Below are positions 1 to 64,000 of a stretch of 64,000 nt of DNA, in pieces (position 1 is the stretch's first letter; each line of letters opens with the position of its first letter). The stretch is from Nocardioides caldifontis (GTDB taxonomy: Bacteria; Actinomycetota; Actinomycetes; Propionibacteriales; Nocardioidaceae): assembly GCF_008087345.1 (NCBI RefSeq), contig NZ_VHIB01000001.1, positions 1,116,001-1,180,000 of the forward strand. The letters run 5' to 3'. Under the pieces are notes generated by a model that was not told where the DNA came from, searched no databases, and saw only the letters and a list, made by a program, of their open reading frames with translations. The position numbers and the translations under genes are program-made.

Positions 1-8
1 GGGCCGCG

Positions 9-395
9 GTGCTGGCGACCCACGAGGCCTTCTACGCGGCCGTGGAGGCCGGCGACCTCGACCGGCTCGAGGAGCTGTGGACCGAGGAGCCGGACTCGGT
101 GTGCGTGCACCCGGGGGCGCGGCCGATCCACGGCACCGCGGCGGTCCTGCGCAGCTGGGCGGTGGTCATGGCGACGCGGGAGTACGTCCAGTTCTTCCTC
201 ACCGACGTCGAGGTGACCGTGGCTGACGACGTGGCCGTCGTCACGTGCACGGAGAACGTCCTCACCGGTGAGGGCGGCGCGAGCACGGCGTTCCAGGGCG
301 GACGTGGCCAGGCTCTCACCGCCTTGCGGCGTACGAGTGGGGGTTGGCGGTTGTGGTTGCACCAGTCCACGCCGGTAGGGTCAGAACCCATATGA
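9..395 (+). CDS. SnoaL/NTF2-like small protein, 5' end probably cut by window edge
   Basis: The protein has the pattern of the NTF2-like (SnoaL / DUF4440) fold: an N-terminal helix pair rich in Glu and Asp around ETHEAFYA-like residues, a central HPG motif, then a W-rich strand ending in WLHQSTP. About 128 residues are visible, normal for the family. The GTG at 9 is only the first start seen inside the window. No stop codon lies in frame before it, so the true start may lie upstream. The stop codon overlaps the folB start (ATGA), so it is probably translated together with the folate genes. Members of this fold can be enzymes or binding proteins, and the substrate here cannot be told from sequence. 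Confidence 0.75.
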   Translation: MLATHEAFYAAVEAGDLDRLEELWTEEPDSVCVHPGARPIHGTAAVLRSWAVVMATREYVQFFLTDVEVTVADDVAVVTCTENVLTGEGGASTAFQGGRGQALTALRRTSGGWRLWLHQSTPVGSEPI

Positions 396-811
396 CCGAG
401 ACGACGCCCGACCCGACCGCGGCGGCGACGCCCGTGGGGGCGCAGCGCCTGCTCGACCGGCTGAGCATCACCGGCATCGAGGCGTTCGGCCACCACGGTG
501 TGTTCGACTTCGAGCGCCGTGACGGCCAGCCGTTCGTCGTCGACCTCGTGCTCGGGGTCGACACGCGAGCGGCTGCCGCCAGCGACGACCTCGAGGACAC
601 CGTCGACTACGGCGCGCTCACCACGCGCGTCAAGGAGGCCGTGGAGGGCGACCCGGTCGACCTCGTCGAGACGGTCGCCCAGCGGGTCGCGGACGTCTGC
701 CTCGCCGACGACCGGGTCGGCTGGGCCGAGGTGACCCTGCACAAGCCGCAGGCGCCGATCGACGCGACGTTCACCGACGTGGCGCTCACGATCCACCGGA
801 GCCGCGGGTGA
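392..811 (+). CDS. folB: dihydroneopterin aldolase
   Basis: FolB converts 7,8-dihydroneopterin to 6-hydroxymethyl-7,8-dihydropterin and glycolaldehyde in folate synthesis. The 139-residue protein carries the family core GIEAFGHHGVFDFE (residues 28-41) with a likely catalytic Glu, and the lysine of TLHKPQ (about K118) matches the family's active-site lysine. The ATG at 392 was chosen over an upstream GTG at 344 because it overlaps the preceding stop as ATGA and begins the natural N-terminus. folK follows 55 bases downstream, so the two sequential pathway enzymes are co-directional and probably in one operon. Confidence 0.95.
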   Translation: MTETTPDPTAAATPVGAQRLLDRLSITGIEAFGHHGVFDFERRDGQPFVVDLVLGVDTRAAAASDDLEDTVDYGALTTRVKEAVEGDPVDLVETVAQRVADVCLADDRVGWAEVTLHKPQAPIDATFTDVALTIHRSRG

Positions 812-866
812 GCGGCGCGCACCCGCGCCGCCCGACCTGCCGCCCACACCGACGAGGGGAGCCCCA

Positions 867-1436
867 ATGACCGAGACGCCCAACCCCCACCTGGTCGATG
901 CGGACACCCTGACCGGTGAAATGCGCCCGATCCGCCGCTGTGTGGTGTCCCTCGGCTCCAACAAGGGCGACCGGATGGCGAAGCTGCAGGGAGCGGTCAG
1001 CTCCCTCAAGGACACCCCGGACGTCTGGGTGACCGAGGTGTCGCCCGTCTACGAGACCGAGCCGGTCGACGCCCCCGAGGGCTCCGAGCCGTTCCTCAAC
1101 TGCGTGGTGCTGCTCGACACGACGCTCTCGGCGCACGTCCTGCTCGAGCGCGCCCTCGCGATCGAGTCGGCCTTCGGCCGGCAGCGCGGCACCGTCCCCA
1201 ACGCCCCGCGCACCCTCGACGTCGACCTCATCGTCGTCGGCGACCGCCGGGCCGACGACGAGAGCCTCACGCTCCCGCACCCGCGGGCCCACGAGCGGGC
1301 CTTCGTCCTGGCGCCCTGGCACGACCTCGACCCGGAGGCGGAGATCCCCGGCGTGGGACCCGTGGCGGAGCTGCTGGAGCAGGTCGGCCGCGACGGCATC
1401 GAGCGGCGCGACGACCTGGTCTTCGAGCAGCCCTGA
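867..1436 (+). CDS. folK: 2-amino-4-hydroxy-6-hydroxymethyldihydropteridine diphosphokinase
   Basis: FolK transfers pyrophosphate from ATP to 6-hydroxymethyl-7,8-dihydropterin, the step after FolB. The 189-residue protein shows the family signatures in order: SLGSNKGDR (28-36), a PFLNCV segment (76-81), RTLDVDL (115-121) with the metal-binding aspartates, and LPHPR (136-140). A stretch of about 20 residues precedes the fold, slightly longer than in E. coli. A purine-rich GAGGGGAG stretch lies just before the ATG. The neighbours are folB upstream and a DUF3180 membrane protein downstream, an order common in actinobacteria. Confidence 0.97.
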   Translation: MTETPNPHLVDADTLTGEMRPIRRCVVSLGSNKGDRMAKLQGAVSSLKDTPDVWVTEVSPVYETEPVDAPEGSEPFLNCVVLLDTTLSAHVLLERALAIESAFGRQRGTVPNAPRTLDVDLIVVGDRRADDESLTLPHPRAHERAFVLAPWHDLDPEAEIPGVGPVAELLEQVGRDGIERRDDLVFEQP

Positions 1437-1452
1437 CGGCACCCGCCCCGAC

Positions 1453-1962
1453 GTGGTCCCCCCGCTGCCCGGCCCTCCGGAGGAGGACGAGGCACCGCAG
1501 CGCCCCGAGGGTCGGCTCCGCACGACCCGGCCCGGGCTGCTGGTCGGGCTCTTCCTGGCCGGCGTGGTCGTGGGCCGGCTCGTGCGGCCGCTCGCGGCCA
1601 CCTGGGAGCTGACCGCCCCGCGGGTCACCTGGGTCCAGGGGGCGGTGCTCTACCTCGCCGCGACCATCCTCTTCGCCGTCGCCCGGGCCACCCACGTCGC
1701 GGTGCACCAGCGGCGCGAGCGGCTCCTCCCGCACCAGGCGGTGAACCGGCTGGTGCTGGCCAAGTCGTGCGCGCTGACCGGGGCCGCGGTCGCGGGCGGC
1801 TACGTCGGCTACGCCCTCGGGTGGGTCGGCGCGGGCGCCGAGCTCGCCCGGGAGCGCGTCGTGCTCAGCCTGGTCGCCGCCCTCGGCGCCGCGCTCGTCG
1901 CCGTGGGTGCGCTGCTGCTGGAGCGCGCGTGTCGGGTCCGGGACGACGACGAGGCCCACTAG
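1453..1962 (+). CDS. DUF3180 family membrane protein
   Basis: This is a 169-residue protein with four predicted membrane helices (about residues 29-44, 62-80, 98-117 and 138-157) separated by short basic loops. This layout, and the position directly after folK, fit the actinobacterial DUF3180 family (the place of Rv3605c in M. tuberculosis, as recalled). The function is unknown. The GTG at 1453 lies 17 bases after the folK stop, so it is probably co-transcribed with the folate genes. Nothing in the sequence points to catalysis. Confidence 0.8.
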   Translation: MVPPLPGPPEEDEAPQRPEGRLRTTRPGLLVGLFLAGVVVGRLVRPLAATWELTAPRVTWVQGAVLYLAATILFAVARATHVAVHQRRERLLPHQAVNRLVLAKSCALTGAAVAGGYVGYALGWVGAGAELARERVVLSLVAALGAALVAVGALLLERACRVRDDDEAH

Positions 1963-1972
1963 CCTCGAACCC

Positions 1973-2467
1973 ATGCGCACCCCCGCTCGCCGCCGTCAGC
2001 GCTCGGCCCGGGTCACCGTGGCCGCCACGCTGCTCGTGCTGGCCAGCGGCGGGCTGGTCGCCACCCTCCCGCTCCCCGAGCCGGGGCCGTTGCGGATCGC
2101 CGTCGTGGTCGGGCTGCTGCTCGTGTGGGCCGCCGCCCGGATCATCCACACCGAGCTGGTGACCACCCGTCAGGAGCACGCCCGCGACCGCGCCCGCCAG
2201 GCCCGTGCGTACACCTCGCTGCTGGAGGCGCGCGGCGCCGAGCAGGCCGCGCTCGCGCGGCGCCTCGCCGGCCGCGAGCGCGAGGTCCGCGAGCTCGAGG
2301 CCGTGGTCCGGCTCGTCGAGCGGCGTGCCGTGCACGCCGAGCAGCGGCTCCGCCGCGGCGAGCTCGAGGCGGTCGACCAGGCGCAGGTCGACACCGTCGT
2401 GGACCTGCTGGCCTGGGAGGACCAAGGCAACCGGCGCTGGGTGCCCGAGCAGCGCAAGCAGGCCTGA
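1973..2467 (+). CDS. two-helix membrane protein with a charged coiled-coil tail
   Basis: The protein is 164 residues long: a basic N-terminus, two closely spaced hydrophobic helices (about 12-32 and 42-60), then a long Arg/Glu/Ala-rich region predicted to form a coiled coil in the cytoplasm. The ATG at 1973 was chosen because it opens with a positively charged segment directly before the first helix; the frame is open further upstream to 1907 but only over the end of the previous gene. It occupies the position of Rv3604c next to DUF3180 in M. tuberculosis. I do not recognise a named family. Confidence 0.7.
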   Translation: MRTPARRRQRSARVTVAATLLVLASGGLVATLPLPEPGPLRIAVVVGLLLVWAAARIIHTELVTTRQEHARDRARQARAYTSLLEARGAEQAALARRLAGREREVRELEAVVRLVERRAVHAEQRLRRGELEAVDQAQVDTVVDLLAWEDQGNRRWVPEQRKQA

Positions 2468-2486
2468 GCCGGCCCTCGCCGGACGG

Positions 2487-3938
2487 CTACCAGCTCTCGA
2501 CGGTCTCCGGCGCGGCTGCGTGCGCGACCCTGCCGACGGTCAGCGGGTCCACCTTGCGCACGTCGACCACGTAGCCGGTCCCGGGGGACAGCAGCGTGTC
2601 CAGCGCCGCCTCGGCCACCGCCGTCGACTCCAGCAGGGACCCGGCCGGCTCCTCGCCGAACGCCCGGGTGCGCATCGGGGTGCCGGTGCGCTCGGGGTTG
2701 ATGCAGTTGACCCGCACCCCGTCGCCGGCCCACTCGTCGGCGAGCGCCTGGGTCAGGTTCACCACCGCGGCCTTCGCCGAGGAGTAGAGGCTGTAGCCGC
2801 TGCGCCCCCGCGTGTAGGACGACGAGGTGAACAGCAGCAGGCTGCCGCGGGTCTCGCGGAGGTGCGGGAAGAACTCCTGGGCGATCAGCACCGGAGCCAC
2901 GTAATTGACCTCGGTGGCGTGGAAGATCGTCTCCTCGGAGGCGTCGACCAGCGACCCCCGCGGCAGGGTGCCGGCGGTGTTGACGACGTAGTCGATGCGG
3001 CCGTGCTCGGCGACCACCGCCTCGGCGGCCGCGCGCACGTCCTCGCGCCGCTCGACGTGGGTGCGGGTGGTCGAGCGGCTGAACGCGCAGACGTTGGCGC
3101 CGAACCGGGCCGCCAGCGAGGCGATGTCGGCGCCGATGCCGTAGCTGCCGCCGAAGACGACGAGAGTCTTGCCGGCCAGCGCCTCGCGGTACCCCTCCTC
3201 GTCGTGCTCCTCGGGGGAGATCCGGCTGGTGAGCTGGAACAGCTTGTCGGCGAGGTAGAGGTCGATCGGCTCGGTGACCTTCATGTTCTGCTCCTCGCCG
3301 CGCACCACCGTGATCGGCACGTCGGGGAGGTAGCGGAGGACGACGGTGCAGTCGTCGGTGGCCTCGAACGCAGGGTCCTGCCGCGCCCGCGCGTACGCCT
3401 CCCGGATGGTGGAGAGGCGGAACGCCTGCGGCGTCTGGCCGCGGCGCAGCGACGCCCGCCGCGGGACCGCGGCGATGGTGTCCTCCTCGGTGACCTCGAT
3501 GATCGTGTCCGGGGACGGGATCGCCACGTCGACCGCGTCGTACCGGTCGAGCGCGGCGACGCAGTCGTCGATGATCCGCGGGGACACCAGCGGCCGCACC
3601 GCGTCGTGGAGGAGCACCTTGTGGTCGCCCTCGCCGAGCGCGTCCATCGCGTCCAGCGCCCGCATCGTGGTCTCGCTGCGGGTCGCCGCGCCCTCGAGGA
3701 CCTGGCGGACCTTGGCGTAGCCGCCGTCGCGGACCATCGCGCGCACCGCGTCGAGGTGGCCCGGCGCCATCAGCACCACGACGTCGTCGATCGCCGGGTG
3801 CGCGTCGAACGTCGCGAGCGTGTGCTCCATGATCGGTCGGCCGGCGATCTTCACCAGCTGCTTCGGGAGGTCCAGCCCGACTCGGGTCCCCACGCCGCCG
3901 GCGAGGAGGACGGCGACGTTCCTACGTGCTCCGGACAT
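2487..3938 (-). CDS. bifunctional IspD-like cytidylyltransferase / SDR oxidoreductase (CDP-ribitol or related CDP-polyol synthesis)
   Basis: The 483-residue protein joins two enzymes. Residues 1-240 form an IspD/TarI-type cytidylyltransferase, with LLAGGVGTRVGLDLPKQ (11-27) and the HDAVRP motif (111-116). Residues 255-483 form a short-chain dehydrogenase with GGSYGIG (263-269), a catalytic Ser near 373 and YSSAK (Tyr385, Lys389). The same domain order is known from Haemophilus Bcs1, which reduces a pentulose phosphate and activates the polyol as CDP-ribitol. A role in teichoic-acid-like or other polyol phosphate polymers is therefore likelier than isoprenoid synthesis. The ATG at 3938 opens the nucleotide-binding strand directly. 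The region upstream holds three tandem hairpin repeats. Confidence 0.85.
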   Translation of the reverse strand: MSGARRNVAVLLAGGVGTRVGLDLPKQLVKIAGRPIMEHTLATFDAHPAIDDVVVLMAPGHLDAVRAMVRDGGYAKVRQVLEGAATRSETTMRALDAMDALGEGDHKVLLHDAVRPLVSPRIIDDCVAALDRYDAVDVAIPSPDTIIEVTEEDTIAAVPRRASLRRGQTPQAFRLSTIREAYARARQDPAFEATDDCTVVLRYLPDVPITVVRGEEQNMKVTEPIDLYLADKLFQLTSRISPEEHDEEGYREALAGKTLVVFGGSYGIGADIASLAARFGANVCAFSRSTTRTHVERREDVRAAAEAVVAEHGRIDYVVNTAGTLPRGSLVDASEETIFHATEVNYVAPVLIAQEFFPHLRETRGSLLLFTSSSYTRGRSGYSLYSSAKAAVVNLTQALADEWAGDGVRVNCINPERTGTPMRTRAFGEEPAGSLLESTAVAEAALDTLLSPGTGYVVDVRKVDPLTVGRVAHAAAPETVESW

Positions 3939-3958
3939 GCGGCGCAGTGTCGCACAGG

Positions 3959-4102
3959 CACATCGGGCCGAGCGTGTCGGCGAAGCCGCCACGCTGCCGG
4001 CCGGGCCACATCGGGTCGAGCGTGTCGGCGAAGCCGCCACGCTGCCGGCCGGGCCACATCGGGTCGAGCGTGTCGGCGAAGCCGCCACGCTGCCGGCCTG
4101 GC
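3959..4102. repeat. three tandem 48-base repeats, each with a hairpin
   Basis: Three nearly identical 48-base units start at 3959, 4007 and 4055. Each holds an 11-base-pair stem with one mismatch and a GAA loop (3971-3995, 4019-4043, 4067-4091; arms AGCGTG.CGGC and GCCG.CACGCT). They fill the gap between the end of the nuoD-like gene and the start of the cytidylyltransferase gene, both on the minus strand. They could act as stacked terminators for the former or as part of the leader of the latter. The unit length is a multiple of three, but no gene needs to read through. Confidence 0.9.
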
Positions 4103-4117
4103 GGCGGCTCCGTGCCG

Positions 4118-5275
4118 CTACTTGTCGATGTCGCCGACGACGAAGAACAGCGAGCCGAGCACCGGGACGAGGTCGGCGACGGTCGCGCCGCGGAGCAGCG
4201 CCGGGAGTGCCGAGGCGTTGTTGAACCCGGGGGAGCGGAGCTTGAGCCGCCACGGCGTCTTCTCGCCGTGGGAGACCAGGTAGTAGCCGTTGAGCCCGCC
4301 GGGGCTCTCGGTCCAGGCGTACGTCGCCCCCTCCGGCGCCTTGACGATCTTCGGCAGCCGGACGCCGAGCGGGCCGGGGGGCAGCGAGCGGAGCCGGTCG
4401 ACGCCCTGCTCGACGAGGTCGAGGGAGACGGCGACCTCCTCGACGAGCACCGCGAAGCGGGACCAGGCGTCGCCGCCGGTGCGGATCGGCACCGCGACGT
4501 CGAGCTCGGCGTAGCCGAGGTAGGGCTCGTCGCGGCGCAGGTCGAGGTCGAGCCCCGAGGCGCGGGCGACCGGGCCGCTGACCCCGTGGTCGAGGGCGGC
4601 CTCGCGGGTGAGGACACCGACGCCCCTCGTCCGCTGCTCGAACAGCGGCTCGGCGAGCGGCTCCCGGAGCCGGGGGAGGGCCGCACGGAGCCCGGCGACC
4701 GCGGTGCCGACCCCGTGGAGCCACCCGGCCGGCAGCTCCTCCTTCACCCCGCCGACCCGGTTGAACATGAAGTGCATCCGGCCCCCGGTCAGCTCCTCCA
4801 TGAGCCCGAGCAGCGCCTCGCGCTCGGGGAGCACCCACCGCGGCGCCTCGCCGATCTCCGGCGGGTAGGTGCCGAGGAACAGCAGGTGGTGGAGGACCCG
4901 GTTGAGCTCGGCGAGGACCGTGCGCAGCCACACCGCCCGCGGCGGGACCTCGATGCCCAGCATCCGCTCGACGGCGAGCACCACCCCGAGCTCGTTGGCG
5001 AAGGCGCTGAGCCAGTCGTGGCGGTTCACGAGCATGACCACCTGGCGGTAGTCGCGGGCCTCGAACAGCTTCTCCGCACCCCGGTGCAGGAACCCGACCT
5101 CGGGTTCGCACGCGGTGATCCGGTCGCCGTCGAGCGCGAGCCGGAGCCGCAGCCCGCCGTGGGTGGAGGGGTGGGACGGGCCGAGGTCGAGGACGAGGTC
5201 GGGCGCACCCTCGCCGGACGGGGCCGCCGCCGCGGGGCCCACGGCGACGGTCAGCGCGCGGGTGCTCGGGGTCAC
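4118..5275 (-). CDS. stand-alone NuoD-like (49 kDa / NDUFS2 family) subunit
   Basis: The 385-residue protein belongs to the complex I 49-kDa / [NiFe]-hydrogenase large subunit family. It has [14 protein letters not shown] near the N-terminus (31-44), FLHRGAEKL (62-70), a central [10 protein letters not shown] helix, and a C-terminal ...GDIDK like that of NuoD. No other nuo gene is nearby, so this is not the housekeeping operon. It carries HRG where the recalled M. tuberculosis operon NuoD has HTG. The start was set at GTG 5275 because translation from there gives the usual short N-terminus; the frame stays open to 5572 but only antisense to the next gene. Its redox partner and whether it joins complex I are unknown. 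Confidence 0.88.
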
Positions 5276-5348
5276 CTGCCGATCATCCCCCACAGCCCCG
5301 CTGGTGCCGGGGGCGCGTCGTCGGTACGGCCTCCTAGGCTCGACGGTG

Positions 5349-5846
5349 ATGGACGACCTCTTCCGCTCCCCGACCGGTGCGTGGCACCGCGTCTCGCCCC
5401 GCCTCGCGGCCCTCCGCCGCTGGCTCCTGCTCGGCTGGGTCGCGGTCGCCGTGGTGGCCGCGGTCGTGGTCCTGGCGGTCGCCGGCCTCCTCCCGCCGGC
5501 CTGGGTCCTCGTGCTCGCGTTGCTGCTGGTGGCCGCCGCCACCGCGTCCGCGTGGTGGGGGATCGGGCGCAACGTCGCGCGGTGGGGCTACGCCGAGGAG
5601 CACGAGGAGCTCCTCATCGTGCGGGGTGCGGTCTTCCGCCGGCTGGTCGTGGTGCCCTACGGGCGCATGCAGTACGTCGACGTGGCGGCCGGGCCGCTCG
5701 ACCAGCTCGTGGGGATCGCGAAGGTGCACCTGCACACCGCGAGCCCCGGCACGACCGCGGTCATCCCCGGCCTCCCGGCGGACGAGGCGGCCCGGCTGCG
5801 CGACCGGCTGACCGCCCTCGGCGAGTCGCAAGCGGCGGGGCTGTGA
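5349..5846 (+). CDS. PH-domain membrane protein, YdbS-like
   Basis: The protein is 165 residues long. It has two membrane helices (about 27-48 and 52-69) followed by a bacterial PH (bPH_2) domain, recognisable by the [19 protein letters not shown] strand pair and the [12 protein letters not shown] strand. An HTASPGT segment follows. It is the small member of a YdbS/YdbT-type pair, since the next gene is a larger PH protein whose GTG overlaps this stop codon. The first codon may be the ATG at 5349 or the GTG one codon earlier. The gene is divergent from the NuoD-like gene across 73 bases. The function of these membrane PH proteins is not established. Confidence 0.85.
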
Positions 5847-7315
5847 CCGACCCGTTCCCGGAGCAGCACCCCGCTCCTGTCGAGGACCCGGGTCCGGGCA
5901 CGGCTCACGGCGCTCCTCCCGGTCCGGAGGCGCCTGAGTACCGCCGGCTCTCGCCGCTCACCCCGGTCGTCCGGGCCCCGATCGTCCTCCTCGCCGTGCT
6001 CGGTGGCTCCTGGCAGCAGATACTCACCGAGGGACGGCTCGGCTTCGTCGCGCTCGCGCTGCTGGGGCTGCTGGCCGCGGGTGCGGTCTACGGGGTCGCC
6101 TCCTGGCTGCGCACCAAGTACTGGATCCGCGACGACGAGCTCCGCATCGACACCGGCGTGGTCTCGCGCCAGTCCCGCCGGATCCGGATCGACCGGCTTC
6201 AGGGCATCGACATCGTGCAGCCGCTGGTGGCCCGCTTCTTCGGGCTCGCGGAGCTGAAGCTCGACGTGGCCGGCGGCGACCGCGAAGGGTCGCTGGCGTT
6301 CCTGCCGCACCGTGAGGCGCTGGAGCTGCGGGCCCTGCTCCTCGAGCGGCGTGACGAGCTCAAGGGAGCCCCGGCACCCCAGTCCGTGACCTGGCCCCGG
6401 GCCGACGCGCCGCCCCTCTCCGGCCGGGCCGACCGGGCTCACGGGGAGCGGCCGCTGGGCAGGCTCGACCCCGGGCTGCTGGTCGCCAGCCTGGCGCTCT
6501 CCAGCGAGATGCTCTGGGTGGCCGGCGCAGCGATCGGGCTCGCGGTCTCGTTCGTCGCCCTCGGCTCGTTCGCCGCGGTCGGCGGCATCGTGCCGGCCCT
6601 GCTGGCGCTCGCGGTCGCGCTGGGCCGCAAGTTCACCGGCTACTACGGCTTCCGGCTCTCGGAGTCGGTGGAGGGGCTCCACGTCCGCCGCGGCCTGACC
6701 GCGCTGTCCAGCCAGACGATCGCGCCGGCCCGCGTCCAGGGGGTCGCGGTGCTCGAGCCCGTGCTGTGGCGGCCGTTCGGCTGGGCTCGGCTCGACGTCT
6801 CGGTCGCCGGCTACCGCACCGGCGAGGGGGACTCCGCGCAGGCGTCGTCGACCTTGATGCCGGTCGCACCGAAGGACGAGGTGCTCGCGCTCGCCGCCCA
6901 CGTGCTGCGGGGCCGCGACGCCCGCCATGTGAGGCTCGCGCCGCCGCCCGCACGGGCCCGGTGGCTCGCGCCGTTCACGGCCTGGACGCTCGCGGCGGGC
7001 ACCGACGAGCAGCTGGTCGTCAGCCGCCGCGGGTTCTGGGTGCGCCGGGTCGACGTCGTCCCCCACGCCCGGGTGCAGTCGGTGCGCGTGACACAGGGAC
7101 CGCTGCAGCGGTGGCTCCGCCTCGCCGACGTCCACGTCGACAGTCCGCCCGGGCCGGTGCACGTGCGGGCGCGGCACGTCGACCCCGTCGACGCGCGGGC
7201 GTTCACCGAGGCGCTGCTGGTGGCCGGTCGGGTCGCACGGCGCGCCGGGGCCGACGCGCTCGGTCAGCCGGCGGGCCAGGGGTCGACGCCGCCGACCCCG
7301 GAGACCACCCAGTAG
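5843..7315 (+). CDS. PH-domain membrane protein with repeated bPH_2 domains, YdbT-like
   Basis: The 490-residue partner of the preceding gene begins with a Pro-rich segment of about 30 residues. A pair of membrane helices (about 45-80) precedes a first PH domain (YWIRDDELRIDTGVV, SRRIRIDRLQGIDIVQP). A second helix pair (about 210-255) precedes a second PH domain (FRLSESVEGLHVRRG, TIAPARVQGVAVLEP). A third, degenerate copy lies near the C-terminus (LVVSRRGFWVRRVDVVPHARVQSV). This threefold layout is typical of YdbT. The start GTG overlaps the upstream stop as GTGA, so translation is coupled. Its 3' end overlaps the convergent methyltransferase gene by 52 bases. Confidence 0.88.
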   Translation: MTDPFPEQHPAPVEDPGPGTAHGAPPGPEAPEYRRLSPLTPVVRAPIVLLAVLGGSWQQILTEGRLGFVALALLGLLAAGAVYGVASWLRTKYWIRDDELRIDTGVVSRQSRRIRIDRLQGIDIVQPLVARFFGLAELKLDVAGGDREGSLAFLPHREALELRALLLERRDELKGAPAPQSVTWPRADAPPLSGRADRAHGERPLGRLDPGLLVASLALSSEMLWVAGAAIGLAVSFVALGSFAAVGGIVPALLALAVALGRKFTGYYGFRLSESVEGLHVRRGLTALSSQTIAPARVQGVAVLEPVLWRPFGWARLDVSVAGYRTGEGDSAQASSTLMPVAPKDEVLALAAHVLRGRDARHVRLAPPPARARWLAPFTAWTLAAGTDEQLVVSRRGFWVRRVDVVPHARVQSVRVTQGPLQRWLRLADVHVDSPPGPVHVRARHVDPVDARAFTEALLVAGRVARRAGADALGQPAGQGSTPPTPETTQ

Positions 7316-8247
7316 AAGGTGCCGAGCCCCCCGGCCGCGGTGAGGTCGGCCACCCGGGAAGCCCGGGCCAGCCGTGCGGCGTACTCCCCGGGGTCGGTGG
7401 TGGCGAGGGAGAGCGGCGGCCGCTCGGCCGAGAGCCCCAGCGCAGCCAGGGCCTCACGCTGGCGCAGCACCCGGCCGCCGACGGCCGCGGCGACGCTGTC
7501 CACCGCCACGGCCGCGGTCACGTCGCGGGAGCCGTCCGGCACCGGGTCGACCTCGCGGCCGTCGGCGTAGCCGCGCAGCGCGCCGTACGGCGGCCGCTGC
7601 TCACGGGTGTGGCCGTAGTCGACCGCGACCGCCACCCCGCGGCCGAGCCTGGCGACGACCCCGGCCCACCCCTGGTCGCGGCTGCTCCCCACCTCGGCAC
7701 GCGCGCCAGGTTCACGCCCGGCCAGCGACCACCACCGGTCCAGCCAGCCGCCGACGGAGGCCGGGACGCCGGGATCGTCCACGGCCAGCCCGAGGGACTC
7801 CCGGCCGGTCGCAGGGTCGACGTGCACCATCCGCGGCCGCCCGGCACCGTCGACCTCGACCACGTGGCAGGGGATGTTGTCGAGCCACTCGTGGGCGACC
7901 ACCAGCCCGTCGATCCGCTCGGGCAGGGCGGCGGACCATCCGACGGCGTCCGGCAGCCCGGGCGGGAGGGGCGCGACCTCGACGGCCAGGAGGTCGAGCG
8001 TCGGGTCGAGCCGGTGCAGCCCGAGGAGGAGCTCGCCCCGTCCCGCGCCCACGTCGACGACGCGGGTCAGCCCGTGGTGCCGGGCGAGCCCGAGCAGCGC
8101 CTCGGCCAGCAGGTCGGAGCCGTGAACGGAAGTGCGGAAGTGGTCGGCCGGGGCGTGGTGGCGGTAGAAGCCGTCCGGTCCGTAGAGCGCCGAGTCCCAC
8201 GCCGTCCGCCACGGCGGGTCCGGTGTGCGGGGCGGCACGGCTGGCAT
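7264..8247 (-). CDS. MidA/NDUFAF7-family SAM-dependent methyltransferase
   Basis: The 327-residue protein belongs to the DUF185 / MidA family of class I methyltransferases. Residues around VVDVGAGRGELLLGL form the SAM-binding loop, and DGLVVAHEWLDNIPCHVVEVD is the family's hallmark (NE/HE-W-LDN-P). VAVDYGHTREQRP and the GALRGY segment follow. Its mitochondrial relative NDUFAF7 methylates an arginine of the NDUFS2 subunit of complex I, and a NuoD/NDUFS2-like gene lies about 2 kb away here. The ATG at 8247 is preferred; a GTG at 8265 in the same frame is possible. The last 52 bases overlap the convergent PH-domain gene. Confidence 0.85.
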   Translation of the reverse strand: MPAVPPRTPDPPWRTAWDSALYGPDGFYRHHAPADHFRTSVHGSDLLAEALLGLARHHGLTRVVDVGAGRGELLLGLHRLDPTLDLLAVEVAPLPPGLPDAVGWSAALPERIDGLVVAHEWLDNIPCHVVEVDGAGRPRMVHVDPATGRESLGLAVDDPGVPASVGGWLDRWWSLAGREPGARAEVGSSRDQGWAGVVARLGRGVAVAVDYGHTREQRPPYGALRGYADGREVDPVPDGSRDVTAAVAVDSVAAAVGGRVLRQREALAALGLSAERPPLSLATTDPGEYAARLARASRVADLTAAGGLGTFYWVVSGVGGVDPWPAG

Positions 8248-8417
8248 GCCGAGAGGGGAGGCCACCGGCCCACCGTACGGCGGTCGACACCCCCACGGCC
8301 TGTGACGGAGCCCACCTGCACATCCCGCTGACGTGGCTCCCGGCACCGACCTACTCTGGAGAGGTCAGTCAACCGTCCGGTACCCGCTCGCGGGACTGGA
8401 ACGAAAGGCAGATCGCC

Positions 8418-9299
8418 ATGACCCGCATCGGGGTTGTCGGCGCCGGCCGGGTCGGTGCCGTCCTCTCGGCAGGGCTCCGCGCGGCAGGCCACGAGGTGGT
8501 CGCCGCAGCCGGTGAGTCCGACGCCTCCCGCACCCGCGCCGCGACGCTCCTCCCAGGCGTGCCGCTGCTCAAGCCGACGGCGGTCAGCCGCCGCGCGGAG
8601 CTGCTGCTGCTCACGGTGCCCGACGACATGCTGAGCAACGTGGTGACCCAGCTCGCCGCGGCCGGCGCGATCCGCCCCGGCCAGCTCGTCGCACACACCT
8701 CCGGGCGGCACGGCCTCGCGGTCCTCGCTCCCGCGGCCGCCCGCGGCGCCCACGTGATGGCGCTGCACCCGGCGATGACCTTCACCGGCACGGCGCTCGA
8801 CCTGCCCCGGCTCGCGGGGTGCGCGTTCGGCGTGACCGCCGAGTCCCCGGTCAGCGTGGCCACCGTCGAGCGCCTGGTCGCCGACCTCCGCGGCCGGCTC
8901 GTGTGGGTCCCCGAGGACAAGCGGACCGTCTACCACGCCGGGCTCGCCCACGGCGCGAACCACCTGGTCACGCTGGTCAGCCAGGCGATGGAGCTGGTCC
9001 GCGAGTCCGGCGCGAGCGACCCCGCCGCAACCCTCCGGCCGCTGCTCACCGCGGCCCTCGACAACGCGCTCACCATGGGCGACGCCGCGCTCACCGGGCC
9101 GATCGTCCGCGGCGACGTCGAGACGGTACGGGCGCACCTCGAGGGGATCCTCCAGACCCGTCCGGACACCCTCCCGTCGTACGTCGCGCTCGCCCGGGCC
9201 ACCGCGAACACCGCCGTCCTCGACGGCCGGCTGCTGCCGATCCGCGCCGCCAAGCTCGTCGGGATCCTGAACGACGCCCTGGAGCGGGTCGCCGCGTGA
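8418..9299 (+). CDS. Rossmann-fold / DUF2520 dehydrogenase-like protein in the pantothenate operon
   Basis: The 293-residue protein opens with a Rossmann NAD(P)-binding motif, [13 protein letters not shown] (4-16), followed by an [10 protein letters not shown] segment and a helical C-terminal half matching the DUF2520 layout of 6-phosphogluconate/ketopantoate reductase-like folds. The ATG at 8418 follows a GAAAGGCAG ribosome-binding stretch. It lies 16 bases before panC, the same arrangement as Rv3603c-panC in M. tuberculosis. The position suggests that it could supply the ketopantoate reductase step missing from this cluster, but this is inference. The exact substrate is not visible. Confidence 0.85.
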
Positions 9300-9315
9300 G
9301 CGGGCCGCGCCGGCG

Positions 9316-10191
9316 ATGAGCCCGGTCGTCGCACGCACCCGTTCCGAGCTGGAGGAGGCCCTGGCCGGGGTCCGGACCGGCGGGGGACGGGTCACGCTCG
9401 TCCCGACGATGGGTGCCCTCCACGACGGACACGCGTCGCTGCTCGCCGAGGCCCGGCGCAGCAGCGGGACGGGCGACGCCGTGGTCGCGTCGATCTTCGT
9501 CAACCCGTTGCAGTTCGGTGCGGGCGAGGACCTCGACCGCTACCCGCGGACGCTGGAGGCGGACCTGGAGGTGTGCGCCGCCGAAGGGGTCGACGTGGTG
9601 TTCGCGCCGTCGGTCGACGAGGTCTACCCCGGCGGGGACCCGCAGGTCACCGTCGAGCCGGGCGAGCTCGGCACCGTGCTCGAGGGAGCCGCGCGGCCCA
9701 CCCACTTCCGCGGCGTGCTCACCGTGGTGGCGAAGCTGCTCGGGCTGGTGCGCCCCGACGTGACGGTGCTCGGGCAGAAGGACTACCAGCAGCTCGTGCT
9801 GGTCCGCCGCATGGTGGCCGACCTCTGCATGGGCGTCGAGGTCGTGGGCGGCCAGACCGTCCGCGAGCAGGACGGGCTCGCGCTGTCGAGCCGCAACCGG
9901 TACCTCACCGCCGAGGAACGCCGGGACGCGCTCGCGCTCTCGGCTGCGCTCCGGACCGGGGCCGCTACGGCACCCTCCGGCGCCGACGAGGTCCTGAGGG
10001 CCGCGCGGGCGGTCATCGACGCGGCGTCCGGGGTCGAGCTCGACTACCTCGTGCTCACCGACCCCGACCTCGGCCCACCCCCGGCGGAGGGCGAGGCACG
10101 GCTGCTCGTCGCCGCCCGGGTGGGCTCGACCAGGCTGCTCGACAACGTGGCCGTCGAGCTCGGGGCGGCCGCAGCAACCGGGGAGAGCTGA
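9316..10191 (+). CDS. panC: pantoate-beta-alanine ligase
   Basis: PanC joins pantoate and beta-alanine using ATP to give pantothenate. The 291-residue protein has the HIGH-like nucleotide motif [10 protein letters not shown] (30-39), the [10 protein letters not shown] segment, GQKDYQQL with the active-site lysine region, and the KMSKS-like [10 protein letters not shown]. The ATG at 9316 lies 16 bases after the DUF2520 gene and the stop overlaps panD by one base, so the three genes form a tight operon. The length fits the family. Confidence 0.97.
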
Positions 10192-10619
10192 TGCTCCGCA
10201 CGATGATGAAGAGCAAGATCCACCGCGCCACCGTCACGCAGGCCGACCTGCACTACGTCGGCTCGGTCACCGTCGACGAGGAGCTCCTGGAGGCCGCCGA
10301 CCTGCTCCCCGGCGAGCTGGTGCACATCGTCGACGTCACCAACGGTGCTCGGCTCGAGACCTACACCATCGCCGGCCCGCGGGGCTCGGGCGTCATCGGC
10401 ATCAACGGTGCCGCCGCGCACCTGGTGCACCCGGGCGACCTCGTCATCCTCATCGGCTACGCGCAGATGACCACCGACGAGGCCATCGCGCACCGGCCGC
10501 ACGTCGTCTTCGTCGACGCCGACAACCGGGTCGTCGCGACCGGGGCCGACCCGGCGGAAGTCCCGGCCGAGGTCCCGGACGCCGCCTCGCTGTCCCGCGG
10601 CGACCTCGCAGCCCGATAG
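10191..10619 (+). CDS. panD: aspartate 1-decarboxylase (pyruvoyl-dependent proenzyme)
   Basis: PanD makes beta-alanine for PanC. The 142-residue proenzyme shows the self-cleavage site HYVGSVT, with Gly24-Ser25 as the bond that splits to form the pyruvoyl group. It also shows the conserved [12 protein letters not shown] start and [10 protein letters not shown]. The tail after about residue 120 ([15 protein letters not shown]) is longer than in E. coli, as is common in actinobacteria. The ATG is fused with the panC stop (TGATG), which implies translational coupling. Confidence 0.97.
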
Positions 10620-10628
10620 CCTCCGCGC

Positions 10629-12299
10629 GTGACCCCGATCCCCGCCCGGCTCGCCGCTCCGGCCCCCGGCTGGACGGCGTACGCCGACGTGGTGGTCGTG
10701 GGCTCCGGGATCGCCGGGCTCACCGCCGCCCTGCGGATCCACGCCGCCGGGCTGGGCACCGTCATGGTCGTCACCAAGGACCACCTCTCGGCCGGCTCGA
10801 CCCAGTGGGCGCAGGGCGGGATCGCCGCCGCCCTCGGTCCGGGGGACACCCCCGAGCAGCACCTCCACGACACCCTCGTGGCCGGGGCCGGCGTCTGCGA
10901 CCCCGAGGCGGTGCGGGTCCTGGTCACCGAGGGGCCGGCCGCGGTGCACGAGCTGATCTCGCTCGGCACCCAGTTCGACCAGACCGCCGCGGGCGAGCTC
11001 CAGCTCACCAGGGAGGGCGGCCACCTCCGCGACCGCATCGCGCACGCCGGCGGCGACGCGACCGGTGCGGAGATCCAGCGCGCGCTGGTCGCCGCCGTCG
11101 CGGCCGCACCGGCGATCGAGGTCGTCCCGCACGCGGTCGCCGTCGACCTCGTGCCCGGCGTCGACGGCGGGGTCGCCGGCGTGACCCTGCACGTCATGGG
11201 CGAGGGGCAGCACGACGGCGTCGGCGCGGTGCTCTGCCGGGCGGTGGTGCTCGCCAGCGGCGGGCTCGGCCAGCTGTTCTCCTCCACCACCAACCCCGCG
11301 GTCGCCACCGGCGACGGGATGGCGCTGGCGCTGCGCGCGGGTGCGGTCCTCCGCGACCTCGAGTTCGTGCAGTTCCACCCGACCGTGATGTGGCTCGGGC
11401 CGGAGTCGCGGGGGCAGCAGCCGCTGATCTCCGAGGCGGTCCGCGGGGAGGGGGCCTTCCTCGTCGACGAGCACGGCGAGCGGTTCATGACCGAGGTGCA
11501 CCCGCTGGCCGACCTCGCCCCGCGCGACGTGGTGGCGAAGGCGACGATGCGACGGATGCGCGCGACCGGCGCCCCGCACGTCTGGCTCGACGCCCGCGGC
11601 TTCGGCGAGGAGAAGTGGGCCCGCCGGTTCCCCACGGTGCTGGCCAGCTGCCGCGCGAACGGCATCGACCCGGTCACCGACCTGGTCCCGGTGGCGCCGG
11701 CCTGCCACTACGCGTCCGGTGGCGTCGCCGTCGACCTGCACGGCCGCTCGTCGGTCCCCGGGCTCTTCGCCACCGGCGAGGTCGCCTGCTCGGGGGTGCA
11801 CGGTGCCAACCGGCTCGCCTCCAACTCGCTCCTCGAGGGGCTGGTCTTCTCCCGCCGCATCGCGTCGTTCCTGGAGTCCGAGGGGTTGCCCCCGCAGCAG
11901 GAGCCCGCACCGGACACGCGCCCGCAGGGGCTCGCCGACCCGGGGGTGTTCCAGCACCTGCAGGCGACGATGACCGAGAACGCCGGTGTGCTCCGGTCCG
12001 ACTCCGGGCTCGCCGTCGCCGGCGACCAGCTCGCGGCGCTGCTCGACAAGCCCGGCCCCCACCCGGGCACCGAGGCGTGGCAGGCCACCAACCTCCTCAC
12101 GCTGGGCTCGGCGCTCGTCGAGGCGGCGCGGCTGAGGACCGAGACCCGCGGGTCACACTGGCGCGAGGACCACCCGGACACCGACGACGCCCGGTGGGCC
12201 GGCCACGTCGACGTACGGCTGGAGGACGGGCTGGTGGTCGAGTTCCACCCCTCCGGGCCCGCCTACCCACCGACCACCCCGACCGAGGAGGCCCCGTGA
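10629..12299 (+). CDS. nadB: L-aspartate oxidase
   Basis: NadB is the FAD enzyme that oxidises aspartate to iminoaspartate, the first step of NAD synthesis. The 556-residue protein has the dinucleotide motif VVVGSGIAGLTAAL, the STQWAQGGIAA segment typical of aspartate oxidase rather than succinate dehydrogenase, HYASGGVAVD, and the FAD-binding GVHGANRLASNSLLEGLV. GTG at 10629 lies 9 bases after panD. nadC follows with a 4-base overlap. No nadA (quinolinate synthase) is present in the window, so that gene must lie elsewhere if the route is complete. Confidence 0.96.
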   Translation: MTPIPARLAAPAPGWTAYADVVVVGSGIAGLTAALRIHAAGLGTVMVVTKDHLSAGSTQWAQGGIAAALGPGDTPEQHLHDTLVAGAGVCDPEAVRVLVTEGPAAVHELISLGTQFDQTAAGELQLTREGGHLRDRIAHAGGDATGAEIQRALVAAVAAAPAIEVVPHAVAVDLVPGVDGGVAGVTLHVMGEGQHDGVGAVLCRAVVLASGGLGQLFSSTTNPAVATGDGMALALRAGAVLRDLEFVQFHPTVMWLGPESRGQQPLISEAVRGEGAFLVDEHGERFMTEVHPLADLAPRDVVAKATMRRMRATGAPHVWLDARGFGEEKWARRFPTVLASCRANGIDPVTDLVPVAPACHYASGGVAVDLHGRSSVPGLFATGEVACSGVHGANRLASNSLLEGLVFSRRIASFLESEGLPPQQEPAPDTRPQGLADPGVFQHLQATMTENAGVLRSDSGLAVAGDQLAALLDKPGPHPGTEAWQATNLLTLGSALVEAARLRTETRGSHWREDHPDTDDARWAGHVDVRLEDGLVVEFHPSGPAYPPTTPTEEAP

Positions 12300-12355
12300 C
12301 CAGCCCCCTGACCAGCCCCCTGACCAGCCCCCTGACCAGCCCCCTGACCAGCACC
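12296..12355 (+). repeat. five tandem 12-base units at the 5' end of nadC
   Basis: A 12-base unit of the form CTGACCAGCCCC is repeated five times in phase with the reading frame, the first beginning with GTG and the last slightly changed. It encodes SPLT-type repeats at the very N-terminus of NadC. The next in-frame GTG at 12356 could start a protein without the repeat. Such a tract can gain or lose copies by slippage without breaking the frame. Confidence 0.9.
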
Positions 12356-13261
12356 GTGAGCATCGCGCGGACGGCGTACGACGAGCTGCCCGGCAGCCTC
12401 GTCACCGAGCTGGAGGGGTGCGGCCTCGACCCGCACGACCTCTACGACCACGTCGTGCGCGCGCTCGCCGAGGACGTGCCCGGCGAGGACGTCACGAGCG
12501 CGGCGACGGTTCCCGCGGACGCGACCGCGACCGGCGACCTCACCGCCCGCGCCAACGGGGTCGTCGCCGGGATCGCGGTCGCCGAGCTGGTGCTCCGCTA
12601 CGTCGTCGGGCGGTCGGTGCGGGTCGACCGCAAGGCGACCGACGGCGACCGGGTCCGCCGCGGCGACGTGCTGCTGACCGTCGAGGGGCCGACCCGGCTG
12701 CTGCTGACCGCCGAGCGGACCGCGCTGAACTACCTCTGCCACCTGTCCGGGATCGCCACCACCACGGCGCGCTGGGTGGCCGCCGTCGAGGGCACCGGCG
12801 CCCGGCTCCGCGACACGCGCAAGACGGTTCCCGGCTACCGGCTGCTCGCGAAGTACGCCGTCAGGTGCGGCGGCGGGACCAACCACCGCACCTCGCTCTC
12901 CGACCAGGCCCTGGTCAAGGACAACCACGTGCTCGCGGCGGGCGGGGTCGTGCCGGCGTACCAGGCGGTGCGGGCGGCCTACCCCGGCCTCCCCGTCCAG
13001 GTGGAGGTGACCACGCTCGACCAGCTGCGCGAGCTGCTCGACGCCGGCTGCGACGAGATCCTGCTGGACAACATGACCACCGAGCAGATGGCCGAGGCGG
13101 TCTCGGTGGCGGCCGGTCGGGCCCGGCTCGAGGCCTCCGGCGGGCTCACCGTCGAGCGGGCGCGGGAGGTGGCGGAGACCGGCGTCGACTACCTCGCCGT
13201 CGGGGCGCTCACCCACTCCGCGCCGGTGCTCGACGTGGCGATGGACCTGCGGGGCGGCTGA
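12296..13261 (+). CDS. nadC: nicotinate-nucleotide diphosphorylase (quinolinate phosphoribosyltransferase)
   Basis: NadC converts quinolinate and PRPP to nicotinate mononucleotide. The 321-residue protein shows AERTALNYLCHLSGIAT, RDTRKTVPGYRLLAKYAVRCGG, HRTSLSDQALVKDNH with the substrate-binding lysine, and EILLDNM. GTG 12296 overlaps the nadB stop (GTGA). The first 20 residues are a low-complexity (SPLT)n tract that is not part of the fold, so the GTG at 12356 (VSIARTAYDE) is a realistic alternative start. coaX follows two bases after the stop. Confidence 0.95.
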   Translation: MTSPLTSPLTSPLTSPLTSTVSIARTAYDELPGSLVTELEGCGLDPHDLYDHVVRALAEDVPGEDVTSAATVPADATATGDLTARANGVVAGIAVAELVLRYVVGRSVRVDRKATDGDRVRRGDVLLTVEGPTRLLLTAERTALNYLCHLSGIATTTARWVAAVEGTGARLRDTRKTVPGYRLLAKYAVRCGGGTNHRTSLSDQALVKDNHVLAAGGVVPAYQAVRAAYPGLPVQVEVTTLDQLRELLDAGCDEILLDNMTTEQMAEAVSVAAGRARLEASGGLTVERAREVAETGVDYLAVGALTHSAPVLDVAMDLRGG

Positions 13262-13262
13262 C

Positions 13263-14063
13263 GTGGCCGCGCGGACCGGGGCGGCGGCACCGCTGCTCGC
13301 CGCCGACATCGGCAACAGCCACACGACGATCGGGCTGGTGGACCACGGCGAGGTCGACCACCACTGGCGGGTCGCCACCGACGAGCGCCGGACCGCCGAC
13401 GAGTGGGGGGTGCTGCTGCGGGCGCTGCTCGCCTCGTCGTCCTTCGAGGGCGCCCCGCGCGGCGTCGCGGTCTGCAGCACGGTCCCGGCGGTGCTCCACG
13501 AGTGGCGCCAGATGATGGCCGACTACCACCCCGACGTGCCGCACGTCGTCGTCGAGCCCGGGGTCCGCACCGGAGTCCCGGTGCTGATGGACAACCCGCG
13601 CGAGGTCGGCTCCGACCGGATCGTCAACGCACTGGCGGCGGCGCAGCTCTACGAGGGGCCGTCGATCGTCGTCGACTTCGGGACCGCCACCACCTTCGAC
13701 GTGGTCTCGCCCCGCGGGGAGTACGTCGGCGGGGCGATCGCACCCGGCGTGGAGATCTCCCTCGAGGCGCTCGGGCGGCGCGGGGCCCAGCTCCGCAAGG
13801 TCGAGCTCGTGCGGCCGCGGTCGGTGATCGCCAAGAACACCGTCGAGGCGGTGCAGAGCGGGGTCCTCCACGGGTGCGCCAGCCAGGTCGACGGGATGGT
13901 CGCCCGGATGACCGAGGCGCTCGGGCTCCGGCCCGGCGAGGTCAACGTGATCGCCACCGGCGGGCTCGCCCCGGTCGTCGTCCAGGAGTGTCGGACGGTC
14001 ACCGACCACCAGCCGTGGCTAACGCTGCGCGGGCTCGAGATCGTGTTCGCCCGGAACACCTGA
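13263..14063 (+). CDS. coaX: type III pantothenate kinase
   Basis: CoaX phosphorylates pantothenate, the first step from pantothenate to coenzyme A. The 266-residue protein belongs to the ASKHA fold: DIGNSHTTIG (15-24) binds phosphate, GSDRIVNALAA follows, and VVDFGTATTFDVV supplies the second phosphate loop and catalytic aspartate, with GGAIAPGVEISLEAL after it. The gene begins two bases after nadC. The cluster panC-panD-nadB-nadC-coaX therefore joins pantothenate, NAD and CoA supply in one transcription unit. Confidence 0.96.
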   Translation: MAARTGAAAPLLAADIGNSHTTIGLVDHGEVDHHWRVATDERRTADEWGVLLRALLASSSFEGAPRGVAVCSTVPAVLHEWRQMMADYHPDVPHVVVEPGVRTGVPVLMDNPREVGSDRIVNALAAAQLYEGPSIVVDFGTATTFDVVSPRGEYVGGAIAPGVEISLEALGRRGAQLRKVELVRPRSVIAKNTVEAVQSGVLHGCASQVDGMVARMTEALGLRPGEVNVIATGGLAPVVVQECRTVTDHQPWLTLRGLEIVFARNT

Positions 14064-14235
14064 GGGGCATTTGGGGAGGAACAGGACGTTCTTGCCCGTG
14101 GTTGCCCCCGTCGTACGGAAGAAAGGCGACGGGACGCCGCTTCATGGGTCACGATGTCCCCCGGCGCTCCGACGGCGCCACGGGAGCGCTGGTGCGCCGC
14201 AGGGTGCACGGCGTGCGGGGGAAGGACGGACCGAG

Positions 14236-15285
14236 ATGGGGCAGCTGGAGGAGAAGCCGGTGAGGAGCCACGCGGGGCGGTTCGCCGCGGACGAGCTCCC
14301 TCCGGGGCTCTCCGACCTGGTGCAGATCCTCGACAACCTGCCGGGGCTGGTGACCTTCTGGGACCACGAGGCGCGCAACCGCTACGCCAACGCGGCGTTC
14401 CTGCGGTTCTTCGGGCTGGAGGCGGAGACGCTGGTCGGCCGCCACGTCTCGGAGGTGCTGGGACCGGAGCTCTACGCACGCAACCACGGCTACATCGAGG
14501 CCGCGCTCGCCGGTGAGCCGCAGACCTTCGAGCGGCGGATGACCGACAGCACGGGCGAGGAGCGCTACGTGCAGTCCTCCTACGTGCCGAACACCGTCGA
14601 CGGGCTGCCGGCCGGGTTCTTCGTGCTCTCCAGCGACATCACCGACCGGGTGCGCACCGAGCAGGCGCTGCAGGACAGCGTGCGCCAGCTCGCGCTGCTC
14701 GAGGAGCGGCAGCGGATCGCCGCCGACCTCCACGACCTCGTCATCCAGCGGCTCTTCGCGGCCGGGCTCGACCTCGCCGCGGCGGGGCGCCAGGGGCCGG
14801 GCTCCGAGGAGGCGTGGAGCCGGGTGATGACCGCGGCCGAAGGGGTCGACGAGGCGATCCGCGAGCTGCGCCGGTCGATCCACAGCCTGCGCGAGCTCAC
14901 CTACCCGGGCCACGCGCCGGAGCGGATCGACCGGATCCTCGTCAACGCCGCGCGGATCCTCGGCTTCCAGCCGAGCTACATCTCCACCGGGTCGCTCGAC
15001 GACACCCCGCCGGAGGTGGTCGAGGAGCTGCTCGCGGTGCTCAACGAGTCGCTGAGCAACGTGGCCAAGCACGCCCAGGCGAGCTCGGTGCAGGTCACCC
15101 TCGCCGTCAGCGACGGGCAGGTCCTGCTGCGGGTCGCCGACGACGGCCGCGGCATGCAGGGGAGCAGCCGGAGCAGCGGGCTGGCCAACATGCGCCGCCG
15201 CGCCGAGCGGTTCGGCGGCACCTTCACCTGGCGCGACAACCTGCCCACTGGCACCGTCGTCGACTGGTCGGTCCCGCTGGGCTGA
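14236..15285 (+). CDS. PAS-domain sensor histidine kinase, NarL/DesK type
   Basis: The 349-residue protein has an N-terminal PAS domain (about 40-150; LVTFWDHEARNRYANAAFLRFFG), a HisKA_3 dimerisation helix with the phospho-accepting His in ERQRIAADLHDLVIQRLFA, and a HATPase_c domain (NESLSNVAKHAQASS, VADDGRGM). No membrane helix is seen, so it should sense a cytoplasmic signal. The PAS composition does not reveal a cofactor. ATG 14236 follows GAAGGACGG; the frame is open to 14071 but that stretch is not PAS-like. No response regulator is adjacent, so it is an orphan kinase. Confidence 0.88.
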   Translation: MGQLEEKPVRSHAGRFAADELPPGLSDLVQILDNLPGLVTFWDHEARNRYANAAFLRFFGLEAETLVGRHVSEVLGPELYARNHGYIEAALAGEPQTFERRMTDSTGEERYVQSSYVPNTVDGLPAGFFVLSSDITDRVRTEQALQDSVRQLALLEERQRIAADLHDLVIQRLFAAGLDLAAAGRQGPGSEEAWSRVMTAAEGVDEAIRELRRSIHSLRELTYPGHAPERIDRILVNAARILGFQPSYISTGSLDDTPPEVVEELLAVLNESLSNVAKHAQASSVQVTLAVSDGQVLLRVADDGRGMQGSSRSSGLANMRRRAERFGGTFTWRDNLPTGTVVDWSVPLG

Positions 15286-15315
15286 GCCGCCCCGGCCGCA
15301 CCTAGGCTGGGGCCC

Positions 15316-16833
15316 ATGACCGACCCGCACGGACCCCGCACCACCCCCGCCCCGGAGGACGACCTCCCGGAGCAGATGAGGGTCCGCCGGGAGAAGCGGG
15401 AGCGGCTCCTCGGTTCCGGTCGGGCGGCGTACCCCGCCGCGGTGCCGCGCACCCACACGCTGGCCGAGGTCCGGGCGACGTACGACCCGCAAGGGCTCGA
15501 GCCCGACACCCGCACCGGCGACGTCGTCTCCGTCGTCGGCCGTGTGATCCACACCCGCAACACCGGCAAGCTCTGCTTCGTCCGGCTCCGCGAGGGCGAC
15601 GGCACCGAGCTGCAGGCGATGCTGTCGCTGGCCGACCTCGGTGAGGAGGCGCTCGACGAGTACAAGCACCTCGTCGACATCGGTGACTACATCAGCGTCA
15701 CCGGCGAGGTGATCACCAGCCGCCGCGGCGAGCTGTCGGTCCAGGCGACCGCATGGGAGATGGCCGCGAAGGCGCTGCGCCCGCTGCCGACCGAGCACAA
15801 GCCGCTGTCGCCGGAGGCCCGGGTCCGCCAGCGGTACCTCGACATGATCGTCAACCCCGAGTCGCGCCGGATGGTGCGCACCAAGGCGGCGGTGCTCAAG
15901 TCGCTGCGCCGCACCCTCGACGAACGCGGGTACGTCGAGGTGGAGACGCCGATCCTCCAGCTCACCAACGGCGGTGCCGCCGCGCGGCCGTTCCGCACCC
16001 ACCTCAACGCCTTCGACCAGCCGATGCTGCTGCGCATCGCCCTCGAGCTCGACCTGAAGAAGGCGATGATCGGCGGGGTCGACAAGGTCTACGAGATCGG
16101 CCGCACCTTCCGCAACGAGGGGCTCGACTCCACCCACGCCGCGGAGTTCTCGATGCTGGAGGCCTACGAGGCGTTCGGCGACCTCGAGACGATGAAGGAG
16201 CTGGTCCGCGCGCTCGTCGTCGACGCCGCTCGCGCCGTCGGGCGGACCGTGGTCACCGGCCGCAACGGCGAGGAGATCGACCTCGAGCAGCCGTGGCGCT
16301 CCGCGAGCCTCCTCGACCTGGTCTCCGAGGCGGTCGGCACCCCGGTGTCGATGGAGACCCCCCTCGACGAGCTGGTGAAGCTCGCCGACGCGCGGGAGGT
16401 CGAGCTCCAGCCGCAGTGGAACGCCGGCGAGGTGCTGCTCGAGCTCTACGAGCAGCTGGTCGAGGACACCCTGGTCCAGCCGACCTTCGTCGAGGACTAC
16501 CCCGAGGCCGTCCGGCCGCTGGCCAAGCCGCACCGCTCGAAGGCGGGGCTCGTCGAGGCGTTCGACCTGATCATCAACGGCGTCGAGCTCGCCCCGGCGT
16601 ACACCGAGCTCAACGACCCCGTCATCCAGCGCGACCGGCTCGTCGAACAGTCGCTGCTCGCCGCCAAGGGCGACCCCGAGGCGATGGAGCTCGACGAGGC
16701 GTTCCTGCGGGCGATGGAGCACGGCATGCCGCCCGCCGGCGGGATGGGGCTCGGCGTCGACCGGCTGGTGATGCTGCTGACCGGCGCCGGGATCCGCGAG
16801 ACGATCCTGTTCCCCCTCCTGCGCCCCGAGTAG
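15316..16833 (+). CDS. lysS: lysyl-tRNA synthetase, class II
   Basis: LysS charges tRNA-Lys. The 505-residue protein has the N-terminal OB-fold anticodon domain (VVSVVGRVIHTRNTGKLCFVRL) and the class II catalytic core: motif 1 around VNPESRRMVRTKAAVLKSLRR, motif 2 IGRTFRNEGLDSTHAAEFSMLE, and motif 3 GMGLGVDRLVMLLTG. Normal length, ATG start at 15316. The region after the stop is filled by a 32-base tandem repeat rather than a simple terminator. The position between coaX and lsr2/clpC is the conserved actinobacterial order. Confidence 0.97.
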   Translation: MTDPHGPRTTPAPEDDLPEQMRVRREKRERLLGSGRAAYPAAVPRTHTLAEVRATYDPQGLEPDTRTGDVVSVVGRVIHTRNTGKLCFVRLREGDGTELQAMLSLADLGEEALDEYKHLVDIGDYISVTGEVITSRRGELSVQATAWEMAAKALRPLPTEHKPLSPEARVRQRYLDMIVNPESRRMVRTKAAVLKSLRRTLDERGYVEVETPILQLTNGGAAARPFRTHLNAFDQPMLLRIALELDLKKAMIGGVDKVYEIGRTFRNEGLDSTHAAEFSMLEAYEAFGDLETMKELVRALVVDAARAVGRTVVTGRNGEEIDLEQPWRSASLLDLVSEAVGTPVSMETPLDELVKLADAREVELQPQWNAGEVLLELYEQLVEDTLVQPTFVEDYPEAVRPLAKPHRSKAGLVEAFDLIINGVELAPAYTELNDPVIQRDRLVEQSLLAAKGDPEAMELDEAFLRAMEHGMPPAGGMGLGVDRLVMLLTGAGIRETILFPLLRPE

Positions 16834-16834
16834 C

Positions 16835-16955
16835 CGACCCGTCGCGTCTTCACCCCGAATTCGCGCCGAGCCGTCGCAACTTCACGCGAAATCGACGCCG
16901 AGCCGTCGCATCTTCACGCGGGATCGGCGCCGAGCCGGCGTTTCCTGCCGCGCGT
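16835..16955. repeat. four tandem 32-base units containing CCGTCGCATCTTCACG
   Basis: The core CCGTCGC starts at 16839, 16871 and 16903, and a decayed copy (CCGGCGT) at 16935, giving an exact 32-base period. Units two to four begin CGCCGAGCCG at 16864, 16896 and 16928. The array fills the gap between lysS and the DUF2945 gene. Inverted copies of the same sequence lie on the other side of that gene. It resembles a REP/BIME-type intergenic element. Confidence 0.9.
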
Positions 16956-16985
16956 AAGGGGTCGTTCCCGGGGAACGGTGGCGCC

Positions 16986-17189
16986 ATGACGTTCAGCAAG
17001 GGTGACAAGGTCAGCTGGAACACCTCGCAGGGTTCCACCCACGGCCTGGTCGAGGAGAAGAAGACCTCGGAGTTCCAGTTCAAGGGGCAGAAGTTCAACG
17101 CCTCGAAGGACGAGCCCTACTACCTGGTGAAGTCCGACAAGAGCGGGGAGACGGCGGCCCACAAGGAGTCCGCGCTCGAGAGGCGCTGA
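16986..17189 (+). CDS. DUF2945 (hypervirulence-associated TUDOR-like) small protein
   Basis: This 67-residue, Lys- and Ser-rich protein matches the DUF2945/HVA1 TUDOR-like family: KGDKVSWNTSQGSTHGLVEEK at the start and YYLVKSDKSGETAAHKESAL at the end. Such proteins form a small beta barrel whose ligand is unknown. The GC content is lower than that of its neighbours. ATG at 16986. It stands alone, flanked on the left by a 32-base repeat array and on the right by inverted copies and a long palindrome, which could mean it travels as a unit with the repeats. Confidence 0.85.
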   Translation: MTFSKGDKVSWNTSQGSTHGLVEEKKTSEFQFKGQKFNASKDEPYYLVKSDKSGETAAHKESALERR

Positions 17190-17198
17190 GGACGTTCG

Positions 17199-17306
17199 CG
17201 CCGGCTCGGCGTCGTACCGCAGCGGATCGCGCCGGCTCGGCCCCCTCTGCCGGGCGGGAAACGCCGAGTCGTCGCATCTTCACGGTGAAGATGCGACGAC
17301 TCGGCG
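17199..17306. repeat. inverted copies of the 32-base repeat and a 22+22 base palindrome
   Basis: CGCCGGCTCGGCG at 17199-17211 and a near copy at 17230-17241 are the reverse complement of the CGCCGAGCCGGCG unit at 16928-16940. A perfect 22-base inverted repeat follows (17262-17283 against 17285-17306, one base between), built from the same CGTCGCATCTTCAC core. It lies between the convergent DUF2945 and dps genes and could terminate transcription from both sides. Confidence 0.92.
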
Positions 17307-17347
17307 GGGTTGCGGGGTGTAGAGGCGAAGACAAGGCGGGGGAGGGG

Positions 17348-17893
17348 TCAGAGGTCGCGGGCGGAGTCCGCGGCCTCCTTCTCGTTGGTGGCACCGGCGC
17401 TGGCCAGCTCGCCGCCCGAGTTCTCGAGGTGCGCGCGCACGAACCACTGGAACTTCTCGAGCTCTCCGGCCTGGCTGATCAAGAGGTCCTCGGTGACCGG
17501 GTCGATCTCGCCGGCGCGCTCGATCGCCTTGCGCAGGTCCTCGATGACACCGTTGTAGACCTGGTCGAGCGCCGCGAGGTGCGCCGGGACGGTGTCGCGG
17601 CCGAGCGAGTAGTCGTCCCAGGTGCGGTCGGCGACGATCGCGCCCGGTGTGCCCTTGGGGGAGGCGCCGAGGGCGGCGATGCGCTCCGCGACGTCGTCGG
17701 CATAGCCGCGCACGACCTCGACCTGCGGGTCGATCATCTCGTGGACGCCGATGAAGTTGGGGCCCACGACGTTCCAGTGCACGTGCTTCAGCGTGAGGTG
17801 GAGGTCGTTGTAGGCGCTGAGCCGCTCCTGGAGCAGCGACGCGAGGGTCTGGCAGTCCTTCTCGGACAGTCCGGGAATGGCGTAGGAAGTCAT
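17348..17893 (-). CDS. dps: Dps-family ferritin-like DNA protection protein
   Basis: Dps oxidises ferrous iron with hydrogen peroxide and stores it in a 12-mer, which protects DNA. The 181-residue protein has the ferroxidase signature LKHVHWNVVGPNFIGVHEMID (His39, Trp40, His51, and acidic residues after it) and the second helix FQWFVRAHL. The C-terminal tail is short and acidic rather than Lys-rich, so strong DNA binding is not obvious. ATG at 17893. The gene is divergent from lsr2 across an AT-richer 218-base region. An imperfect dyad TGGATCTACTCCA (17913-17925) lies in its promoter region. Confidence 0.95.
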   Translation of the reverse strand: MTSYAIPGLSEKDCQTLASLLQERLSAYNDLHLTLKHVHWNVVGPNFIGVHEMIDPQVEVVRGYADDVAERIAALGASPKGTPGAIVADRTWDDYSLGRDTVPAHLAALDQVYNGVIEDLRKAIERAGEIDPVTEDLLISQAGELEKFQWFVRAHLENSGGELASAGATNEKEAADSARDL

Positions 17894-18111
17894 GGTCGGA
17901 TGATCTCCATTCTGGATCTACTCCAAACACGGCCCCCGTCGGGACCCATTATGGCCAGTGCCGGTCAATAGTGGGAATGCGTGAAGGCGAAACAAAGCTT
18001 TGCCCGCGAGAAGGCGTCCCGGTTGGCGAATGGTCACGGTCAGGGGTTATTCTCGATTTGATTCCGGGGGCCCAGATGGAATCCGCGACCCTTATTACGG
18101 AGCATTCTTCA

Positions 18112-18462
18112 ATGGCGCAGCGCGTGAATGTGGTTCTCGTCGACGACATCGACGGGAGCGAGGCCGCCGAGACGGTCACCTTCGGCCTCGACGGGGTGCA
18201 GTACGAGATCGACCTCTCGGCCGAGAACGCCGACAAGTTCCGCGACGTCCTCGCCCCCTACGTCGGTCACGCCCGGCGCTCGGGCGGTCGGCGGCGCAGC
18301 GGTGGCGGCAGCCGGTCCAACGGCTCCGCGTCCTCCGCCGCTTCGAAGACCGGCGCGTCGGCCGCGGACATCCGCGCCTGGGCCCGCGAGAACGGCTGGG
18401 AGGTCCCCGACCGCGGCCGGGTCTCCGCCGAGGTGCGTGAGGCGTACGACGCCGCACACTGA
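18112..18462 (+). CDS. lsr2: Lsr2 nucleoid-associated xenogeneic silencer
   Basis: Lsr2 binds AT-rich DNA in the minor groove and bridges it, silencing foreign genes in actinobacteria. The 116-residue protein starts MAQRVNVVLVDDIDGSEA (dimerisation domain, YEIDLS) and ends with the DNA-binding domain IRAWARENGWEVPDRGRV, in which the RGR AT-hook-like motif sits at 101-103. A Ser/Gly/Arg-rich linker joins the two. ATG 18112 was chosen over the longer frame from 17971 because it gives the invariant N-terminus. The upstream region is clearly AT-richer than the surroundings, consistent with self-binding. Confidence 0.97.
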   Translation: MAQRVNVVLVDDIDGSEAAETVTFGLDGVQYEIDLSAENADKFRDVLAPYVGHARRSGGRRRSGGGSRSNGSASSAASKTGASAADIRAWARENGWEVPDRGRVSAEVREAYDAAH

Positions 18463-18500
18463 GGCGCAGCCCCGCACCGCCGTACGACGGTGGCGCCGGT

Positions 18501-18517
18501 GTTCGCTCGCAGCGAAC
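18501..18517 (+). promoter_or_regulatory. ClgR-type operator upstream of clpC
   Basis: GTTCGC-N5-GCGAAC is a perfect dyad matching the recalled ClgR consensus (GTTCGC, five bases, GCG). ClgR activates clp protease genes in actinobacteria. The site lies just upstream of the putative sigma-R type promoter and 164 bases before the clpC start. Confidence 0.75.
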
Positions 18518-18525
18518 CGGCAGGG

Positions 18526-18551
18526 GGAACACCCGCTCGGAGCGCCCCGTT
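18526..18551 (+). promoter_or_regulatory. sigma-R/sigma-H type promoter of clpC
   Basis: GGAAC (18526-18530) and GTT (18549-18551) are separated by 18 bases, the pattern of the disulphide/heat stress sigma factors SigR (Streptomyces) and SigH (Mycobacterium). It is placed nine bases after the ClgR dyad and leaves a leader of about 120 bases before clpC. Confidence 0.6.
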
Positions 18552-18680
18552 GTACTCCTTGTCGTCCCGGGCCCAGGGTGGAACCGGGCTCGCGGGGTAG
18601 GTACCGCGGACTAGAGTCTGAGGACGACGTCCTCCGTGCAGGCCGCGCGGGGAGTCCGAAGGGCTGAGGAGAGCGAAGAC

Positions 18681-21221
18681 ATGTTCGAGCGGTTCACTGA
18701 TCGAGCCCGTCGTGTGGTGGTGCTGGCGCAGGAAGAAGCGCGCATGCTCAGCCACAACTACATCGGCACCGAGCACATCCTGCTGGGCCTGATCCACGAG
18801 GGCGAGGGAGTGGCTGCGAAGGCGCTCGAGAGCCTCGGGATCTCCCTGGAGGCGGTGCGTGCCCAGGTCGAGGAGATTATCGGCCAGGGGCAGCAGGCCC
18901 CGTCGGGGCACATCCCGTTCACGCCGCGTGCCAAGAAGGTCCTCGAGCTGTCGCTGCGTGAGGCGCTGCAGCTCGGTCACAACTACATCGGCACCGAGCA
19001 CATCCTGCTCGGGCTGATCCGCGAGGGCGAGGGCGTCGCCGCCCAGGTCCTCGTGAAGCTGGGCGCGGACCTCAACCGCGTCCGTCAGCAGGTCATCCAG
19101 CTGCTGTCCGGGTTCCAGGGCAAGGAGACGGCCAGCGCCGGCACCGCGCCCGAGGGCACGCCCTCGAGCTCGCTGGTGCTCGACCAGTTCGGCCGCAACT
19201 ACACCCAGGCGGCCCGCGAGGCGAAGCTCGACCCGGTCATCGGGCGCGAGAAGGAGATCGAGCGGGTCATGCAGGTGCTGTCCCGCCGCACCAAGAACAA
19301 CCCGGTGCTGATCGGGGAGCCCGGCGTCGGCAAGACCGCCTGCGTCGAGGGGCTCGCGCAGGCGATCGTCCGCGGCGACGTCCCCGAGACGCTGAAGGAC
19401 AAGCAGATCTACAGCCTCGACCTCGGCGCGCTGGTCGCCGGTTCCCGCTACCGCGGTGACTTCGAGGAGCGGCTGAAGAAGGTCCTCAAGGAGATCAAGA
19501 CCCGTGGCGACATCATCCTGTTCATCGACGAGCTGCACACGCTCGTCGGTGCGGGTGCCGCCGAGGGCGCGATCGACGCCGCGAGCATCCTCAAGCCGAT
19601 GCTCGCCCGTGGTGAGCTGCAGACCATCGGTGCGACCACGCTCGACGAGTACCGCAAGCACCTCGAGAAGGACGCCGCCCTCGAGCGGCGGTTCCAGCCG
19701 ATCCAGGTGCAGGAGCCCTCGATCGCGCACACGATCGAGATCCTCAAGGGGCTGCGCGACCGCTACGAGGCGCACCACCGGGTGACGATCACCGACGAGG
19801 CGCTGGTCTCGGCCGCGACGTTGGCCGACCGCTACGTCTCCGACCGGTTCCTGCCCGACAAGGCGATCGACCTCATCGACGAGGCCGGCTCGCGGCTCCG
19901 GATCCGCCGGATGACCGCGCCGCCGGACCTGCGCGAGTTCGACGACAAGATCGCCGACGTGCGCCGCCGCAAGGAGAGCGCGATCGACAGCCAGGACTTC
20001 GAGCTCGCCGCGTCCCTGCGCGACGAGGAGAAGAAGCTGATCCTGGCCAAGAGCGAGCGCGAGAAGCAGTGGCGCGCCGGCGACATGGACGTCGTGGCGG
20101 AGGTCGACGAGGAGCTCATCGCCGAGGTCCTCGCGGTCGCCACCGGCATCCCGATCGTGAAGCTCTCCGAGGAGGAGTCGACCCGGCTGCTCAAGATGGA
20201 GGACGAGCTCCACAAGCGGGTCATCGGCCAGGAGGAGGCCGTCAAGGCGCTCAGCCGGGCGATCCGCCGCACCCGGGCGGGGCTGAAGGACCCGAAGCGT
20301 CCCGGTGGCTCGTTCATCTTCGCCGGCCCGTCCGGTGTCGGTAAGACGTGGCTCTCCAAGACGCTCGCGGAGTTCCTCTTCGGCGACGAGGACGCGCTGA
20401 TCCAGCTCGACATGTCGGAGTTCTCCGAGAAGCACACCGTGTCGCGGCTGTTCGGCTCGCCCCCCGGCTACGTCGGGTACGAGGAGGGCGGCCAGCTCAC
20501 GGAGAAGGTGCGCCGCAAGCCGTTCTCGGTCGTCCTGTTCGACGAGGTCGAGAAGGCCCACCCGGACATCTTCAACTCGCTCCTCCAGATCCTGGAGGAA
20601 GGCCGGTTGACCGATTCCCAGGGCCGGGTCGTCGACTTCAAGAACACCGTCATCATCATGACGACCAACCTCGGCACCCGGGACATCTCGAAGGGCGTCA
20701 ACCTCGGCTTCCAGCAGACGGGGGACACCCAGGGCAGCTACGAGCGGATGAAGGCGAAGGTCTCGGAGGAGCTCAAGCAGCACTTCCGGCCCGAGTTCCT
20801 CAACCGTGTTGACGAGATCGTCGTGTTCCCGCCGCTGAGCAAGGAGCAGATCGTGGCGATGGTCGACATGATGGTCGCCGGCGTCGACAAGCGGCTGCGT
20901 GACCGTGACATGTCGATCGAGCTGTCCCAGGCCGCGAAGGACCTGCTGGCGGTCCGGGGCTTCGACCCCGTCCTCGGCGCCCGGCCGCTGCGCCGGACGG
21001 TGCAGCGGGAGATCGAGGACGCGCTCGCCGAGAAGATGCTGTACGGCGAGGTGAGCGCCGGTCAGGTCGTCCACGTCGACGTCGAGGGCGAGGGTCCGTC
21101 CGCGACCTTCACCTTCACCGGTCGGCCGCGCTCGTCGATCACCGACATCGCCGACATGCCTCCGATGGAGACCATCGACGAGGTCGAGCCCGCCGAGGTG
21201 GGTCCCGCTGACGGCGAGTGA
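18681..21221 (+). CDS. clpC: ATP-dependent Clp protease ATPase subunit ClpC
   Basis: ClpC unfolds substrates and feeds them to ClpP. The 846-residue Hsp100 protein contains the double Clp N domain (1-145), a first AAA+ module with Walker A GEPGVGKT (about 212-219), the UVR-containing middle region ([30 protein letters not shown]), and a second AAA+ module with GPSGVGKT (about 549-556). The ClpP-contact VGF loop appears as VNLGFQ near residue 678. ATG 18681 was chosen over an upstream in-frame ATG at 18636 because it begins with the invariant [12 protein letters not shown] strong hairpin terminator follows. Confidence 0.98.
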
Positions 21222-21225
21222 CACC

Positions 21226-21277
21226 AGCGAGCAACCACCCCCGTCCGCGCAGTGCGCGGGCGGGGGTGCTCGCTTTT
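21226..21277 (+). terminator. intrinsic terminator of clpC
   Basis: AGCGAGCA.CCACCCCCG pairs with CGGGGGTG.CTCGCT across a GC-rich loop and is followed by TTTT, five bases after the clpC stop. Because the stem is symmetric and the SMR gene converges on it, it may serve both strands. Confidence 0.9.
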
Positions 21278-21281
21278 CCGG

Positions 21282-21608
21282 CTAGTGGCTGCCCTGCAGG
21301 TTGAGGATCACGACCCCGGCGATCACCATCAGCAGCGCCGCAGCCTTCAGCGCGTTGAGCGGCTCGTCGAGGACCAGCACGCCGATGACCGCGATGCCGG
21401 CGGTGCCGAGCCCGGACCAGATCGCGTAGGTGATCGACACCGGGATCTCCCGCACCACCAGCGACAGCAGCCAGATCGAGAGCGCGTAGCCGGCGAGCAC
21501 GACGGCCGTCCACCCGGGATGGCTGAACCCGTCCGTGCGCGGGAGCGTCGCGGTCGCGAAGACCTCGACCACGATCGCGGCGACCAGCAGCAGCCACACC
21601 AGCGCCAT
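21282..21608 (-). CDS. small multidrug resistance (SMR) family transporter
   Basis: This 108-residue protein has four membrane helices filling almost its whole length. The essential membrane glutamate lies in helix 1 (Glu15 in AAIVVEVFATA), and the signature YAIWSGLGTAGIAVIG lies in helix 3. It should work as a dual-topology proton-coupled exporter of cationic compounds or guanidinium. It is a lone SMR gene, so a homodimer is likely. Its start codon lies 50 bases after the mutY stop on the same strand, so mutY and this gene may be co-transcribed. Confidence 0.93.
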   Translation of the reverse strand: MALVWLLLVAAIVVEVFATATLPRTDGFSHPGWTAVVLAGYALSIWLLSLVVREIPVSITYAIWSGLGTAGIAVIGVLVLDEPLNALKAAALLMVIAGVVILNLQGSH

Positions 21609-21658
21609 CGGTCCTCCCTCCCGGCGGCCCGCCGCCTCGTCGTGCTGGTGCTGCCCGC

Positions 21659-22558
21659 TCACGGCAGCCGGTAGGTCGAGGGGCCCACCTGGACGGCCAA
21701 CCCGTCGTCGACCAGCGAGGTGAGACACCGCTCGCGCTGCTCCACAGCGTCCCAGACCCGCTCGAGGTTGCTGCGGTGGACCGGCCCCTCTGACGTGCGG
21801 AGCACCTCGAGGAGCCGCCCCCGGCACTGGCGGTCGGTGCCGGCGTACGTCTGGACCCGGCGGGCCGGTCCGTCGTACGCCGGGTGGCCGGCGGCGCGCC
21901 AGCGGCACCGCTCCGCGACCGGGCACCGCTCGCACAGCGGGGTGACCGCGCGGCACACGAGCGCGCCGAGCTCCATGACCGCGACCGACCAGACCGCGGC
22001 GACGGCGGGCTCCTGGGGGAGCAGCTGCTCGGCGCGCCGGCGCTCGGCGACGGTCAGCGAGGCGCCGGGTGCGGCGGTGCCGCCCTCGATGCGGGCGAGG
22101 ACCCGGCGCACGTTCGTGTCGAGGACCGCGTGGCGGCGGCCGTGGGCGAAGGTCGCGATCGCGGCGGCGGTGTACTCGCCGACCCCGGGCAGCGCCGCGA
22201 GCTCGTCGCGCTCGGAGGGGACCTCGCCCCCGTGGTGCTCCACGATCGACCGGGCCGCCGCGTGCAGCCGCAGCGCCCGTCGGGGGTAGCCGAGCCGGCC
22301 CCAGGCGCGGACCGCCTCACCGGGCTCCTCGGCGGCGAGGGCGGCAGGGGTCGGCCACTCCTCCATCCACCGCTCCCACACCGGGAGCACCCGGCTGACC
22401 GGGGTCTGCTGGAGCATGAACTCCGAGACCATGACGCCCCACGGTGTCGCGTCGGGCGCGCGCCAGGGCAGGTCGCGCGCGTGCTCGGCGTACCACTCCA
22501 GCACGGGCTCGTGCAGGACCCCGCCGGGGTTGGTCGCGGTGTCGCAGGTGGTCGTCAT
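21659..22558 (-). CDS. mutY: A/G-specific adenine DNA glycosylase
   Basis: MutY removes adenine mispaired with 8-oxoguanine. The protein has the HhH-GPD fold: SEFMLQQTPV with the catalytic Glu46, the helix-hairpin-helix LPGVGEYTAAAI, the catalytic Asp in VLDTNVRR, and the 4Fe-4S ligands C-x6-C-x2-C-x5-C (CRAVTPLCERCPVAERC). At 299 residues it lacks the long C-terminal NUDIX-like 8-oxoG recognition domain of E. coli MutY, as is usual in actinobacteria. The ATG at 22558 was preferred over a GTG four codons upstream. Confidence 0.94.
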   Translation of the reverse strand: MTTTCDTATNPGGVLHEPVLEWYAEHARDLPWRAPDATPWGVMVSEFMLQQTPVSRVLPVWERWMEEWPTPAALAAEEPGEAVRAWGRLGYPRRALRLHAAARSIVEHHGGEVPSERDELAALPGVGEYTAAAIATFAHGRRHAVLDTNVRRVLARIEGGTAAPGASLTVAERRRAEQLLPQEPAVAAVWSVAVMELGALVCRAVTPLCERCPVAERCRWRAAGHPAYDGPARRVQTYAGTDRQCRGRLLEVLRTSEGPVHRSNLERVWDAVEQRERCLTSLVDDGLAVQVGPSTYRLP

Positions 22559-22646
22559 GGGCCCGCTCACCCTAGCCCGCGCGCGTCACACCCGAGGCGC
22601 GGTGTGGCACCCCGAACGGGCGCGCGGCGACGGTTACGGTTCGGGC

Positions 22647-23441
22647 ATGAGCGCCGTGACCCGTCCTCGTGGGCCACTGCCTCCTCGGGTCTACTGGGTG
22701 CGGCGGCTCTTCGTGCTGCTGGTGCTGCTCGTCCTGCTCGCGCTCGTCTGGGGCGTGGCCCGGCTCGTCGGCGGCGGGGACGAGGGCGGCACCACGCGTG
22801 GCGCGGCCAGCCAGGTGGCGGCCGAGCGCGAGGCTCCGGAGAGCCCGGAGGCGACGCCGACCCCGGACGGTGACGACCGGGAGGCGCGCCGCGAGCGCCG
22901 CGAGGAGCGGCGCAAGGAGCGTCGGGAGAAGAAGGACGCCCTCGCCAAGCCGTCGGGCCCTTGCCTGGACAGCGACGTGGTGGTCACCCCCGACGTCGTC
23001 GAGCCGTACGTCGGACGCCCGGAGGTGGTGCTGCAGCTGACCACCGTGGAGTCCGAGGCCTGCACCTGGGACGTCACCCCCGACTCGGTGTTCCTGGTGA
23101 TCAGCGACGAGAAGGGCCCGCTCTGGTCGAGCCAGGACTGCCCGTCCGCGATCCCCACCGAGGAGGTGGTGGTCCGGCGTGAGCTGGCCGCCGAGGTCGA
23201 GATCGCGTGGAACGGCAAGCAGTCCGACCGCGACTGCTCGGAGGCGACGGACTGGGTGTGGCCCGGTCAGTACGTCGCCACGGCGGTCGCCCGGGGGGCG
23301 GTGACCCCGGTCGAGGTGGAGTTCGAGATGACCCGCAAGGTCGTCGAGGAGAAGCCGGACCCTGAGGACGACCTCGAAAGCGAGTCCGAGGGCGAGTCGG
23401 AGGGGCCGCGCACGCAGGACCAGCGGGGCCGCGACCGCTGA
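22647..23441 (+). CDS. membrane-anchored secreted protein of unknown function
   Basis: The 264-residue protein has a short Pro/Arg-rich cytoplasmic start, one membrane helix (about 20-42), and a highly charged linker (about 65-105; RRERREERRKERREKK). A compact extracellular domain follows, with cysteines at about 110, 141, 171 and 199 that could form two disulphides. It ends in an acidic tail (ESESEGESEG). I recognise no family; the domain is vaguely like DUF4232-type beta folds. ATG 22647. It lies between mutY and disA, a common place for such a protein near Rv3587c in mycobacteria. Confidence 0.75.
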   Translation: MSAVTRPRGPLPPRVYWVRRLFVLLVLLVLLALVWGVARLVGGGDEGGTTRGAASQVAAEREAPESPEATPTPDGDDREARRERREERRKERREKKDALAKPSGPCLDSDVVVTPDVVEPYVGRPEVVLQLTTVESEACTWDVTPDSVFLVISDEKGPLWSSQDCPSAIPTEEVVVRRELAAEVEIAWNGKQSDRDCSEATDWVWPGQYVATAVARGAVTPVEVEFEMTRKVVEEKPDPEDDLESESEGESEGPRTQDQRGRDR

Positions 23442-23454
23442 GCGGGCGGAACCC

Positions 23455-24540
23455 TCAGACGTAGCGCTCGAGGATGCTCGACTCGGCCAGCCGCGAGAGC
23501 CCCTCGCGGACGCTGCGGGCCCGGAGCTCGCCGACGCCGTCGACGGCCTGGAGGTCGTCGATGCTCGCCGCGAGCAGCTTCTGCAGCCCGCCGAAGTGGT
23601 CGACGAGCCGCTCCACCACGGTCGCGGGGAGGCGGGGGACCCGGGCGAGGAGCCGGTAGCCACGGGGCGCCGCGGGATTGTCGAGGTGCTCGTTGGTCCC
23701 CAGCCCGAGGGCGCGGGCGACCGCGTTGACGTCGACCAGCTCGCCGGCGTTGAGCCCCTCCAGCGCGCCGAGCACCTCCTGGGAGGTGCGGGCCCGCTTG
23801 CCGACGGGAAGGTAGTCGCGGACCACCAGCTCGCGGTCGAGGTCGACCCCGGTGACGAGCTCCTCGAGCTGAAGCGAGAGCAGCCGCCCGTCGGTGCCGA
23901 GCTCGAGCACGTAGTCCTCGATCTCGCGGGCGATCCGAGTGACCATCTCGAGCCGCTGGGCGACGACCGCGACGTCGCGGTTGGTGACGAGGTCCTCGAT
24001 CTCGAGCGCGGACAGGGTGCTCGACACCTCGTCGAGCCGCATCTTGTAGCGCTCGAGCGTGGCGAGGGCCTGGTTGGCGCGGGACAGGATGGACCCGGTG
24101 TCCTCGAGGACGTAGCGGGTGCCCCCGACGTACAGCGCGATGATCTGCATCGACTGCGACACCGAGATCACGGGGAAGTCGGTCATCCGCGCGACGCGGT
24201 CGGCGGTGCGGTGGCGGGTGCCGGTCTCCTCGGAGTGGATCGACTGGTCGGGCATGAGGTGCACGGCCGCCCGGAGGATCCGCTGGGCGTCGCGGTCGAG
24301 GATGATCGCGCCGTCCATCTTCGCCAGCTCGCGGAGCCCGGTCGCGGAGAACGGGATGTCGAGGGTGAACCCGCCGGAGGAGATCGCCTCGACGGTCTTG
24401 TCGGTGCCGAGCACGATGAGCGCACCCGTGCGGCCACGCAGGATCCGCTCGAGCCCGTCGCGCAGGGCGGTGCCGGGGGCGACGCCGGCGAGCGTGTTCC
24501 GCAGCCGGATGGCCTCAGCGGTGCGGTCGTTGGCGGCCAC
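23455..24540 (-). CDS. disA: DNA integrity scanning diadenylate cyclase DisA
   Basis: DisA makes cyclic di-AMP from two ATP and scans DNA for branched structures. The 361-residue protein has the DAC domain with DGA (76-78) and RHR (109-111), a helical linker, and a C-terminal helix-hairpin-helix domain (LQAVDGVGELRARSVREGL). It lies 63 bases downstream of radA in the same direction, the conserved radA-disA pair; RadA is known to restrain DisA activity in other bacteria. c-di-AMP controls cell-wall hydrolases and ion transport in actinobacteria. Confidence 0.97.
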   Translation of the reverse strand: MAANDRTAEAIRLRNTLAGVAPGTALRDGLERILRGRTGALIVLGTDKTVEAISSGGFTLDIPFSATGLRELAKMDGAIILDRDAQRILRAAVHLMPDQSIHSEETGTRHRTADRVARMTDFPVISVSQSMQIIALYVGGTRYVLEDTGSILSRANQALATLERYKMRLDEVSSTLSALEIEDLVTNRDVAVVAQRLEMVTRIAREIEDYVLELGTDGRLLSLQLEELVTGVDLDRELVVRDYLPVGKRARTSQEVLGALEGLNAGELVDVNAVARALGLGTNEHLDNPAAPRGYRLLARVPRLPATVVERLVDHFGGLQKLLAASIDDLQAVDGVGELRARSVREGLSRLAESSILERYV

Positions 24541-24603
24541 GCGTCTCCTGGGTCGCTGGTGGTCGTGGGCTGCTCGAAGTCTAGGCGGTGCAGCCCCCGG
24601 CGG

Positions 24604-26001
24604 TCAGCGGGTGCGCCTGGTGAACGACAGGTCGAGGACCCGCAGCGCGGTGCGCAGGTCGGGTGCGGCGAAGACCTCCATGCCGTCGACCCGCGTCGAA
24701 CCCCCGCCACCGCTCTCGGCCGGCACGATCGCGAAGGTGAACCCGATGCGGCGGGCCTCGGCGAGCCGTCGTTTCAGCTCGGGCACCCGGCGCAGCTCGC
24801 CGGCCAGCCCCACCTCGCCGACGGCGACGACCTCCGAGGGGACCACCATCCCCTGGGCGGCCGACGCGATGGCGAGGGCGGTCGCCAGGTCGCCGGCGGG
24901 CTCCTGCACCCGTGCGCCGCCCACCGTGGAGACGAACACGTCGGAGGTGTGCATCTTGACCCGGGCGCGCGCCTCGAGCACCGCCATGATCATCGCGGTC
25001 CGCGACGGGTCGAGCCCGGAGGTGGTGCGCCGCGGCCGCTCGAGCGCCGAGGCGGTGACCAGCGCCTGGATCTCGGCGAGCATCGGCCGGCGCCCCTGGA
25101 GGGTGACCGTGACCGCCGTTCCCGGCACCGCCTCGTGGTGACGGGAGACGAAGAGCCCCGAGGGGTCGGTCACGGCGGTGATCCCGTCGCTGGACAGGTC
25201 GAAGCAGCCGACCTCGTCGACCGGGCCGAACCGGTTCTTGATCGCGCGGACCATCCGCAGCCGCGTCGCCCGCTCGCCCTCGAAGTGGAGGACGACGTCG
25301 ACGAGGTGCTCGAGCACCCGGGGGCCGGCGATGCTGCCCTCCTTGGTCACGTGGCCCACCACCACGGTGGCCATCCCGCGGGTCTTCGCCTGCCGGACGA
25401 GCGCGGCCGTGACCTCCTTGACCTGCGTGACGCCGCCCGGCGCCCCGTCGATCCCCTCGGCGCCGATGGTCTGCACGGAGTCGACGACGAGCAGGTCGGG
25501 GGAGAGCTCCTGGACGTGGGTCAGCAGGGCCCCGAGGTCGGTCTCGGCGGCGAGGTAGAGCTCGTGGTGGACGCCGCGGCACCGGTCGGCACGGAGCCGG
25601 ACCTGGGCGGCGGACTCCTCCCCGGAGACGTAGAGGGCGCGGCGGCCGGTGCGGGCGGTCTGGGCGGCGACCTCGAGCAGCAGCGTGGACTTGCCGACGC
25701 CCGGCTCCCCGGCCAGCAGCACGACGGCACCGGGCACCAGGCCGCCGCCGAGCACGCGGTCGAGCTCGTCGACGCCGGAGGTGACCGAGCGGGACTCCTC
25801 GATGGGGACCTGGCCGATCGGGAGCGCCGGCGCGGTCACCGGTGACGCCGCGGCCCGGCCGACCCGCGCGGGCGCGACCTTCGCCTCGGCGAGGCTGCCC
25901 CAGGCCTGGCACTCCCCGCACCGGCCGACCCACTTCGCGGTCTGCCAGCCGCACTCCCCGCAGACGTAGCCCGAGCGGCTCTTCGACGTCGTTCGACTCA
26001 T
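24604..26001 (-). CDS. radA: DNA repair protein RadA
   Basis: RadA is a hexameric RecA-like helicase that processes branched recombination intermediates. The 465-residue protein has the four-Cys zinc finger (Cys14, 17, 28, 31), Walker A GEPGVGKS (98-105), the RadA-specific KNRFG motif, and a C-terminal Lon-protease-like domain (VFVSTVGGARVQEPAGDLATALA). ATG 26001 gives the expected short tail before the finger; the frame extends upstream only into the LacI control region. disA follows. The LacI gene is divergent. Confidence 0.97.
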   Translation of the reverse strand: MSRTTSKSRSGYVCGECGWQTAKWVGRCGECQAWGSLAEAKVAPARVGRAAASPVTAPALPIGQVPIEESRSVTSGVDELDRVLGGGLVPGAVVLLAGEPGVGKSTLLLEVAAQTARTGRRALYVSGEESAAQVRLRADRCRGVHHELYLAAETDLGALLTHVQELSPDLLVVDSVQTIGAEGIDGAPGGVTQVKEVTAALVRQAKTRGMATVVVGHVTKEGSIAGPRVLEHLVDVVLHFEGERATRLRMVRAIKNRFGPVDEVGCFDLSSDGITAVTDPSGLFVSRHHEAVPGTAVTVTLQGRRPMLAEIQALVTASALERPRRTTSGLDPSRTAMIMAVLEARARVKMHTSDVFVSTVGGARVQEPAGDLATALAIASAAQGMVVPSEVVAVGEVGLAGELRRVPELKRRLAEARRIGFTFAIVPAESGGGGSTRVDGMEVFAAPDLRTALRVLDLSFTRRTR

Positions 26002-26104
26002 GGACCGGACCGTAGGGCACCCCACCGACGAAACCGTGCGGACGGGCCGGAGCGGCTCGGTTGACGGGGCCTGGTCGCGGGAGCGACCATGACACCCCCG
26101 GAGT

Positions 26105-26116
26105 TGGAACGATCCA
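26105..26116. promoter_or_regulatory. possible LacI-family operator
   Basis: TGGAACGATCCA is a 12-base dyad with a central CG, the general form of LacI-family operators. It lies 44 bases before the regulator's own start, so self-control is possible. The dyad is short and imperfect (the inner pair does not match). Confidence 0.3.
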
Positions 26117-26159
26117 GAGCGCCCCGGTCCGGGAGCAAGGAGCGCGACGAAGGACACAG

Positions 26160-27191
26160 ATGCCGGCACGACACCGACCGGTGGCCACGCTGGCCACCGT
26201 CGCGGCCGCTGCCGGCGTCTCCCGGCAGACCGTGTCCAACGCGCTCAACAGCCCCGAGCTCCTGCGCCCGGACACCCTGGAGCGGGTCCAGCAGGCGATC
26301 GAGCGGCTCGGCTACACCCCCAACCGGGCCGCTCGGAACCTCCGCACGCGCAGCTCGCAGCTCGTCGGCCTGCGGCTCGACCCCACGACCGAGGGCACCG
26401 TCAGCGGGCTGATGGACCGGTTCCTCCACTCGCTCGCGGAGTCGTGCAGGGGCGCCGGGCTCCACGTCCTGCTGTTCACCGCCGAGGACGTCAACGACCC
26501 GCTGGACGGCTACGACGAGCTGCTCAGGTCGGCGTCGGTGGATGCGTTCGTGGTGACCGACACCTACCGCGGCAACCCGCAGGCGGCCTGGCTGGCGGAG
26601 CGGCAGGTTCCGTTCGTCGCGTTCGGCCGCCCCTGGACCGAGCCCGACGCCACCCACCCGTGGGTCGACGTCGACGGCCGGGCCGGCGTGATGCTCGCCG
26701 TCGACCACCTCGTCGACCGGGGCCACCAGCGCATCGCCTGGGTCGGCTGGCAGAAGAGCTCGACGATCGGCGAGGACCGGCGCAGCGGCTGGGTCGACCG
26801 GATGCACGAGCGGGGGCTCTCGACGAGCCGGCTCAGCGCCCGGGGCGAGGACACGATCGAGTACGGACGCCGCGCGGCGCACGCCCTCCTCGACCAGGAC
26901 GGTGAGCAGCCCACCGCCTTCGTGTGCGTGAGCGACACCGTTGCCATGGGGGTGCTCCAGGCGATCGCCGAGCGGGGCCGCCGTCCCGGCCCCGACGACC
27001 TCGCCGTGGTCGGGTTCGACGACTCGCCCGCCGCCCAGGTCGTCCTGCCCGGGCTGACCTCCGTGCGCCAGCCCCTCGAGGAGGTGGCGGTGCAGGTGGT
27101 GCGGCTCCTCGAGGACCGGCTCGCGATGCGCAACATCGAGCACCCGCACGCGATCCTCACCCCCGAGCTGCGGGTCCGCGGCACGTCCTGA
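26160..27191 (+). CDS. LacI family transcriptional regulator
   Basis: The 343-residue protein has the LacI helix-turn-helix (TLATVAAAAGVSRQTVSNALN, about 10-30), the hinge helix (RAARNLRTRSS), and a periplasmic-binding-protein-like sensor domain (VDHLVDRGHQRIAWVG; VVGFDDSPAAQVVLPGLTSVRQP). The ATG at 26160 directly precedes the DNA-binding domain. No sugar transporter or hydrolase lies next to it, so the effector and targets cannot be guessed from context. It is divergent from radA. Confidence 0.93.
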   Translation: MPARHRPVATLATVAAAAGVSRQTVSNALNSPELLRPDTLERVQQAIERLGYTPNRAARNLRTRSSQLVGLRLDPTTEGTVSGLMDRFLHSLAESCRGAGLHVLLFTAEDVNDPLDGYDELLRSASVDAFVVTDTYRGNPQAAWLAERQVPFVAFGRPWTEPDATHPWVDVDGRAGVMLAVDHLVDRGHQRIAWVGWQKSSTIGEDRRSGWVDRMHERGLSTSRLSARGEDTIEYGRRAAHALLDQDGEQPTAFVCVSDTVAMGVLQAIAERGRRPGPDDLAVVGFDDSPAAQVVLPGLTSVRQPLEEVAVQVVRLLEDRLAMRNIEHPHAILTPELRVRGTS

Positions 27192-27196
27192 CGCCA

Positions 27197-27251
27197 GCCA
27201 CGAAGGGCGGTTCGACACGCTTCACGCGCGCCACGAGGGGCGGTTCGACAC
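27197..27251. repeat. two copies of a GCCACGA.GGGCGGTTCGACAC element
   Basis: Copies at 27197-27218 and 27230-27251 differ at one base and are 33 bases apart. Related copies in both orientations occur at 45494-45627. Both clusters lie exactly in a short gap between convergent genes, here between the LacI gene and the methyltransferase gene. Confidence 0.9.
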
Positions 27252-27262
27252 CTCGCGCGCGG

Positions 27263-27940
27263 TCAGAAGCGGCGCCACCAGAGGTTGACGGCGTAGTCGA
27301 CGGTCGTGCCCTCGTGCTCGGCGAGGACGGTGTCGGCGGTGCGGGGGTCGAGCTCGATGCGGACCACCTGCTCGAGCTCCTCGCGGGTCGAGAACCTCCA
27401 CTCGACGTCGAGCGGGACCCGGCTCCAGCCGTGCGCCGACCAGAACCGCTCGACGGCGTCGGGGTCGACCTGCGGGTAACCCAGCCGGAACCAGCGGCCG
27501 AAGGTCGACCGGGTGCCGTCGTTGTCGATGACGAACGCCGTCCCGCCCCGGCGTACGACGCGGTGGAGCTCGGCCAGGCCCGGTTCGCTCCCGGGACCGA
27601 AGAAGTACGCCCACCGGGCGTGCGCGACGTCGACGGAGACGTCCGGGACGGGCAGCCGCTGGGCGGTGCCGGGCAGGACGGTGACCCCCCTCAGCCCTGC
27701 CGTACGACGCCGCGCGAGCGTGACCAGGGGCGGGTGCGGCTCGACGCCGACGACGGTGCGTGCGGTCGCGGCGAAGAGCGGCAGGTGGTAGCCGCTTCCG
27801 CACCCCACGTCGAGGACGTCACGGCCGGCCCAGTCGGCGAGCTCGCGCATCGCGGCCTCGATGCGCCCCTCCGGGTCGACGCTGCGGTTCTCGAGCTCGT
27901 ACAGCCCGGGGTGGTGCCAGATGTTCGGGGACGGGATCAC
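27263..27940 (-). CDS. class I SAM-dependent methyltransferase
   Basis: The 225-residue protein shows the SAM-binding motif VLDVGCGSGYHLPLF (42-56), an acidic residue closing strand 2 (VVGVEPHP), and a late motif VRRGGTAFVIDND. The head IPSPNIWHHPGLYELENRSVDPEG resembles methyltransferases annotated for small molecules. No substrate can be assigned. The GTG at 27940 was chosen because the residues from there are conserved-looking; the frame runs far upstream but only antisense to other genes. The preceding VOC gene ends 38 bases away, so the two may be co-transcribed. Confidence 0.85.
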   Translation of the reverse strand: MIPSPNIWHHPGLYELENRSVDPEGRIEAAMRELADWAGRDVLDVGCGSGYHLPLFAATARTVVGVEPHPPLVTLARRRTAGLRGVTVLPGTAQRLPVPDVSVDVAHARWAYFFGPGSEPGLAELHRVVRRGGTAFVIDNDGTRSTFGRWFRLGYPQVDPDAVERFWSAHGWSRVPLDVEWRFSTREELEQVVRIELDPRTADTVLAEHEGTTVDYAVNLWWRRF

Positions 27941-27978
27941 CCCCGGCAGTCGGGGACCGGCCGGCAAGGCGGACCGTC

Positions 27979-28617
27979 TCAGATGCGCACGAGCCCGGTC
28001 GGGGTGCTGAACTGGGCGGCCACGACCCCGGGCACCCCGTTGACGCCGACCCACTCGACCTTGACGTCCTCGAGCGGCCCCTCGACGGGGCGGCCCAGCC
28101 ATTCGCTGACCCGGTGCGGGTCGCCGGCGATCTCGAGCGCCTCGAGCCGGATCTCGTGGGAGGCGCCGTTGCTCGGGTGGTCGGCCGGGTCGCCCTCCCA
28201 CTGCACGTAGTAGGGCAGCTGCGGGTCGGCCTGGAGCCCGAGGACACCGATCTGCTTCCAGCGCAGCTCGTGGCCGTCGGGGCGGAACCGGTTGCCCTGC
28301 ACCGACTCGCGGCCGAGCCGCTTCTCGACGACCGTGATGTCGTCGACGGCGATGACCCAGCCGAGCCACCCGCCGCCGAGCGCGGAGCGGGCGCGGACGG
28401 CCTGGCCGAACGGCGCCTTGTCGGAGGCGGGGTGGTCGAGCACCTCCACGACCTCGACGTAGGTGCCCTCGCCGAGCGGGAGGACCATGTTGCGGGTGCC
28501 GAACCGCGGGTGGATCCCGCCGTCCACGAAGGGCTCTCCGAGCAGCTCGCCGAGGCGACGAGCGGTGCCGGCGAGCCCGTCCGGTCCGGCTGCGTACGAG
28601 AGGTGGTCGAGGCGCAT
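27979..28617 (-). CDS. VOC / glyoxalase-like domain protein
   Basis: The 212-residue protein starts MRLDHLSYAAGPDGLAGTARRLGELLG, the usual first strand and helix of a vicinal-oxygen-chelate domain. It continues with GTRNMVLPLGEGTYVEVVEV, which carries the Glu metal ligand, and a second half (GHELRWKQIGVLG, PYYVQWEG). It resembles the Glyoxalase_3 type of large VOC proteins. ATG 28617. It is divergent from the EF-G-like gene across 160 bases. The reaction is unknown. Confidence 0.85.
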   Translation of the reverse strand: MRLDHLSYAAGPDGLAGTARRLGELLGEPFVDGGIHPRFGTRNMVLPLGEGTYVEVVEVLDHPASDKAPFGQAVRARSALGGGWLGWVIAVDDITVVEKRLGRESVQGNRFRPDGHELRWKQIGVLGLQADPQLPYYVQWEGDPADHPSNGASHEIRLEALEIAGDPHRVSEWLGRPVEGPLEDVKVEWVGVNGVPGVVAAQFSTPTGLVRI

Positions 28618-28777
28618 TGCGACATTGTGGCCCGGCCCACGCGGGCAGGGGACAGCGGGGTGCGACCAGGAAGTGAGGAGGTCCCCGGGAGCTCCGTCGG
28701 GACCCCCTCGTGGTCTTGTGCCCGGAGCGGCCGAGGAGTTGAGTGGGCAGCGGCAACGGAGCCGGAGGAGGCGTGAC

Positions 28778-30862
28778 GTGGCGACGAAGACGGCAGCGGC
28801 ACAAGGCCTGAAGGGAGAGCGGGCGCCGGCGGCGCGCCGCTGTGATGCGGTCCGGAACGTGGCCCTGGTCGGCCCTGCGGGGTCGGGGAAGACGACGCTG
28901 GTCGAGACGCTCCTGGTCTCGGCCGGTGTGCTTTCCAGGCCGGGATCGATCGTGGAGGGCACCACGGTCAGCGACTTCGAGGAGGCCGAGCAGCGCCAGC
29001 AACGCTCCGTAGGGCTGGCGCTCGCGCCGCTCGAGCACGAGGGCGTCAAGGTCAACCTGCTCGACACCCCCGGCTACGCCGACTTCGTCGGCGAGGTGCG
29101 TGCGGGGCTGCGCGCGGCCGACTGCGCGATGTTCGTGGTGGCCGCCAACGACGGCGTCGACGAGGCGACCCGCGAGCTGTGGCGCGAGTGCGCCGCGGTC
29201 GGGATGCCGCGCGCGGTGGTCGTCACCAAGCTCGACCACGCCCGGGCGGACTGCGACGGCGTGGTCCTCCAGTGCCGCGAGGCGTTCGGCGACAAGGTGG
29301 TGCCGGTCTACCTCCGCGAGGGCGACCGGCTGGTCGGGCTGCTCTCCGACGACCACGAGCACGACGAGCAGCGGGGCCGGCTGATCGAGGCGGTGATCGA
29401 GGAGTCCGAGGACGAGACGCTGATGGACCGCTACCTCGGCGGCGAGGACATCGACCGTGCGCTGCTCGTCGAGGACCTCGAGCGTGCGGTGGCGCGTGGC
29501 TCGTTCCACCCGGTCATCCCCGTCGACTCCGCGACAGGGGTCGGGGCGAAGGAGCTCCTCGACCTCGTGGTCACGGGGTTCCCGTCTCCGCTCGAGCACC
29601 CGATGCCGCCGGTGTTCACCCCCGCCGGCAAGGCCGGCCCGACGATCACCTGCGACGCGGAGGGGCCGCTCGTCGCCGAGGTCGTGAAGACGACCACCGA
29701 CCCCTACGTCGGCCGGGTGTCGCTGGTGCGGGTCTTCTCCGGCACGATCCGCCCCGACGCCGTCGTCCACGTCTCCGGCCACTTCTCCTCGTTCTTCGGC
29801 GACTCCGCCGGCCACCCCGACCACGACGAGGACGAGCGCATCGGCGCACTGTCGGTGCCGCTCGGCAAGAACCTGCGGCCGGTGGACGTGGTGATCGCCG
29901 GTGACCTGTGCGCGGTGGCGAAGCTGAGCCGTGCCGAGACCGGTGACACCCTTTCGGACAAGGACAACCCGCTGGTCCTGCGCCCGTGGGACATGCCGGA
30001 ACCCCTTCTCCCGTTGGCGATCCAGGCCCGCGCGAAGGCCGACGAGGACCGGTTGTCGCAGGGGCTGCAGCGGCTCGCGGCCGAGGACCCGACCTTGCGT
30101 GTGGAGCACAACGCCGAGACCCACCAGGTCGTGCTGTGGTGCATGGGCGAGGCGCACGCCGACGTCGCGATCGACCGGCTCGCGAACCGCTACGGCGCCG
30201 CCGTCGACACCGTCGAGCTGAAGGTGGCGCTGCGGGAGACCTTCAGCAGCCCCGGCAAGGGGCACGGCCGCCACGTGAAGCAGTCCGGCGGCCACGGGCA
30301 GTACGCCGTCTGCGACATCGAGGTCGAGCCGTTGCCGCAGGGCGCCGGGTTCGAGTTCGTCGACAAGGTCGTCGGCGGGGCGGTGCCGCGGCAGTTCATC
30401 CCCTCGGTCGAGAAGGGGGTCCGCCAGCAGATGGAGAAGGGGCTGGTCGCGGGGTACCCGGTCGTCGACATCCGGGTGACCCTCGTCGACGGCAAGGCGC
30501 ACAGCGTCGACTCCTCCGACATGGCCTTCCAGACCGCGGGCGCGCTGGCGCTGCGGGAGGCGGCGGCCGGCGCCAGCACCTGCCTGCTCGAGCCCGTCGA
30601 CGAGCTCGCGGTGACCGTCCCCGACGACCTGGTGGGCACCGTGATGGGCGACCTCTCGTCGCGCCGTGGCCACGTCCTCGGCTCCGAGCCCGCGGGGGAG
30701 GGGCGCACGGTGGTGCGCGCCGAGGTGCCCCAGATCGAGATCTCGCGGTACGCCGTGGACCTGAGGTCGTCCTCCCACGGGGCCGCGACCTTCACCCGCA
30801 CGTTCAAGCGCTACGAGCCCATGCCGGAGAACGTCGCGGCCCGGCTGCGTGAGAAGTCCTAG
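28778..30862 (+). CDS. EF-G-like translation GTPase (FusA2-type)
   Basis: The 694-residue protein has the EF-G domain order. G1 is GPAGSGKT (32-39), G3 is DTPGYAD, and G4 reads TKLD instead of the canonical NKxD. Domain II is followed by domains III-V, including SGGHGQYAVCDIEVEPLP and the C-terminal GTVMGDLSSRRGHVLG. The divergent G4 and the lack of the usual ribosomal str operon around it mark it as the second EF-G-like protein of actinobacteria rather than the main elongation factor. Its role may be ribosome recycling or stress translation. GTG 28778 follows GGAGGAG. Confidence 0.9.
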   Translation: MATKTAAAQGLKGERAPAARRCDAVRNVALVGPAGSGKTTLVETLLVSAGVLSRPGSIVEGTTVSDFEEAEQRQQRSVGLALAPLEHEGVKVNLLDTPGYADFVGEVRAGLRAADCAMFVVAANDGVDEATRELWRECAAVGMPRAVVVTKLDHARADCDGVVLQCREAFGDKVVPVYLREGDRLVGLLSDDHEHDEQRGRLIEAVIEESEDETLMDRYLGGEDIDRALLVEDLERAVARGSFHPVIPVDSATGVGAKELLDLVVTGFPSPLEHPMPPVFTPAGKAGPTITCDAEGPLVAEVVKTTTDPYVGRVSLVRVFSGTIRPDAVVHVSGHFSSFFGDSAGHPDHDEDERIGALSVPLGKNLRPVDVVIAGDLCAVAKLSRAETGDTLSDKDNPLVLRPWDMPEPLLPLAIQARAKADEDRLSQGLQRLAAEDPTLRVEHNAETHQVVLWCMGEAHADVAIDRLANRYGAAVDTVELKVALRETFSSPGKGHGRHVKQSGGHGQYAVCDIEVEPLPQGAGFEFVDKVVGGAVPRQFIPSVEKGVRQQMEKGLVAGYPVVDIRVTLVDGKAHSVDSSDMAFQTAGALALREAAAGASTCLLEPVDELAVTVPDDLVGTVMGDLSSRRGHVLGSEPAGEGRTVVRAEVPQIEISRYAVDLRSSSHGAATFTRTFKRYEPMPENVAARLREKS

Positions 30863-30868
30863 CGAGGT

Positions 30869-31363
30869 TCAGTACGACACCCGGTCGGCCGCGGCCAGCC
30901 ACGCGTCGAACGGCTCGGCCAGCCCGGGAACCGTCCGCGCCTCGACCGGCACCGGCCACAGCGAGCGGTCCTGGCCCATCAGCTCGTAGAACTCGCTGTC
31001 GTCGAACCCGCCGCGCGCCGCGTCCGCCCGGTCCGCGGCGTAGACGACCCGCCCCACCCGCGCCCACAGGCAGGCCGCGAGGCACATCGGGCAGGGCTCG
31101 CACGAGGAGTACAACGTCGCGCCGTGCAGCGCGAACGCGCGGGCCCGCGCGCAGGCGTCCCGGATCGCGGCGATCTCCGCGTGGGCGGTGGGGTCGAGGT
31201 CGCGGGTCACGCGGTTCTGCCCCGCCCCGAGCAGCTCGCCGTCCCGGACGACCACGGCACCGAACGGACCGCCTCCCTCCGCCACGTTCAGCGTCGCCCG
31301 TCGGACGGCGTCGAGGAGCCACTGCTCGTCGGTCACGAGGGGTCCGGTGGTCGCGTCACGCAT
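30869..31363 (-). CDS. nucleoside/guanine deaminase-like enzyme
   Basis: The 164-residue protein belongs to the zinc-dependent cytidine-deaminase fold: HAE (His61, Glu63) and PCxxC (Cys91, Cys94) supply the zinc ligands and the proton shuttle. The stretch NRVTRDLDPTAHAEIAAIRDAC and the C-terminal GGFDDSEFYELMG are very like Bacillus GuaD, so guanine deamination to xanthine is the best guess; tRNA adenosine deaminase (TadA) is less likely because of the C-terminus. ATG 31363 is followed by a Thr-rich start. It converges on the EF-G-like gene with only six bases between. Confidence 0.85.
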   Translation of the reverse strand: MRDATTGPLVTDEQWLLDAVRRATLNVAEGGGPFGAVVVRDGELLGAGQNRVTRDLDPTAHAEIAAIRDACARARAFALHGATLYSSCEPCPMCLAACLWARVGRVVYAADRADAARGGFDDSEFYELMGQDRSLWPVPVEARTVPGLAEPFDAWLAAADRVSY

Positions 31364-31509
31364 GGTTGCTCCCTTCGGGCTGGGCGGTCCGTGGCCGTCG
31401 TACGACGATAGGAACCGGCGCCCCGCAGGGCCACCGACATTCCTCACCGACGGGCCGTGACACGTATCAGGCCTGCACCGGACCGCCGGGTCGTGCCACG
31501 ATCGGACGG

Positions 31510-32679
31510 ATGGCACGGAACGTGGCGAGCAGCTGGGCGCCCGGGTGGGCCGGACGCACGCAGGCGGAACGGATCCGCCTCTACACGCTCGCCTCGTTGT
31601 ACGCCGGCTTCTGGTGCCTGCTCGGCGTCACCGCCTGGCGGGCCACCGCCGCGGCCGGGGGCGCACCGGGTGGCGTGGCGGTGATGGGGACCGCGCTCGT
31701 GCTGGGCGTGGCCGGCGCCGTGGGGATGCACGCGGCGCTGCGGCTGCACCCCGACGAGGGTCCCCTGCCGGCCGGGCCGCTCGCGCTCCTTGCCGGGGCA
31801 GCCGTCGTGACCGAGCTCGTGGTCCTCGCGCTGCCGGTGCAGGCGAGGTTCCACGGCGCGATGCTCGTCGTCGGGTCGCTCGCCTTCGGGGCCGGCGGTT
31901 TCCGCGACCGGCGGGTCACGTGGGCGCTGCTCGCTCTCGCGCTGCCGGCGGTCCTGCTGCCGACCGGCGACCTCGGGATGGCGGGGTACGCACTCTTCAC
32001 CGCGGTGTTCCTGATCTTCACCGTCCGCAGTTCGTTCTGGCTCCTCGGCGTCGTCGCCGAGCTGGACGAGGCCCGGCGCACCCAGGCCGCGCTGGCGGTG
32101 GCCGAGGAGCGGTTGCGCTTCTCCCGCGACGTGCACGACGTGCTCGGCCGCAGGTTGTCCACGATCGCGTTGCAGGCCGAGCTCGCGGCGTCGCTCGCCG
32201 AGCGCGACGACGCCCGCGCGCCCGAGCAGGCCCTACAGGTGAGGGAGACCGCCCACGAGGCGTTGCGGGAGGCCCGCGAGCTGGCCCAGGGGTACCGGCC
32301 GCTGGACCTGGCGCACGAGGTCGACGGCGCGGTCTCCCTGCTGCGGTCGGCCGGCATCGACGCGCGGGCGGACCTCGACCGGCTGCCGGAGCGGTGGCAC
32401 GAGCCGGTGGCCCGGGTCGTCCGGGAGTGCGTGACCAACGTGCTGCGCCACTCGAGGGCCACGTGCGTGACCATGCGGTACGCGGACGGCGAGGTCGTGC
32501 TCCGCAACGACGGTGTCGCCGACGTCCCCCGCCAGCGCGCCGGTGACGGCGGCGGCACGGGGCTGCGCTCCTTGGAGGAGCAGCTCGCCCCGCTCGGCGC
32601 GCACGTGCGCACCGAGCGGTCCGGCGACCAGTTCGTCGCCCGGGTGCGGATCGACGCCGGGTCAGGCGGCGGCTCGTGA
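31510..32679 (+). CDS. membrane sensor histidine kinase, DesK/NarL type
   Basis: The 389-residue protein has a basic start, five or six membrane helices (about 25-185), a HisKA_3 helix with the phospho-accepting His in FSRDVHDVLGRRLSTIALQAELA, and a C-terminal HATPase_c domain (VVRECVTNVLRHSRATCV; GTGLRSLEEQLAPLGA). No extracellular loop of size is seen, so it may sense within the membrane like DesK. ATG 31510. The stop overlaps the response regulator start (GTGA), so the two are translated together. Confidence 0.92.
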   Translation: MARNVASSWAPGWAGRTQAERIRLYTLASLYAGFWCLLGVTAWRATAAAGGAPGGVAVMGTALVLGVAGAVGMHAALRLHPDEGPLPAGPLALLAGAAVVTELVVLALPVQARFHGAMLVVGSLAFGAGGFRDRRVTWALLALALPAVLLPTGDLGMAGYALFTAVFLIFTVRSSFWLLGVVAELDEARRTQAALAVAEERLRFSRDVHDVLGRRLSTIALQAELAASLAERDDARAPEQALQVRETAHEALREARELAQGYRPLDLAHEVDGAVSLLRSAGIDARADLDRLPERWHEPVARVVRECVTNVLRHSRATCVTMRYADGEVVLRNDGVADVPRQRAGDGGGTGLRSLEEQLAPLGAHVRTERSGDQFVARVRIDAGSGGGS

Positions 32680-33281
32680 TCCGGCTCCTGCTCGCCGACG
32701 ACGAGAACGTCGTCCGCACCGCGCTCGCCCAGCTGCTCGACCTCGAGCCGGACCTCGAGGTGGTGGCGGAGGCGCCGGACGGGGCCCGGGCCGTGGCGGC
32801 GGCGCTCGACGCCGTGCCCGACGTGGCGGTGCTGGACCTCCAGCTGCCGGACCGCGACGGCATCGACGTCGCCCGCGAGATCGGCGAGCGGCTGCCGGAC
32901 TGCGCGTCGGTGATCCTCACCAGCCACGGGCGTCCGGGACACCTCAAGCGCGCGCTGGGCGAAGGGGTCTCGGGGTTCCTGCCGAAGACCACCTCGGCCG
33001 AGACGCTCGCCGAGGTGGTCCGGACCGTGCACGCCGGCGGGCGTCACGTCGACCCCGACCTCGCCGCGGGAGCGATCGCCGCCGGCGACTCCCCGTTGAC
33101 GCCGCGCGAGTCGGACGTGCTCGAGGCGGCGGCCGGGGGTGCTCCGGTCGAGGCCATCGCGGCCCGGGTGCACCTGTCGCCCGGCACGGTGCGCAACTAC
33201 CTGTCGAGCGCGTCGGCCAAGCTCGGGGTCGGCAACCGGCACGAGGCGGTCGCGAAGGCGCGGCAGCTCGGCTGGATCTGA
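32676..33281 (+). CDS. NarL/LuxR-type response regulator
   Basis: The 201-residue protein has a receiver domain with the phospho-accepting Asp54 (VAVLDLQLPDRDG), the acidic pair ADDE at the start, and a conserved Lys in FLPKTTSA. A LuxR-type helix-turn-helix follows (LTPRESDVLEAAAGGAPVEAIAARVHLSPGTVRNYLS). The PGTVRNYLS element is typical of the DesR branch. GTG 32676 overlaps the kinase stop. The pair could control membrane lipid or a nearby exporter, but no target site is visible. Confidence 0.94.
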   Translation: MIRLLLADDENVVRTALAQLLDLEPDLEVVAEAPDGARAVAAALDAVPDVAVLDLQLPDRDGIDVAREIGERLPDCASVILTSHGRPGHLKRALGEGVSGFLPKTTSAETLAEVVRTVHAGGRHVDPDLAAGAIAAGDSPLTPRESDVLEAAAGGAPVEAIAARVHLSPGTVRNYLSSASAKLGVGNRHEAVAKARQLGWI

Positions 33282-33290
33282 GCGGGCACG

Positions 33291-33668
33291 TCACGCTTCC
33301 GCCTTCTGCCAGTCGCTGCACTTGATCACGACGATGCCGTCGCGGTAGCACATCCGGATCTTGATGTCGGTGCCCTCGAACAGGTCCCACACCCGCGAGC
33401 GGGACTTTCCGACGCCGGCGACGTGCAGGATGCCGAGCGGTGCGCTCAACGTGTCCCGCCGGTAGTTCGCCTCGATCGAGATCCCGTCCTTCTTGTTGTC
33501 GGACACGGAGATCTTGTCCCCGCTGTGCGCCCACGCGACGGTGCCGCGGGACGTCGAGATCGCCTCGCTGGAGCCGGCGTGGGCGGCCGGTGCGGTCAGC
33601 AGCAGCCCCGCCCCTGCCAGCAGCGATCCCCAGAACACGGCAGCGACGCGTCGTCCTTCTGCAGCCAC
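33291..33668 (-). CDS. small secreted protein of unknown function
   Basis: The 125-residue precursor has a classical signal peptide: basic MAAEGRR, hydrophobic core, and an AxA cleavage site (APAAHAG) near residue 32. The mature part of about 93 residues is mostly beta-like with two cysteines near the C-terminus (MCYRDGIVVIKCSDW) that could form a disulphide. I recognise no family. It is convergent with the response regulator gene, nine bases away. Confidence 0.75.
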   Translation of the reverse strand: MAAEGRRVAAVFWGSLLAGAGLLLTAPAAHAGSSEAISTSRGTVAWAHSGDKISVSDNKKDGISIEANYRRDTLSAPLGILHVAGVGKSRSRVWDLFEGTDIKIRMCYRDGIVVIKCSDWQKAEA

Positions 33669-33839
33669 GGTTCTCCTCCTCCGGTGTCGAAGGTCCGGCC
33701 GCCCTGGCCGGACCCGTCGACGCTAGGAAGCGGCACGCGGGCACCGGTAGGAAGAGATGTCACCGGCCCCTGGTGCGATCTGTCACCGGCCCAGCTCGCG
33801 GTCACGCCCGCGATCGCGTCGTACTTCCCTCGAGAATCT

Positions 33840-33901
33840 GGTGCTCCCCATCGGCTGCAACCTGTGGGGAGCACCGGTTTCCCATGGCGCCATGGGAAAC
33901 C
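33840..33901. repeat. paired hairpins including a perfect 26-base palindrome
   Basis: GGTGCTCCCCA (33840-33850) pairs with TGGGGAGCACC (33865-33875). The palindrome GGTTTCCCATGGC/GCCATGGGAAACC (33876-33901) follows directly. The second hairpin ends 11 bases past the stop of the minus-strand cysteine-rich gene and probably ends its transcript, though no T-run is present. Confidence 0.85.
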
Positions 33902-33912
33902 GCATCCCTTCG

Positions 33913-34653
33913 TCAGCGCGGGTCGGCGGGGTGCAGCGCCAGCGCGCTGCGGGAGCGCAGGTGCTCGTGGCAGTGCCGGGCCAGCTCGTCGTACGCCGGT
34001 CGCCCCATCAGCTCGACGAGCTCGGCCTCGTTCGACTCGAACACCGGGGCGGTGCCGACGTGGGCCTCGGTGTTGCCCGAGCAGTACCAGTCGAGGTCGT
34101 GGCCGCCCGGACCCCAGCCGCGGCGGTCGTACTCGGCGATCGTGATCTCGAGGTAGCTCTCGCCGTCGGGCAGCTCGACGTCGCGGTAGGTGCGCCGGAT
34201 CGGCAGCTGCCAGCAGACGTCGGGCTTCGTCTGCACGAAGTGCAGCCCGCGGTTGAGCGCGTAGCCGTGCAGCGCGCAGCCGGCGCCGCCGGAGAAGCCC
34301 GGGCGGTTGAGGAAGATGCAACCGCCTTTGTGGACACGGGTCTTGCGCTCACCGTCCTCGTCGACCTCGACCCAGCCGCGCCGCCCGGCGCGGTGGTTCT
34401 GCCACTCCGCGGGGGTAAGCCGGGCGACGTGCTCGGCGACCCGCTTCTCGTCGTCCTCGTCGGCGAAGTGGGCGCCCAGCGTGCAGCAGCCGTCGTCGGG
34501 ACGGTCGGCGTAGATCCCCTGGCAGCCGCTGCCGAAGATGCAGGTCCAGCGCGACGTCAGCCACGTGAGGTCGCAGCGGAACACCTGGTCCGCGTCGGCC
34601 GGGTCGCGGAATTCGACCCAGGCGCGGGGAAACACGAGATCGACCTCCGGCAC
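33913..34653 (-). CDS. conserved cysteine-rich protein, possible metal centre
   Basis: The 246-residue protein contains about nine cysteines, in groups [47 protein letters not shown] and WYCSGN, with nearby histidines. The spacing suggests a zinc or iron-sulphur site like that of YkgJ/DUF3109 proteins, though I cannot assign it to that family with certainty. It is divergent from the Ppx/GppA gene, the place held by Rv0495c beside Rv0496 in M. tuberculosis, as recalled. ATG 34653. Confidence 0.8.
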
Positions 34654-34706
34654 AGCGGGGAGCCTAGCCCCGCGGACAACCTGCCCCGGACGGGTACGTT
34701 GGCCCC

Positions 34707-35642
34707 GTGCGACTGGGCGTCCTCGACATCGGCTCCAACACCGGACACCTGCTGGTGGTCGACGCCCACCTCGGTGCGGCGCCGTTGCCGGCGTTCTCCT
34801 TCAAGCGACCCCTGCGGCTCGCCGAGCACCTCGACGACGACAACCGGCTGCGCGAGTCCGGGATCACCGCGCTGGTCGAGTTCGTCCGGGGTGCCCTGGT
34901 GGTCGCCGAGGACAAGGGGTGCGAGGAGATGCTCGGCTTCGCGACCTCGGCGGTGCGCGACGCGGGCAACTCCGAGGCGGTGCTGAGCCGGGTCAAGCTC
35001 GAGGCCGGCGTGGCGCTCGAGGTCCTGCCCGGCGAGGACGAGGCGCGGCTCACCTTCCTCGCCGTACGCCGGTGGTTCGGCTGGTCCTCGGGACGGCTGG
35101 CGGTCTTCGACATCGGCGGGGGATCGCTCGAGATCGCGGTCGGCAGCGACGAGGCGCCGGACGTGGCCCAGTCGCTGCCGCTCGGGGCGGGGCGGCTCAC
35201 CCGCGACCACCTGCGCAGCGACCCGCCCGACCCCGCGGTGGTGCGGGAGCTGCGCCGTCGGATCCGCGCCGACATCGCCCGGAACGCCGGTGCGGTGCTT
35301 CGGGTCGGGACCCCGGACCACACCGTGGCGACCTCGAAGACGTTCCGGTCGCTCGCCCGGATCTGCGGCGCCGCGCCGTCGGGCGAGGGGCCGCTGGTGA
35401 AGCGGGCGCTGCCTGCAGAGGTGCTCCGCGAGCGGCTCCCGTCGCTGACCGGGCTCGACGACGCGGGCCGTCGGGCGCTCCCCGGTGTCTCCCCGGACCG
35501 CTCGCACCAGATCCTCGCGGGCGCCCTCGTGGCGGACGCGGTGATGGACATCTTCGGCCTGACCGAGCTCGAGATCTGCCCCTGGGCGCTGCGGGAGGGG
35601 ATCATCCTCGAGCGGCTCGACGCACTGCGGGTCGCGGGATGA
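34707..35642 (+). CDS. Ppx/GppA family phosphatase (exopolyphosphatase-like)
   Basis: The 311-residue protein of the ASKHA fold has the phosphate loop [16 protein letters not shown] (4-19), [18 protein letters not shown], and the second loop [13 protein letters not shown]. It matches the short single-module form (Rv0496 type), which hydrolyses short polyphosphates. GTG 34707. The stop overlaps the next ATG (GATGA), beginning a run of overlapping genes. A role in (p)ppGpp breakdown is possible but less supported for the short form. Confidence 0.92.
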
Positions 35643-36496
35643 GCAGGGGCTCCGGCTCCGCTGCGGAGCCACCCGGTCGCGTCGCGTTGTCGACGGCGTC
35701 GGTCTACCCCGAGAGCACCGCGACCGCGTTCGAGCTCGCCACGCGGCTCGGCTACGACGCCGTCGAGGTGATGGTCGGGACCGACGAGACCAGCACCGAG
35801 CCGGCGCAGGTCCGCCACCTCTCCGAGTACCACGCGCTCCCGGTCTGCGCGATCCACGCCCCCACGCTGCTGCTGACGCAGCGGGTCTGGGGCACCGAGC
35901 CCTGGGGCAAGCTCGAGCGGAGCGCCGAGATGGCGCACGAGGTCGGAGCCGGCACCGTCGTCGTGCACCCGCCGTTCCGCTGGCAGCGCGACTACGCCCG
36001 CGGGTTCGTCGAGGGGATCGCGTCCCTGGAGGAGCGCACCGGGATCGTCTTCGCGGTCGAGAACATGTACCCCTGGCGCGCGTCGCGCCGGGAGATGGAG
36101 GTCTACGCGCCGCACTGGGACCCGATCGGGCTCGAGTACGCCCACACCACCCTCGACGTGTCACACGCCGCGACCGCCCGCGAGGACTGCCTCGACCTCG
36201 CCCGGCGGATGGGCCCGTCGCTGCACCACGTGCACCTCACCGACGGCACCGGCACCGCGAAGGACGAACACCTCATCCCCGGCCGCGGCAACCAGCCGGT
36301 GGCCGGGTTGCTCGAGCACCTCGCCACCACCGGGTTCTCGGGCCACCTGGTGCTCGAGGTCAACACCCGCCGCTCCGGGGGGCGCAGCGGCCGCGAGACC
36401 GACCTCATCGAGGGGCTCGCGTTCGCCCGGCTGCACTTCGCGGCGCCGTACGCCCCGGACCGGAGTGGCGACCGGCGACGGGAGCTGCCCGGATGA
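35639..36496 (+). CDS. sugar phosphate isomerase/epimerase-like TIM barrel
   Basis: The 285-residue protein shows the AP-endonuclease-2 / xylose-isomerase-like barrel: [62 protein letters not shown] and HVHLTDG, with His and Glu residues that could bind a divalent metal. It holds the position of Rv0498. The substrate is unknown. The ATG overlaps the upstream stop and its stop overlaps the TetR start (ATGA). Confidence 0.88.
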
Positions 36497-37128
36497 GCCG
36501 CACCACCTCGAGCACCGCCGACGGCGGCGCGGGCGAGCGGCAGCGCGGTCGCCGGCCCGGGGCGCCCGACACCCGCGGGCGGATCCTCGAGGTCGCGCGG
36601 GAGTCCTTCGCCGAGCGCGGCTTCCGGGCCACGACCATCCGCGGGGTCGCCGCGGCCGCGGGTGTCGACGCCGCGCTCGTGCACCACTATTTCGGCACGA
36701 AGGACGACCTGTTCCTGGCGGCGCTCCGCGTGCCGGTCGACCCGCGGGCCGTGCTCCCCACCGTCTTCGAGCAGGGCACCGACGGGGCCGCCGCCCGACT
36801 GCTGACCGCGGTGCTGGGCGTGTGGGACCAGCCCGAGGGGAGGCTCCAGCTGGTCTCGGTGCTGCGCGCCAGCCTCGGGGACGCCGGCAGCTCGCTGCTG
36901 CAGGACGGCTTCCTGCGGCTGGTCGAGCAGGGGCTGGCGGGGGTGCTGCCGGGACCCGACCCGCGGCTGCGTGCGCAGCTGGTGGCGACGCAGATGCTGG
37001 GGCTGCTGCTGGCCCGCTACGTGCTGGTGCTGGAGCCGCTGGCGTCGCTGCCGCGCAGCGCGGTGGTCGAGCTCGTCGCCCCGAACCTCCAGCGCTACCT
37101 CGACGGCCCTCTGGACCAGCGGGGCTGA
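36493..37128 (+). CDS. TetR family transcriptional regulator
   Basis: The 211-residue protein has the N-terminal helix-turn-helix of TetR proteins ([44 protein letters not shown], about 35-78) and an all-helical ligand domain. A charged Gly/Arg-rich tail of 25 residues precedes it. The ABC exporter genes start 50 bases downstream with their own promoter, so this regulator probably represses them. ATG at 36493. Confidence 0.92.
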
Positions 37129-37142
37129 GCCACCCGTCCCCC

Positions 37143-37172
37143 TTGACGGGTGCCCGGTCGCGGTCGCATATT
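37143..37172 (+). promoter_or_regulatory. sigma-A type promoter of the ABC exporter, leaderless
   Basis: TTGACG (37143-37148) and CATATT (37167-37172) are separated by 18 bases. A start about seven bases after the second hexamer would fall on the ATG at 37179, giving a leaderless mRNA. No ribosome-binding sequence precedes that ATG, which supports this. Confidence 0.65.
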
Positions 37173-37178
37173 CAACAC

Positions 37179-37916
37179 ATGATGAATTACGCCACCGAGG
37201 CCGCCGTCGTCGTCGAGGAGCTCGTGGTCGACCGGGGCCGGACGCGCGCCGTCGACCACGTCTCGTTCGTCGCCCGCGCCGGGGAGGTGACGGGGCTGCT
37301 GGGCCCCAGCGGCTGCGGGAAGACCTCGCTGATGCGCGCCCTCGTCGGCGTCCAGGTGGTCGCCTCCGGCTCGGTCACGGTGCAGGGCCTCCCCGCCGGC
37401 CACCGCGAGCTGCGGGACCGGATCGGTTACGTCACCCAGGCGCCGAGCGTGTACGAGGACCTGACCGTCGACGAGAACCTGCGGTTCTTCGCCCAGGTGC
37501 TCGGCGTCGGCGACGGCCAGGTCGACGAGGTCCGCCAGGCCGTGGACCTCACCGAGCGCGGCGGCTCGCGCGTCGCTGAGCTCTCCGGCGGACAGCGCTC
37601 GCGCGTGAGCCTCGCCGTCGCGCTCCTCGGCTCCCCGTCGCTGCTGGTGCTCGACGAGCCGACGGTGGGGCTCGACCCCGTGCTCCGGCAGGAGCTGTGG
37701 GGGCTCTTCCACCGGCTCGCCGCGGACGGCGCCGCGGTGCTGGTCTCCAGCCACGTGATGGACGAGGCCGAGCGGTGCGACCGGCTCCTGCTGATGCGCG
37801 AGGGGAAGCTGATCGCCGACGACACCCCGGGCGGGCTGCTCGGCAGCACCGGCAGCGCCGACGTCGAGTCGGCGTTCCTCACCCTCGTCGGCGCCCCGGC
37901 GGGAGGTGCGCGATGA
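37179..37916 (+). CDS. ABC transporter ATP-binding protein
   Basis: The 245-residue protein has Walker A GPSGCGKTS, the Q-loop in YVTQAPSVYEDLTV, the signature LSGGQRSRVSLAVALL, Walker B LLVLDEPTVGLDP and the His switch SSHVMDEAE. It is the ATPase of a drug/lipid-type ABC-2 exporter. The ATG at 37179 has no ribosome-binding site and is probably the first base of the transcript. The stop overlaps the permease start (ATGA). Confidence 0.95.
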   Translation: MMNYATEAAVVVEELVVDRGRTRAVDHVSFVARAGEVTGLLGPSGCGKTSLMRALVGVQVVASGSVTVQGLPAGHRELRDRIGYVTQAPSVYEDLTVDENLRFFAQVLGVGDGQVDEVRQAVDLTERGGSRVAELSGGQRSRVSLAVALLGSPSLLVLDEPTVGLDPVLRQELWGLFHRLAADGAAVLVSSHVMDEAERCDRLLLMREGKLIADDTPGGLLGSTGSADVESAFLTLVGAPAGGAR

Positions 37917-38650
37917 GCCTCCGCATCACCCTGGCCGTGACCCGTCGGGTGCTGACCCAGCTCCGCCACGACCACCGGACGCTGGCGCTGCTGCTGGTCC
38001 TGCCCTGCCTCGTCCTGGGGCTGCTGCGCTGGATGTACGACGAGCAGCAGGCCGTCTTCGACACGCTCGCGCCGGCCCTGCTCGCCCTGATCCCGTTCAT
38101 CGTGATGTTCCTCGTCACCAGCGTCACCACGCTGCGCGAGCGCTCGTCGGGGACGCTGGAACGGCTGCTCGCGATGCCCACCGGCAAGCTCGACCTGCTG
38201 CTCGGCTACGCCCTGGCCTTCGGGCTCGTCGCCGCCGTGCAGTCCGCGCTCGCGGTGGCGCTCTGCGTGTGGCCTCTCGGCATGCGCGTCGACGGCTCGG
38301 TGGCGCTGCTGGTCGTGGTGGCGGTCGTCGACGCGGTCTGCGGGACGGCGTTCGGGCTGTTCGTCTCGGCGTTCGCGCGGACGGAGTTCCAGGCAGTGCA
38401 GTTCATGCCTGCAGTGGTCTTCCCCCAGCTGCTGCTCTGCGGGCTGTTCCTCGACCGGGACCGGCTGCCGGACGTGCTGTCCGCGGTGAGCGACGTGCTT
38501 CCGCTGTCCTACGCGGTCGACGCCATGGACGCCGTCGTCGCCGGTGCCGACGGCGCCGGCGAGGTGGCGGGGGAGCTCGGGGTGGTCCTCGGCTTCGTCG
38601 CCCTGCTGCTCGCCCTCGGGGCCGCCACGCTGCGCCGGCGCACGCCCTGA
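37913..38650 (+). CDS. ABC-2 type transporter permease
   Basis: The 245-residue membrane protein has six predicted helices and an ABC-2 signature region (TLRERSSGTLERLLAMPTGKLDLLLGYALAFG), followed by FLDRDRLPDVLSAVSDVLPLSYAVDAM near the C-terminus. It pairs with the preceding ATPase. The TetR protein just upstream suggests that the exporter is induced by a compound it removes. The family exports drugs, antibiotics or lipids; the cargo here is unknown. Confidence 0.94.
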   Translation: MSLRITLAVTRRVLTQLRHDHRTLALLLVLPCLVLGLLRWMYDEQQAVFDTLAPALLALIPFIVMFLVTSVTTLRERSSGTLERLLAMPTGKLDLLLGYALAFGLVAAVQSALAVALCVWPLGMRVDGSVALLVVVAVVDAVCGTAFGLFVSAFARTEFQAVQFMPAVVFPQLLLCGLFLDRDRLPDVLSAVSDVLPLSYAVDAMDAVVAGADGAGEVAGELGVVLGFVALLLALGAATLRRRTP

Positions 38651-38706
38651 GCCGGCGGCCGCCGTAGCCTGGGCCCGGAACACGTCCCGACGGTGCGGAG
38701 GTGCAG

Positions 38707-39648
38707 GTGCTGCGGCAGGCCCTTCTCGCGGTGTCCCGCAGCGAGCGCGTGCGCGACCTCGTCACCGCCACCCCGGTCTCGGCGGCGGTCGTCGCGCGCT
38801 ACGTCCCGGGGGAGACCACCGACGACGCCATCGACGCCACGCGCCGCCTCGTCGACGACGGCCTGCAGGTGAGCCTCGACCACCTCGGCGAGGACACCAC
38901 CGACCGGGAGCAGGCCGGGGCCGCCGCCGCGGCGTACGTCAATGTGCTCGGGCTGCTCGCCGAGCAGGGGCTGACCCCCGCCGCCGAGGTGTCGCTGAAG
39001 CTCTCCGCGGTCGGTCAGGCGCTGCCCGGCAGCGGCCCGCGCTCCGGGGAGCGGGTGGCGCTCGAGCACGCCCGCGCCGTCTGCCGCGCCGCCCGCAACG
39101 CGGGCACCACCGTGACCCTCGACATGGAGGACCACCGCACCACCGACTCGACGCTCCGCGTCCTGCGCGAGCTGCGGCAGGACTTCCCGGAGACCGGCGC
39201 GGTCCTGCAGGCCTACCTCCGACGGACCGAGGCCGACTGCCGCGATCTGGCGGTCGAGGGCTCACGCGTCCGGCTCTGCAAGGGCGCCTACCGCGAGCCT
39301 GCCTCGGTCGCCTTCCAGAACCGGCTCGAGGTGGACCGGTCCTACGTGCGGTGCCTGAAGGTGCTGATGGAAGGCGACGGCTACCCGATGGTCGCGACCC
39401 ACGACCCCCGGCTGGTGGCGATCGCGGCGGAGCTCGCCGCGCGGGCCGGCCGGGAGCCCGGGTCGTGGGAGTACCAGATGCTCTACGGCGTCCGGCCCGA
39501 GGAGCAGCGGCGGCTCCGCGCCGAGGGCCACACGGTGCGCGTCTACGTGCCGTACGGCGCGGAGTGGTACGGCTACCTGATGCGCCGGCTGGCCGAGCGC
39601 CCCGCCAACCTGACCTTCTTCCTCCGCTCGCTGGTCTCCCGCTCCTAG
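38707..39648 (+). CDS. proline dehydrogenase (PruB/PutB type)
   Basis: This FAD enzyme oxidises proline to pyrroline-5-carboxylate. The 313-residue single-domain TIM barrel contains LKLSAVG, TLDMEDHRTTDSTL, QAYLRRTEADC, RLCKGAYREP, ATHDPRL and EYQMLYGVR, the family's FAD and substrate motifs. The GTG at 38707 was chosen because GGAGGT lies just before it; a GTG at 38701 overlaps that ribosome-binding site. The partner P5C dehydrogenase is not in the window. The next gene, proC, catalyses the opposite direction. Confidence 0.93.
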   Translation: MLRQALLAVSRSERVRDLVTATPVSAAVVARYVPGETTDDAIDATRRLVDDGLQVSLDHLGEDTTDREQAGAAAAAYVNVLGLLAEQGLTPAAEVSLKLSAVGQALPGSGPRSGERVALEHARAVCRAARNAGTTVTLDMEDHRTTDSTLRVLRELRQDFPETGAVLQAYLRRTEADCRDLAVEGSRVRLCKGAYREPASVAFQNRLEVDRSYVRCLKVLMEGDGYPMVATHDPRLVAIAAELAARAGREPGSWEYQMLYGVRPEEQRRLRAEGHTVRVYVPYGAEWYGYLMRRLAERPANLTFFLRSLVSRS

Positions 39649-39744
39649 GGCTCGGGGTACGCGGGCCGCGGTGCCCGGAGCGGAGCGGGGGACTCCAGCG
39701 GCTTGCAAGGCCCCGAGCCAATTCGACGCAGTAGTGTCGCGCGC

Positions 39745-40554
39745 ATGGGTGCACAGGTCGCCATCATCGGTGCGGGCGTCATGGGGGAGACCCTCCTCTC
39801 GGGGCTGGTGCGGGCCGGCCGCCCGGCGGACACGCTGCTCGTCGGGGAGAAGCGGCCGGAGCGGGCCGCCGAGCTGACCGAGCGCTACGGCGTCGAGGTC
39901 GTCGACAACCGCACCGCGACCCGCCGCGCCGACACCGTCGCCGTGGTCGTGAAGCCGCAGGACATGGCCGCGTTGCTCGACGAGATCGCCCCCGAGCTGC
40001 GGCAGGGGCAGCTGCTGGTCTCGCTGGCCGCCGGCATCACCACCTCGTTCGTCGAGGCGCGGATCCCCGACGGCGTGGCCGTCGTCCGGGTCATGCCGAA
40101 CACCCCCGCTCTCGTCGACGAGGGGATGGCCGCGATCTCCCGCGGCTCGCACTGCGACGAGCAGCACCTCGTCGAGGCCGAGTCGCTGATGGCGTCGACC
40201 GGCCGCGTCCTCCGCGTCCCCGAGAAGCAGCAGGACGCGGTCACCGCGATCAGCGGTTCCGGGCCGGCGTACCTCTTCTTCGTGGTCGAGGCGATGATCG
40301 AGGCAGGCGTGCACCTCGGGCTGCCGCGCACCACCGCCACCGACCTCGTCGTCCAGACCGTGGTCGGCTCGGCGAAGCTGCTCCGCGAGACCGGCGAGCA
40401 CCCGACGGTGCTCCGCGAGCAGGTCACCTCGCCGGGCGGCACCACCGCCGCCGCGGTCCGCGAGCTCGAGGACCACAAGGTGCGCGCCGCGTTCCTGACC
40501 GCGATGGAGGCCGCGCGGGACCGCTCCCGGCGGCTCGCGGAGGAGGCCGGGTGA
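39745..40554 (+). CDS. proC: pyrroline-5-carboxylate reductase
   Basis: ProC makes proline from pyrroline-5-carboxylate with NADPH. The 269-residue protein has the dinucleotide motif IIGAGVMGETLL, VVVKPQDM, RVMPNTPALV, and the C-terminal AISGSGPAYLFFVVEAM and LREQVTSPGGTTAAAV signature. ATG 39745; the frame is open to 39703 but without family resemblance. It stands at the head of a block whose order (proC, HTH gene, bS22, epimerase, acyltransferase) matches Rv0500-Rv0502 of M. tuberculosis. Confidence 0.97.
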   Translation: MGAQVAIIGAGVMGETLLSGLVRAGRPADTLLVGEKRPERAAELTERYGVEVVDNRTATRRADTVAVVVKPQDMAALLDEIAPELRQGQLLVSLAAGITTSFVEARIPDGVAVVRVMPNTPALVDEGMAAISRGSHCDEQHLVEAESLMASTGRVLRVPEKQQDAVTAISGSGPAYLFFVVEAMIEAGVHLGLPRTTATDLVVQTVVGSAKLLRETGEHPTVLREQVTSPGGTTAAAVRELEDHKVRAAFLTAMEAARDRSRRLAEEAG

Positions 40555-40582
40555 CGCGCCCGGCCGGGCATCCCGACCGCGG

Positions 40583-41788
40583 GTGCGGCCGGTGACCGGT
40601 CCCGCATGCGTGGTGTTCGACCCGTCGCTCGTCGACTACGACTTCGGGGGCGAGCACCCGATGGACCCGGTGCGCGTCGACCTGACCATCCGGCTGGCCG
40701 ACGAGCTCGGCCTGGTCAGCGCGGGTGGCTCGGGCGGCGGGGTGCTTCCGACCGTCCCCGCACCGGTCGCCTCCGACGAGCTGGTCCTCACCGTCCACGA
40801 CGAGTCGATGGTCGAGGCGGTGAAGCGTGTGGGCGCCGACCCGTCGCGCCCCGACCTGGCCCACGGGCTGGGCACCGAGGACAACCCGACGTTCGAGGGG
40901 ATGCACGAGGCCTCCGCGCACGTCGTCGGCGCCTCCGTCGAGGCGGCCCGTCGGGTCTGGACCGGCGAGGTGCTGCACGCCGCGAACGTCAGCGGCGGGC
41001 TCCACCATGCGATGCCCGACCGGGCCAGCGGCTTCTGCATCTACAACGACGTCGCCGTCGCGATCCGGTGGCTGCTCGACAACGGCGCGGAGAAGGTGGC
41101 GTACGTCGACGTGGACGTGCACCACGGGGACGGCGTCCAGGCGGTGTTCTGGGACGACCCGCGGGTGCTCACGATCAGCCTCCACGAGACCGGCCAGATG
41201 CTGTTCCCCGGCACCGGCTTCCCCGACGAGGTCGGCGGCCCGGGTGCCGAGGGGTCGGCGGTCAACGTGGCGCTCCCGCCGGGCACCTCCGACGCGGGGT
41301 GGCTCCGGGCCTTCCACGCGGTCGTCCCGCCGCTGGTCCGCGCCTTCGAGCCCGACGTGCTGGTCACCCAGCACGGCTGTGACTCGCACGTCGAGGACCC
41401 GCTGGCGCACCTGATGCTCACCGTCGACGGCCAGCGGGCGTCGTACGAGGCGCTGCACGACCTGGCGCACGAGGTCTGCGAGGGGCGGTGGGTCGCGACC
41501 GGGGGCGGCGGGTACGCGGTCGTCGACGTCGTCCCGCGCGCCTGGAGCCACCTGCTCGGGATCGTCGCCGGGGCGCCGATCGACCCCTCGACGCCGGTCC
41601 CGGAGGGGTGGCGCGAGCACGTCCTGACCCGGCTCGGGCGGGCGGCGCCGCTGCGGATGACCGACGGCCGCTCCCCGGTCTACCGCGACTGGCGGAAGGG
41701 GTACGACCCGGACACCTGGCTGGACCGGGCGGTCCACGCGGCCCGGACGGCAGCCTTCCCCCTCCACGGGATGGATCCATTCCCGTAG
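40583..41788 (+). CDS. AcuC-like histone deacetylase family protein
   Basis: The 401-residue class I deacetylase-fold protein shows SGGLHHAMPDRASGFCIYNDVAVAI, YVDVDVHHGDGVQAVFW with the His-Asp zinc ligands, LHETG, and TQHGCDSH, matching acetoin utilisation protein AcuC. In Bacillus AcuC deacetylates acetyl-CoA synthetase; a similar lysine deacetylase role is likely. The C-terminal 80 residues extend beyond the usual fold. GTG 40583 or GTG 40592 could be the start; neither has a strong ribosome-binding site. Confidence 0.9.
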   Translation: MRPVTGPACVVFDPSLVDYDFGGEHPMDPVRVDLTIRLADELGLVSAGGSGGGVLPTVPAPVASDELVLTVHDESMVEAVKRVGADPSRPDLAHGLGTEDNPTFEGMHEASAHVVGASVEAARRVWTGEVLHAANVSGGLHHAMPDRASGFCIYNDVAVAIRWLLDNGAEKVAYVDVDVHHGDGVQAVFWDDPRVLTISLHETGQMLFPGTGFPDEVGGPGAEGSAVNVALPPGTSDAGWLRAFHAVVPPLVRAFEPDVLVTQHGCDSHVEDPLAHLMLTVDGQRASYEALHDLAHEVCEGRWVATGGGGYAVVDVVPRAWSHLLGIVAGAPIDPSTPVPEGWREHVLTRLGRAAPLRMTDGRSPVYRDWRKGYDPDTWLDRAVHAARTAAFPLHGMDPFP

Positions 41789-41956
41789 GGTTTCGTCGCG
41801 GAATGTCCAGACGACACGCCACTCGGAGTTAACTTTTTGCGCAAGTTGTGTCCGTAGTCTCACTGGTCACACTAGGCTCTGCCGTTGAAAGCGCATCGTC
41901 GTTCCTCCGGTGGGGAAGCCGGAGGCGTGTCGCTTGAAGAGAGAGCGGTGCTGCAC

Positions 41957-42163
41957 ATGGGCGAGTCCACCTCAGGAGACATCTCCGGGGTCAAGTTCCT
42001 CACGGTCGCCGAGGTCGCGACGGTGATGCGCGTCTCCAAGATGACCGTCTACCGCCTCGTGCACTCCGGCGAGCTGCCCGCGGTGCGGGTCGGCCGTTCG
42101 TTCCGGGTGCCCGAGGACGCGGTGAACGAGTACCTCCAGCGGAGCTTCTTCCAGACCGGCTGA
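41957..42163 (+). CDS. small excisionase-fold (MerR-like) DNA-binding protein
   Basis: The 68-residue protein is almost entirely a winged helix-turn-helix of the BldC/excisionase type: FLTVAEVATVMRVSKMTVYRLVHSGELPAVRVGRSFRVPEDAVNEYL. It has no phage genes around it and lies where Rv0500A lies in M. tuberculosis, so it is a conserved core regulator rather than a phage remnant. ATG 41957 was chosen over the longer frame from 41885. A 168-base AT-richer region precedes it and a strong terminator follows. Confidence 0.9.
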   Translation: MGESTSGDISGVKFLTVAEVATVMRVSKMTVYRLVHSGELPAVRVGRSFRVPEDAVNEYLQRSFFQTG

Positions 42164-42178
42164 TCAAGGTCGGACGGT

Positions 42179-42203
42179 GCCGGCACGGGGCTCCCGTGCC
42201 GGC
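42179..42203. terminator. terminator hairpin between convergent genes
   Basis: GCCGGCACGGG (42179-42189) pairs perfectly with CCCGTGCCGGC (42193-42203) across a three-base loop and is followed by TT. It lies between the ends of the excisionase-fold gene and the CAP-domain gene and can serve both strands. Confidence 0.85.
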
Positions 42204-42226
42204 TTCCGCCGCGCCCCCGCCCGGGG

Positions 42227-42727
42227 TCAGAGCCGGGTGAAGTCCGCGGCGACGACCCACCCGCGCGAGTCGCGGGCGGCTCCGATGCCCACGTGGGTGG
42301 CCTGCCGGCTGAGCAGGATCGCCCGGTGGCCGTCAGAGCGCATCCACATGCGCACCATCCGGGCCGGCTCGACCCGTCCGTAGGCGAGCGTCTCGCCTGC
42401 CCAGCGTGCTCCGCACCGGTTGATCAGCGGCCGGAGGCTCTGGTGCTCGAAGGAGCCGGTCCGCGCCAGGTGGCGGCCCCACCGCTCGGCGACCCGGTCG
42501 GTGCACCGGTCGAACCGCACCGGGCGGAGCCCGTGGGCGGCGCGGCGCTTGTTCACGGCCTTCTGCAGCTGCTTCTCGTAGCGGTCGGCCGCAGGGGCCG
42601 CGGCGGCCTGGGCGGCCTCGGCGGGTGCGGCGAGCGGTGAGGGCGGGATCCCGACGGTCACGGCGAGGGTCGCCAGGGCGGCCACCAGCAGGGCGAGGCC
42701 GCGTCGGGGGTCCGGGAGGGTGGTCAT
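42227..42727 (-). CDS. secreted CAP-domain (SCP/PR-1-like) protein
   Basis: The 166-residue precursor has a signal peptide (hydrophobic [15 protein letters not shown], cleavage near PAEAA about residue 40). A CAP domain follows with the typical spacing: [39 protein letters not shown], and [21 protein letters not shown]. The His/Glu cluster of eukaryotic CAP proteins is partly kept (the HRAILL motif). Bacterial members are secreted and often bind wall or lipid; the role is unknown. ATG 42727 was chosen over a GTG 12 codons upstream. Confidence 0.9.
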
Positions 42728-42928
42728 GGGGGCGCTCCTGTCCCGTCGTACGGACCCCGCCACCGTACGGGCGGCCCGGAACCGGCTGCCGCGGCCCGGG
42801 CAGGCGTGAGGTCCGCCACCGACCGCCGTGGTTCGCGAGGGTTTCCCGCGCGGTTACGCTTGGTCCCTCATGGTCTCGGCCGGGTGGCTGCACGTCGCCG
42901 GGCGGACCTCCAAGGCGAAAGGTTCCAC

Positions 42929-43030
42929 GTGGGTTCTGTCATCAAGAAGCGTCGCAAGCGCATGGCGAAGAAGAAGCACCGCAAGCTGCTCAAGAAGACG
43001 CGCGTCCAGCGTCGTCGTCTCGGCAAGTGA
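42929..43030 (+). CDS. small ribosomal subunit protein bS22 (AURKAIP1/COX24-like)
   Basis: The 33-residue, strongly basic peptide (start [18 protein letters not shown], end RVQRRRLGK) matches the tiny bS22 protein found in mycobacterial 30S ribosomes (Rv0500B in M. tuberculosis, as recalled). The GTG at 42929 follows GAAAGG. Longer readings in the same frame begin at 42806 but that extension is unlike any family. It sits between the excisionase-fold gene and the epimerase, the conserved order. Such a short gene is easily missed by gene finders. Confidence 0.92.
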
Positions 43031-43160
43031 CTGATGGTTTCCCGCTGCGGCGGGGGACCAGGCCGGCCCGCGCCCAGAGGGTCGGCTGCACCGCTGGGTA
43101 GCTCAGTTCGGCGTCCATGCTGCTGGATCGGGGCCAGCAGGGAGGGAGCTCGGGGAACAG

Positions 43161-44186
43161 ATGGGTCGGATCATCCTGGTCACGGGGGTGTCCAACGACC
43201 TCGGGGGCCGGTTCGCCCGTCGCATCGCCTCCGACCCTGAGGTCGACCGGGTGATCGGCGTCGACGTCGTACCTCCACGTCGCGACCTCGGTGCCGTGCG
43301 CTTCGTGCGCGCCGACATCCGCAACCCCGTGATCGCCAAGGTGATCGCCGGGGAGGACGTCGACACCGTGGTCCACACCTCGGTGGTCGCCAGCGCCGGC
43401 CAGCTCGGCGGGCGCACCTCGATGAAGGAGCACAACGTCATCGGGACGATGCAGCTCCTCGCCGCCTGCCAGCGCGCACCGGGGCTCGAGCGGCTCGTCG
43501 TGAAGTCGTCGGCGGAGGTCTACGGAGCCTCCAACCGCGACCCGGCGATGTTCACCGAGGAGATGTCGGCCCGACGGCAGCCGCGCGGCGGCTACGGCAA
43601 GGACGTGCTCGAGGTCGAGGGCTACGTCCGCGGGTTCTCGCGCCGCCGCCCCGACATGACCGTCACGCTGCTGCGCAACGCGACGACGCTGTCGTCGTAC
43701 ACCCGCTCGCCGCTCGCGGACTACTTCCGGCTCAGCCCGGTCCCCAAGGTCCTCGGGTACGACGCACGCGTGCAGCTGCTCCACTACGACGACCTCGTGG
43801 CCGTCCTGCACCACGCCGCGCTCGCCGGGGTGCACGGCACGTTCAACGTCGCCGGGGACGGCGTGCTGGCGATGTCCCAGGCGATCCGGAAGCTCGGTCG
43901 CGGGATGGTGCCGGTGCCCGCCCTCGCGATGGCCACGGCGGGCACGCTCGTGCGCCAGGCGCGGCTCGGGCTCTCCGGGTTCTCCTCCGAGCAGCTCCAG
44001 CTGCTGACCTACGGCCGCGGCCTCGACACCACGCGGATGCGTGCCGTGCTCGGCTTCGAGCCGAGGTACACCACCGAGCAGGCGCTCACCGAGTTCGCCA
44101 CCTCCCTGCCCCGCCCGCTGGCCACGCACCCGGTGCTGGCCGCCGACCAGCTCCTCAGCGGAGCCCTCGGGAGTCCTCATGGCTGA
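43161..44186 (+). CDS. NAD-dependent epimerase/dehydratase (extended SDR)
   Basis: The 341-residue protein has an N-terminal Rossmann motif TGVSNDLGGRFARRI (8-22), in place of the usual TGxxGxxG, and an extended-SDR core. The active-site area reads SSAEVYGAS then YGKDVLE, giving a possible YxxxK in GGYGKD that is not canonical. It is the Rv0501 (galE2) position. The substrate is not known. Its end overlaps the acyltransferase start by eight bases. Confidence 0.87.
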   Translation: MGRIILVTGVSNDLGGRFARRIASDPEVDRVIGVDVVPPRRDLGAVRFVRADIRNPVIAKVIAGEDVDTVVHTSVVASAGQLGGRTSMKEHNVIGTMQLLAACQRAPGLERLVVKSSAEVYGASNRDPAMFTEEMSARRQPRGGYGKDVLEVEGYVRGFSRRRPDMTVTLLRNATTLSSYTRSPLADYFRLSPVPKVLGYDARVQLLHYDDLVAVLHHAALAGVHGTFNVAGDGVLAMSQAIRKLGRGMVPVPALAMATAGTLVRQARLGLSGFSSEQLQLLTYGRGLDTTRMRAVLGFEPRYTTEQALTEFATSLPRPLATHPVLAADQLLSGALGSPHG

Positions 44187-45480
44187 CGCCGAGATCATCC
44201 CGCTCGGCACCCGCGGCCGGCCCGGCCGCGGCACCGGCCGTGACAAGCCCTCCTCGTCGTCGCGCTCGCTCGCGCCCGGCGGCCAGCGCTCCGCTCCCGC
44301 CCCCTCCGACCGGGCGCCCGACGAGGTCGTGGACGCCGCGGCTCCGGTCGACCAGGTCGTGGTCTCCGCCGACCCCACGGTGCCCGAGCAGGGTCGCGCG
44401 GACGACCCGGCCGACGTCGCGGAGCAGGTGGCCGACGAGTCGGCCCCGGCGGTCGACGCTCCGGACGCCGAGGTGACCCGGCTGCCGGTGCCCGAGCCGG
44501 AGGCCGCCGCCGACGAGGAGGCGCCTGAGCCGTCCTCGACCGTCGTCGGCGGCAGCGAGCCGGCCACCGCCGGCGAGCGCCGCCGCGGGCTCCCGCTCAC
44601 CGAGCTGCTCACCGCAGCCCGGTCGGCGGCTCACCTGGTCTTCGGCGACGACGCCGAGCGCAAGCTCGCCGAGCTGCTGGCGTTCGCGCGCCGCCGGGTG
44701 ACCGGTGACTACGAGATCGACGAGTACGGCCTCGACCCGGAGATCACCGAGCGGTTCCTCATGGAGATGGTCCGCCCGCTGGCGACCAAGTGGTTCCGCG
44801 TGGAGGTCCGCGGCGCGGAGAACATCCCCACCGACGGCGGCGCGCTCGTGGTCGCCAACCACTCCGGCACGATCCCGCTCGACGGCGTGATCACGATGTT
44901 CTCGGTCAAGGAGACCACCGGCCGCAACCTCCGCCCGCTCGGCGCCGACCTGGTGTTCCGGCTCCCCTTCGTCGGAGAGCTCGCCCGCAAGGGTGGCGCG
45001 ACGCTGGCCTGCAACGAGGATGCGGTCCGGATGCTGTCCCACGGCGAGCTCGCCGCGGTCTGGCCCGAGGGGTTCAAGGGGATCGGCAAGCCGTACTCGG
45101 AGCGGTACAAGCTCCAGCGGTTCGGCCGGGGCGGCTTCGTCTCGGCGGCGATCCGGACCGGCGTACCGATCGTGCCGTGCTCGATCGTCGGCGCCGAGGA
45201 GATCTACCCGCTCGTCGGCAACGTGCCCGCGCTCGCCCGGCTCCTCGGGCTGCCGTACATCCCGATCACGCCGTTCTTCCCCTTGCTCGGTCCGCTCGGC
45301 CTGGTGCCGCTGCCGTCGAAGTGGATCATCGAGTTCGGCGAGCCGATCCGCACCGACTCGTTCGACCCCGGCGCCGCCGAGGACCCGATGCTGGTCTTCA
45401 ACGTCACCGACCAGGTGCGCGAGACGATCCAGCAGACGCTCTACACGCTCCTCATGCGGCGGAAGTCCGTCTTCCACTGA
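44179..45480 (+). CDS. 1-acylglycerol-3-phosphate acyltransferase-like (PlsC) protein with a long disordered head
   Basis: The 433-residue protein begins with about 150 residues rich in Pro, Ala, Asp and Glu that look disordered, then carries a PlsC domain: motif I NHSGTIPLDG (canonical NHxxxxD), VFRLPFVGELARKGGATLA, motif III WPEGFKGIGKP, and motif IV VPIVPCSIVGAEE. It transfers an acyl chain to a lipid or phospholipid precursor. The order after the epimerase follows Rv0501-Rv0502. The ATG at 44179 overlaps the epimerase end. Confidence 0.9.
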   Translation: MADAEIIPLGTRGRPGRGTGRDKPSSSSRSLAPGGQRSAPAPSDRAPDEVVDAAAPVDQVVVSADPTVPEQGRADDPADVAEQVADESAPAVDAPDAEVTRLPVPEPEAAADEEAPEPSSTVVGGSEPATAGERRRGLPLTELLTAARSAAHLVFGDDAERKLAELLAFARRRVTGDYEIDEYGLDPEITERFLMEMVRPLATKWFRVEVRGAENIPTDGGALVVANHSGTIPLDGVITMFSVKETTGRNLRPLGADLVFRLPFVGELARKGGATLACNEDAVRMLSHGELAAVWPEGFKGIGKPYSERYKLQRFGRGGFVSAAIRTGVPIVPCSIVGAEEIYPLVGNVPALARLLGLPYIPITPFFPLLGPLGLVPLPSKWIIEFGEPIRTDSFDPGAAEDPMLVFNVTDQVRETIQQTLYTLLMRRKSVFH

Positions 45481-45493
45481 CCCGTCCGAGTCC

Positions 45494-45627
45494 GTGTTGA
45501 GTCGCCCCTCGTGGCGCGCGGACGTGCGTTGAGCCGCCCTTCCTGGTGCGCCACTACGGGCGGTTCAACACCAACCCGTGCGTGTTCAGCCGCCCTTTCT
45601 GGTGCGCCACCAAGGGCGGTTCAACAC
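45494..45627. repeat. four related hairpin elements between convergent genes
   Basis: Copies of GTGTTGAGTCGCCCCTCGTGGCGCG (from 45494), a related copy from 45526, an inverted GGGCGGTTCAACAC, and a full hairpin at 45582-45597 with 45612-45627 belong to the same family as 27197-27251. The two later copies face each other and fold into stems of 12 to 14 pairs. The gap lies between the acyltransferase gene and the DUF5667 gene, which converge. Confidence 0.9.
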
Positions 45628-45644
45628 CGACCAGCGCGGGCGGG

Positions 45645-46847
45645 TCAGGGGAGCAGCGAGTCGAGGAGCGGGTCGAGCCCGGGGAGCAGCTGCTTGGCGC
45701 CGTCGTTGACGTCGCCGAGCAGACCGCGGTCACGCTGCTTGCCGCCGGTGTCGCCCTGGTCGCCCTGGTCGCCCTGGTCGCCCTGGCCGCCGCCCTGGTC
45801 GCCCTTGTCGGTGCCGCCGAGGTCCGGCAGCAGCCCACCGTCGTCGGGCAGCAGCCCGCCGTCGTCCTGCGGCTGGCCACCGCCCTTGCCGGGGTCGGTG
45901 GCGTCGGTGCCCTGCGGGGGCTCCTGGCCGGGCTGCTCCTGCCCCTGCGGCGGGACGCCCTGGCCACCCTTCGTGCCGGCGTCCGGCAGCGGCGGGTGGT
46001 CGTTGCCGAGCTGGGCCCGCCGGGTGGCGTCGAGGGCCCGGTTCGCCTCCTCGGCGGCGAGGAAGAGTGGCGGCATCTCGAGGGCCGGCTCGCCCTCGGC
46101 GCAGGTCGGGCAGGCCGCGGTCGCCTGCCCGTCGATGCGGAGCAGTGCGGCGGCGGCGTCCGCGAGGTCGTCCTGGTGCTCGCCCTCGGCGGAGGCAGCG
46201 ACCTCCTGCAGGGTGGCGAGCGAGTCCCGGGCGAACGAGCGGAGCTCGACGACGACGTCGCCGTCCTGCGACTCGTCGAACGCGGTGAGCAGCAGCGCCG
46301 AACCCGCCTGCGCCTGGGAGGTGAAGTCGTCGACGGTGCCCGGCACCCGGCTCTCGGCGGAGGTGCCGACCAGGCCCTGGACCTCGGTGAGCCGCCGGTC
46401 GGCCTGCGCCAGCAGGTCGTGGCCCTTGGCGGCGTCGTCGCGGGAGAGGTCGGCCTGGGCCTTCTCGATCCCCCGCTTGATCGGGTAGAGCGCGTCGCCC
46501 GGCAGCGCGTCCTGCGACGCGACGGCCATGCCGGCGGAGCCGCCGACCAGCACGAACGACGACGCGAGCAGCGCGAGCCGGCGCTCCCGCGCACCCCGCC
46601 TGCGCGGGTGGAGGGTGAGCGTCGCGTCCTCCGCGAGGCTCCGCTGGGCCTCCGCCACCAGCTGCTCGCGCAGCGCCGCGGTGAACTCGGGCCGTGGCCG
46701 CGGCAGCTCCGGCGCGGAGCGCAGGGTGCCGACGAGGTCGACCAGCTCCCTCAGCTCGGGAGAGGCAGGGTTCGGCTGCGTGCCGGGGGAGTCGATCGCG
46801 GCCGCGAACTCCTCCGCGCGCTTCCGCGCACCCAGGAGGGAGGTCAT
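45645..46847 (-). CDS. DUF5667 membrane protein, candidate anti-sigma factor for the adjacent BldN-type sigma factor
   Basis: The 400-residue protein has a cytoplasmic head of about 80 residues containing LRSAPELPRPRPEFTAALREQLV. One membrane helix follows (about 90-110), then an extracytoplasmic helical DUF5667 domain starting ALPGDALYPIKRGIEKAQ. A low-complexity tail is rich in Gly, Asp and Gln (QGDQGDQGDQGD). Anti-sigma factor RsbN of Streptomyces has the same layout and also lies directly after bldN. A promoter resembling the BldN consensus precedes this gene. Binding to the sigma factor is inference. ATG 46847. Confidence 0.82.
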   Translation of the reverse strand: MTSLLGARKRAEEFAAAIDSPGTQPNPASPELRELVDLVGTLRSAPELPRPRPEFTAALREQLVAEAQRSLAEDATLTLHPRRRGARERRLALLASSFVLVGGSAGMAVASQDALPGDALYPIKRGIEKAQADLSRDDAAKGHDLLAQADRRLTEVQGLVGTSAESRVPGTVDDFTSQAQAGSALLLTAFDESQDGDVVVELRSFARDSLATLQEVAASAEGEHQDDLADAAAALLRIDGQATAACPTCAEGEPALEMPPLFLAAEEANRALDATRRAQLGNDHPPLPDAGTKGGQGVPPQGQEQPGQEPPQGTDATDPGKGGGQPQDDGGLLPDDGGLLPDLGGTDKGDQGGGQGDQGDQGDQGDTGGKQRDRGLLGDVNDGAKQLLPGLDPLLDSLLP

Positions 46848-46899
46848 CGCAGTGTTCCTGTCTCGAGAGCAAGCCCCGCTGTCGGGTCCGTCATCCAGG

Positions 46900-46928
46900 T
46901 CAACGAGCCGGACACGCGCGTGGTTACG
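46900..46928 (-). promoter_or_regulatory. sigma-BldN-like promoter of the DUF5667 gene
   Basis: Read on the minus strand, CGTAAC (46928-46923) and CGTTGA (46905-46900) are separated by 17 bases. I recall CGTAAC-N16-CGTTGA as the BldN promoter pattern in Streptomyces. The predicted start gives a leader of about 45 bases before the ATG at 46847. Confidence 0.6.
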
Positions 46929-46974
46929 CGGTCGGAGCCGGACATTTGAACCTTCATCCTCGGTGCACGGCCGT

Positions 46975-47778
46975 TCACCGGAAGTCCTCCGGGAGCAGCT
47001 TGGCGAGGTTGCGGACCGCCCGGAGCTGGAGCTGCTTGATCGCCCCGTCGCTCCGCCCGAGGACCTGGGCGGTCTCGGCGATCGAGAACCCCTGGAGGAA
47101 CCGCATGATCAGGCACTCCTGCTGCTCCGGCGGCAGCTTCTTGAGCGCCGCGAGGAGCGCCTCGTTGGTGAGGGTGGCCAGCACGGCGACCTCGGGACCG
47201 TCGGTGGCGGAGTCGTGCGGGCTCATGTCCTCGGTGGTGGACTCGAGCCGCGTCCGGCTGGCCTTGAAGTGGTCGGTGGTGAGGTTCCGGGCGATCGTCA
47301 TCAGCCACGCGCCGAAGTCCTTGCCCTGCCAGCGGAACGAGCTCATGCTCCGCAGCGCCCGGAAGAACGTCTCCGAAGTGAGGTCCTCGGCCAGCGCGAC
47401 CGAGCCGACCCGGTAGTACAGGAACCGGTAGACCGACCCCTGGTAGTGGTCGTAGAGCATCCCGAACGCGTCCGCGTCTCCCGCCCGGGCCAGCTCGACG
47501 AGGGCGATCAGCCGGTCGCCCTCGGCCTGGTCGGTCGCCGAGGAGACGGCGAGGTCGCGGTCCGACGCCGGCTCGGGCTCGGAGCCGCCGGACCGCGTCT
47601 TGACGACGGCCTCGGCGAGCAGCCACGGCTCCCGGCGTACGGCGGGAGGGTCGGCGTGCGGAGCGGCGCCTGCAGCGGCCGGCGCCGGCGACGGGCCGGC
47701 CATCTCGGCGAGCGCCCCTGCGAGGGCATGGCGGAGCGCGAGGAGCCCACGACCGAACGGGTCGTCGTTGGCGAACAT
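46975..47778 (-). CDS. BldN-type ECF RNA polymerase sigma factor
   Basis: The 267-residue protein has an unusually long N-terminal extension of about 85 residues. Sigma region 2 follows (YDHYQGSVYRFLYYRVGSVALAEDLTSETFFRALRSMSSFRWQGKDFGAWLMTIARNLTTDHFK), then region 4 (LKKLPPEQQECLIMRFLQGFSIAETAQVLGRSDGAIKQLQLRAVRNLAKLLP). The match to Streptomyces BldN is close throughout, including the extension, which in BldN is a cleaved pro-sequence. A DUF5667 membrane protein follows it. ATG 47778. Confidence 0.92.
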   Translation of the reverse strand: MFANDDPFGRGLLALRHALAGALAEMAGPSPAPAAAGAAPHADPPAVRREPWLLAEAVVKTRSGGSEPEPASDRDLAVSSATDQAEGDRLIALVELARAGDADAFGMLYDHYQGSVYRFLYYRVGSVALAEDLTSETFFRALRSMSSFRWQGKDFGAWLMTIARNLTTDHFKASRTRLESTTEDMSPHDSATDGPEVAVLATLTNEALLAALKKLPPEQQECLIMRFLQGFSIAETAQVLGRSDGAIKQLQLRAVRNLAKLLPEDFR

Positions 47779-47969
47779 GGCAGCACTCCCTCCCGGATCC
47801 CTCCGGGCCTCCCAGGCAGCCGGTGGCCCTAGCCCAACCACCGAGTAACCACGACTGTAAACCGAGGTCCGGCTCGGGACCTAGTGCTCTGTGGAAGAAC
47901 CCTCGATGACCAGACCGGGAAACGGGGGAATCCGCTGCTTCGTCCCGTTCGTCCCACCGCCCGAAGGGA

Positions 47970-48872
47970 CTACCGGGCGCGCCGCCGGAGCGCGACCCCC
48001 GCCGCCACGCTGCCGGTCACCGCGCCGGCGACCGCCGCCGACGCCATCCCGACCCGGGCGGCCTTGCGGCCGGTGCGGTAGTCGCGGATCCGCCACCCTT
48101 GCTGCCTGGCGTGGTCGCGCAGCCGGGAGTCGGGGTTGATCACGCACGGGTCGCCGACGAGGTTGAGCATCGGGAGGTCGTTGTAGGAGTCGGAGTAGGC
48201 CGCGCACCGGCTCAGGTCGAGCCCCTCCTCCTCGGCCAGCGCCTTGACCGCGACGGCCTTCGCCGGGCCGTGCAGCAGGTCGCCGACGAGCCGCCCGGTG
48301 TAGACGCCGTCGACGTGCTCGGCGACGGTCCCGAGCGCCCCGGTGAGGCCGAGCCGGCGGGCGATCGTGGTGGCGATCTCGATCGGGGCCGCGGTCACCA
48401 GCCAGACCCGCTGCCCCTGGTCGAGGTGCATCTGGGCCAGCGCCCGGGTGCCCGGCCAGATCCGCTCGGCCATCGTCTCGTCGAAGATCTCCTCGCCGAT
48501 CTCCTGCAGCTCCTCGACCCGGTGGCCCGCGATGAACGCCAGCGCGGAGGCCCGCGCCTCGGCGACGTGCTCGGGGTCCTCGACACCGACCACGCGGAAG
48601 TACGCCTGCTTCCACGCCGCGCCGAGGATGTCGCGGGTGGTGAAGAAGTGCCGGCGGTGGAGCCCGCGGGCGAGGTGGAAGATCGAGGCGCCCTGGATGA
48701 TCGTGTTGTCGACGTCGAAGAACGCCGCGGCGGTGGGGTCGGCGGGCGGCTCGAGCGAGCTCTCGACCTCGCGGACGGCGAACGCCGCCTCCCCGGCGAG
48801 CGTCGACCTGCGCCGCAGGTCCCGCCGCTCCTCACGGCGCCGTCGGGCGGCCCCCGCGTGTCCCGAAGTCAC
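47970..48872 (-). CDS. HAD-superfamily subfamily IB phosphatase, SerB-like
   Basis: The 300-residue protein has the HAD motif I FFDVDNTI (DxDxT-like), motif II VTAA with a Thr, motif III around [13 protein letters not shown], and motif [14 protein letters not shown] membrane-spanning or hydrophobic tail is found at the very C-terminus ([17 protein letters not shown]). It resembles Rv0505c (serB1), which is annotated as phosphoserine phosphatase-like but not proven. GTG start at 48872. Divergent from the acyl-CoA ligase across 48 bases. Confidence 0.88.
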
Positions 48873-48920
48873 GCCGCCAGCCTAGTGGGGGGTCCACCCT
48901 GCTGTGCCAGACTCACGAGC

Positions 48921-50525
48921 GTGACCGCGAACCTCGCCGAGCTCCTCGGTCGCGCCGCCGAGGAGGCACCCGACGGCCGTGCACTGGTGGTCCCGGCGAC
49001 CGGGGCGTCGTACACCTGGAGCGAGCTCGACGCGGCTGTCGACCGTGCGGCGCAGGGGTTCGGCAGGCTCGGCCTCGTCGCCGGCAACCGCGTGGTCCTG
49101 GTGACCGGCAACCGCCCCGAGCTCGTGGTCGCGTACTTCGGCGCACTGCGCGCGAACCTCGTCGCCGTGCCGGTCAACCCCCGGGCGGCGACCGGCGAGC
49201 TGCTCACCGCCGTCACCGACTCCGGCGCCCGGCTCGTGGTCGCGGACGGCGCCACGGTCGAGGCGGCGCGGTCGGTCCTCGCCGGCATCGCCGACGCCCG
49301 CGACCACGCCGACGAGGAGGTCCGCGGCCGCACCGTCGTGCCGCGGCTGGTCACCGTCGACGCGATCCCGGAGCCGGGGGAGTGCGGCTTCGAGGAGCTG
49401 CTCGCACCCGCCCCGGACGAGCCGCCGCTGCCGCCGGCCCACGACCCCGAGTCGCTCGCCGTCCTGCTCTACACCTCCGGCGCCTCCGCGAGGCCGCGCG
49501 CCGCGATGCTCAGCCACCGCGCCCTGATCGCGAACATCGAGCAGGTCGGCGCGATCGAGCCGCCCGTGGTCGGCCCCGACGACGTGGTGTACGGCGTGCT
49601 CCCGCTGTTCCACGTCTTCGGGCTCAACGCGGTCCTCGGGCCGGTCGTCCACCGCCGGGCCACGCTCGTGCTGGTCGACGGCTTCGACCCCGAGCGGTCG
49701 CTGCGGGAGGTGCAGGAGCACGGCGTCACGGTGCTGCCCGTGGCGCCCGCCGTCCTCGCCCACTGGCGCCGGGTCGAGGGCCTCGGTGAGCGGCTCTCCG
49801 GCGTGCGCACGCTGCTCTCCGGCTCCGCGCCGCTCGCCCCGGAGGTGGTCGACGAGCTGCAGGAGCGGTGGGGGATCACCGTCCACCAGGGATACGGGCT
49901 CACCGAGGCTGCGCCGGTCGTCACCTCGACGCTCGTCGCCGGCCCGGGCACCCCGAAGCGCGGCTCGGTCGGACGGGCGGTGCCCGGCGTCTCCCTCACG
50001 CTGGTGGACGAGAACGGCCGACCGCCGGCAGGCGAGGACGCCGGCGAGATCTGGGTGAAGGGCGACAACCTCTTCGACGGCTACTGGCCGGACGGCGCCG
50101 GCGCCCCGGTGGACGGCTGGCACGCCACCGGCGACGTCGGGTACCTCGACGCGGACGGCGACCTGTTCCTCGTCGACCGGCTCCGCGAGATCGTCGTGGT
50201 GTCGGGGTTCAACGTCTACCCGAGCGAGGTCGAGGAGGTGCTCCTCGACGTCGACGGGGTGCTCGAGGCGGCGGTCGTCGGCGTCCCCGACGAGGAGACC
50301 GGCGAGGCCGTCGTCGCGTACCTGCGGACCGACGTCTCCGGCGCGGAGGAGCAGGCCGACCTGCGGTCCCGGGTGGCCGACGCGTGCGCCCGACGGCTCG
50401 CCCGGTTCAAGCACCCGGCCCGGATCGAGGTCGTCGACGCGCTCCCGCACACCGCCACCGGCAAGATCGCCAAGGGCCGGCTGCGGACCGCGCTGCGCCG
50501 CGGGTGGACGGAGCTGCTGGAGTGA
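48921..50525 (+). CDS. AMP-forming acyl-CoA synthetase/ligase
   Basis: The 534-residue protein of the ANL superfamily adenylates a carboxylic acid and transfers it to CoA. Its phosphate loop reads YTSGASARPRAAMLSH, where the usual TGxPKG lysine is an arginine and the glycine is missing. The A5 GYGLTEAAPV, A7 ATGDVGYLDADGDLFLVDR, and A10 HTATGKIAKGRL (catalytic lysine) are normal. The altered loop could weaken ATP binding or change the reaction. GTG 48921. The next gene overlaps by four bases. Confidence 0.9.
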   Translation: MTANLAELLGRAAEEAPDGRALVVPATGASYTWSELDAAVDRAAQGFGRLGLVAGNRVVLVTGNRPELVVAYFGALRANLVAVPVNPRAATGELLTAVTDSGARLVVADGATVEAARSVLAGIADARDHADEEVRGRTVVPRLVTVDAIPEPGECGFEELLAPAPDEPPLPPAHDPESLAVLLYTSGASARPRAAMLSHRALIANIEQVGAIEPPVVGPDDVVYGVLPLFHVFGLNAVLGPVVHRRATLVLVDGFDPERSLREVQEHGVTVLPVAPAVLAHWRRVEGLGERLSGVRTLLSGSAPLAPEVVDELQERWGITVHQGYGLTEAAPVVTSTLVAGPGTPKRGSVGRAVPGVSLTLVDENGRPPAGEDAGEIWVKGDNLFDGYWPDGAGAPVDGWHATGDVGYLDADGDLFLVDRLREIVVVSGFNVYPSEVEEVLLDVDGVLEAAVVGVPDEETGEAVVAYLRTDVSGAEEQADLRSRVADACARRLARFKHPARIEVVDALPHTATGKIAKGRLRTALRRGWTELLE

Positions 50526-50872
50526 CGGGGCACCCGACCGGCCAGTCCACCGGGCAGCCGACCGACGAGCCTCGGGTGGTCCTCTACGGCCGCCCGGGGT
50601 GCCACCTGTGCGACGACGCCCGCGAGGTCGTGACCGCGGTGTGCGACGGGCTCGGCGAGCGCTGGGTCGAGGTCGACATCACCACCGACCCGGCGCTGGA
50701 GAGCCGGTTCGGCGAGGAGGTGCCGGTGACCTTCGTCGACGGCCGGCAGCACGACTTCTGGCGCGTCGACGCCGCCCGGCTCACGGCCGCGCTCCGCCCT
50801 CCGGAGAGCAGCGCGGGTGAGCGGCGGACCGGCCGGTGGCGGCTGGGACGCCGTTCGTCCGGCCCCGGTTGA
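50522..50872 (+). CDS. glutaredoxin-like (DUF836) protein
   Basis: The 116-residue protein has a thioredoxin fold with the active site GRPGCHLCDDAREV (CxxC) and a cis-Pro region VPVTFVDGRQ. It matches the DUF836 glutaredoxin-like family found directly ahead of hemA in mycobacteria (Rv0508). It may act in disulphide reduction. The GTG at 50522 overlaps the ligase stop, so the two are coupled. A Pro/Arg-rich tail follows the fold. Confidence 0.87.
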   Translation: MTGHPTGQSTGQPTDEPRVVLYGRPGCHLCDDAREVVTAVCDGLGERWVEVDITTDPALESRFGEEVPVTFVDGRQHDFWRVDAARLTAALRPPESSAGERRTGRWRLGRRSSGPG

Positions 50873-50945
50873 GCCCGGATCGGGACTCTCGTCACGGCTC
50901 ACCTGTGACCGGTGTCACCGCCTCTGGCTTGCCTTCCGGACGATT

Positions 50946-50963
50946 TTGTTCTCACGTTCACAA
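50946..50963 (+). promoter_or_regulatory. Rex operator (ROP) in the rex promoter
   Basis: TTGTTCTCACGTTCACAA is an 18-base dyad of the TTGT-N10-ACAA type, with the right half matching TTCACAA fully. TATTGT at 50969-50974, 17 bases after TTGTTC, gives a fitting -35/-10 pair, so the operator covers the -35 region. This predicts NADH-responsive self-control of the rex-hem operon. Confidence 0.85.
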
Positions 50964-51036
50964 GCTCCTATTGTGGGTTGTCGGCCCCGGCGCTGCGGCC
51001 CGCCGGCGGGGCTGAGCGAAGCCAGGCAGGAGCATC

Positions 51037-51774
51037 GTGAGTCCAGCACGCACGGCGAACGGGAACGCCCCCGGCCTCCCCACGACGACGCCGGCTCGTG
51101 GGGTCGACGGTGCGGCTCCGCGAGGGATCCCCGAGGCCACCGTGGCCCGGCTCCCGGTCTACCTCCGCGCGCTCGTGGCGCTCGCCGAGCGCGGCATCGC
51201 CACCTGCTCCAGCGAGGAGCTCGCGGCGGCCGCCGGCGTGAACAGCTCCAAGCTCCGCAAGGACCTCTCCTACCTCGGCTCCTACGGCACCCGCGGGGTC
51301 GGGTACGACGTGGAGTACCTCCGCTACCAGATCGCCCGTGAGATCGGCGTGACCGAGGACCTCCCCGTCGTCATCGTCGGGATCGGCAACCTCGGCCACG
51401 CGCTGGCGAACTACTCCGGGTTCACCACCCGCGGGTTCCGCATCGTCGCGCTCCTCGACAGCGACCCCGACCGGGTCGACGAGGAGGTCGGCGGCCTCGC
51501 CATCCGCGGCCACGACGACCTCGAGCGGATCGTCCGCGAGGAGAACGTCGCGATCGGCATCATCGCCACCCCGGCCGCCGCTGCCCAGGCGGTCTGCGAC
51601 CGGTTGGTCGCCGCCGGGGTGACCAGCATCCTGAACTTCGCACCGGCCGTGCTGTCGGTGCCGCCCGGCGTGGACGTGCGGAAGGTCGACCTGTCGATCG
51701 AGCTGCAGATCCTCGCCTACCACGAGCAGCGCAAGGCGCTGGTCCAGCCGATCGAGGGCGGGGTGACCGCATGA
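51037..51774 (+). CDS. rex: redox-sensing transcriptional repressor Rex
   Basis: Rex senses the NADH/NAD+ ratio and releases DNA when NADH rises. The 245-residue protein has a winged helix domain (about 35-110; [33 protein letters not shown]) and a Rossmann domain ([13 protein letters not shown]). A Pro-rich tail of about 30 residues precedes the DNA-binding part. GTG 51037. Its stop overlaps the hemA start. A predicted Rex operator lies 75 bases upstream, so the operon is under redox control as in Streptomyces. Confidence 0.97.
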
Positions 51775-53075
51775 GCGTCCTGGTCGTCGGCGTCTCCCAC
51801 CGCACCGCGCCCGTCGAGCTGCTCGAGAAGCTGGCGCTCGACCCGCCGCGCGTCGAGAAGCTGCTGCACGCCGTCCACCTCACCGACCACGTGCAGGAGG
51901 CGGCGGTCCTCGCCACGTGCAACCGGATCGAGATCTACACCGAGGTGGACCGGTTCCACGGCAGCGTCGAGGCGATCACCCAGCACCTCTGCGAGCTCGC
52001 CGAGCAGCCGAGCGAGTCGGTGATCCCGCACCTCTACGTCCACTACGACGACGGCGCGGTCTCGCACCTCTTCCACGTGGCGGCCGGGCTCGACTCGATG
52101 GTCGTCGGCGAGGGGCAGATCCTCGGCCAGACCCGCGAGGCGCTGCGCCTCGGCCAGGAGCTCGGCACCGTCGGCCCGGCGCTCAACGCGGCGTTCCAGC
52201 AGTCGTTGCGCGTCGCCAAGCGCACCCACGCCGAGACCGACATCGACCGCGCGGCGCCCTCGCTGGTCTCGGTGTCGCTCAGCCGAGCGGAGGGCCACGT
52301 CGGGCCGCTGCGCGGCAAGCGGGCGGTCGTCGTCGGGGCCGGCTCGATGGCCTCGCTCGCCGCCGCCTCCCTCCGCCGCGCCGGCGTGGGCGACCTCGTC
52401 GTGCTCAACCGCACCCCCGAGAAGGCCGCCCGCCTCGCCGTCGCCCAGGGCGGCAGGACCGCGCCGCTGGGTTCGCTGGCGACCGAGGTGGCCCAGGCCG
52501 ACCTCGTGGTCTCGTGCACCGGCGCGGTCGGGCTCGTGGTCACCGCCGACCTGGTCCGGGAGGCCCGCGACGGGGTGGCGACCCCGCTGGCTCTGGTCGA
52601 CCTCGCGCTGCCGCACGACGTCGAGCCGTCGGTCGAGGAGCTCCCCGGCGTGCTGCTGATCGGGTTGCGCCGCCTCGCCGAGGAGCTGGCCGGCGACGAC
52701 GAGCAGCAGGTCTCCGACGTCGCGGGCGTGCGCCGGATCGTCCGCGAGGAGATCCAGGCCTTCCTCGACGCGCGCCGCCTCGCCAGCGTGACCCCCACGG
52801 TGGTCGCGCTGCGCACGATGGCGACCGGTGTCGTCGACGCCGAGCTCGAGCGGCTCGCCAGCCGGCTCCCGCAGCTCGACCCCGAGGTGCGCGCCGAGCT
52901 CGAGCTGACCGTGCGCCGGGTCGCCGACAAGCTGATGCACCAGCCGACGGTGCGTGTGAAGGAGCTGGCGAACACCACCGGAGCGGTGTCCTACGCCGCG
53001 GCGCTCGCCGAGCTCTTCGCCCTCGACCAGCAGGCCGTCGACGCCGTGACCCGCGCCGAGGGGGTGGAACGGTGA
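51771..53075 (+). CDS. hemA: glutamyl-tRNA reductase
   Basis: HemA reduces glutamyl-tRNA to glutamate-1-semialdehyde, the committed step of heme synthesis by the C5 route. The 434-residue protein has the nucleophile Cys50 in [10 protein letters not shown], the [13 protein letters not shown] loop, the NADPH domain ([13 protein letters not shown]), and the dimerisation tail. ATG 51771 overlaps the rex stop and the stop overlaps hemC. Confidence 0.97.
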
Positions 53076-54022
53076 CCGTCACCGCCGACGCCGCCACGCT
53101 GCGGGTGGGCACCCGCGCCTCGGTGCTCGCCCGCACCCAGTCCGGCCACGTCGCCGACGCGCTGGCCGCGGCCCTGGACCGTCGTACGACCCTGGTGGAC
53201 GTCACCACCGAGGGTGACGTCACCCGAGCCCCGCTCGCCTCGATGGGCGGCGCGGGGGTCTTCGTCGGAGCGCTGCGCGACGCGCTGCTCCGCGGGGAGG
53301 TGGACGTCGCGGTGCACTCGCTGAAGGACCTGCCGGTCACCCAGCCCGACGACATCACGCTCGCCGCGGTGCCGCTCCGCGAGGACCCGCGCGACGTCGT
53401 CGTGGCCCGGGACGGGCTGACGCTGGGCGAGCTGCCCCCGGGCTCCCGGGTCGGCACCGGCTCGCCGCGCCGTGCCTCCCAGCTGCACGCGCTCGGCCTC
53501 GGCCTCGACGTCGTGGGGGTCCGCGGCAACGTGGACACCCGCATCGGCAAGGTGCGCTCCGGCGAGCTCGACGCCGTCGTGCTCGCCCGCGCCGGGCTGT
53601 CCCGCATCGGGCGGCTCGACGAGGTCACCGAGGTCCTCGACCCGCTGCAGATGCTGCCCGCCCCGGGCCAGGGAGCGCTCGCCGTCGAGTGCCGGGCCGG
53701 CGACACCGAGCTGGTGGCGCAGGTCGCCGCCGCGCTCGACGACCCGGCCACCCGCGCCGCGGTGACCGCCGAGCGGCGCGTGCTGGCGGAGCTCGAGGCC
53801 GGCTGCAGCGCGCCGGTGGGCGCGCTTGCGGAGATCGTCGAGGGCGACGATGGTGAGGAGCTGTGGGTGCGCGCGCTCGCGCTCTCGCTCGACGGCGCCC
53901 TCACCGTCCGGCGCTCCGCCAGCGGTCCGCCCGGCGACGCCGACGCGGTGGGCCACGCCCTCGCCGCCGAGATGCTCGAGCTCGGCGCCGCCTCCCTCCT
54001 GGGGGCGCCGCCCGTGACCTGA
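53072..54022 (+). CDS. hemC: hydroxymethylbilane synthase (porphobilinogen deaminase)
   Basis: HemC assembles four porphobilinogen units into a linear tetrapyrrole. The 316-residue protein shows [50 protein letters not shown], and the dipyrromethane-binding Cys245 in [13 protein letters not shown] 53072 overlaps the hemA stop by four bases. Confidence 0.97.
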
Positions 54023-54098
54023 CCGAGCCCCGCACCCTCGGTGGCCGCACCCGCCGCCCGCACAGCCCGAGCCATCCGCAATCAGCAAGAAGGCAGAC

Positions 54099-55748
54099 GT
54101 GAGCAAGACCTCCCAGAGCAAGGCGACCACGACCGACGCGACGACCCCCGGCTCGGCCAGGCCGGCGGGACAGGTCGCGTTCGTCGGCACCGGTCCGGGG
54201 GACCCGGACCTGCTGACGGTGCGCGCGGTCGAGCTGATCCGCGCCGCCGAGGTGGTGGTCACCGAGGTGCCGGCACATGCGGACCTGGCGCGCCAGGTCC
54301 GCGCCGGGCTGCCCGAGGCCGAGCTCGTCGACGGCGGCTTCGGGACCGACGGCCAGCCGCTGACCCACGCCGCCCGCGCCAAGGTCGTCGTCAAGCAGGC
54401 GAAGACCGGTCGGCGGGTGGTGCGGTTGATGGCCGACGACCCGTTCCTGTTCGCCTCCGGGCCGCAGGAGGCCCAGGCGTGCGTCAAGGCGGGGCTCGCG
54501 TTCGAGATCGTGCCGGGCGTCTCGTCGGCCACCTCGGTGCCGGCCTACGCCGGCATCCCGCTGACCGCGAAGAGCGACCGTGAGGTCGCCGTCGTGTCGT
54601 GCGCGGACCTCAAGGTCGACTGGCGGCAGTACGCCGGCGGCAAGACCCTCGTGCTCCTCGGCGCCGCCGACTGCATCGCCGACGTGGCCGCGGCGCTGGT
54701 CGACGCGGGCCGGGCGACCGACACCCCGGTCGCGATGACCCGGATGGGGGCGACCACCGAGCAGTTCACCGTGGTCTCCACGCTCACCGACATCGCCGAC
54801 GACGCCAAGCGCGCCGGCATGGCCGCCCCGGCCGTCACCGTCATCGGCGACGTGGTGGGGATGCGCGAGACGCTCTCCTGGTTCGAGACCAAGCCGCTCT
54901 TCGGCTGGCGGGTCCTGGTGCCGCGCACCAAGGAGCAGGCCGGCTCGCTGTCGGCGCGGCTGCGGTCGTACGGCGCGGTGCCGGAGGAGGTCCCCACGAT
55001 CTCCGTCGAGCCGCCCCGGAACCCGCAGCAGATGGACAAGGCGGTCCGCGGCCTGGTCGAGGGGCGTTACGAATGGATCGCGTTCACCTCGGTCAACGCG
55101 GTGAAGGCGGTCAAGGAGAAGTTCGAGGAGTACGGCCTCGACGCCCGCGCGTTCTCCGGGCTCAAGATCGCCGCGGTCGGCGAGAAGACCGCCGCCTGCC
55201 TCGCCGAGTGGGGGCTCCGTGCCGACCTGGTGCCCTCCGGCGAGCAGTCCGCGCGCGGCCTGCTCGAGGACTGGCCCGAGTACGACGAGGTGCTCGACCC
55301 GATCAACCGGGTCTTCCTCCCGCGCGCCGACATCGCCACCGAGACCCTCGTCGCCGGGCTCCTCGAGCTCGGCTGGGAGGTCGACGACGTGACGGCGTAC
55401 CGCACCGTCCGGGCCGCCCCGCCGCCGGCGCCGGTCCGCGAGGCGATCAAGACCGGCAAGTTCGACGCGGTCGTCTTCACCTCGTCCTCGACGGTGCGCA
55501 ACCTCGTCGGGATCGCCGGCAAGCCGCACGCCTCGACGGTGATCGCCGTCATCGGCCCGGCCACCGCGAAGACCGCCGAGGAGCACGGGCTCCGGGTCGA
55601 CGTGCTCGCGCCGAGCCCGTCGGTCGAGGTGCTCGCCGACGCGCTCGCCGACCACGGCGCTGCCCAGCGGGCCGCGATGATCGAGGCCGGCCAGCCGGTG
55701 ACCAAGCCGTCGGAGCGTCGCCCCGCCGCCCGCCGCAGGGCGAAGTGA
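54099..55748 (+). CDS. uroporphyrinogen-III C-methyltransferase / uroporphyrinogen-III synthase fusion
   Basis: Two enzymes are fused in 549 residues. The N-terminal SUMT domain ([48 protein letters not shown]) makes precorrin-2 from uroporphyrinogen III. The C-terminal domain ([55 protein letters not shown]) is HemD, which closes and inverts the tetrapyrrole. A SUMT-HemD fusion is the usual form in actinobacteria. GTG 54099. The stop overlaps hemB. Confidence 0.96.
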
Positions 55749-56728
55749 CGGTGGACGGCCCCGTCGTCCGTCCCCGCCGGCTGCGGCGCACCAAGGCGCT
55801 GCGCGACCTCGTCGCCGAGACGACGCTCGAGCCGCGCCAGCTGGTGCTGCCGGTCTTCGTCCGCGAGGGCGCGACCGAGCCGGTGCCGATCGGCAGCATG
55901 CCGGGGGTCGTCCAGCACACCCGTGACTCGCTGCGGAAGGCCGCGGCGGAGGCGGCGCAGCTCGGGATCGGCGGGATCATGCTCTTCGGGGTGCCGGAGA
56001 CCAAGGACGCCACCGGCTCCGCCGGGTGCGACCCGCAGGGCGTGCTCAACGTCGCGATCGCCGACGTGGCCGCCGAGGTCGGCGACGCGCTGCCGGTGAT
56101 GGCCGACCTCTGCCTCGACGAGTTCACCGACCACGGCCACTGCGGCGTCCTCGCCGAGGACGGCTCGGTGGACAACGACGCGACGCTGGCGGTCTACCGC
56201 CGGATGGCCGTCGCCCAGGCCGAGGCCGGGGCCGACGTGCTCGGGCCCAGCGGGATGATGGACGGCCAGGTCGCGGCGATCCGCGACGCGCTCGACACCG
56301 CCGGGCACACCGACGTGGCCGTGCTCGCCTACTCCGCCAAGTACGCCTCCGCGTTCTACGGCCCCTTCCGGGAGGCCGTCGACTCCTCGCTCCAGGGCGA
56401 CCGGCGCACCTACCAGCAGGACTCCCGGAACCGCCTCGAGGGGGTGCGGGAGGCCCTCCTCGACGTCGAGGAGGGCGCCGACATGGTGATGGTGAAGCCG
56501 GCGCTGGCCTACCTCGACGTGCTCCGGGAGGTCCGGGACGCGGTCCGGGTCCCCGTCGCGGCGTACAACATCTCGGGGGAGTACTCCATGGTCGAGGCCG
56601 CCGCGGCGAACGGCTGGATCGACCGCGAGGCCGCGATCCTCGAGACGCTCACCAGCATCCGGCGCGCCGGCGCGGACATCGTGCTGACCTACTGGGCGGC
56701 CGAGGCGGCCACGCTGCTCGACCGCTGA
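55745..56728 (+). CDS. hemB: delta-aminolevulinic acid dehydratase (porphobilinogen synthase)
   Basis: HemB joins two 5-aminolevulinate molecules to porphobilinogen. The 327-residue TIM barrel has the two active-site lysines, K199 in [14 protein letters not shown] and K251 in [12 protein letters not shown]. The metal region [14 protein letters not shown] keeps several Cys and His. GTG 55745 is chosen because it overlaps the upstream stop. This is the last gene of the rex-hem operon before a strong bidirectional terminator. Confidence 0.97.
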
Positions 56729-56753
56729 GGGCCGCCGGGCGGCTCCTGACGCA

Positions 56754-56788
56754 GCTCGGCCCGGTCACCGTGGGTGACCGGGCCGAGC
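56754..56788. terminator. bidirectional terminator hairpin after hemB
   Basis: GCTCGGCCCGGTCACC (56754-56769) pairs perfectly with GGTGACCGGGCCGAGC (56773-56788) over a three-base loop. It lies between the convergent hemB and lytic transglycosylase genes. No T-run follows on either side. Confidence 0.85.
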
Positions 56789-56808
56789 GCTGTCCAGGAG
56801 GCGGAGGG

Positions 56809-58191
56809 TCAGCCCTTGCCGCCGCCGAGCAGCCCACCGAGCAGCCCCTTGACCAGTCCGCTCAGCCCGGCGACCACGCCGCCGACGGCGCCCTCGGCCG
56901 CCTCGACCGTCTTGCCGACCAGCGCGTTGGCGCACTGGGAGACCGCGGCACCGGGAGCGGCGCCGTACTGGTTCTGCAGCGCCGAGCGGCACATCGCCTC
57001 GGCCTGCGCGAGGGTGACGAGCGTCTGCTCGACGGTCTCGCCGACGTCCTTGACGGTGTCCTCGACCGGCTTGGTGACCTTCTTGACGGTCTCGCCGAGC
57101 TGCTTGCCGGCGTCGGTCCCCCCGCCCGTGCCGCCGTCGCCGCCGGAGCCGCCCGAACCGCCGCCGGGCAGGCCGCCGGTGTCCCCACCGGTGGACCCGC
57201 CGGTGTCGCCACCGGAGCCGCCGGTGCTGCCACCGGAGCCGCCGGTGCTGCCGCCGAGGTCGCCACCGAGGCCACCGCCGCCGCCGAGGCCCTTGCCGCC
57301 GCGGTCCTTGCCCGAGCGCGGCGGCTCGTAGCCGCTGGTGCCGCCGCCGACCACCGAGTCGCCGTACGACGGCGTGAAGGTCGTCGACCCCGAGGTGCTG
57401 TTCGGGACGGCGTTGTAGTCGCCGTCGGCGTAGGCGGCCATGATGGAGAGGACGAGCCGGACGTAGTCGTCGCTGTGGTTGTAGCGGTAGACCGCGGCTT
57501 CCTGGCCGGGGCGGGTGGCGAGGTCCTCGTCGCCGGAGCAGAGGTAGACCGCGGTGGCCAGGGCGGCGTCGTCGATGTCCTGGGGGTTGCGTTGGCCGTC
57601 GCCGTCGCCGTCGACGCCGACCACGGCCCAGGTGGAGGGGATGAACTGCATGGGGCCGACGGCGCGGTCGTAGCTCTGGTCGTTGTCGTAGCGGCCGGCG
57701 TCGGTGTCGGTGATCTTCGCGGTGCCGTTGGTGCCGTCCAGGGCGATGCCGTAGATGCCGGGCTCGGTGACGCCTTCGGCGGTCAGGGTGTTGCCGCCGT
57801 AGCGGCCGTGGTCGGACTCGACGCGGCCGATGGCGGCGATCAGGGGCCACTCGATGTTGCAGGAGGGGTCGGCGGAGTCGATGACCTGCGCGGCGCGCTG
57901 GTAGGCCGCCAGCGCCGCGGACGGGATGCCGTTCGTCGAGGCGTTCTTCACGACCTTGTCGGCCTGGCCGTTCGGGATGCCCGGGGCGATCTCGCCCGGG
58001 GCGGCGACGCTCGCCGGGTCCTCGATCGCCTCGCTGGGGACGGTGGTGCCGTCGGGGAGCTGGCCGCCCCCGCGGGAGTCGTCGGCGGTCGCGCTGGTCA
58101 CCGCCAGGCTGGCGGTCCAGGCCCCGGAGAGCACGGCGAGCGGCACGAGCGCGGTCGCCTTCTGCCACGTGGTCAGGCGCGTGGTGGTCAT
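56809..58191 (-). CDS. secreted lytic transglycosylase with glycine-rich linker
   Basis: The 460-residue precursor has a signal peptide or N-terminal anchor (LVPLAVLSGAWTASLAV, about 15-31). A lytic transglycosylase-like domain follows, with the catalytic Glu in IAAIGRVESDHGR and GPMQFIPSTWAVVGVDGDGDG. A Gly/Ser/Thr-rich linker of about 90 residues (STGGSGGSTGG) leads to a C-terminal helical domain with two cysteines. It should cut peptidoglycan glycan strands outside the cell. ATG 58191 is preferred; an ATG at 58212 in frame adds seven residues. The upstream region holds a Crp-like site and strong hairpins. Confidence 0.92.
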   Translation of the reverse strand: MTTTRLTTWQKATALVPLAVLSGAWTASLAVTSATADDSRGGGQLPDGTTVPSEAIEDPASVAAPGEIAPGIPNGQADKVVKNASTNGIPSAALAAYQRAAQVIDSADPSCNIEWPLIAAIGRVESDHGRYGGNTLTAEGVTEPGIYGIALDGTNGTAKITDTDAGRYDNDQSYDRAVGPMQFIPSTWAVVGVDGDGDGQRNPQDIDDAALATAVYLCSGDEDLATRPGQEAAVYRYNHSDDYVRLVLSIMAAYADGDYNAVPNSTSGSTTFTPSYGDSVVGGGTSGYEPPRSGKDRGGKGLGGGGGLGGDLGGSTGGSGGSTGGSGGDTGGSTGGDTGGLPGGGSGGSGGDGGTGGGTDAGKQLGETVKKVTKPVEDTVKDVGETVEQTLVTLAQAEAMCRSALQNQYGAAPGAAVSQCANALVGKTVEAAEGAVGGVVAGLSGLVKGLLGGLLGGGKG

Positions 58192-58205
58192 CCCTGTGGT
58201 TCTCT

Positions 58206-58292
58206 CCCTCATCGGCCCGGCCGCTGCCTCCCCGGCAGTCGGGCGTCCTCCCTCGTACCCGGGTACAACTACCCGCGTAAACGTTGGTTACG
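58206..58292 (-). promoter_or_regulatory. structured or promoter region ahead of the lytic transglycosylase gene
   Basis: Read on the minus strand this stretch can form three successive hairpins: GCGTAA/TTACGC with a seven-base loop, CGGGTA/TACCCG with a four-base loop, and a compound stem around CTGCC/GGCAG. The same stretch also contains CGTAAC-N16-AGTTGT (58292-58265), which resembles a BldN-type promoter, so it may be an RNA leader or a promoter. Both readings are weakly supported. Confidence 0.4.
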
Positions 58293-58337
58293 CCTTCGGT
58301 CCGACCCACCGTGCGGGCCCGGGCACCGACCTATCGA

Positions 58338-58353
58338 TGTGACACGGTTCACC
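58338..58353 (+). promoter_or_regulatory. Crp-family binding site
   Basis: TGTGA-N6-TCACC differs at one base from the Crp consensus TGTGA-N6-TCACA. It lies in the divergent region between the lytic transglycosylase gene and hemL. In mycobacteria Crp controls a resuscitation-promoting wall hydrolase gene, so a link to the transglycosylase is plausible. Confidence 0.5.
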
Positions 58354-58438
58354 ACATATGTCACGAGCGCAAGGCCGGGTGGGCCCGCCTTGCCCGAGTC
58401 GGCGAGAATGGCCCGGTGATGACCCCGGTGACGCCGTC

Positions 58439-59779
58439 GTGAACGCCGCAGCCCCGCTCCCGACCGTGGCGTCCGCCGAGCTCTTCGCCCGGGCCCACGC
58501 GGTGACCCCCGGCGGGGTGAACTCCCCGGTCCGCGCCTTCAACGCCGTGGGCGGCACCCCTCGCTTCATCGCATCCGCACGGGGCGCCTGGCTGACCGAC
58601 GTCGACGGCAACGAGTACGTGGACCTCATCTGCTCCTGGGGGCCGATGCTCCTCGGGCACGCCCATCCCGAGGTGGTCGCCGCCGTCACCGAGGCCGCCG
58701 CGCGCGGCACGTCGTACGGCACCCCGACGCAGGCGGAGGTGGAGCTCGCCGAGGAGATCGTCGGCCGCACGCCGGTCGACTCGGTGCGGCTGGTGTCGTC
58801 GGGCACCGAGGCGACGATGTCGGCGATCCGGCTCGCCCGCGGCTTCACCGGGCGCGACCTCGTCGTGAAGTTCGCCGGCTGCTACCACGGCCACGTCGAC
58901 TCGCTGCTCGCCGCGGCCGGGTCGGGGCTCGCGACGTTCTCGGTGCCGGGCACCCCCGGCGTGCCCGAGGACTTCACCGCGCACACCCTCGTGCTGCCCT
59001 ACAACGACCGTACGGCGGTCGAGGCGACCTTCGCCGAGCACGGCGACCGCATCGCCTGCCTGATCACCGAGGCTGCCCCCGGCAACATGGGGTTGGTCCC
59101 GCCCGAGGACGGCTTCAACCGGTTCCTCGCCGAGACCTGCGCCCGCCACGGTGCGCTGTTCGTCAGCGACGAGGTGATGACCGGCTTCCGGGTCACCCGC
59201 ACCGGCCGCTGGGGGCTCGACGGCGCCGTGGAGGGGTGGCGCCCCGACCTCATGACCTTCGGCAAGGTGATGGGCGGCGGCTTCCCGGCGGCGGCCTTCG
59301 GCGGCCGGGCCGACGTGATGGCCCACCTCGCCCCGCAGGGCGCGGTCTACCAGGCCGGCACGTTGTCGGGGAACCCGGTCGCCGCGACCGCCGGGCTGAC
59401 CACGCTGCGGCTCGCCACCGACGACGTCTACGCGCACCTCGACAAGGTCTCCCTCGCGATCCGCGAGGCGGCGTCCGCGGCGCTGGCCGAGGCCGGCGTG
59501 CCCCACGTCGTGCAGCACGACGGCACGATGTTCAGCGTCTTCTTCACCGAGGACGACGGCCCGACCCGGGTCCGCGACTTCGCCGACGCCTCGCGCCAGC
59601 GCACCGACCGCTACGGCGCGTTCTTCCACGCGATGCTCGACCACGGCGTCCACCTGCCGCCGAGCACCTTCGAGGCGTGGTTCGTCTCGGCCGCGCACGA
59701 CGACCGGGCGGTGGACCGCGTGCTGTCCGCCCTGCCCGCCGCCGCGCGGGCCGCAGCCGCCGCGGGAGGCGCCGAGTGA
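58439..59779 (+). CDS. hemL: glutamate-1-semialdehyde 2,1-aminomutase
   Basis: HemL turns glutamate-1-semialdehyde into 5-aminolevulinate, the substrate of HemB. The 446-residue PLP enzyme has [44 protein letters not shown], and the PLP-binding lysine K276 in [12 protein letters not shown]. The GTG at 58439 was chosen because the residues from there fit the family start; the frame is open to 58358. It leads the second operon, with a phosphatase and the cytochrome c maturation genes after it. Confidence 0.97.
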
Positions 59780-60462
59780 CCACCACGACCGTCCACCTGC
59801 TCCGCCACGGCGAGGTGCACAACCCGACCGGCATCCTCTACGGCCGGATGCCCGGGTTCCTCCTCTCCGACCTGGGTCACGCGATGGCGCGCCGGGTCGC
59901 CGACACCATCGCCGACCGCGACATCGTCCAGGTCTGGTCCTCGCCGCTCGAGCGCGCCCAGCAGACCGCACAGCCGCTCGCCGAGAAGCTCGGGCTGGAG
60001 ATCGTGACCGACGCGCGGGTGATCGAGTCGAGCAGCAAGTTCGAGGGCAAGCGGTTCACCGTCGGCGGCAGCGTGCTCCGCAAGCCGTCGTCCTGGCGCT
60101 ACCTGTGGAACCCGTGGCGTCCCTCCTGGGGGGAGCCCTACAAGCAGGTGGTCGCCCGGATGATGTCGGCGGTCAACGACGCGCGGCGGGCCGCCGAGGG
60201 CCACGAGGCCGTCGTCGTCTCGCACCAGCTCCCGATCTGGATCACCCGGTCCCACGCCGAGCGTCGCTCGTTCGTCCACGACCCGCGCCGCCGCCGCTGC
60301 ACGCTGTGCTCGCTCACCTCCTTCACCTTCGAGGGGGAGCGGCTGGTGTCGCTGTCCTACTCGGAGCCGGCGGCCGACCTGATCCCCGTCAAGGCCCGCA
60401 ACGCCCCGTTCTCCGCCGGCGGCGCCCCGGAGCAGGACGCGTCCGCCGCCACCCGAGAGTGA
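59776..60462 (+). CDS. histidine phosphatase family protein
   Basis: The 228-residue protein has the RHG motif [12 protein letters not shown] with the catalytic His, [11 protein letters not shown], and SHQLPIWI with the second His. It resembles broad-specificity phosphoglycerate-mutase-like phosphatases and holds the place of Rv0525 between hemL and the cytochrome c genes. The substrate is unknown. GTG 59776 overlaps the hemL stop and its own stop overlaps the next start. Confidence 0.9.
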
Positions 60463-61076
60463 TCCCCGTGCAGCTCCGCCCGCGGTTCCGCGCCGCCGTG
60501 CTCGTCGCCGCCCTGGCCGTCCTGGCTTCGGGCTGCTCGAGCGGCTCCGGGCTGAGCGCGGGCGACCAGGGGTTCGTCAGCGGTGACGGCAAGGTCACCG
60601 TGCTCGACGAGGCCGACCGGAAGGCCCCGAAGACCGAGGTGGCGGGCGAGAGCCTCGACGGCGAGGAGGTCGCCCTCTCCGACCACCTCGGCAAGGTCGT
60701 CGTGATGCCGGTCTGGGGCTCCTGGTGCGCCCCTTGCCGCGCCGAGGCACCGCTGCTCGCGGAGGCGGCGAAGGACCTCGAGGACGACGGCGTCGTCTTC
60801 CTCGGGATCAACTCCCGCGACCCCAACGTCACCGAGGCGCAGCAGTTCGTCGACGACTTCGGCATCCCCTACGACAGCATCCACGACCCCGACGGGCGCA
60901 CGCTGCTCGCCTTCCACGGCACGCTCCCGCCCCAGACCGTGCCGAGCTTCGTCTTCATCGACGCCGAGGGCCGGGTCGCCGGCCGCGCGCTCGACAAGAT
61001 CGGCCGCTCCACGTTGTACGGCGTGGTGGAGGACGTGCTCGGCCACGAGGTGTCGTCGGACCGGGAGAAGTCGTGA
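60459..61076 (+). CDS. thioredoxin-like lipoprotein (TlpA/ResA family)
   Basis: The 205-residue precursor has a lipobox LASGC near residue 26, so it should be lipid-anchored outside the membrane. The redox centre WCAPC lies within the thioredoxin fold (VVVMPVWGSWCAPCRAEAPLL, TVPSFVFIDAEGRV). It reduces the heme-binding cysteines of apocytochrome c in system II maturation. GTG 60459 overlaps the phosphatase stop. The ccdA gene follows directly. Confidence 0.95.
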   Translation: MIPVQLRPRFRAAVLVAALAVLASGCSSGSGLSAGDQGFVSGDGKVTVLDEADRKAPKTEVAGESLDGEEVALSDHLGKVVVMPVWGSWCAPCRAEAPLLAEAAKDLEDDGVVFLGINSRDPNVTEAQQFVDDFGIPYDSIHDPDGRTLLAFHGTLPPQTVPSFVFIDAEGRVAGRALDKIGRSTLYGVVEDVLGHEVSSDREKS

Positions 61077-61834
61077 ACCTCTCCGACTGGTTCGTCGAGC
61101 AGGTCACCTCGGGAACCATGCTGCTCGCGCTCCCGGTGGCCGCGGCCGCCGGGCTGGTCTCGTTCTTCTCGCCGTGCGTCGTCCCGCTGCTCCCCGGCTA
61201 CGTCTCCTACGCCACCGGGCTCTCCGGCGCCGACCTCGAGACCGCCCGCCGCGGCCGGATGCTCGCCGGCACCTTCCTGTTCGTCCTGGGGTTCACGGTC
61301 TGGTTCGTCGTGCTCGGCACCCTCTCCGGCGCGCTGGGGGAGTGGCTGTGGGAGTACAAGCGCGAGATCTCGGTCGTCCTCGGCGGCGTCACCGTGGTCG
61401 TCGGGCTGGTCTTCATGGGGGCGCTCGGCTGGATCCCGTTCCTCCAGCGCGACGTGCGGGTGCACCGGCTCCCGGCGGTCGGACTGGCCGCCGCGCCGCT
61501 TCTCGGCATGCTGTTCGCGATCGGCTGGACCCCCTGCCTCGGCCCGACGCTGACCGCGGTGCAGGGGCTCGCCTACACCGAGGCCACCGCGGGGCGCGGG
61601 GCCGTGCTCAGCGTGGCCTACTCGCTCGGGCTGGGGATCCCGTTCATCCTCCTCGGCCTCGCCTACCGCCGGATGCTCGGCGCGGTCCGCTGGGTGCGCC
61701 GCCACCAGGTCTGGGTGACCCGGTTCGGCGGCGCGATGCTGGTCGCCGTCGGGCTGCTGCTGCTCACCGGCTGGTGGGAGCTCTGGGTCGCCGAGCTCCG
61801 CGGCTGGATCGTCGGCTTCGAGGCGCCCGTCTGA
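61073..61834 (+). CDS. ccdA: cytochrome c biogenesis thiol transporter CcdA
   Basis: CcdA carries reducing power across the membrane to TlpA/ResA. The 253-residue membrane protein has six helices, the redox cysteine motifs FFSPCVVPLLPGY and GWTPCLGPTLTAV, and the conserved prolines around them. GTG 61073 overlaps the upstream stop and the stop overlaps the resB ATG. Confidence 0.96.
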   Translation: MNLSDWFVEQVTSGTMLLALPVAAAAGLVSFFSPCVVPLLPGYVSYATGLSGADLETARRGRMLAGTFLFVLGFTVWFVVLGTLSGALGEWLWEYKREISVVLGGVTVVVGLVFMGALGWIPFLQRDVRVHRLPAVGLAAAPLLGMLFAIGWTPCLGPTLTAVQGLAYTEATAGRGAVLSVAYSLGLGIPFILLGLAYRRMLGAVRWVRRHQVWVTRFGGAMLVAVGLLLLTGWWELWVAELRGWIVGFEAPV

Positions 61835-63453
61835 TGGCCGTCACCGAGAAGGCGCCGGCCGCCGCGGGCCCGCCGCAGCCCCCCGCGCTCTCGCCGCGCG
61901 AGCTGCTCCGCTGGGCCTGGCGACAGCTGACCTCGATGCGGACGGCGCTGCTGCTCCTCCTGCTGCTCGCGCTCGCCTCCATCCCCGGCTCGGTCGTCCC
62001 GCAGAGCGACGTCGCGCCGGTCGACGTCGCCCGGTGGAAGCAGGACCACCCCGACCTCGCGACGGTCTACGAGAAGCTCGACCTCTTCTCGGTCTACGAC
62101 TCCCCGTGGTTCAGCGCGATCTACCTGCTGCTGATGGTGTCGCTGGTCGGCTGCATCCTCCCGCGCACCGCGGTCTACCTCCGTGCCCTGAGGACCGCCC
62201 CTCCGCCGGCCCCGAGGAACCTCGGCCGCCTCCCGGCGTACACCTCGGTGGAGAGCGGCGACGCACCCGACGTGGTCCTCGAGCGTGCGCGGACCGCGCT
62301 GCGCGGGCGGCGCTACCGGGTGTCGACCGGCGACGGCTCGCTCTCCGGCGAGCGCGGCTACCTGCGCGAGGCCGGCAACCTGCTCTTCCACGTCTCGGTG
62401 ATCGTGGTGCTCGTCGGGTTCGCCTACGGCCAGCTGTTCGGCTACAAGGGCGGGGCGATCGTCCTGGTGGGCAACGGGTTCTCCAACTCGCTCACGCAGT
62501 ACGACGAGTTCGCCCCCGGGACCTTCTTCGACCCCGACGACCTGCCGCCGGTGTCGTTCACCGTCGACGACTTCGAGGCGGAGTTCCTCACCGAGGGGCC
62601 GCAACAGGGCCAGCCCGTCGACTTCGGCGCCGACCTCACCTACGTCGAGACCCCGGGCGACGAGCCGCAGGACTACCACCTCGAGGTCAACCAGCCGCTG
62701 CTGCTCGACGGGATGAGCGTCTTCCTCGTCGGCCACGGCTACGCGCCCGAGTTCACCGTCTGGGACGGCACCGGCGACGTCGCCTACCGCGGCGCGGTCC
62801 CGTTCCTGCCGCAGGACTCCAGCTTCGCGTCGTTCGGCGTCGTGAAGGTCACCGGAGCCCAGCCCGAGCAGCTCGGCTTCGACGGGATGTTCTATCCGAC
62901 GTACTCCTTCACGATGGAGCGCGGCCCGTTCTCGGTCTTCCCCGACGCGCTCAACCCCGCGGTCTCCCTGCTCGCCTACCACGGCGACCTCGGGATCGAC
63001 GCGGGCGAGCCGCAGTCGGTCTACGACCTCGACACCGACGCCATGGAGCGGTTCGAGAAGGACGACGGCGGCATGTTCCGCGCCGACATGGCCCCCGGCA
63101 AGAAGGTGACCCTCCCCGACGACCTCGGCGCGATCCGGCTCGACGGCTGGAAGCGGTGGGTCAAGCTCCAGGTCAGCCACACCCCGGGCAAGGGGATCGC
63201 GCTGACCGGCGTCGTGCTGGCGCTGGTCGGGCTGATGGGGTCGCTCTTCGTCCGTCGCCGCCGCGCCTGGGTGCGCGTGGTCGAGCGCGACGGCCGCACG
63301 TACGTCGAGGTGGCCGGCCTCGACCGCACCACCGCCGGCGAGGGGCTCGACGACGAGGTCCGCGAGCTGGCCGCCGCGATCTCCGGCCGGAGCGCCACGG
63401 CTACGCTGCCGGAGGACCCGGCACCCGAGGACGACAGGAAGGCCGACCGGTGA
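61834..63453 (+). CDS. resB: cytochrome c biogenesis protein ResB
   Basis: ResB is one half of the system II heme lyase/export complex. The 539-residue protein has three N-terminal membrane helices (about 38-55, 92-110 and 185-205) and a large extracytoplasmic beta-rich domain. A final helix near residue 465 precedes a cytoplasmic tail. ATG 61834 overlaps the ccdA stop. It works with CcsB encoded by the next gene. Confidence 0.96.
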   Translation: MAVTEKAPAAAGPPQPPALSPRELLRWAWRQLTSMRTALLLLLLLALASIPGSVVPQSDVAPVDVARWKQDHPDLATVYEKLDLFSVYDSPWFSAIYLLLMVSLVGCILPRTAVYLRALRTAPPPAPRNLGRLPAYTSVESGDAPDVVLERARTALRGRRYRVSTGDGSLSGERGYLREAGNLLFHVSVIVVLVGFAYGQLFGYKGGAIVLVGNGFSNSLTQYDEFAPGTFFDPDDLPPVSFTVDDFEAEFLTEGPQQGQPVDFGADLTYVETPGDEPQDYHLEVNQPLLLDGMSVFLVGHGYAPEFTVWDGTGDVAYRGAVPFLPQDSSFASFGVVKVTGAQPEQLGFDGMFYPTYSFTMERGPFSVFPDALNPAVSLLAYHGDLGIDAGEPQSVYDLDTDAMERFEKDDGGMFRADMAPGKKVTLPDDLGAIRLDGWKRWVKLQVSHTPGKGIALTGVVLALVGLMGSLFVRRRRAWVRVVERDGRTYVEVAGLDRTTAGEGLDDEVRELAAAISGRSATATLPEDPAPEDDRKADR

Positions 63454-64000
63454 CCACCGAGCAATTCGCCTCGTTCAGCGACAACGCCGTGATGTTCGCG
63501 GGCATCGTCTACGTGCTCGCGACGCTCGGCCACGTGGTCGAGTGGGCGGCCACGCTGGCCCGCCCGGCTGCGGTGCGGTCCGCGGTGGAGACCGCCGTGC
63601 CCGTTGGCGCGGGCGCGCCGGCCGCTGCGTCCTCGACGGCGTCCCCCGAGGACGACCAGCGCTCGGTGCGCATCGAGACCGCCGGGCGGATCGGCGTCGC
63701 GCTGACCGTCGTCGGCACGCTGCTGCTCGCCGCCGGGGTCGTCGCGCGGTCGTTCGCCAGCGACCCGTGGCGGGTGCCGTGGGGGAACATGTACGAGTTC
63801 ACCTTGACCGGCGCCCTCGGCGTCGCCGCGATCTACCTCGCGCTGCTGCCGAGGATGCGGCTGCGGTGGATGGGGCTCTTCGTCACCACGTTCCTCGTCG
63901 TGGTGCTGATGCTGGCGAACCTCACACTGGAGCAGGAGGCCGGGCCGCTGGTCCCCGCCCTGCACTCCTACTGGCTCGTCATCCACGTCGGTGCCGCCAT
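63450..64000 (+). CDS. ccsB: cytochrome c biogenesis protein CcsB (ResC), cut by window end
   Basis: The visible 183 codons carry an N-terminal membrane helix (VMFAGIVYVLATLGHVVEWA), a linker with Ala and Pro, a second helix (VALTVVGTLLLAAGVVARSF), and the conserved PWGNMYEF motif, then further helices. The heme-binding WWD region lies beyond the window. GTG 63450 overlaps the resB stop by four bases. With ResB it moves and attaches heme to apocytochromes c. Confidence 0.93.
   Translation, partial: MTTEQFASFSDNAVMFAGIVYVLATLGHVVEWAATLARPAAVRSAVETAVPVGAGAPAAASSTASPEDDQRSVRIETAGRIGVALTVVGTLLLAAGVVARSFASDPWRVPWGNMYEFTLTGALGVAAIYLALLPRMRLRWMGLFVTTFLVVVLMLANLTLEQEAGPLVPALHSYWLVIHVGAA

Follow-up and report, generated by a model that had tools for sequence, protein, structure and literature searches.

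A lone NuoD of Actinomycetes as the probable D subunit of an NADH-module-free second complex I, with a probable MidA-type methyltransferase

In the window—the whole 64,000-nucleotide stretch of Nocardioides caldifontis DNA analyzed here (assembly GCF_008087345.1, contig NZ_VHIB01000001.1, positions 1,116,001 to 1,180,000)—a lone nuoD-like gene, nuoD2 (4118..5275, reverse strand), lies 2 kb from midA (7264..8247, reverse strand), which encodes a MidA/NDUFAF7-family SAM-dependent methyltransferase. Plausible start codons for the two genes are GTG at 5275 and ATG at 8247, and between them two membrane proteins are encoded on the forward strand (5349..5846 and 5843..7315). A preliminary description had recognized this arrangement, and its gene identifications hold: both forward-strand products match Pfam bPH_2 (hereafter, the PH pair), the 327-aa methyltransferase has the MidA fold and matches PF02636 (54.3 bits; cut-off 23.3), and the 385-aa NuoD2 matches Pfam Complex1_49kDa (215.7 bits; cut-off 24), with direct reading of the sequence placing Arg65, the predicted methylation site, in an HRG motif (H64-R65-G66; codons 5078..5086, reverse strand).

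Against TIGR01962, the orthodox NuoD equivalog, NuoD2 scores 343.4 bits, below the cut-off of 459.35, and it is thus a divergent NuoD, other than the standard NADH-dehydrogenase type. Its sequence contains none of the CxxC nickel–iron ligand motifs of hydrogenase large subunits. At the quinone site, His39 (Nqo4 His38) is retained and is invariant in the aligned set, and the alignment places Trp88 (codon 5012..5014, reverse strand) at the position of a quinone-site Tyr (Nqo4 Tyr87). This replacement occurs in 32/32 aligned NuoD2 proteins, and the acceptor may therefore be something other than quinone.

The AlphaFold model of MidA (pLDDT 94), a protein to which a VIA-align second look was also applied, matches the structures of the Burkholderia COG1565 protein, Dictyostelium MidA and R. 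palustris 1zkd (Z 26.5–30.1; next family, Z 13.0). The SAM loop and the motifs [NH]E-x-L-D, D-Y and G-x-x-D-x-T are all present. Motif I, the SAM-binding glycine loop G67-A-G-R-G71 (8035..8049, reverse strand), is conserved in actinobacterial and canonical MidA, and G67/G69/G71, E120, D123, D210, Y211, G239, D242 and T244 are conserved among 101 aligned sequences. A 2018 study, to go by its title, reportedly ties MidA to a proteobacterial origin.

In a gap-free alignment, Arg65 of NuoD2 falls on residue 118 of the mouse NDUFS2 precursor, which we take to be mature Arg85 given a 33-residue presequence; the earlier placement of NDUFS2 Arg85 in the HRG motif agrees with this. The aligned counterpart in T. 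thermophilus is Nqo4 Thr64, and the operon NuoD of the window genome itself (contig C1:1195465-1196331) reads GYLHTGIEKN, i.e., HTG, so that in this organism HRG is restricted to the lone NuoD—a comparison that the preliminary description had proposed. His-Arg is invariant in 77/77 named NuoD2 orthologues, and every NuoD2 read has Arg at position 65. Operon NuoD, by contrast, carries HTG in 9/9 cases and its paired operon NuoB carries Arg (also 9/9), whereas NuoB2 has Thr in every copy read, where the same cell's ordinary NuoB has Arg. The result is a reciprocal swap: NuoD-Thr with NuoB-Arg in the operon pair, and NuoD2-Arg with NuoB2-Thr, the latter as in mitochondria. The swap Arg of operon NuoB corresponds to Nqo6 R83; this residue and the HRG Arg fill the same space (PMC8042128). 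This pattern points to NuoB2 as the partner of NuoD2, with which it would pair physically, and the swap around cluster N2, long discussed as a factor that sets the stability and potential of N2, can be studied here as a clean experiment of nature.

The distribution of the two genes links MidA to NuoD2. Among 198 genomes of the class Actinomycetes (with 14 control genomes from outside Actinomycetota), 80 have both the lone NuoD and MidA, 7 and 3 have only one of them, and 108 have neither (p~1e-42); counted by family, the figures are 26/2/2/10 (p=4.5e-6). All same-contig nuoD2–midA pairs (67/67) lie within 10.9 kb of each other in several geometries, with a 4 bp overlap of midA and nuoD2 in Streptomyces and Catenuloplanes. 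The co-occurrence is thus well beyond chance, and the pair stays linked through rearrangements. Together with the MidA fold and with an Arg that is invariant in lone NuoDs vs Thr in operon NuoDs, these data support the methyltransferase–substrate pairing suggested earlier. Loss of Arg65 in MidA-less NuoD2 lineages would be the most powerful evolutionary argument for the pairing, but it was found in none of them (families f48, f52 and part of f49; six reduced genomes), so this Arg serves more than methylation. MidA presence predicts Arg only weakly in single-NuoD genomes of other classes (7/8 with MidA vs 9/12 without), and the only NuoD found in one MidA-positive genome (G282) is of the HTG type. 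The HRG Arg is unmodified in E. coli and modified in P. denitrificans (PMC3750175), and we found no MidA in the E. coli genome.

As judged from sequence, the lone NuoD is NuoD2 and supplies the D (49-kDa) position of Nuo2, a second Nuo complex that lacks NuoEFG. In other classes of Actinomycetota, nuoD2 sits inside nuoA2B2C2D2H2I2..L2M2N2, with MidA directly after nuoN2 in two classes, and in the tree the lone NuoDs form one clade separate from NuoD1, with NuoD2 of the window grouping with these in-operon NuoD2 proteins. In the class Actinomycetes, nuoD2 and midA departed jointly from the nuo2 operon, and MidA then accompanies nuoD2 and not B2-C2-I2. The preliminary placement of the protein outside complex I is contradicted by this ancestry: it is the D subunit, encoded away from the operon, of a second complex I-like enzyme. 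Across the 198 genomes, NuoD2 and NuoB2 are both present in 78, single in 9 and 4, and both missing in 107. The Streptomyces-type nuo2 locus is without nuoD, with C and L homologues detected there, and the NADH-module-free subunit set is present both in Streptomyces-type genomes (D remote) and in other-class genomes. KorAB adjoins nuoB2 or sits near it. The electron donor of Nuo2 is probably ferredoxin, which has been proposed as donor of 11-subunit complex I-like enzymes (PMC11238625).

Of Nuo2, the window genome retains only B2-C2-I2, encoded about 103 kb away, and D2. This genome has a single NuoA and a single NuoH and no second NuoL/M/N (the main operon and Mrp are the sole sources of antiporters), so its Nuo2 parts alone cannot make up an ordinary pumping complex, and Nuo2 would either share the main complex I's membrane arm or act as a soluble iron–sulphur module.

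With the family assignment, co-occurrence, linkage, descent from the operon and Arg/Thr swap established, we consider it likely that NuoD2 is the D subunit of an NADH-module-free Nuo2 and that MidA is its dedicated Arg65 methyltransferase. Methylation of Arg65 is strongly implied: MidA would dimethylate this residue in the HRG loop before assembly, as NDUFAF7 does for Arg85 of NDUFS2, and the modified Arg would pack against cluster N2 of NuoB2, which bears Thr in place of the Arg of ordinary NuoB. More tentatively, one cell might run two complex I chemistries: in the ordinary one NuoB would carry the N2-flanking Arg, unmethylated, and in the second, fed by ferredoxin, NuoD2 would carry it, methylated by MidA. 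In reduced genomes, NuoB2-C2-D2-I2 might then be a peripheral arm that can be exchanged and that docks on the membrane arm of the main complex.

MidA could also serve Nuo2 through NuoB2, NuoC2, NuoI2 or another residue of NuoD2, or as an assembly chaperone that does not methylate Arg65, and the retention of Arg65 where MidA is lost is compatible with this, as is the tracking of nuo2 as a whole by MidA, which closes the nuo2 operon in some classes. We regard such a role as improbable, though worth keeping in view, because it is the displaced nuoD2 and not B2-C2-I2 that takes MidA along (with gene overlap in some species) and because a known MidA relative targets exactly this Arg (PMC3829151). 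It is rather unlikely that B2-C2-D2-I2 in the window and other reduced genomes is a decaying relic without a respiratory role: while the missing membrane arm, the long branches of the reduced clade in the NuoD tree and the failure to find MidA in 7/29 reduced vs 0/53 full genomes would fit decay, the window genome preserves the N2 ligands, the two 4Fe-4S motifs of NuoI2 and, in NuoD2, HPSTHG and HRG, and many families have kept this same four-gene core.

A role for NuoD2 as a replacement D subunit in the ordinary 14-subunit complex I, which would thereby become a hybrid, would suit the single membrane arm of the window genome, and hybrid nuo/nuo2 machinery has been proposed for Streptomyces (PMC9239103); yet NuoD2 co-occurs with NuoB2, and its combination with NuoB1 would put two Arg at N2, which makes this very unlikely. 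We give next to no credence to the membrane-linked module outside complex I that the preliminary description had proposed, in which the PH pair would tie NuoD2 to the membrane. The PH genes do lie between nuoD2 and midA in the window, and the pair is present in 26/77 named NuoD2 loci, but genomes without NuoD2 also have PH homologues, several genomes with NuoD2 have none, and NuoD2 belongs to the nuo2 operon in other classes. Lacking constant co-occurrence, both PH proteins are judged neighbours outside the system.

Its pairing with NuoD2 assigns a specific predicted substrate to actinobacterial MidA and opens this bacterial enzyme, so far poorly understood, to direct tests, in a cell that allows side-by-side comparison of methylated (predicted) and unmethylated complex I types. 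Bacterial dimethyl-Arg of NuoD has been reported for Paracoccus only (PMC11522691). With NDUFAF7/MidA and NDUFS2 Arg85 (mitochondria; P. denitrificans NuoD Arg65), the NuoD2 system shares a MidA-fold enzyme and an HRG-bearing NuoD-family substrate, and, as in mitochondria, the HRG Arg would contact an N2 carried by a Thr-type NuoB/NDUFS7. Unlike the mitochondrial pair, it belongs to a second, NADH-module-free complex, its MidA is genetically linked to the predicted substrate, and the same cell's ordinary complex I has the Thr/Arg alternative: the Thermus/mycobacterial-type operon NuoD (HTG) is a same-genome paralogue in which Thr replaces Arg, with a compensating Arg on NuoB. The Streptomyces nuo2 cluster (SCO4599-SCO4608) is the same second Nuo system; it was described as incomplete, with NuoD among the missing subunits and its function unclear (PMC9239103), and the missing D is here identified beside MidA. 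The 11-subunit enzymes (D. hafniense, cyanobacterial/chloroplast NDH) likewise have NuoABCDHIJKLMN without NuoEFG, but in the class Actinomycetes D is encoded elsewhere, the quinone-site Tyr has become Trp, and the window genome keeps only B, C, D and I.

The lone NuoD-like gene (4118–5275, minus strand; 385 aa), the MidA-like methyltransferase gene (7264–8247, minus strand) and the pair of bPH_2 membrane proteins encoded between these genes were all confirmed as real in this 4.8-Mb actinobacterial genome (contig C1:1116001–1180000). At this locus, the nearest named relative, with 72% identity, is an uncultured Nocardioidaceae bacterium. The preliminary description placed the NuoD-like protein outside complex I, a reading not borne out by its relatives. 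In other classes of the phylum, orthologues at 43–52% identity occupy the D position (C2-[D]-H2) of an intact operon for a second complex I-like enzyme, Nuo2 (whole locus read in eight cases, flanks in 19); no nuoF match was seen at these loci, and at two of them (L266, L268) MidA directly follows nuoN2. In a tree of 125 NuoDs, the lone proteins form one clade that adjoins in-operon NuoD2 and lies far from the main-operon copies (NuoD1). The nuo2 locus read in one Streptomyces-type genome holds A2, B2, C2, H2, I2, K2, L2 and M2, and no D gene was found in it. Together, the operon position, the tree and this D-less locus identify the lone gene as nuoD2, displaced from nuo2 along with MidA. A second group of families (f47, f82, f86), with displaced nuoD2 and MidA nearby but without fol/pan neighbours (L217, L220, L221, L223–L228, L231, L233), probably represents an independent displacement. 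The bPH_2 pair, once suggested as membrane partners of NuoD2, was rejected as such and judged to be unrelated neighbours. Three near-perfect 48-bp tandem repeats (3959–4102) separate the nuoD2 stop from the start of a neighbouring ispD-like gene (2487–3938, minus strand), whose 483-aa product by eye joins an IspD-like cytidylyltransferase to an SDR-type reductase domain and resembles bifunctional ribitol-phosphate enzymes of the TarI/TarJ or Bcs1 type.

A NuoB-family search of eight lone-NuoD genomes returned more than one match in each, and the extra matches, when their loci were read, included a nuoB2-nuoC2-nuoI2 set (a few were hydrogenase-type). A NuoB2 profile matched 82 of the 198 genomes of class Actinomycetes and co-occurred with lone NuoD (both 78, NuoD only 9, NuoB2 only 4, neither 107; p = 2.5e-39). 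For MidA, the predicted co-occurrence was found. Full-length lone-NuoD orthologues (39–66% identity) are present in 85/198 genomes and MidA (PF02636) in 79/198, with 74 genomes holding both at first count (Fisher p = 8e-36). Reading the 16 apparent exceptions showed that four "NuoD-only" genomes do have an adjacent MidA gene and that two "MidA-only" genomes have NuoD at the edge of a contig, giving a corrected table, in which some genomes are incomplete drafts, of both 80, NuoD only 7, MidA only 3 and neither 108 (p = 8e-43). The three remaining MidA-only cases all end at contig edges; among the NuoD-only remainder, six genomes have divergent NuoDs with no MidA seen, and the seventh is an incomplete draft. 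Counted by family, the association holds (both 26, single 2 and 2, neither 10; p = 4.5e-6), and within the window's own family both genes are absent from 15 relatives. In one genome with MidA (G282), only an HTG NuoD was seen.

All 67 same-contig pairs lie within 10.9 kb. MidA is upstream and co-directional in 54 of them, downstream and convergent in 11, and upstream on the opposite strand in 2; thus, the linkage has outlasted repeated rearrangement. MidA lies within 10 kb at 64 of 77 named loci; contig ends truncate most of the rest. At loci including those of Streptomyces niveus and Catenuloplanes japonicus, the end of midA shares 4 bp with the start of nuoD2, an arrangement that usually signals translational coupling.

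NuoD2 Arg65, the predicted methylation site, aligns without gaps to residue 118 of the mouse NDUFS2 precursor, which we take to be mature Arg85 given a 33-residue presequence, and to Thr64 of Thermus thermophilus Nqo4. As anticipated, the operon NuoD of the same genome, 75 kb away, has HTG in place of HRG. The NDUFS2 HRG arginine and T. thermophilus Nqo6 R83 fill the same space beside cluster N2, and T. thermophilus NuoD has Thr at the HRG-Arg position (PMC8042128). Operon NuoB Arg75 of the window genome corresponds to Nqo6 R83 (gapless alignment), and operon NuoBs have this Arg (AGRVS) in 9/9 sets examined, with HTG in 9/9 matching NuoDs (eight genomes, the window genome counted twice: L004, L060). 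Every NuoB2 copy read has Thr instead (SGTVT or AGTVT), as does NDUFS7, while His-Arg occurs in all lone NuoDs (about 48 sequences in one set, 77 in the named-loci set). By these alignments, each such genome carries both Arg/Thr solutions, a pattern that predicts docking of NuoD2 on NuoB2. MidA-less single-NuoD lineages of two families (f50, f57; L249–L257) mostly have HRC rather than HRG, i.e., a Cys beside the N2-contacting Arg.

An AlphaFold prediction for the window MidA (pLDDT 94.4) resembles Burkholderia COG1565 structures, Dictyostelium MidA and R. palustris 1zkd (Z 26.5–30.1; next structural family 13.0), and the protein shares the conserved motif residues of canonical MidA. Residue 246 is Ala in the window and His in about 90% of class relatives (T-A-H-V motif). 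The NuoD2 model (pLDDT 83.7) resembles the 49-kDa subunits of complex I, with the HRG loop (residues 64–66) among its least confident parts, as would be expected if the loop were ordered only by its NuoB partner; before assembly, it could be accessible to MidA.

The window genome belongs to the lower-scoring NuoB2 group (n = 29), in which 26/29 genomes have at most one NuoH and 22/29 have MidA; in the high-scoring group (n = 53), 45/53 have at least two NuoH genes and 53/53 have MidA. It encodes a single NuoA and a single NuoH, its only antiporters are those of the main operon and Mrp, and it retains NuoC2, all N2 ligands of NuoB2 and both 4Fe-4S motifs of NuoI2. About 103 kb separate its B2-C2-I2 set from nuoD2; across such reduced genomes, this set tends to sit just downstream of main-operon nuoN. 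In four genomes (G105, G096, G018 and G000; L064, L065, L068, L070), genes for a 2-oxoacid:ferredoxin oxidoreductase (KorAB) are adjacent or close to nuoB2; we infer ferredoxin as electron donor, with KorAB as candidate source. The acceptor may differ, since an invariant Trp (Trp88; 5012–5014) replaces the quinone-site Tyr of NuoD.

In the open-licence literature, we found no report of a MidA-linked NuoD as the missing D of nuo2, nor of an Arg/Thr swap within one genome. Mammals, Pichia and Paracoccus carry a dimethylated HRG arginine, but in E. coli this residue is unmodified (PMC3750175), and the human methyltransferase is NDUFAF7 (PMC3829151). E. coli, which did not figure among the MidA-bearing controls, likewise keeps the arginine, and since Arg is invariant in NuoD2 even in lineages without MidA, the residue serves some role besides methylation. 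Elsewhere, complexes that lack NuoEFG have been described (PMC11238625). The Streptomyces nuo2 cluster, for which a hybrid machine was proposed, has been described without NuoCDEFG and L and with unclear function (PMC9239103), whereas the Streptomyces-type locus read here includes both C2 and L2.
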